14,604 nt of DNA, taken from assembly GCA_003663225.1 (NCBI GenBank), contig QMZP01000005.1, positions 1 to 14,604 of the forward strand, read 5' to 3'. Below, piece after piece: positions 1 through 14,604 of the stretch. This DNA is from Candidatus Aenigmatarchaeota archaeon (GTDB lineage Archaea; Aenigmatarchaeota; Aenigmatarchaeia; QMZP01). Below the pieces are notes generated by a model. That model saw only the letters and a list, made by a program, of their open reading frames with translations, was not told the DNA's origin and ran no database searches. Positions within the stretch are counted from its first letter, which is position 1. The number at the start of each line of letters is the position of its first letter. A program made the translations under genes and the position numbers.

Positions 1-2
1 GC

Positions 3-536
3 CACAAGGATTGCGCTGCGTTCCTGAGGGGAATGGACAAGAAAAAGCTCTCAGATGGCGCGGACCTGATATCGGCTGCTGTGACGCTGAAAGGCAAGGA
101 GGGAGCCAAACGCTCCCTCAAGATCATGCTGAGAGAAGATAGGATAGAAGGGCTCCTTAAAAGGAAGACCCTTGCGATATGGAAGCACTTCGTGGATGAT
201 GAGATAAAGCGGATATTAGGGCTCTACAAGACTGAGAAGGAGGAGTACCCAGAAAAGAACCTCACCATGTTCAGGATAAAAAGCAGCCTCAACATATCAT
301 CAGTTATATCGACCATACTGTCCGAGAGGAACCCGAAGAAGATAATAGTGATATACAAGCTCTCGTCCGGTGCATGGAAAGCATCTCTGCGATTGCAGGA
401 CGGACGGACAGACCTTGGCACGCTCGCAAAGAAGTGCACGAAGGGTATTGGTTCTGGGGGCGGCCACAGGCAAGCAGCCGGTGCAAGGGTCAACAACTGG
501 ACCAAGTTCAAGAAGAGGCTTTTGGAGTCTCTTTGA
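3..536 (+). CDS. DHH/DHHA1-family phosphoesterase, C-terminal part (5' end outside window)
   Basis: The reading frame is open from the left edge (codons start at base 3), so the first in-frame ATG at 33 is probably internal and the N-terminal DHH catalytic domain lies outside the window. The visible ~178 residues end with GSGGGHRQAAGA, the glycine-rich GGGH signature of the DHHA1 domain, which binds nucleic acid or nucleotide substrate in RecJ-like and nanoRNase-like enzymes. In archaea such proteins act in replication and repair (RecJ/GAN type) or in degrading short oligonucleotides; which type this is cannot be decided without the DHH half. The segment before the motif (SSVISTILSERNPKKIIVIY) fits the usual DHHA1 strand-helix pattern. 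The 3' end overlaps the convergent minus-strand gene by 29 bp (508-536). Family call fairly sure, exact role open. Confidence 0.75.
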   Translation, partial: HKDCAAFLRGMDKKKLSDGADLISAAVTLKGKEGAKRSLKIMLREDRIEGLLKRKTLAIWKHFVDDEIKRILGLYKTEKEEYPEKNLTMFRIKSSLNISSVISTILSERNPKKIIVIYKLSSGAWKASLRLQDGRTDLGTLAKKCTKGIGSGGGHRQAAGARVNNWTKFKKRLLESL

Positions 537-912
537 GAGGATATTTATTTCCCGGCTTCGCGGCATGTTCCGGCGGGCCGACATCTTCTATCATCTCCTT
601 TATGGGCCTGGAATGATAGAAGGGCATGCTCCCCAAATCAAGCATGTCCTCGTTTATCCTCGCCTTCCCTGTGCCGTCCATCTCGTACATGATGCCTTCC
701 TGGTCAGGGTCAAAGAACAGCAGCTTGCATCCCGGCTTGAAGTCATCAAGCCAGAACTTGCCCACTTCATCCCTTTCAATGGTCTGGGGGGTAACGTATC
801 CCGCCAGCTTCCATTTCTGGCCGTTAACGGCATTGCCGTACTTGCTGACGAGCATACCGTCATCATCCACGAAGAGTTCCCTGCCGTCGTCTGTCACATA
901 TTTCGTGGCCAT
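508..912 (-). CDS. hypothetical protein, 134 aa, downstream of flpA
   Basis: I do not recognise this protein. It is acidic and hydrophilic, with no signal peptide, membrane segment or cysteine motif. The N-terminus is rich in Asp, Glu, Gly and Tyr and reads like small beta strands (KYVTDDGRELFVDDDGMLVS, then KWKLAGYV). The last ~25 residues are Pro/Lys/Glu-rich and probably disordered. It starts at an ATG 32 bp after the flpA stop on the same strand. It may be cotranscribed, but a TATA-like run (932-940) lies 24 nt upstream of the ATG, so it could have its own leaderless promoter. The C-terminal codons overlap the convergent DHHA1 gene by 29 bp. A longer plus-strand ORF covers the same DNA, but this frame has the more protein-like composition and proper spacing to flpA. 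Confidence 0.6.
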   Translation of the reverse strand: MATKYVTDDGRELFVDDDGMLVSKYGNAVNGQKWKLAGYVTPQTIERDEVGKFWLDDFKPGCKLLFFDPDQEGIMYEMDGTGKARINEDMLDLGSMPFYHSRPIKEMIEDVGPPEHAAKPGNKYPLKETPKASS

Positions 913-931
913 AAGAAAGATATGTCAGTAA

Positions 932-940
932 GTTTTTTAT
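932..940 (-). promoter_or_regulatory. possible TATA box for the 134-aa hypothetical gene
   Basis: On the minus strand this reads ATAAAAAAC, centred about 24 nt before the ATG at 912. That spacing would give a leaderless transcript. Prediction from sequence only. Confidence 0.3.
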
Positions 941-944
941 GTGA

Positions 945-1598
945 TTACGCGGGCTTCAGGACAAAAAGCATGTGGTCCTTCTCGTACGGGTCCAGCCTCA
1001 CCTTCTCCACGACATCAAAATGCCCGGAGAGCTTCTTCTCTTCGCGCCTGTATATGGCATCCGGGGCCTTGGTGACGTCTATGCTCCTGGATTTGAGGGA
1101 CAGCATAGCGAAGCCGTCGGGCTTCAGGAACCTCTTGCAGTTGCGTATCAGTATCTCCGACTGGTCGTCTGTCGCAACGTCCTGGAACACCACATCGGAC
1201 TGCTCCACCCAAGGGTAATCTTCAGGCTTTCTGGCGTTCGCGAGTATGGGTATCATGTTGCCCCTCTTCTCTGCCACCGGGTTCAGCTCCCTGAACGTAC
1301 GCTGGGATATCTCCACGCCGTATATCAGGCCCCGGCCGCCGACTATGTCAGAGAAATGGGAAGCGGTCTGGCCGCTGGCTATGCCCAGGTAGAGCACCGT
1401 CATCCCGGGCTTCAGGGGGAAGTTCTTGAGGCCGTTCGCTATGGCCGCAGCCGGCTTGGAGTGGTTCGGGTCCCATACCCTGTACTCCTTGCCTCCTGCA
1501 TTGACGAGCTGCTCGCTGTAGCTCCTGCTACCCGGTACCAGGTTCCTTGTCATTAACCTGCCACCATCACGCCAGACTCCGGGGAATATCTCTCTCAT
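945..1598 (-). CDS. flpA: Fibrillarin-like rRNA/tRNA 2'-O-methyltransferase
   Basis: Catalytic subunit of the archaeal C/D-box sRNP, which with Nop5 and L7Ae places 2'-O-methyl groups on rRNA and tRNA using S-adenosylmethionine. Landmarks, numbered from the ATG at 1598 (217 aa): the fibrillarin motif EYRVWDPNHSKPAAAI (38-53); SAM motif I VLYLGIASGQTASHFSDIVG (68-87); VFQDVA (137-142, with the expected acidic D140); SLKSRSIDVTK (167-177, with K169); and the C-terminal EKDHMLFVLK. The length fits the family (~220-230 aa). In-frame upstream codons at 1643 and 1607 exist, but a TATA-like AACATATAAT (1621-1630) is centred ~27 nt before 1598. This favours a leaderless start there; 1607 remains possible. 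The usual neighbour nop5 is not adjacent. Confidence 0.93.
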   Translation of the reverse strand: MREIFPGVWRDGGRLMTRNLVPGSRSYSEQLVNAGGKEYRVWDPNHSKPAAAIANGLKNFPLKPGMTVLYLGIASGQTASHFSDIVGGRGLIYGVEISQRTFRELNPVAEKRGNMIPILANARKPEDYPWVEQSDVVFQDVATDDQSEILIRNCKRFLKPDGFAMLSLKSRSIDVTKAPDAIYRREEKKLSGHFDVVEKVRLDPYEKDHMLFVLKPA

Positions 1599-1620
1599 AC
1601 TCACCATAATGTATCGCGTA

Positions 1621-1630
1621 ATTATATGTT
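1621..1630 (-). promoter_or_regulatory. TATA box of flpA
   Basis: Minus-strand AACATATAAT, centred ~27 nt upstream of the ATG at 1598. Sequence-based prediction that also decides between the alternative flpA starts. Confidence 0.45.
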
Positions 1631-1648
1631 TTTCACAATACAAATCAA

Positions 1649-1656
1649 TTTAAATA
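1649..1656 (+). promoter_or_regulatory. TATA box of the zinc-module gene
   Basis: TTTAAATA on the plus strand predicts a transcription start near 1679 and thus a leader of ~44 nt. Unlike the leaderless neighbours, that leader contains a GGGTGGGA Shine-Dalgarno-like element (1713-1720) just before the ATG at 1723, and two upstream CCCAC copies complementary to it. Confidence 0.4.
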
Positions 1657-1722
1657 CGCTCAACATAGTTTTAACCCCATAAATCCCACGATGCCCACGT
1701 TTGATGGGGGGCGGGTGGGAAT

Positions 1723-2196
1723 ATGGAAATTCCGATATGCCAGATATGCAAAGAGCCGATAAACAACTTCGTCTGCTTAGAGTGCTTGGCAAAGGATATA
1801 AGCACATGGCTTCCGCCCGGGCTTTCAGACCGGTTCACGAAGTTCAATGATTGGTTTTTGGACACGTTCAAGCACATGCCGCACACAGTGACAAGGCACC
1901 ACATAGTCTGCGACTTGAGGGGCAAAGGGAGCGTATGCCTATACTGCTACGTTAACGAGGTGTTCCAGTGGTTGATGGGGGAGGATAAGCCTGTCGCAAG
2001 GCGTTTCAGGAAGCTGTTCTCATTCGGCATGAGGAAGGGGGATTTCAAGCAGATAATAAAGTCTCACGCAAAGCCTATAAGCGAGGTGGAAGAAATGGAA
2101 AAAGAAGAGGGCATATGTGACGAATGCGGGGAATACTCCGACGAGCTGCACATACTCAACGGAAGATGGGTATGCAGAGTGTGTTGGGGTGTTTGA
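1723..2196 (+). CDS. Protein with three cysteine-pair zinc-binding modules, 157 aa, function unknown
   Basis: I do not recognise a named family. The cysteines form three sets: C6-x2-C9 with C18-x2-C21; a central H59/H60/C63 with C72-x2-C75; and a C-terminal zinc-ribbon-like C132-x2-C135 with C151-x2-C154. Between them are aromatic-rich helices (FNDWFLDTF, NEVFQWLM) and a basic patch around residues 92-113. No membrane segment is present, so a cytosolic, zinc-stabilised adaptor or nucleic-acid-binding protein is plausible but unproven. The start is supported by a GGGTGGGA element 2 nt upstream of the ATG. The gene is divergent from flpA and is followed one base after its stop by a tiny Trp-rich ORF preceded by its own GGGGTG, so the two probably form one transcript. 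Confidence 0.75.
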   Translation: MEIPICQICKEPINNFVCLECLAKDISTWLPPGLSDRFTKFNDWFLDTFKHMPHTVTRHHIVCDLRGKGSVCLYCYVNEVFQWLMGEDKPVARRFRKLFSFGMRKGDFKQIIKSHAKPISEVEEMEKEEGICDECGEYSDELHILNGRWVCRVCWGV

Positions 2197-2197
2197 C

Positions 2198-2278
2198 ATG
2201 GAAAAGAAAAAAAAGGAAAAGTGGAAATGGAAGGACTTCGATTGGCATGACCCGGATGACTGGGACTGCAACTATTGA
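2198..2278 (+). CDS. Putative 26-aa Trp/Asp-rich microprotein
   Basis: A short ORF starts one base after the stop of the zinc-module gene. A GGGGTG Shine-Dalgarno-like element (2185-2190) sits 7 nt before its ATG, inside the end of the upstream gene, which is the arrangement expected for a coupled second cistron. The peptide begins with a lysine-rich stretch (MEKKKKEKWKWK), then DFDWHDPDDWDCNY: four Trp, one Cys and seven Asp in 26 residues, so it is strongly polarised between a basic and an acidic half. No known family is recognised. It could be a small partner of the zinc protein or an unexpressed chance ORF. The eight-A run (2206-2213 region) is prone to sequencing error, so the exact frame deserves care. 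Confidence 0.4.
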   Translation: MEKKKKEKWKWKDFDWHDPDDWDCNY

Positions 2279-2350
2279 TGGTAGCATGAAGGTGAAGAAG
2301 GAAGCTGGTTGGAAGGACTTCAAGTCAGAATACGGGATTATTAGCAGATG

Positions 2351-2635
2351 CTATATTTCAGCCCCGATAGCGCTCTTCAGGCTCCTCATCTTCTTCTTGT
2401 ATCTCCGAAGCCTGCGGTATGATTCTATTATCTCAACAAAGCCTATTACCGTAAGGACGCCGCCTACTGCTATGGATGCCAGGTTGCTGTAGAAGAGGTT
2501 TATTATGGCCACCCCAACCGCGACGAACGCCAGCCCTGTGCGCATGAATGACAGTATAGTCCTTTCCTTTGACAGCAGGGTCCTCTCCTCCGAGAGTATT
2601 GTCTGCTCTTCTGTCGGATCCCGCTTCTTTGGCAT
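2351..2635 (-). CDS. DUF202 (YidH-like) small membrane protein, 94 aa
   Basis: The conserved DUF202 signature ERTLLSKERTILSFMRTGLA (residues ~17-36) leads directly into the first membrane helix (about 33-51). A second helix follows (about 52-70) and then a very basic cytosolic tail (ESYRRLRRYKKKMRSLKS). This is the usual DUF202 layout at the usual length. The biochemical role of the family is not established; related small proteins are found in bacterial and archaeal membranes. The gene is divergent from the DNA ligase with only 33 bp between the two ATGs. A TTTATATTTT box (2657-2666, read on the minus strand) lies ~27 nt upstream, suggesting a leaderless transcript whose promoter abuts the ligase start. 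Confidence 0.85.
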   Translation of the reverse strand: MPKKRDPTEEQTILSEERTLLSKERTILSFMRTGLAFVAVGVAIINLFYSNLASIAVGGVLTVIGFVEIIESYRRLRRYKKKMRSLKSAIGAEI

Positions 2636-2637
2636 AT

Positions 2638-2647
2638 AGTATTATTA
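2638..2647 (+). promoter_or_regulatory. Possible TATA element of the DNA ligase gene
   Basis: TAGTATTATT is a weak TATA-like stretch centred ~26 nt before the ligase ATG, consistent with leaderless transcription. It lies next to the start of the divergent DUF202 gene, interlocking the two promoters. Confidence 0.3.
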
Positions 2648-2656
2648 CTTGCGGGC

Positions 2657-2666
2657 AAAATATAAA
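2657..2666 (-). promoter_or_regulatory. TATA box of the DUF202 gene
   Basis: Minus-strand TTTATATTTT centred ~27 nt from the ATG at 2635. It sits immediately in front of the ligase start codon at 2669, so TBP/TFB bound here would overlap the ligase transcription start. Confidence 0.5.
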
Positions 2667-2668
2667 GC

Positions 2669-4417
2669 ATGAAGTATCAGAAGCTCGCTGACGTCTACCA
2701 GAATCTGGAGAACACGCCAGCGAAGCTGGAGAAGGTGAAAATAATATCCAGGCTCATGAAGGAAGCGGACGACGAAGAACTCAAGATGATAGCCCTGCTT
2801 ATACAGGGCCGGGTGTTTCCCTCTTTCGATGACAGGGAAATCGGCATCGCGGCGCAGTCAATGGAGAAGATAATAGTGCAGGCTACAGGCTTCTCTTCCA
2901 AGGACGTGGGCAGCATGTTCAGGGAGCTCGGCGACTACGGGCTGGTAGCAGAGAAGCTCATAGGAAAGAAGAAGCAGCAGACGCTGTTCAACAGGCCCCT
3001 GACCCTGGAGAAGGTCTTCGACAACCTGCAAAAGATATCGGGCATGGAAGGCAGGGGGTCGCAGGACAGGAAGTTCAGGCTGGTCGCGGAACTCGTGTCA
3101 TCTGCCAAGCCACTGGAGGCCAAATACATAGTCAGGACTACCATAGGCGACCTTAGGATAGGCGTGGCAGAGGGCATAGTAAGGGATGCCATAGCGGACG
3201 CGTTCCTTGACACGGAGACCCAGGAGAAGAAGAAGGAGTCTACCAGTGCTGTCGAGTGGGCATGGTTCCTGCGGCCGGACTACAGCGAGGTCGCTCTGAT
3301 AGCGAAAAGGAAGGGCATAGATGGCCTGAACAACGTCAAGATACAGGTAGGCAAGCCGTATCACGTCCTGCTGGCGGAGAAGTCGCCGGGTCTCGAGGAG
3401 GCGCTCAGCTCGTTCGAGAAGCCGGCGCTCGAATACAAGTACGATGGCGCAAGGGTCATAATACACAAGAAGGGTGACAAGATGTGGTTCTATACCAGGC
3501 GGCTGGAGAATGTAACCAGGCAGTTTCCGGAGCTCCAGGATTTCGTCAAGGAAGGAGTCAGGGCCAGGGAATGCATAATAGAGGGGGAGATGATAGGATT
3601 CAGCAAGGAGACGGGGAAGCCCATGCCGTTCCAGTTCCTTTCGCAGCGCATAAAGAGGAAGTATGACATAGACAGGATGGCGAAGGAGATACCGATATCA
3701 GTCAACGTCTTTGATATAGTTTATCTGGACGGCAAGGACCTGTTCGAGAGGCCGCTCTCGGAGAGATGGGAAACCCTCAAAACCATAATAAGGCCGATAA
3801 AAGGAAAGTTCCAGCTCGCTGAGCACATAGAGACCAAGGATCTGGAAGAAGCGGACAAATTCTACAGGAAGGCGTTGAGCGCAAGCCAGGAGGGCCTTAT
3901 AGTAAAGAACATGGACGCGAAATACCATCCAGGGAGGAGGGTTGCCGGGGGATGGCTCAAGGTGAAGCCTGTCATGGAGACGCTTGACCTGGCGATAATA
4001 GGCGCGACGTGGGGCACCGGGAAGCGCGCCGGGTGGCTGGGTTCGTACATACTGGGCTGCAGGGATGAGGAGAGCGGCAACTTCCTGAACTGCGGGATGA
4101 TAGGCACCGGCATAAAGGAGAAGAAGTCCGAGAAGGTGGAAGAGGACTCAGCGGGTGCTGTCACGTTCAAGGAGCTCACTGACATGCTCAAGTCCAAGAT
4201 AACCGAAGAGCATGGCAGCGAAGTCAAGATAAAGCCCGATCTCGTGGTCGAGGTCGCATACGAAGAGATACAGAAGAGCCCGAACTACGAATCCGGCTAT
4301 GCCCTCAGGTTCCCCAGGGTGCTCAAGATACGGCCGGACAAGGACGTGTCCGAAGCTGACACGACAGGCCGCATAAAGGAGCTATATTCGCAGCAGAAGG
4401 GCAAGCGTTCCGGGTGA
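2669..4417 (+). CDS. lig: ATP-dependent DNA ligase (replicative, archaeal type)
   Basis: Seals nicks during replication (Okazaki fragments) and repair through a lysyl-AMP intermediate. At 582 aa it has the full archaeal/LigI-like length. The N-terminal DNA-binding domain (about 1-240) contains the family segment RTTIGDLRIGVAEGIVRDA (156-174). The nucleotidyltransferase domain has motif I EYKYDGARV with adenylated lysine K257, motif III around WFYTRRLENVT, the VFDIVYLDG segment (347-355), motif IV EGLIVKN (408-414) and motif V WLKVKP (429-434). The OB domain follows, ending with the family-like FPRVLKIRPDKDVSEAD. No key residue is missing. The ATG at 2669 begins the well-aligned N-terminus (MKYQKLADVYQNLE). 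The gene shares a 33-bp divergent promoter with the DUF202 gene. Confidence 0.97.
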   Translation: MKYQKLADVYQNLENTPAKLEKVKIISRLMKEADDEELKMIALLIQGRVFPSFDDREIGIAAQSMEKIIVQATGFSSKDVGSMFRELGDYGLVAEKLIGKKKQQTLFNRPLTLEKVFDNLQKISGMEGRGSQDRKFRLVAELVSSAKPLEAKYIVRTTIGDLRIGVAEGIVRDAIADAFLDTETQEKKKESTSAVEWAWFLRPDYSEVALIAKRKGIDGLNNVKIQVGKPYHVLLAEKSPGLEEALSSFEKPALEYKYDGARVIIHKKGDKMWFYTRRLENVTRQFPELQDFVKEGVRARECIIEGEMIGFSKETGKPMPFQFLSQRIKRKYDIDRMAKEIPISVNVFDIVYLDGKDLFERPLSERWETLKTIIRPIKGKFQLAEHIETKDLEEADKFYRKALSASQEGLIVKNMDAKYHPGRRVAGGWLKVKPVMETLDLAIIGATWGTGKRAGWLGSYILGCRDEESGNFLNCGMIGTGIKEKKSEKVEEDSAGAVTFKELTDMLKSKITEEHGSEVKIKPDLVVEVAYEEIQKSPNYESGYALRFPRVLKIRPDKDVSEADTTGRIKELYSQQKGKRSG

Positions 4418-4557
4418 GACAAAAACACAGAGCAGGCTGTCCGCCATGTTCACCGAATATCCCAAGAAGCAGGCGGACGACACCTGAGTTGTTGTACTTG
4501 GCTGCCATAACATTAATTCACAATTCATTTAACTTTACCCCTAATCAGTGACAAACA

Positions 4558-4565
4558 TTTATAAA
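4558..4565 (+). promoter_or_regulatory. Distal TATA box upstream of the TrmB-family gene
   Basis: TTTATAAA is a near-consensus archaeal TATA box. It predicts a start near 4588 and a ~78-nt leader before the regulator ATG, or alternatively a short separate RNA. The rest of the 248-bp ligase/regulator gap holds a second TATA box and an imperfect palindrome, but no gene or tRNA that I can see. Confidence 0.4.
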
Positions 4566-4607
4566 GCTTATCGATATTATTTAGAAAGCCAACACGGGGG
4601 ATAAACC

Positions 4608-4620
4608 ACTATTAAAGAGT
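4608..4620 (+). promoter_or_regulatory. Candidate operator: imperfect palindrome before the proximal TATA box
   Basis: ACTATTAAAGAGT matches its reverse complement at 10 of 13 positions, with perfect ACT/AGT arms. It lies 6 bp upstream of the proximal TATA box of the regulator gene. TrmB-family proteins commonly bind short palindromes near their own promoters, so autoregulation is a reasonable inference. Not verified. Confidence 0.3.
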
Positions 4621-4626
4621 AAAATG

Positions 4627-4634
4627 TATTTAAA
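4627..4634 (+). promoter_or_regulatory. Proximal TATA box of the TrmB-family gene
   Basis: TATTTAAA predicts a start near 4657, leaving a ~9-nt leader containing GTGAT, which is complementary to the archaeal 16S 3' end, just before the ATG at 4666. Confidence 0.45.
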
Positions 4635-4665
4635 CAATATAGGATATAATTAAATAAGTGATGGT

Positions 4666-5466
4666 ATGGTCGGAAACACCGAAATACTGGATACGCTCAA
4701 AAGCATTGGGCTGAACCTGTATGAGAGGAAGATTTTCGTAGCCCTGCTCGCAAAGGGCATAGCCACTGCGGCGCAGGTATCCGAAATTGCCGGTGTCCCG
4801 AGATCACGTTCTTACGACATACTTGAATCGCTGGCAGAGAAAGGCTTTGTGGTAGTTCAGCCATCAAAGCCTATAAAGTACGTAGCGCTGAGGCCTTCCG
4901 AGGCGCTGGAGAAGACAAAGGAGAATCTCTCAAGGAAGCACAGCGAGATGGTCAGCAGGATAGACAGCCTGAAGAGCTCCAAGGTGCTGGACGAGCTCGA
5001 GAACATATACAATCAGGGGTTCAACCTGGTGAGGCCATCAGAGATGACCGGCACACTAAAGGGCAGATTCACGATAAACAGGCAGCTCAGGTCGGTCCTG
5101 AAGGACGCAAAGAGCAATGTCCACATGGTGACCAGCGAATCCGGGCTTAAGGACCTTCACCAGAACCATCTGAGGATACTGAAGAAGGTTGCCAGGAGGG
5201 GCGTGAAGCTGCGCATACTGGCACCCACTGCTGACAGGTCGACTGTAAAGGCGATGTCAGAGATAGCGGAGATAAGGGCGCTGAAGGAGGATGTCGGTAG
5301 GTTCACCGTCGTTGACGACGACCATGTGTTCTTCTCGCTTACTGACGAGTCAGGCGACGAATCCCAGGATGTAGCCCTGTGGGCGAACTCACCGCATGCC
5401 GCATCGAACATAGCGAAGCCGCTCTTTGAAAAGCTGTGGAAGAACAGCGGCACGATTGGGAAATGA
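4666..5466 (+). CDS. TrmB-family transcriptional regulator
   Basis: A DNA-binding protein of 266 aa. The N-terminal winged helix-turn-helix (about 8-75) has the TrmB pattern: GLNLYERKIFVALLAKGIAT, then AAQVSEIAGVPRSRSYDIL (recognition helix) and a wing ending GFVVVQPSKPIKYVAL. A charged helix (about 78-112) probably gives the dimerising coiled coil. The C-terminal half, with VARRGVKLRILAP (~178-190) and VDDDHVFFSL, resembles the PLD-like TrmB C-terminal domain, not the long sugar-binding domain of Thermococcus TrmB (~340 aa), so the effector cannot be guessed. Two TATA boxes and a palindrome precede it. It ends 1 bp from the convergent porB stop; adjacency alone does not make porB its target. 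Confidence 0.88.
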   Translation: MVGNTEILDTLKSIGLNLYERKIFVALLAKGIATAAQVSEIAGVPRSRSYDILESLAEKGFVVVQPSKPIKYVALRPSEALEKTKENLSRKHSEMVSRIDSLKSSKVLDELENIYNQGFNLVRPSEMTGTLKGRFTINRQLRSVLKDAKSNVHMVTSESGLKDLHQNHLRILKKVARRGVKLRILAPTADRSTVKAMSEIAEIRALKEDVGRFTVVDDDHVFFSLTDESGDESQDVALWANSPHAASNIAKPLFEKLWKNSGTIGK

Positions 5467-5467
5467 A

Positions 5468-7462
5468 TCAGAGTTTGACTTCTGACTTTTCTATCTTCTC
5501 AAGCCTTTCAAATTCAGAATCTACATATTTCTGTATAACATCTATGTCAGCATCATTCAGGTGCTTGAACCTTCCCTGTATCTTCAGGTACTCCCCCACG
5601 GGCTTCCTGTTGGCCACGCGGTGCGTTATCCTCAGCTGGCCATTCTCTATCTCGTAGAGCACCCACATTCCGGTTTCCACTGCCAGCCTTGAAACCTTTA
5701 CGGTATCAGCGCTCTCGAACTTCCAGCCAGTCGGGCACGGGCTGTGTATGTGCAGGAAGGACGGCTGCATCTCGAACGCCTTCTTGACTTTGTTTATAAG
5801 GTCGGTCGGGTATGCCACTGATGCAGATGCGACGTAAGGTATCTTGTGAGCCGCAACTATCTCGGCTATGGGCTTCTTGAATTCCTGCTTGCCTATGGAC
5901 TTGCTGCCAGTGGGCGAGGTGGTGGTCCACGCGCCGTAGGGCGTGGCTCCGGAGCGCTGCACGCCGGTGTTATGCACTACTATACCATCTGCGATGAAAT
6001 TGTGTTCCCCGTCGACCCTCAGGTCCAGAGTCTGCTCTTTTCCAATATGTTTCTTGTATTTGATTTTTTCCATCTCGAAATGCTTGTTGCCTATAAGGAA
6101 GTTCTGGTACTTGTACTGGGACGGATACTTATCCGCGTTCCATTCTTTCCTTCTCGAAAAGCATATGTATCCACCTTCAGTGTCCTTGAGCAATTTTCTG
6201 TAAACCACGAACGTACCTTTCCTGGTTTTCCTCCAATGAATCTTTCCTACCCTGTAGCCCATGGTCTGAAGCAGCAATTTCAGATTCTTGAGCAATGACC
6301 TGCTTGAAGAAATCAACCTTATGCTATTGTCTTCTGCGAAGTACCCATCAGCCGCAACAAGCCCTCTTACAAACGCCTCTTTTTCGGGTTCAGGTAGTGT
6401 GAAAACCCAGCCCGGAACGGTTTTGTTTTTTGCCCCCTTGCCGAATCCAAGCGAATCTATGAATCTTGCAACATTGACTGAATTTATGTACAAATAGTTT
6501 TCATCCACCCTGCTGATGCCTGATTTGAATATTCTGTGGTGCAATTCAAGCAGGCGCGCCCTTTCGACCGAACCCTCCGGTATTGCGAAGCCGGTTTCGG
6601 CCTTTTCGGGCCTGCACCATCCATCACCCACAAACATTCCCAGATACTCCATCAGTTCTGGTGATGATTTTTCAGGAATTTCCACGTTGTTTATTTTGTT
6701 GACCTTGTAGTCTCCTTTCTTAGATTTCTTGATTTTGGGGAAAACAAAAGATATGTCCATGTCAAGACCCTTAAGTGCCACCACATAGTCCCCGATTTTC
6801 AGTTCTTCAAGTGTTTTCCATACCAACTCGTTCTGTTTCCCCCTGCCGTTTTTCTTGAGTGTAAGGAACGGGTGGTTACCAGTGGCCCGTATCACATGGT
6901 GCATGGTTCCGAGGTCAAAGACGTCCTTAACTCCGTTATCAAAGATGCCAGTACATTCCTTCAATACAGGTTCGTGGGTTTTCATGTCAAATGCATAGAG
7001 CTTTTCGCCTTTCTTTATTTCCGTAATTCTTTTCAGCCCGTCTTCTGTCATCACTGACGTAGAACGGCTCAGGCAATTCGCATAACACTCATTATCAACG
7101 CATATCTGCGTCACCTTGTGGCCCCTCTCCAGCATGCCTGACAGGGCCTGGAACCCTATGTCAAACGTGCCGCCATCGCCTGCTATGGCCATAACCTTCC
7201 AGTCCTTGCCCATGCTCTTGACTGCCGCTTCCATCCCGGAAGCCACCGAAGATGCTGTCTCGAAAGCACAGTGAACCCACGGGACATTCCATGCTGTCCG
7301 GGGGTATATGGACGTTGTTACCTCAAGGCATGAGGTGGCATTGCTCACCAGAACGTTCTTCGGCGCGCCGCGTGATATGAGGTTCACGGCAATCGCTACG
7401 CCGCAGCCCGGGCACATGGTATGCCCGGATGATATCAGACCCTGATTGTCTTTCTCCGCCAT
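5468..7462 (-). CDS. porB: Pyruvate:ferredoxin oxidoreductase beta subunit precursor, interrupted by an intein
   Basis: The 664-residue precursor consists of extein 1-129, intein 130-498 and extein 499-664, so the spliced subunit would be 295 aa, normal for PorB. This subunit binds thiamine diphosphate and one [4Fe-4S] cluster and oxidatively decarboxylates pyruvate to acetyl-CoA, reducing ferredoxin. Seen: HTMCPGCG with C17 and C20, a third cysteine C45 (NATSCLEV), a fourth C576 (HSPCPTGW), and the ThDP/Mg motif GDGG (95-98) through DNE (123-125). Another 2-oxoacid substrate cannot be excluded. A minus-strand TTTAAAAA (7486-7493) lies ~27 nt before the ATG, suggesting leaderless expression. 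The gene stands alone: no alpha, gamma or delta subunit gene is in the window. It meets the TrmB-family gene tail to tail 1 bp apart. Confidence 0.95.
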   Translation of the reverse strand: MAEKDNQGLISSGHTMCPGCGVAIAVNLISRGAPKNVLVSNATSCLEVTTSIYPRTAWNVPWVHCAFETASSVASGMEAAVKSMGKDWKVMAIAGDGGTFDIGFQALSGMLERGHKVTQICVDNECYANCLSRSTSVMTEDGLKRITEIKKGEKLYAFDMKTHEPVLKECTGIFDNGVKDVFDLGTMHHVIRATGNHPFLTLKKNGRGKQNELVWKTLEELKIGDYVVALKGLDMDISFVFPKIKKSKKGDYKVNKINNVEIPEKSSPELMEYLGMFVGDGWCRPEKAETGFAIPEGSVERARLLELHHRIFKSGISRVDENYLYINSVNVARFIDSLGFGKGAKNKTVPGWVFTLPEPEKEAFVRGLVAADGYFAEDNSIRLISSSRSLLKNLKLLLQTMGYRVGKIHWRKTRKGTFVVYRKLLKDTEGGYICFSRRKEWNADKYPSQYKYQNFLIGNKHFEMEKIKYKKHIGKEQTLDLRVDGEHNFIADGIVVHNTGVQRSGATPYGAWTTTSPTGSKSIGKQEFKKPIAEIVAAHKIPYVASASVAYPTDLINKVKKAFEMQPSFLHIHSPCPTGWKFESADTVKVSRLAVETGMWVLYEIENGQLRITHRVANRKPVGEYLKIQGRFKHLNDADIDVIQKYVDSEFERLEKIEKSEVKL
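5969..7075 (-). mobile_element. Intein with LAGLIDADG homing endonuclease inside porB
   Basis: A 369-codon in-frame insertion splits the conserved PorB segment between NECYAN and TGVQRSGATPYGA. Splicing motifs are all present: Cys1 at the N-splice junction (CLSRSTSV), block B TGNHPF (intein residues T65 and H68), block F GEHNFIADG, and the terminal VVHN with penultimate His and final Asn, followed by Thr as +1 nucleophile. The endonuclease has both LAGLIDADG-type helices, LGMFVGDGW and VRGLVAADGY, each keeping its acidic residue (D151 and D243), so homing activity is likely intact. The DNA is more AT-rich than the host: I count 21/60 G+C at 6661-6720 against 35/60 in the extein at 7201-7260, consistent with horizontal acquisition. 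Confidence 0.96.
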
Positions 7463-7485
7463 GTATATTGCTTCTCCCCAGACGC

Positions 7486-7493
7486 TTTTTAAA
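7486..7493 (-). promoter_or_regulatory. TATA box of porB
   Basis: Minus-strand TTTAAAAA centred ~27 nt before the porB ATG at 7462, consistent with a leaderless transcript separate from the upstream membrane-protein gene. Confidence 0.45.
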
Positions 7494-7523
7494 GTTACCT
7501 ATATACCATGCTCTATTGTCGAA

Positions 7524-7542
7524 CCAAAAAAGGAAAAATTGC
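7524..7542 (-). terminator. T-rich terminator after the 81-aa membrane protein gene
   Basis: Read on the minus strand this is CAATTTTTCCTTTTTTTGG: two T runs of five and seven beginning 9 nt after the stop of the 81-aa gene. U-rich tracts without a hairpin are the usual archaeal intrinsic terminators. It separates that gene from porB. Confidence 0.5.
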
Positions 7543-7551
7543 CTGCTTAGG

Positions 7552-7797
7552 TCACTTCTTTTTCTTTTCCTCGGCTTTCAGTTCCTTCTCAGCCTTGATC
7601 TCGTCAAGCTCCAGCCAGACGATGAACAGGCCAATCATTATAAGGAACGGCGGTATAATCCCTGTCAGTGTTATTATGAAGTTCTGCAACCAGAACGTGC
7701 CGATTCCAGAGACCTCAAAGAGAACGCCGTTTGCGAGCAAACCGAGTCCTGCGACCAGTACTATGAGGCCAACTATGACCTTAACTGCTGCGTTCAT
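7552..7797 (-). CDS. Small membrane protein with two helices, 81 aa
   Basis: I do not recognise the family. Two hydrophobic helices (about residues 5-27 and 38-62) are joined by a short polar loop (NGVLFEVSGIGTFWLQN). A cytosolic tail follows: it starts acidic (ELDEIKAEKE) and ends in EEKKKK. No catalytic residue or cysteine is seen, so a structural or scaffold role in the membrane is as much as can be suggested. The start is well supported by a perfect GGAGG (minus strand, 7803-7807) 5 nt before the ATG, and by the palindromic TATA box at 7831-7840, which predicts a ~12-nt leader. It is divergent from ribosomal L15e and followed by a T-rich terminator. Confidence 0.75.
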   Translation of the reverse strand: MNAAVKVIVGLIVLVAGLGLLANGVLFEVSGIGTFWLQNFIITLTGIIPPFLIMIGLFIVWLELDEIKAEKELKAEEKKKK

Positions 7798-7830
7798 AGA
7801 ATCCTCCGTGGTTTATATTGATTCGAATAA

Positions 7831-7840
7831 TATTTAAATA
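7831..7840. promoter_or_regulatory. Palindromic TATA box shared by the 81-aa gene and L15e
   Basis: TATTTAAATA is a perfect 10-bp palindrome and archaeal TATA consensus. Placing starts ~26 nt from its centre on each side gives about 7809 (minus) and 7862 (plus). These are ~12 nt from the ATG at 7797 and from the L15e ATG at 7874 respectively, so one box could serve both directions. Confidence 0.5.
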
Positions 7841-7873
7841 CATTCTTGCTAAATGTCAGTAATCGTGATCGAT

Positions 7874-8350
7874 ATGGAGACAGCGAACGACACAAGCAAA
7901 CAGAACGTGATGAGATGGAGAAGGCAGGGCACAATCGAGAGGGTAGAGAAACCCACCAACCTTTCCAGGGCAAGGAAGCTCGGATACAAGGCAAAGCAGG
8001 GGTTCGTGGTCCTGAGGGTGAGGGTTCCCAAGGGCAAGAGGAAGAGGCCCAAGCCCGCGGGCGGCAGAAACCCCAGGAAGGCAGGGCGCTTCTTTACATT
8101 GGACAAGTCCAAGCAGCAGGTAGCAGAGGAGAAGGCCTCCAGGAAACACCCCAACATGGAAGTCATGAACTCCTACATCGCAGGGGAGGACGGAAGCTAC
8201 AAGTGGTTCGAGTGCATAGTTGTGGACAGGTCGCACCCGGCTGTCAGGAAGGACAAGGAAAGGAAGTGGATCGCAGCAAAAGGCCAGAGAGGCAGGGCAT
8301 TCCGGGGCTTGACGTCTTCAGGCAAGAAATCGCGCGGCCTTAGGGCATGA
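7874..8350 (+). CDS. rpl15e: Large-subunit ribosomal protein L15e (short form)
   Basis: An rRNA-binding protein of the 50S subunit. The conserved core is clear: WRRQGTIERVEKPTNLSRAR, then LGYKAKQGFVVLRVRV, GGRNPRKAGRFF, VAEEKASRKHPNMEVMNSY, WFECIVVDRSHPAV, and finally RGRAFRGLTSSGKKSRGLRA. Both ends are short. Typical archaeal L15e (~190-196 aa) has an N-terminal YxYIRxAW segment and a C-terminal GKGxEKxRPSLRxN tail, and neither is present. I prefer the ATG at 7874 (158 aa) over 7853 (165 aa). The TATA box predicts a start near 7862, downstream of 7853, and GTGATC (7865-7870), complementary to the 16S 3' end, precedes 7874. No nearby frame encodes the missing tail, so it is not a simple frameshift. 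Confidence 0.93.
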   Translation: METANDTSKQNVMRWRRQGTIERVEKPTNLSRARKLGYKAKQGFVVLRVRVPKGKRKRPKPAGGRNPRKAGRFFTLDKSKQQVAEEKASRKHPNMEVMNSYIAGEDGSYKWFECIVVDRSHPAVRKDKERKWIAAKGQRGRAFRGLTSSGKKSRGLRA

Positions 8351-8379
8351 TTTCTCCAAACCAGTAAGAACAAAGAACA

Positions 8380-8387
8380 TTTATAAA
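8380..8387 (+). promoter_or_regulatory. TATA box of the five-helix membrane protein gene
   Basis: TTTATAAA centred 26-27 nt before the ATG at 8410, the classic spacing for a leaderless archaeal transcript. Confidence 0.55.
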
Positions 8388-8409
8388 CTTATAGCGACAA
8401 ATAATTATC

Positions 8410-8928
8410 ATGGCATTCCTCGAAACAATGCTAAACAACCTGGTAACAATGGACTTTTTCCAGCTGCTGTTCCCGTTCCTTCTAACGCTGGCAATAGTGT
8501 ACGGGGTACTGATAAAGGGATTCGAGGACAGGCTTGGCAAGGGACCGATAGGGCTAATATCCATATTGATAGCGTTCTTTGTCATGCTGTACTCCAGCAT
8601 GTATTCATGGCTGTGGCAATGGCTGACCAACATATCCGGCGTATGGTTGGGAATCGCAATGGCTATACTGTTCCTGCTGATAACGCTTGCATTGGTCGGC
8701 ATAAAGGACCTGACTTCACTCAACTGGAAGTCCGCCATAATCGTGCTGATAGTCCTTTACATACTGGCGGTCGGCTTCCTCGGGGCAGCACCATTCGGGG
8801 GTTTCGGTCTTGGATCGATAGTGTTCAACTCTGAGCTCTGGACAATAGTGGCGTTCGTAATAATACTCGCTGTCGTGATGTGGTTCCTTTCCAGGGAAGG
8901 TAGCGGCGGCGGAGACAAGAAAGAGTAA
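8410..8928 (+). CDS. Integral membrane protein with five predicted helices, 172 aa
   Basis: I do not recognise the family. Hydrophobic segments lie at about residues 15-35, 47-68, 77-97, 107-126 and 142-160, joined by short loops. The first loop (KGFEDRLGKG) is the most charged. The third linker (IKDLTSLNWKS) is also polar. A glycine-rich stretch (LGAAPFGGFGLGS) follows helix 4. The protein ends in a Gly/Lys/Glu tail (SREGSGGGDKKE). There are no cysteines, no transporter signature and no catalytic motif, so only a membrane location can be stated. It has a strong TATA box for leaderless expression and is followed by a T-rich tract, so it appears to be a single-gene unit. Confidence 0.75.
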   Translation: MAFLETMLNNLVTMDFFQLLFPFLLTLAIVYGVLIKGFEDRLGKGPIGLISILIAFFVMLYSSMYSWLWQWLTNISGVWLGIAMAILFLLITLALVGIKDLTSLNWKSAIIVLIVLYILAVGFLGAAPFGGFGLGSIVFNSELWTIVAFVIILAVVMWFLSREGSGGGDKKE

Positions 8929-8945
8929 TTTATTTCTTTTTCTTC
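8929..8945 (+). terminator. T-rich terminator after the five-helix protein
   Basis: Directly after the TAA stop comes a pyrimidine tract (TTTATTTCTTTTTCTTC), typical of archaeal U-tract termination. Confidence 0.45.
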
Positions 8946-8946
8946 A

Positions 8947-8956
8947 ATATTTTATT
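8947..8956 (+). promoter_or_regulatory. TATA-like element of the cysteine-cluster gene pair
   Basis: ATATTTTATT is centred ~28 nt before the ATG at 8980, supporting that start over the ATG at 8974. It partly abuts the upstream terminator tract. Confidence 0.35.
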
Positions 8957-8979
8957 GCGTCTTACTGGAGGGTATGGGA

Positions 8980-9285
8980 ATGGCATCAAGATTTCCGGAT
9001 TCTTTCAAGAAGTTCAGCTGCATAAACTGCGGCAAGTGCTGCACTCTCACAGTCAAGCCTACCAATGAGGACATAAGGAAGATAGAGATGCTGGGTTATG
9101 ACAGGAAGAGGTTCCTGAGGAATGGGAACCTTGCGAAGGTCAACGGCGCATGCTGCTTTTTAGAGAAGCGTGATGGCGGATACTTCTGCAGCATACACGA
9201 GATGAAGCCGAAGGTCTGCAGGCAATACCCATTCACGAACTTGAAGAACGATAACCTTTTTAGCTGCCCGGCACTGAGGATATGA
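8980..9285 (+). CDS. YkgJ-family cysteine-cluster protein, short paralogue
   Basis: A member of the YkgJ/UPF0153-type family, proteins with a conserved cysteine cluster presumed to bind zinc or an Fe-S cluster; the molecular function is not established. In 101 aa it carries CINCGKCC near the N-terminus (C14, C17, C20, C21), ACCFLEK (C58, C59), FCSIHEMKPKVCRQYPF (C70, C80) and C96, matching the family order including the C-x-x-x-P end. The ATG at 8980 is preferred to 8974: GGAGG (8967-8971) sits 8 nt before it but only 2 nt before 8974. Its stop overlaps the start of the next, homologous gene (ATGA), so the two are translationally coupled. The shared LGYDRxxFL segment shows they are paralogues. 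Confidence 0.85.
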   Translation: MASRFPDSFKKFSCINCGKCCTLTVKPTNEDIRKIEMLGYDRKRFLRNGNLAKVNGACCFLEKRDGGYFCSIHEMKPKVCRQYPFTNLKNDNLFSCPALRI

Positions 9286-10184
9286 TAGGGCTGTCCTGCT
9301 TTATGAAATGGGAATGTGACATATGTGGAAGGTGCTGTAAGGGCCTCAGCGTAGAGATAACTGAATCCGATGCCAGGAGGCTCGAGAGCCTCGGATATGA
9401 CAGGAGCGACTTTCTCACCAAGAAGAACAATAAGCTGTTCCTCAAAAAGAAGTTCAGATGGTGCGTATTCCTGGAAGAAGACATGAAGTGCAAGATACAG
9501 AGAGTGCACGGTTATGACAGCAAGCCCGAGATATGCAAGGCCTTCCCCATAGCGGATGGTGCCAACCAGATGGTATGCGGCGTGTTCTCAGGGGAGGGGG
9601 AACTGGGCAAGGTAGGGAAGCAGAAGAACGGTCGGTACAGGGCCGGGAAGAATGTGATGTCAACAGAGGAGCTCATGGTGGCAATAAGGAAGCTCACACC
9701 GGACAATTACGGGGAGGTTTGGAACGGCCTGATGCGCAAGGTATCTGTGATGGAAGGGCCCCTGAAAGGGCATGACCACATGGAGAAGGTCATATCTGAT
9801 TCGGTCCCCATGAAGCCTTCAAGGCTGGTTATGAACAGCGTGCTGTCACAACACACAAGGCATCCCATCTACGGGCTGATAAAGCTGTACAAGGGCGACA
9901 GGGTAACTCTGAAGCTCCCAACAGGGCAGTTTGTGCTGGAGGGTCACGCGGCAGATAGGGTCAAAGTCAGGAGGGAAGACGTGAGCAACATGCTGAAGTT
10001 GCTGAAGGCAGGGCATGGCATACCAGCGGGCAAGGACTTCCCCACTCACCTGTCATTCATATTCTACTTCCTTGAGAGATTCTCAAAGAGCATAGCATAC
10101 AAGAACCGCAGGAAGGAAACCATAGCATCTGATGTGGCAAACGCTTATACAAAACTAAACAGCATCATAAGGTTTGTAGACTAA
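9282..10184 (+). CDS. YkgJ-family cysteine-cluster protein with long C-terminal extension, 300 aa
   Basis: Residues ~10-100 repeat the cluster of the preceding gene: ECDICGRCCKGLS (C12, C15, C18, C19), WCVFLEEDMKC (C61, C70), KPEICKAFPIADG (C85) and C99, with the shared LGYDRSDFL segment. The remaining ~200 residues have no recognised domain. They contain two GKxGKQKNGRYR-like basic stretches, a long helical region and a C-terminal helical part (FIFYFLERFSKSIAYKNRRKE) that is not clearly transmembrane. Metal binding is inferred from the family; the enzymatic role is unknown. The gene starts with ATG overlapping the previous stop by 4 nt; a second ATG at 9303 is possible. It ends directly against the convergent coiled-coil gene, with no base between the stops. 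Confidence 0.82.
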   Translation: MIGLSCFMKWECDICGRCCKGLSVEITESDARRLESLGYDRSDFLTKKNNKLFLKKKFRWCVFLEEDMKCKIQRVHGYDSKPEICKAFPIADGANQMVCGVFSGEGELGKVGKQKNGRYRAGKNVMSTEELMVAIRKLTPDNYGEVWNGLMRKVSVMEGPLKGHDHMEKVISDSVPMKPSRLVMNSVLSQHTRHPIYGLIKLYKGDRVTLKLPTGQFVLEGHAADRVKVRREDVSNMLKLLKAGHGIPAGKDFPTHLSFIFYFLERFSKSIAYKNRRKETIASDVANAYTKLNSIIRFVD

Positions 10185-11102
10185 TCATTTCCTTCTGAGC
10201 TCTTTGACAGCTTCCGAGAGCGACCGCAGGGTCTGCATCATCGGCGTCATGCTGTCCTTTACTACCTTCTCGACCGAGCCCATCCTGGCTGACATCTCTG
10301 TTATGGACTCACCGTACTGGTTTATCGACGATCTTATCTGCTCAACCTCGTTCTTGTTCTTGGCATCTACCCTGTGGAACTTGTCCTCGAGCATGTCTAT
10401 CTTGTCCTCGAGCCTCTTCATTTGGTCTGATATGTTGTCCACTTCCTTCCTAAACATATCCATCTTGTCTTCCATCATGGCCTCTACCATCTCTTCCGTC
10501 TCTCTCCTTGTCTCAAGGGATGATTCCTTGTGGGTCTGCCTAGGGCCCCTCACAGGAGGCAGCCCCTCGTCACCCAGGCCCGGTATTTTGAAGTCCTGCT
10601 CCACGTTCGGAGACGGTTCAACAGGCATCTGGTCCGGGTCAGGCAGGTCCGGGAGGTCGAAGTCGTTGTTCCCTCTCTGCTCCTCCATCCTCTGCATCTC
10701 ATTGACCGAGAAAGGCGGGGATGGCGATTCACGCCCGCGCTGCTGGGGCATGGGAGATCCCTGGTCTTCCGGGAATATCCTTCTCCTGTCCTGCGAGCTC
10801 GGCGGTGCCGGGGGCGCATCGAAACCCTGGTCGGGCTGCTGGTATTGCTGTTGGTATTGTGGCTGTTGCGGCCCGTATTCAGCGGTCCCTGCGCTGTTCT
10901 TTAGCGCCATCTTCATGGCAGCATCCACCTCCATGGGTGAATACCCCTCTGACCTCAGGTTCCTTATTATCTCAGGCTCTGAAAGGCCCTTGTCAGAAAG
11001 CGTTCTCACCCTTGAGCTCGCAGAGGGCTTGCCTTTGGCCCCGGATGCCGGCGAGCCTTTCCTTTGCCCGCCCTTGTCCTTTTTCCCGAAAGGCAGTTTC
11101 AT
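10185..11102 (-). CDS. Coiled-coil protein with N-terminal UBA-like helices and Pro/Gln-rich linker
   Basis: Numbered from the ATG at 11102 (305 aa; a TTG at 11111 is also in frame), four parts are visible. First is a basic leader rich in Lys, Gly and Ser (1-32). Second is a short helical unit, LSDKGLSEPEIIRNLRSEGY followed by SPMEVDAAMKMAL (about 35-67), that looks like a UBA/CUE-type three-helix fold. Third is a disordered Pro/Gln/Asp linker (about 72-190) with PQQPQYQQQYQQ. Fourth is a long heptad-rich coiled coil (about 195-303). No catalytic motif is present, so a scaffold or adaptor role is inferred. It follows the FlaC-like gene by 30 bp on the same strand, probably cotranscribed, and both are divergent from a secretion-type ATPase, suggesting a shared pilus or archaellum-like machine. 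No family is named with confidence. Confidence 0.75.
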   Translation of the reverse strand: MKLPFGKKDKGGQRKGSPASGAKGKPSASSRVRTLSDKGLSEPEIIRNLRSEGYSPMEVDAAMKMALKNSAGTAEYGPQQPQYQQQYQQPDQGFDAPPAPPSSQDRRRIFPEDQGSPMPQQRGRESPSPPFSVNEMQRMEEQRGNNDFDLPDLPDPDQMPVEPSPNVEQDFKIPGLGDEGLPPVRGPRQTHKESSLETRRETEEMVEAMMEDKMDMFRKEVDNISDQMKRLEDKIDMLEDKFHRVDAKNKNEVEQIRSSINQYGESITEMSARMGSVEKVVKDSMTPMMQTLRSLSEAVKELRRK

Positions 11103-11132
11103 GAAAATCAACTATTAATTATTTTGTCAAAG

Positions 11133-11555
11133 TCACTTATAAGCTGAGGCCTTCTTAGCCTCTTCCAGCTTCTTTTCGATGAGCCTTTCAACCTCATCGC
11201 GGGTCAGGAACTCCGACTTGAGCGGGCTGTACATGTCGACAAGGCTTTCCAGCTCCTTTATGTTGGATACGCTTGCCAGCTTCTTTATCTCCTTTATGAG
11301 TTCCCTTATGGTCGATTCGAGTTTCGTGACGCGGTTATTAATCTCTTCTGTCTTCGCTGAGACCTCGGATACTGTCTTCTCCGTCTGCTTCCTCTGTGTG
11401 ACCACGTTCTGCTCCACCGATTCCATCCTGGATTTCACAATGTCGGCCTGCTGCTCGAGTATCCTTATCCTGGCAGTGTCGGTGTTAGTCCTGTCCACCA
11501 GCTCCCTTATTATCGTCTTTATCGTCCTCTTCTGTGGCTGTTTAGCAAAAACCAT
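11133..11555 (-). CDS. Coiled-coil protein resembling archaellum accessory protein FlaC/ArlC-type
   Basis: 140 aa from the ATG at 11555. An in-frame GTG at 11567 is less likely because GGGTGGG lies 7 nt before the ATG, and the TATA box places the transcription start near 11567. Most of the protein (about 15-100) is a heptad-rich coiled coil. Near the end comes NIKELESLVDMYSPLKSEFL followed by TRDEVERLIEKKLEE. This recalls the conserved end of FlaC/FlaD-like archaellum accessory proteins, where a short (Y)xxxxxxF segment follows the coiled coil. The similarity is from memory of the family and moderate. No membrane segment or catalytic residue is seen. It heads a two-gene unit divergent from the ATPase, with which it may assemble. 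Confidence 0.72.
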   Translation of the reverse strand: MVFAKQPQKRTIKTIIRELVDRTNTDTARIRILEQQADIVKSRMESVEQNVVTQRKQTEKTVSEVSAKTEEINNRVTKLESTIRELIKEIKKLASVSNIKELESLVDMYSPLKSEFLTRDEVERLIEKKLEEAKKASAYK

Positions 11556-11588
11556 AAAATTACCCACCCTGCGCCAAGCGCTTGCTTG

Positions 11589-11598
11589 TTTTATATTT
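11589..11598 (-). promoter_or_regulatory. TATA box of the coiled-coil operon
   Basis: Minus-strand AAATATAAAA predicts a start near 11567 and a 12-nt leader holding GGGTGGG before the ATG at 11555. Confidence 0.5.
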
Positions 11599-11608
11599 GA
11601 TGAGGCCG

Positions 11609-11616
11609 AATAAAAG
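11609..11616 (+). promoter_or_regulatory. TATA-like element of the secretion ATPase gene
   Basis: AATAAAAG predicts a start near 11639 and a ~19-nt leader containing a run of seven G (11647-11653) 4 nt before the ATG at 11658. It lies back to back with the promoter of the coiled-coil operon in a 102-bp gap. Confidence 0.4.
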
Positions 11617-11657
11617 CTTTAATTCTGCCTCCCCTAAATATAGATTGGGGGGGACAA

Positions 11658-13916
11658 ATGCCAGTATGCAACTATGATTATGACGAGAACAAGATGCAGG
11701 TCCGGATAAACTGCCTGAGCTGCATATACGGCTCTTCTATAGAGGACTATCCCGACTGCATGGCGAGGGTCATAGACATAATACTCGAGGTCAAGAAGGT
11801 CACCTCCGTGACACTTGCCAGGAACAGGGAATACGAGTACGACTATCCGCAGGTAAAGCTCCTCGTCGAGATAGCCAATGTCATAGAGTGGGTGACCAGG
11901 GAGAAGCTGCTGTCCAAGACCAATATGGCAGGCAAGGAGTGCAGCAGATGCTACTCGGACTGGTTCTCCGTGATGGAGAACATAGTGACCGACCTTCTGA
12001 GGAAGGACCCCATAGGAGGCTACGTCGAGCTCATACGTGAGATGAGGAAGATAAACTACAAGATGAAGCGCGCTTCGTCCGACATATGCTACAAGTGCTA
12101 CAAGAACTACATAGACAACACGCTCCAGCCGCTCAGGGAGAGGCTGGAAGCCACTGAGCTTATAAGGAAGAACATGAAGAACCTCGCCGGTTACCACGTC
12201 GGTGACAGGACCATATACAGGGACCTGTTCATGCCAACCATCAGGCCGAACTTCATGCTCACGAGGTACATGATAACGCCGCCAGAGGGCGGCAGGAGCG
12301 TCGACCGCTACATGGTGGGCGACACCAAGGTGGAGATATACAAGCTCCCCAATACCACCCAGTACTTCTACCACGCGCTCCCGCCAGAGTTCAGGATGAG
12401 CGAGGAGAAGTATTCTATACTGGACTCTGTCAGGAGGTACATGGCAACGCACAGGCCCAAGACCGCGGAATTCGTTAGGTCTGACAAGGTCAGGGAGGTC
12501 TTCTACAACATAGGTAAGGACATGACGGCCGACATGGCTGAGCAGATGAAGGCCAGCCTCACCACCAAGGAGCTGGATCAGCTCGCCGACATCCTGACAA
12601 GGTACACAGCAGGCATGGGTGTGCTTGAGGTCCTGCTGGCAGACGAGAAGATACAGGATCTTTACATAAACTCGCCCATAGAGAGGCAGCCCATACTCAT
12701 ATACCACCAGGATTGGGGGGAATGCAAGACCAATCTCATACCAACGATGGAGGACGCCGAGGCATGGGCCACCAGGCTGAGGATAATGTCTGGCAGGCCC
12801 CTTGACGAGGCCAACCCTGTGCTGGACACTGACATAAAGGTCCCTGGAGGCAGCGCAAGGTTCGCCGTGATAACCAAGTCGCTGTCGCCGCACGGCCTAG
12901 GGTTCGCTATCAGGAGGCACAGGGACAAGCCATGGACACTGCCGCTGTTTATAAAGAGCCGCATGATAAACCCGACAGCAGCAGGTCTGCTCTCGTTCCT
13001 CATAGACGGGACAGTGTCCATGCTCATAGCAGGCGGCCGGGGCGCAGGAAAGACGTCGATGCTCGGGGCACTCATGCTGGAGATATTGCCACAGACCAGG
13101 ATAGTGACCATAGAGGACACGCTGGAGCTCCCTGTTGACAAGCTCAGGGAGCTTCATTACAACGTCGAGAGGCTGAAGAGCCGGTCCGTGATAACCAGGG
13201 TGGAGACCGAGATGCCTGCTGACGAGGCGCTGAGGACCGCGCTCAGGCTGGGTGATTCGGCAATGATAGTGGGCGAGGTCAGGAGCGTCGAGGCAAAGGC
13301 GCTGTACGAGGCGATGCGTATAGGCGCACTGTCCAACGTCGTGGCAGGCACCATACACGGTGAGTCCGCCTATGGCGTATATGACAGGGTCGTGAACGAC
13401 CTCAGCGTGCCGCCCACATCCTTCAAGGCTACCGACATCATAGCGGTCTCCAAGACGCTCAGGAGCGCTGATGGGCTCCACAGATTCAGGAGGATGACGG
13501 AAATAACGGAAGTGAGGAAGGAATGGAGCGAAGACCCGTCGAGGGAGGGGGGCTTCGTGAACCTTATGGAATACTCAGGAAAGGAAGACAAGCTCAAGCC
13601 CACGGACACCCTGCTTAACGGAGAGTCCGAGGTCATAAACAGGATAGCGTCCTTAGTAAAGGAATGGTCAGGCAACTGGGACGCGGTATGGGCGGACATA
13701 GAGCTCAGGGCAAAGATAAAGGAGACCATAGTGAAGATGGCGGACGAGCTGAAGCGGCCGGAGCTGATGGAATCCGCGTGGGTTGTCAGGGCCAACTCAA
13801 AGCAGCACTTGATAGCAGAGGAGATAAGGAACGAGATAGGATACCCGGATCCCAAGAGGGTGTTCGAGAAATGGTACGCATGGTTCAAGTCAGCTACAGC
13901 GAAGTCCTCTGGGTGA
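11658..13916 (+). CDS. Type II/IV secretion system ATPase (GspE/VirB11/ArlI-like) with N-terminal cysteine-pair region
   Basis: A hexameric cytosolic motor ATPase of the type that drives type IV pilus, archaellum or secretion assembly. The core has Walker A GGRGAGKTS (459-467, K465), Asp box VTIEDTLELP, Walker B DSAMIVGEVRS (533-543, E540) and His box GTIHGES (H567), all intact. The middle region (about 305-450) matches the usual N-terminal domain of these ATPases (LADEKIQDLYINSP, then PGGSARFAV). Unusual is the first ~160 residues, with C4, C19-x2-C22, C34, C95-x2-C98 and C144-x2-C147, probably zinc-binding. At 752 aa it is longer than ArlI (~550). A GspF/TadC/ArlJ-type platform protein normally follows such a gene; here the next gene is convergent and overlaps by 23 bp. 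Confidence 0.93.
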   Translation: MPVCNYDYDENKMQVRINCLSCIYGSSIEDYPDCMARVIDIILEVKKVTSVTLARNREYEYDYPQVKLLVEIANVIEWVTREKLLSKTNMAGKECSRCYSDWFSVMENIVTDLLRKDPIGGYVELIREMRKINYKMKRASSDICYKCYKNYIDNTLQPLRERLEATELIRKNMKNLAGYHVGDRTIYRDLFMPTIRPNFMLTRYMITPPEGGRSVDRYMVGDTKVEIYKLPNTTQYFYHALPPEFRMSEEKYSILDSVRRYMATHRPKTAEFVRSDKVREVFYNIGKDMTADMAEQMKASLTTKELDQLADILTRYTAGMGVLEVLLADEKIQDLYINSPIERQPILIYHQDWGECKTNLIPTMEDAEAWATRLRIMSGRPLDEANPVLDTDIKVPGGSARFAVITKSLSPHGLGFAIRRHRDKPWTLPLFIKSRMINPTAAGLLSFLIDGTVSMLIAGGRGAGKTSMLGALMLEILPQTRIVTIEDTLELPVDKLRELHYNVERLKSRSVITRVETEMPADEALRTALRLGDSAMIVGEVRSVEAKALYEAMRIGALSNVVAGTIHGESAYGVYDRVVNDLSVPPTSFKATDIIAVSKTLRSADGLHRFRRMTEITEVRKEWSEDPSREGGFVNLMEYSGKEDKLKPTDTLLNGESEVINRIASLVKEWSGNWDAVWADIELRAKIKETIVKMADELKRPELMESAWVVRANSKQHLIAEEIRNEIGYPDPKRVFEKWYAWFKSATAKSSG

Positions 13917-14604
13917 CATGCTCGTATATCACCGCAGCCTCCGGGTCGCCCCATTGGCTGTAACTTGATATCTTTCTGAAATCAGGACCGCCAAGCATCT
14001 CCCTGTACAATTCGGGCTCCGGGTTCTCGAAAACGTAGAACAGCACATATCTGGCACCGTTCTCCTGCATCGAAGACAGCAGGCCTTCGCGGTCGTTCCC
14101 GTATAGCTGCAGGGGCTTCCTCTCCGATATGTAGTAGATGTACGGGTATGAATCAGATACAACAACATCGCCTGGCGCAGTGAGGTTCCTTATCTCATAG
14201 CATGCGCTCACCAGGGCCGAAGCGCTCACTGTATCCGCACTCACTGACATGAGCCCGGACGCCGCGCTGAGGGCTGACACCACTATGACCAGCACAGCAA
14301 TGGTCTCTCCCGCTCCTTTTGGCAGCCTTCTTACCAAGGAATGCACACCGAGGCCGCCGAAAGCAGAGAACACCGGGAGGTATGTGAGGAGGTATCTTGG
14401 CTCCTGCCTAGGGAAGGCGAAGTAGAACACCAGGGATACCATGACCGTAAGAAGCATCAGCACCGCCATGCTGCGGCTCTTTGTGTCCCATGAGGAGCAG
14501 ATGCCGGGTATCATGGCCAGCCCCATGGCGCCGAAGAACAGCAGGAATCCGCCTATTATGGGTATGCCGCTTGGCCCTGAACCGGCATAGACGCCGAAGT
14601 TCAC
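13894..14604 (-). CDS. Membrane protein, probable GT-C (PMT/ArnT-like) glycosyltransferase, C-terminal part
   Basis: The frame runs off the right edge; the first in-window codon is GTG and is probably internal, so the N-terminal catalytic loop is missing. The visible 237 codons hold four hydrophobic helices (about 12-35, 46-64, 71-91 and 101-122) and then a ~110-residue soluble C-terminal domain. PRQEPRYLLTYLPVFSAFGG resembles the RYLLPxxP signature near the last helices of dolichyl-phosphate-sugar glycosyltransferases of the PMT_2/ArnT kind. The tail (GDVVVSDSYPYIYYISERKP, later GARYVLFYVFENPEP) is typical of the extracytoplasmic C-terminal domain in these enzymes. Sugar donor and acceptor cannot be told. 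Its 3' end overlaps the convergent ATPase gene by 23 bp. Confidence 0.6.
   Translation of the reverse strand: MNFGVYAGSGPSGIPIIGGFLLFFGAMGLAMIPGICSSWDTKSRSMAVLMLLTVMVSLVFYFAFPRQEPRYLLTYLPVFSAFGGLGVHSLVRRLPKGAGETIAVLVIVVSALSAASGLMSVSADTVSASALVSACYEIRNLTAPGDVVVSDSYPYIYYISERKPLQLYGNDREGLLSSMQENGARYVLFYVFENPEPELYREMLGGPDFRKISSYSQWGDPEAAVIYEHVTQRTSL

Follow-up and report, generated by a model that had tools for sequence, protein, structure and literature searches.

The porB gene of Candidatus Aenigmatarchaeota archaeon is interrupted directly after an active-site Asn codon by what is almost certainly a class 1 full-length LAGLIDADG (DOD) intein, which is, splicing and homing included, the best explanation of the data presented below. 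Its mechanism is ordinary; its breadth and its host are unusual. The gene lies in the 14,604-nucleotide stretch of DNA that was analysed as a whole (the window), where an uninterrupted reading frame (7462-5468, minus strand) encodes a 664-aa PorB precursor. Removal of the 369-aa insert at 7075-5969 (minus strand; precursor residues 130-498) leaves a PorB of 295 aa. The features, in window coordinates, are as follows.

5468..7462, minus strand: porB precursor ORF, 664 aa, stop counted in the coordinates
7076..7462, minus strand: N-extein, PorB residues 1-129, ends DNECYAN; contiguous alignment with the intein-free PorBs L006-L018
7073..7075, minus strand: Cys1 codon, N-terminal splicing nucleophile; Cys in 163/163 distinct relatives
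5969..7075, minus strand: intein, 369 aa, Cys1 to Asn369; PF14890, PF14528 and predicted fold
6953..6955, minus strand: intein Cys41 codon, invariant non-catalytic Cys on the strand between blocks A and B; 163/163
6872..6883, minus strand: block B TGNH, intein residues 65-68; T65 and H68 in 163/163
6086..6718, minus strand: LAGLIDADG homing endonuclease region, about intein residues 120-330 (boundaries chosen by us for the dN/dS test); PF14528, DSSP and dN/dS
6623..6625, minus strand: first LAGLIDADG acidic residue, D151 (LGMFVGDGW); Asp in 158/163, Asn in 3, gap in 2
6347..6349, minus strand: second LAGLIDADG acidic residue, D243 (GLVAADGY); Asp in 160/163, Ser in 1, gap in 2
6002..6025, minus strand: block F, D351 to H358, each invariant in 163/163
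5969..5974, minus strand: block G, His368-Asn369; 163/163, part of the cutting pattern
5468..5968, minus strand: C-extein, PorB residues 130-295 and stop, begins TGVQRS; boundary codons and translation

Both boundaries were read in the DNA. Upstream, AAT (Asn(-1)) is followed by TGC for Cys1 at 7075-7073 (minus strand); downstream, AAC for Asn369 at 5971-5969 (minus strand) is followed by ACC for Thr+1. Together with the contiguous alignment of intein-free PorBs, these codons bear out the exact NECYAN/TGVQRS junction of the original prediction, which had described a full-length 369-residue intein with all splicing residues and both LAGLIDADG acidic residues. These residues are in place, and the intein alone matched PF14890 (Intein_splicing; 54.6 bits, cut-off 35.8, residues 9-369) and PF14528 (LAGLIDADG_3; 37.5 bits, cut-off 22.5, residues 232-292). 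In the full precursor TIGR01443 scored 27.5, above its cut-off of 15.6, and TIGR01445 scored 24.4, just below its cut-off of 24.5. Profile searches with the two parts separated, a check proposed with the prediction, gave the expected outcome: the insert matched intein and LAGLIDADG families, and the spliced extein reached 408.3 bits against NF008819 (pyruvate synthase PorB; NCBIfam), narrowly above the cut-off of 405, compared with 385, below the cut-off, for the unspliced precursor. Against NF008818 (the 3-methyl-2-oxobutanoate model) spliced PorB scored 347.7, below that model's cut-off of 405. The class 1 assignment draws on Cys1, the block B TxxH (TGNH), H368-N369 with Thr at +1, and an in-frame insert that is missing from homologues at the exact junction. 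GC content (44.7% in the intein, 54.5% in the extein) and third-position GC (54% and 67%) are both lower in the intein, which fits a foreign origin. A 266-aa ORF at 4666-5466 (plus strand), presumably a TrmB-type transcription regulator, is convergent to porB and ends just short of its stop.

The structure predicted for the intein (pLDDT 90.9) shows a Hedgehog/intein fold for the splicing domain, and DSSP of the model gives helices and strands at residues 139-324, in the endonuclease region. Its best solved matches were the full-length inteins TliVMA and PhoVMA and the DnaB mini-inteins. The model of the full precursor (pLDDT 84.3, pTM 0.58) falls below 50 at residues 127-129, 500-503 and 514-518; these junction residues would fit a loop that is unable to form in the unspliced protein and are no proof of it.

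The junction directly follows N129 (Asn -1), which aligns with Asn996 of the D. africanus PFOR (7plm/1b0p), supporting the placement of the intein in the ThDP/substrate loop. In PMC5020499, Asn996 is described as a residue of the substrate-pocket wall that rotates when pyruvate binds; for the Sulfolobus OFOR, the same paper places the matching Leu123b five residues past Asn118b, which together with Gly-Asp-Gly binds Mg2+. By these alignments the intein therefore splits the cofactor/substrate loop, and, judged from the sequence, the unspliced PorB precursor should be inactive. The proposal that Cys1 lies beside Fe-S ligands did not hold: in sequence, the junction adjoins Mg/ThDP and substrate residues, not the CPGCG-type cysteines that we take to be the Fe-S ligands of PorB.

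That pyruvate oxidation depends on splicing, as had also been claimed, stands in part. The interrupted porB is the sole PorB-type beta subunit found in its own assembly; however, this assembly is 63% complete, so a further porB copy is possible, and the genome holds a paralogue in a second, indolepyruvate-type (IOR) pair on contig C21. The genes porG, porD and porA lie together on another contig without porB, and a 192-aa ORF sits between porD and porA. Displacement of porB from porA and porG by the intein was considered and rejected, as in a motif scan of short loci (2.4-3.9 kb) the 13 intein-free porBs of the same taxonomic family had no porA or porG next to them either. In most other intein-bearing loci porA adjoins porB.

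The insert belongs to a large family. With the complete precursor as query, 608 proteins were retrieved, and PF14890 was found in 120/120 of the best 120 of these; both junctions were present in 119/121 (the best 120 plus the window), the remaining two being N-truncated. Among the best 80 of 263 relatives from an intein scan of GTDB representatives, 54 were PorB inteins, all at the identical site, and the remaining 26 had SufB-like hosts with two sites. The pooled set comprised at least 169 complete PorB inteins, at least 163 of them distinct and all at exactly one PorB site. Cys1, Cys41, Thr65, His68, Asp351, His358, His368 and Asn369 were invariant in 163/163, as were the flanking Asn(-1) and the Thr-Gly at +1/+2, with a cutting pattern that itself required Asn|Cys and His-Asn|Thr-Gly and that only truncated rows failed. 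With the same site and residues in 163 distinct relatives, a chance origin is excluded. By record title, the 54 loci fall into about ten archaeal groups (Aenigmatarchaeota, Micrarchaeota, Diapherotrites, Woesearchaeota/Nanoarchaeota, Altiarchaeales, Bathyarchaeia, Heimdallarchaeota, Hadesarchaea/Hadarchaeum, Methanophagales and an unplaced euryarchaeote) and seven bacterial groups (Omnitrophota, Aerophobetes, Patescibacteria/Parcubacteria, Vermiphilus, Cloacimonadota, Poribacteria and Subteraquimicrobium); single host labels may be wrong, since the hosts are mostly metagenome bins. One 1005-aa PorB from an environmental contig (P0005, near the Aenigmarchaeota protein P0003) carries a second intein-like insert besides the one studied here. 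It lies in the region of the Gly-Asp-Gly motif (AGDGG|...N|TFDIG), has its own LAGLIDADG match and represents a second PorB insertion site.

Empty sites occur within the same taxonomic family. There, porB was detected (E up to 1e-25) in 16/24 genomes; in 13 the gene runs through the junction without a break (L006-L018, 61-80% identical), and in three it is interrupted (G000, G011, G019). The alignment of intein-free PorBs suggested with the original prediction thus came out in its favour, the structures 9bt4 and 5c4i being contiguous at the junction as well. We rejected the reading of the insert as a normal PorB domain, which is hardly credible: nothing was found in its favour, homologues without the intein run straight through the junction in alignments, and no splicing residue is missing. 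In the phylum of the window, 59/156 genomes had a PorB-like match and 3/156 a PorB intein, and in the phylum of the Omnitrophota locus L057 a PorB intein was present in 6/285 sampled genomes, that of L057 included. Since few genomes in either phylum carry it, the PorB intein is a sporadic element, as a homing intein would be.

All stages of a homing cycle are represented at porB. After translation, Cys1 would start an N-S acyl shift, Thr+1 would accept the N-extein and Asn369 would then cyclise. Ligation of the exteins would yield a 295-aa PorB able to bind ThDP and to assemble with PorA/G/D. The endonuclease, freed or precursor-borne, would cut the conserved junction of porB copies without the intein, and repair of the gap from the interrupted copy would spread the element between lineages, occasionally between Archaea and Bacteria. 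Decayed forms are L069 (349 aa, D151N) and L076 (326 aa), and the Aerophobetes mini-inteins L089 (173 aa) and L115 (165 aa) are without an endonuclease and keep every splicing residue. In several relatives, where this is measurable, purifying selection acts on the endonuclease domain: its dN/dS was 0.04-0.17 in 13/18 chosen pairs with computable dS, similar to the splicing part and the extein, and 0.055-0.174 in the six of 18 pairs with pS < 0.6, dS being high for most others.

An alternative explanation is that the intein still splices and its endonuclease is inactive in Candidatus Aenigmatarchaeota archaeon, the element now being inherited vertically. Decayed relatives of all the kinds just listed exist, and dS was saturated in all three pairs that include the window, so the dN/dS result concerns relatives and not the window's own endonuclease. 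However, both aspartates and the full endonuclease domain are intact in the window intein, which moreover matches that of Micrarchaeota L037 (73% identity, compared with 47% for the extein) more closely than that of L049 from its own family (61%), the extein showing the opposite (70% with L049), and we regard this explanation as unlikely. AU tests with 49 taxa rejected the extein tree on the intein data (p 6.9e-29) and the intein tree on the extein data (p 1.4e-5). In the intein tree the window joins Aenigmatarchaeota L036, then Micrarchaeota L037 and then Aenigmatarchaeota L049 (supports 100 and 100); in the extein tree it groups with L049 and L036, and the L037 extein is placed elsewhere. 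The Cloacimonadota locus L065 has an intein within the Woesearchaeota-type inteins (support 100) and an extein with that of Poribacteria L069 (support 100). It could be argued that this apparent lateral spread is mostly porB moving with its intein, plus binning errors, and not intein homing alone, because the extein tree likewise mixes phyla and the hosts are mostly metagenome bins, some on short contigs (3,632 bases for L065, 4,604 bases for L071). Yet at L065 and L037 the intein and the extein, though they share a contig, take different places with strong support, a conflict on which co-transfer and binning both fail, and this explanation appears improbable. Clustering by domain is strong in both trees, which show 4 and 6 domain changes where shuffles average about 16; transfer from one domain to the other is therefore rare, and part of the conflict reflects movement of porB itself. 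Viruses and plasmids were rejected as carriers, the matches being weak or partial: 16 weak relatives in IMG/VR (21-27% identity) and 31 phage records (22-27% among the matches listed) included none of the PorB type, nor did three partial plasmid relatives (33% over a third of the length).

Redox-responsive splicing, as it had been argued originally, was not upheld, because the Fe-S cysteines do not adjoin Cys1 in sequence and the extein Cys(-4) is unlinked to the intein. Cys(-4) was present in 6/13 intein-free same-family PorBs vs 11/163 intein-bearing PorBs; it follows lineage and was rejected as an intein-linked redox partner on grounds of association. Intein residue Cys41 seems to be a better redox lead than this flanking cysteine, judging by conservation: it is Cys in 163/163 PorB inteins, both endonuclease-less forms included, and the aligned place is Val in 26/26 SufB-type inteins. 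In a redox gate, Cys41 or another Cys would pair with Cys1 when oxidised and PorB would stay unspliced until reducing conditions return; if true, an oxygen-sensitive enzyme would be activated only when able to work. There is a precedent in DnaBi1 of M. smegmatis, where PMC6195587 describes a disulfide of Cys48, located between blocks A and B, with the catalytic Cys. However, DnaBi1 is a class 3 intein with its nucleophile elsewhere (Cys118 in block F, according to the same paper), Cys41 resembles Cys48 by block A-B position only, and Cys(-4) is not associated with the intein. A buried core cysteine accounts equally well for the Cys41 data, and an ordinary structural function is at least as likely as a redox role. 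We thus consider the gate a long shot. A broader version, a trans-domain selfish family kept partly for host use because Cys41-Cys1 pairing holds the oxidoreductase unspliced until the cytoplasm is reducing, seems very doubtful. The invariant Cys41 does make the redox question testable by short mutational work.

Among the best 80 of 263 GTDB relatives, the SufB inteins (Chloroflexi, Bipolaricaulota, Armatimonadota and others) are the nearest outside PorB; TIGR01980 (NCBIfam) was found in 8/8 tested of the 26 hosts. They share the class 1 layout, Cys1, a TxNH block B, the C-end HN and an endonuclease-sized insert, but are about 29-34% identical, occupy two SufB sites and have Ser at +1 and Val for Cys41. 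TliVMA and PhoVMA (PDB 7qsu, 7qss, 7qst), the best model matches, are also full-length with a LAGLIDADG domain, whereas their host is a V-type ATPase catalytic subunit and sequence identity is about 22%. The best PDB sequence match was a cyanobacterial DnaB intein (4o1r), and in the model the splicing domain superposes closely on 1mi8 (rmsd 1.1 over 132 residues); unlike the PorB intein, the DnaB inteins have a replicative helicase host, solved forms without endonuclease and Val at the Cys41 place.

The novelty of PorB as a host, part of the original prediction, needs qualification. Metagenomes commonly contain the insertion, and JGI names with 'intein/homing endonuclease' are already attached to 4 of the best 120 of 608 precursor matches; on the other hand, a literature search, with supplements, InBase and subscription papers outside its scope, gave no recognisable description of a PorB intein, and the accessible parts of PMC4853749, PMC7765530, PMC12713403, PMC3655853 and PMC2718504 do not name PorB as an intein host. 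A central enzyme of anaerobic carbon metabolism joins the hosts of homing inteins, with a single site that carries the insertion in many groups of Archaea and Bacteria and every stage of the homing cycle (empty, full, decayed, endonuclease-free) found in one gene. PorB inteins are a clean natural data set on the crossing of domain boundaries by such elements, and a ready panel, natural mini-forms of 165 and 173 residues included, for splicing in a ThDP active site.

The window's own genome has further intein matches (loci L001 and L005 on contigs C102 and C91), their hosts being an archaeal helicase (PF21280) and an enzyme that uses PEP and is probably PEP synthase; 4/5 PF14890 matches in this genome were over the cut-off. 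A separate observation concerns what we take to be the archaeal class-I release factor aRF1. GGQ is the universal release-factor motif, and GGW stands where GGQ is expected in the aRF1 of the own genome (L161/L004 on contig C4, L003/L196 on contig C79) and in the set L162-L199. Counting the most similar loci only (143/151 genomes of the class had a match), the motif was seen in 38/39 loci, as GGW in 36, GGQ in one (L195) and GGM in one (L197). By genome, GGW was present in 31/33, and in several an intein starts directly after the Trp.
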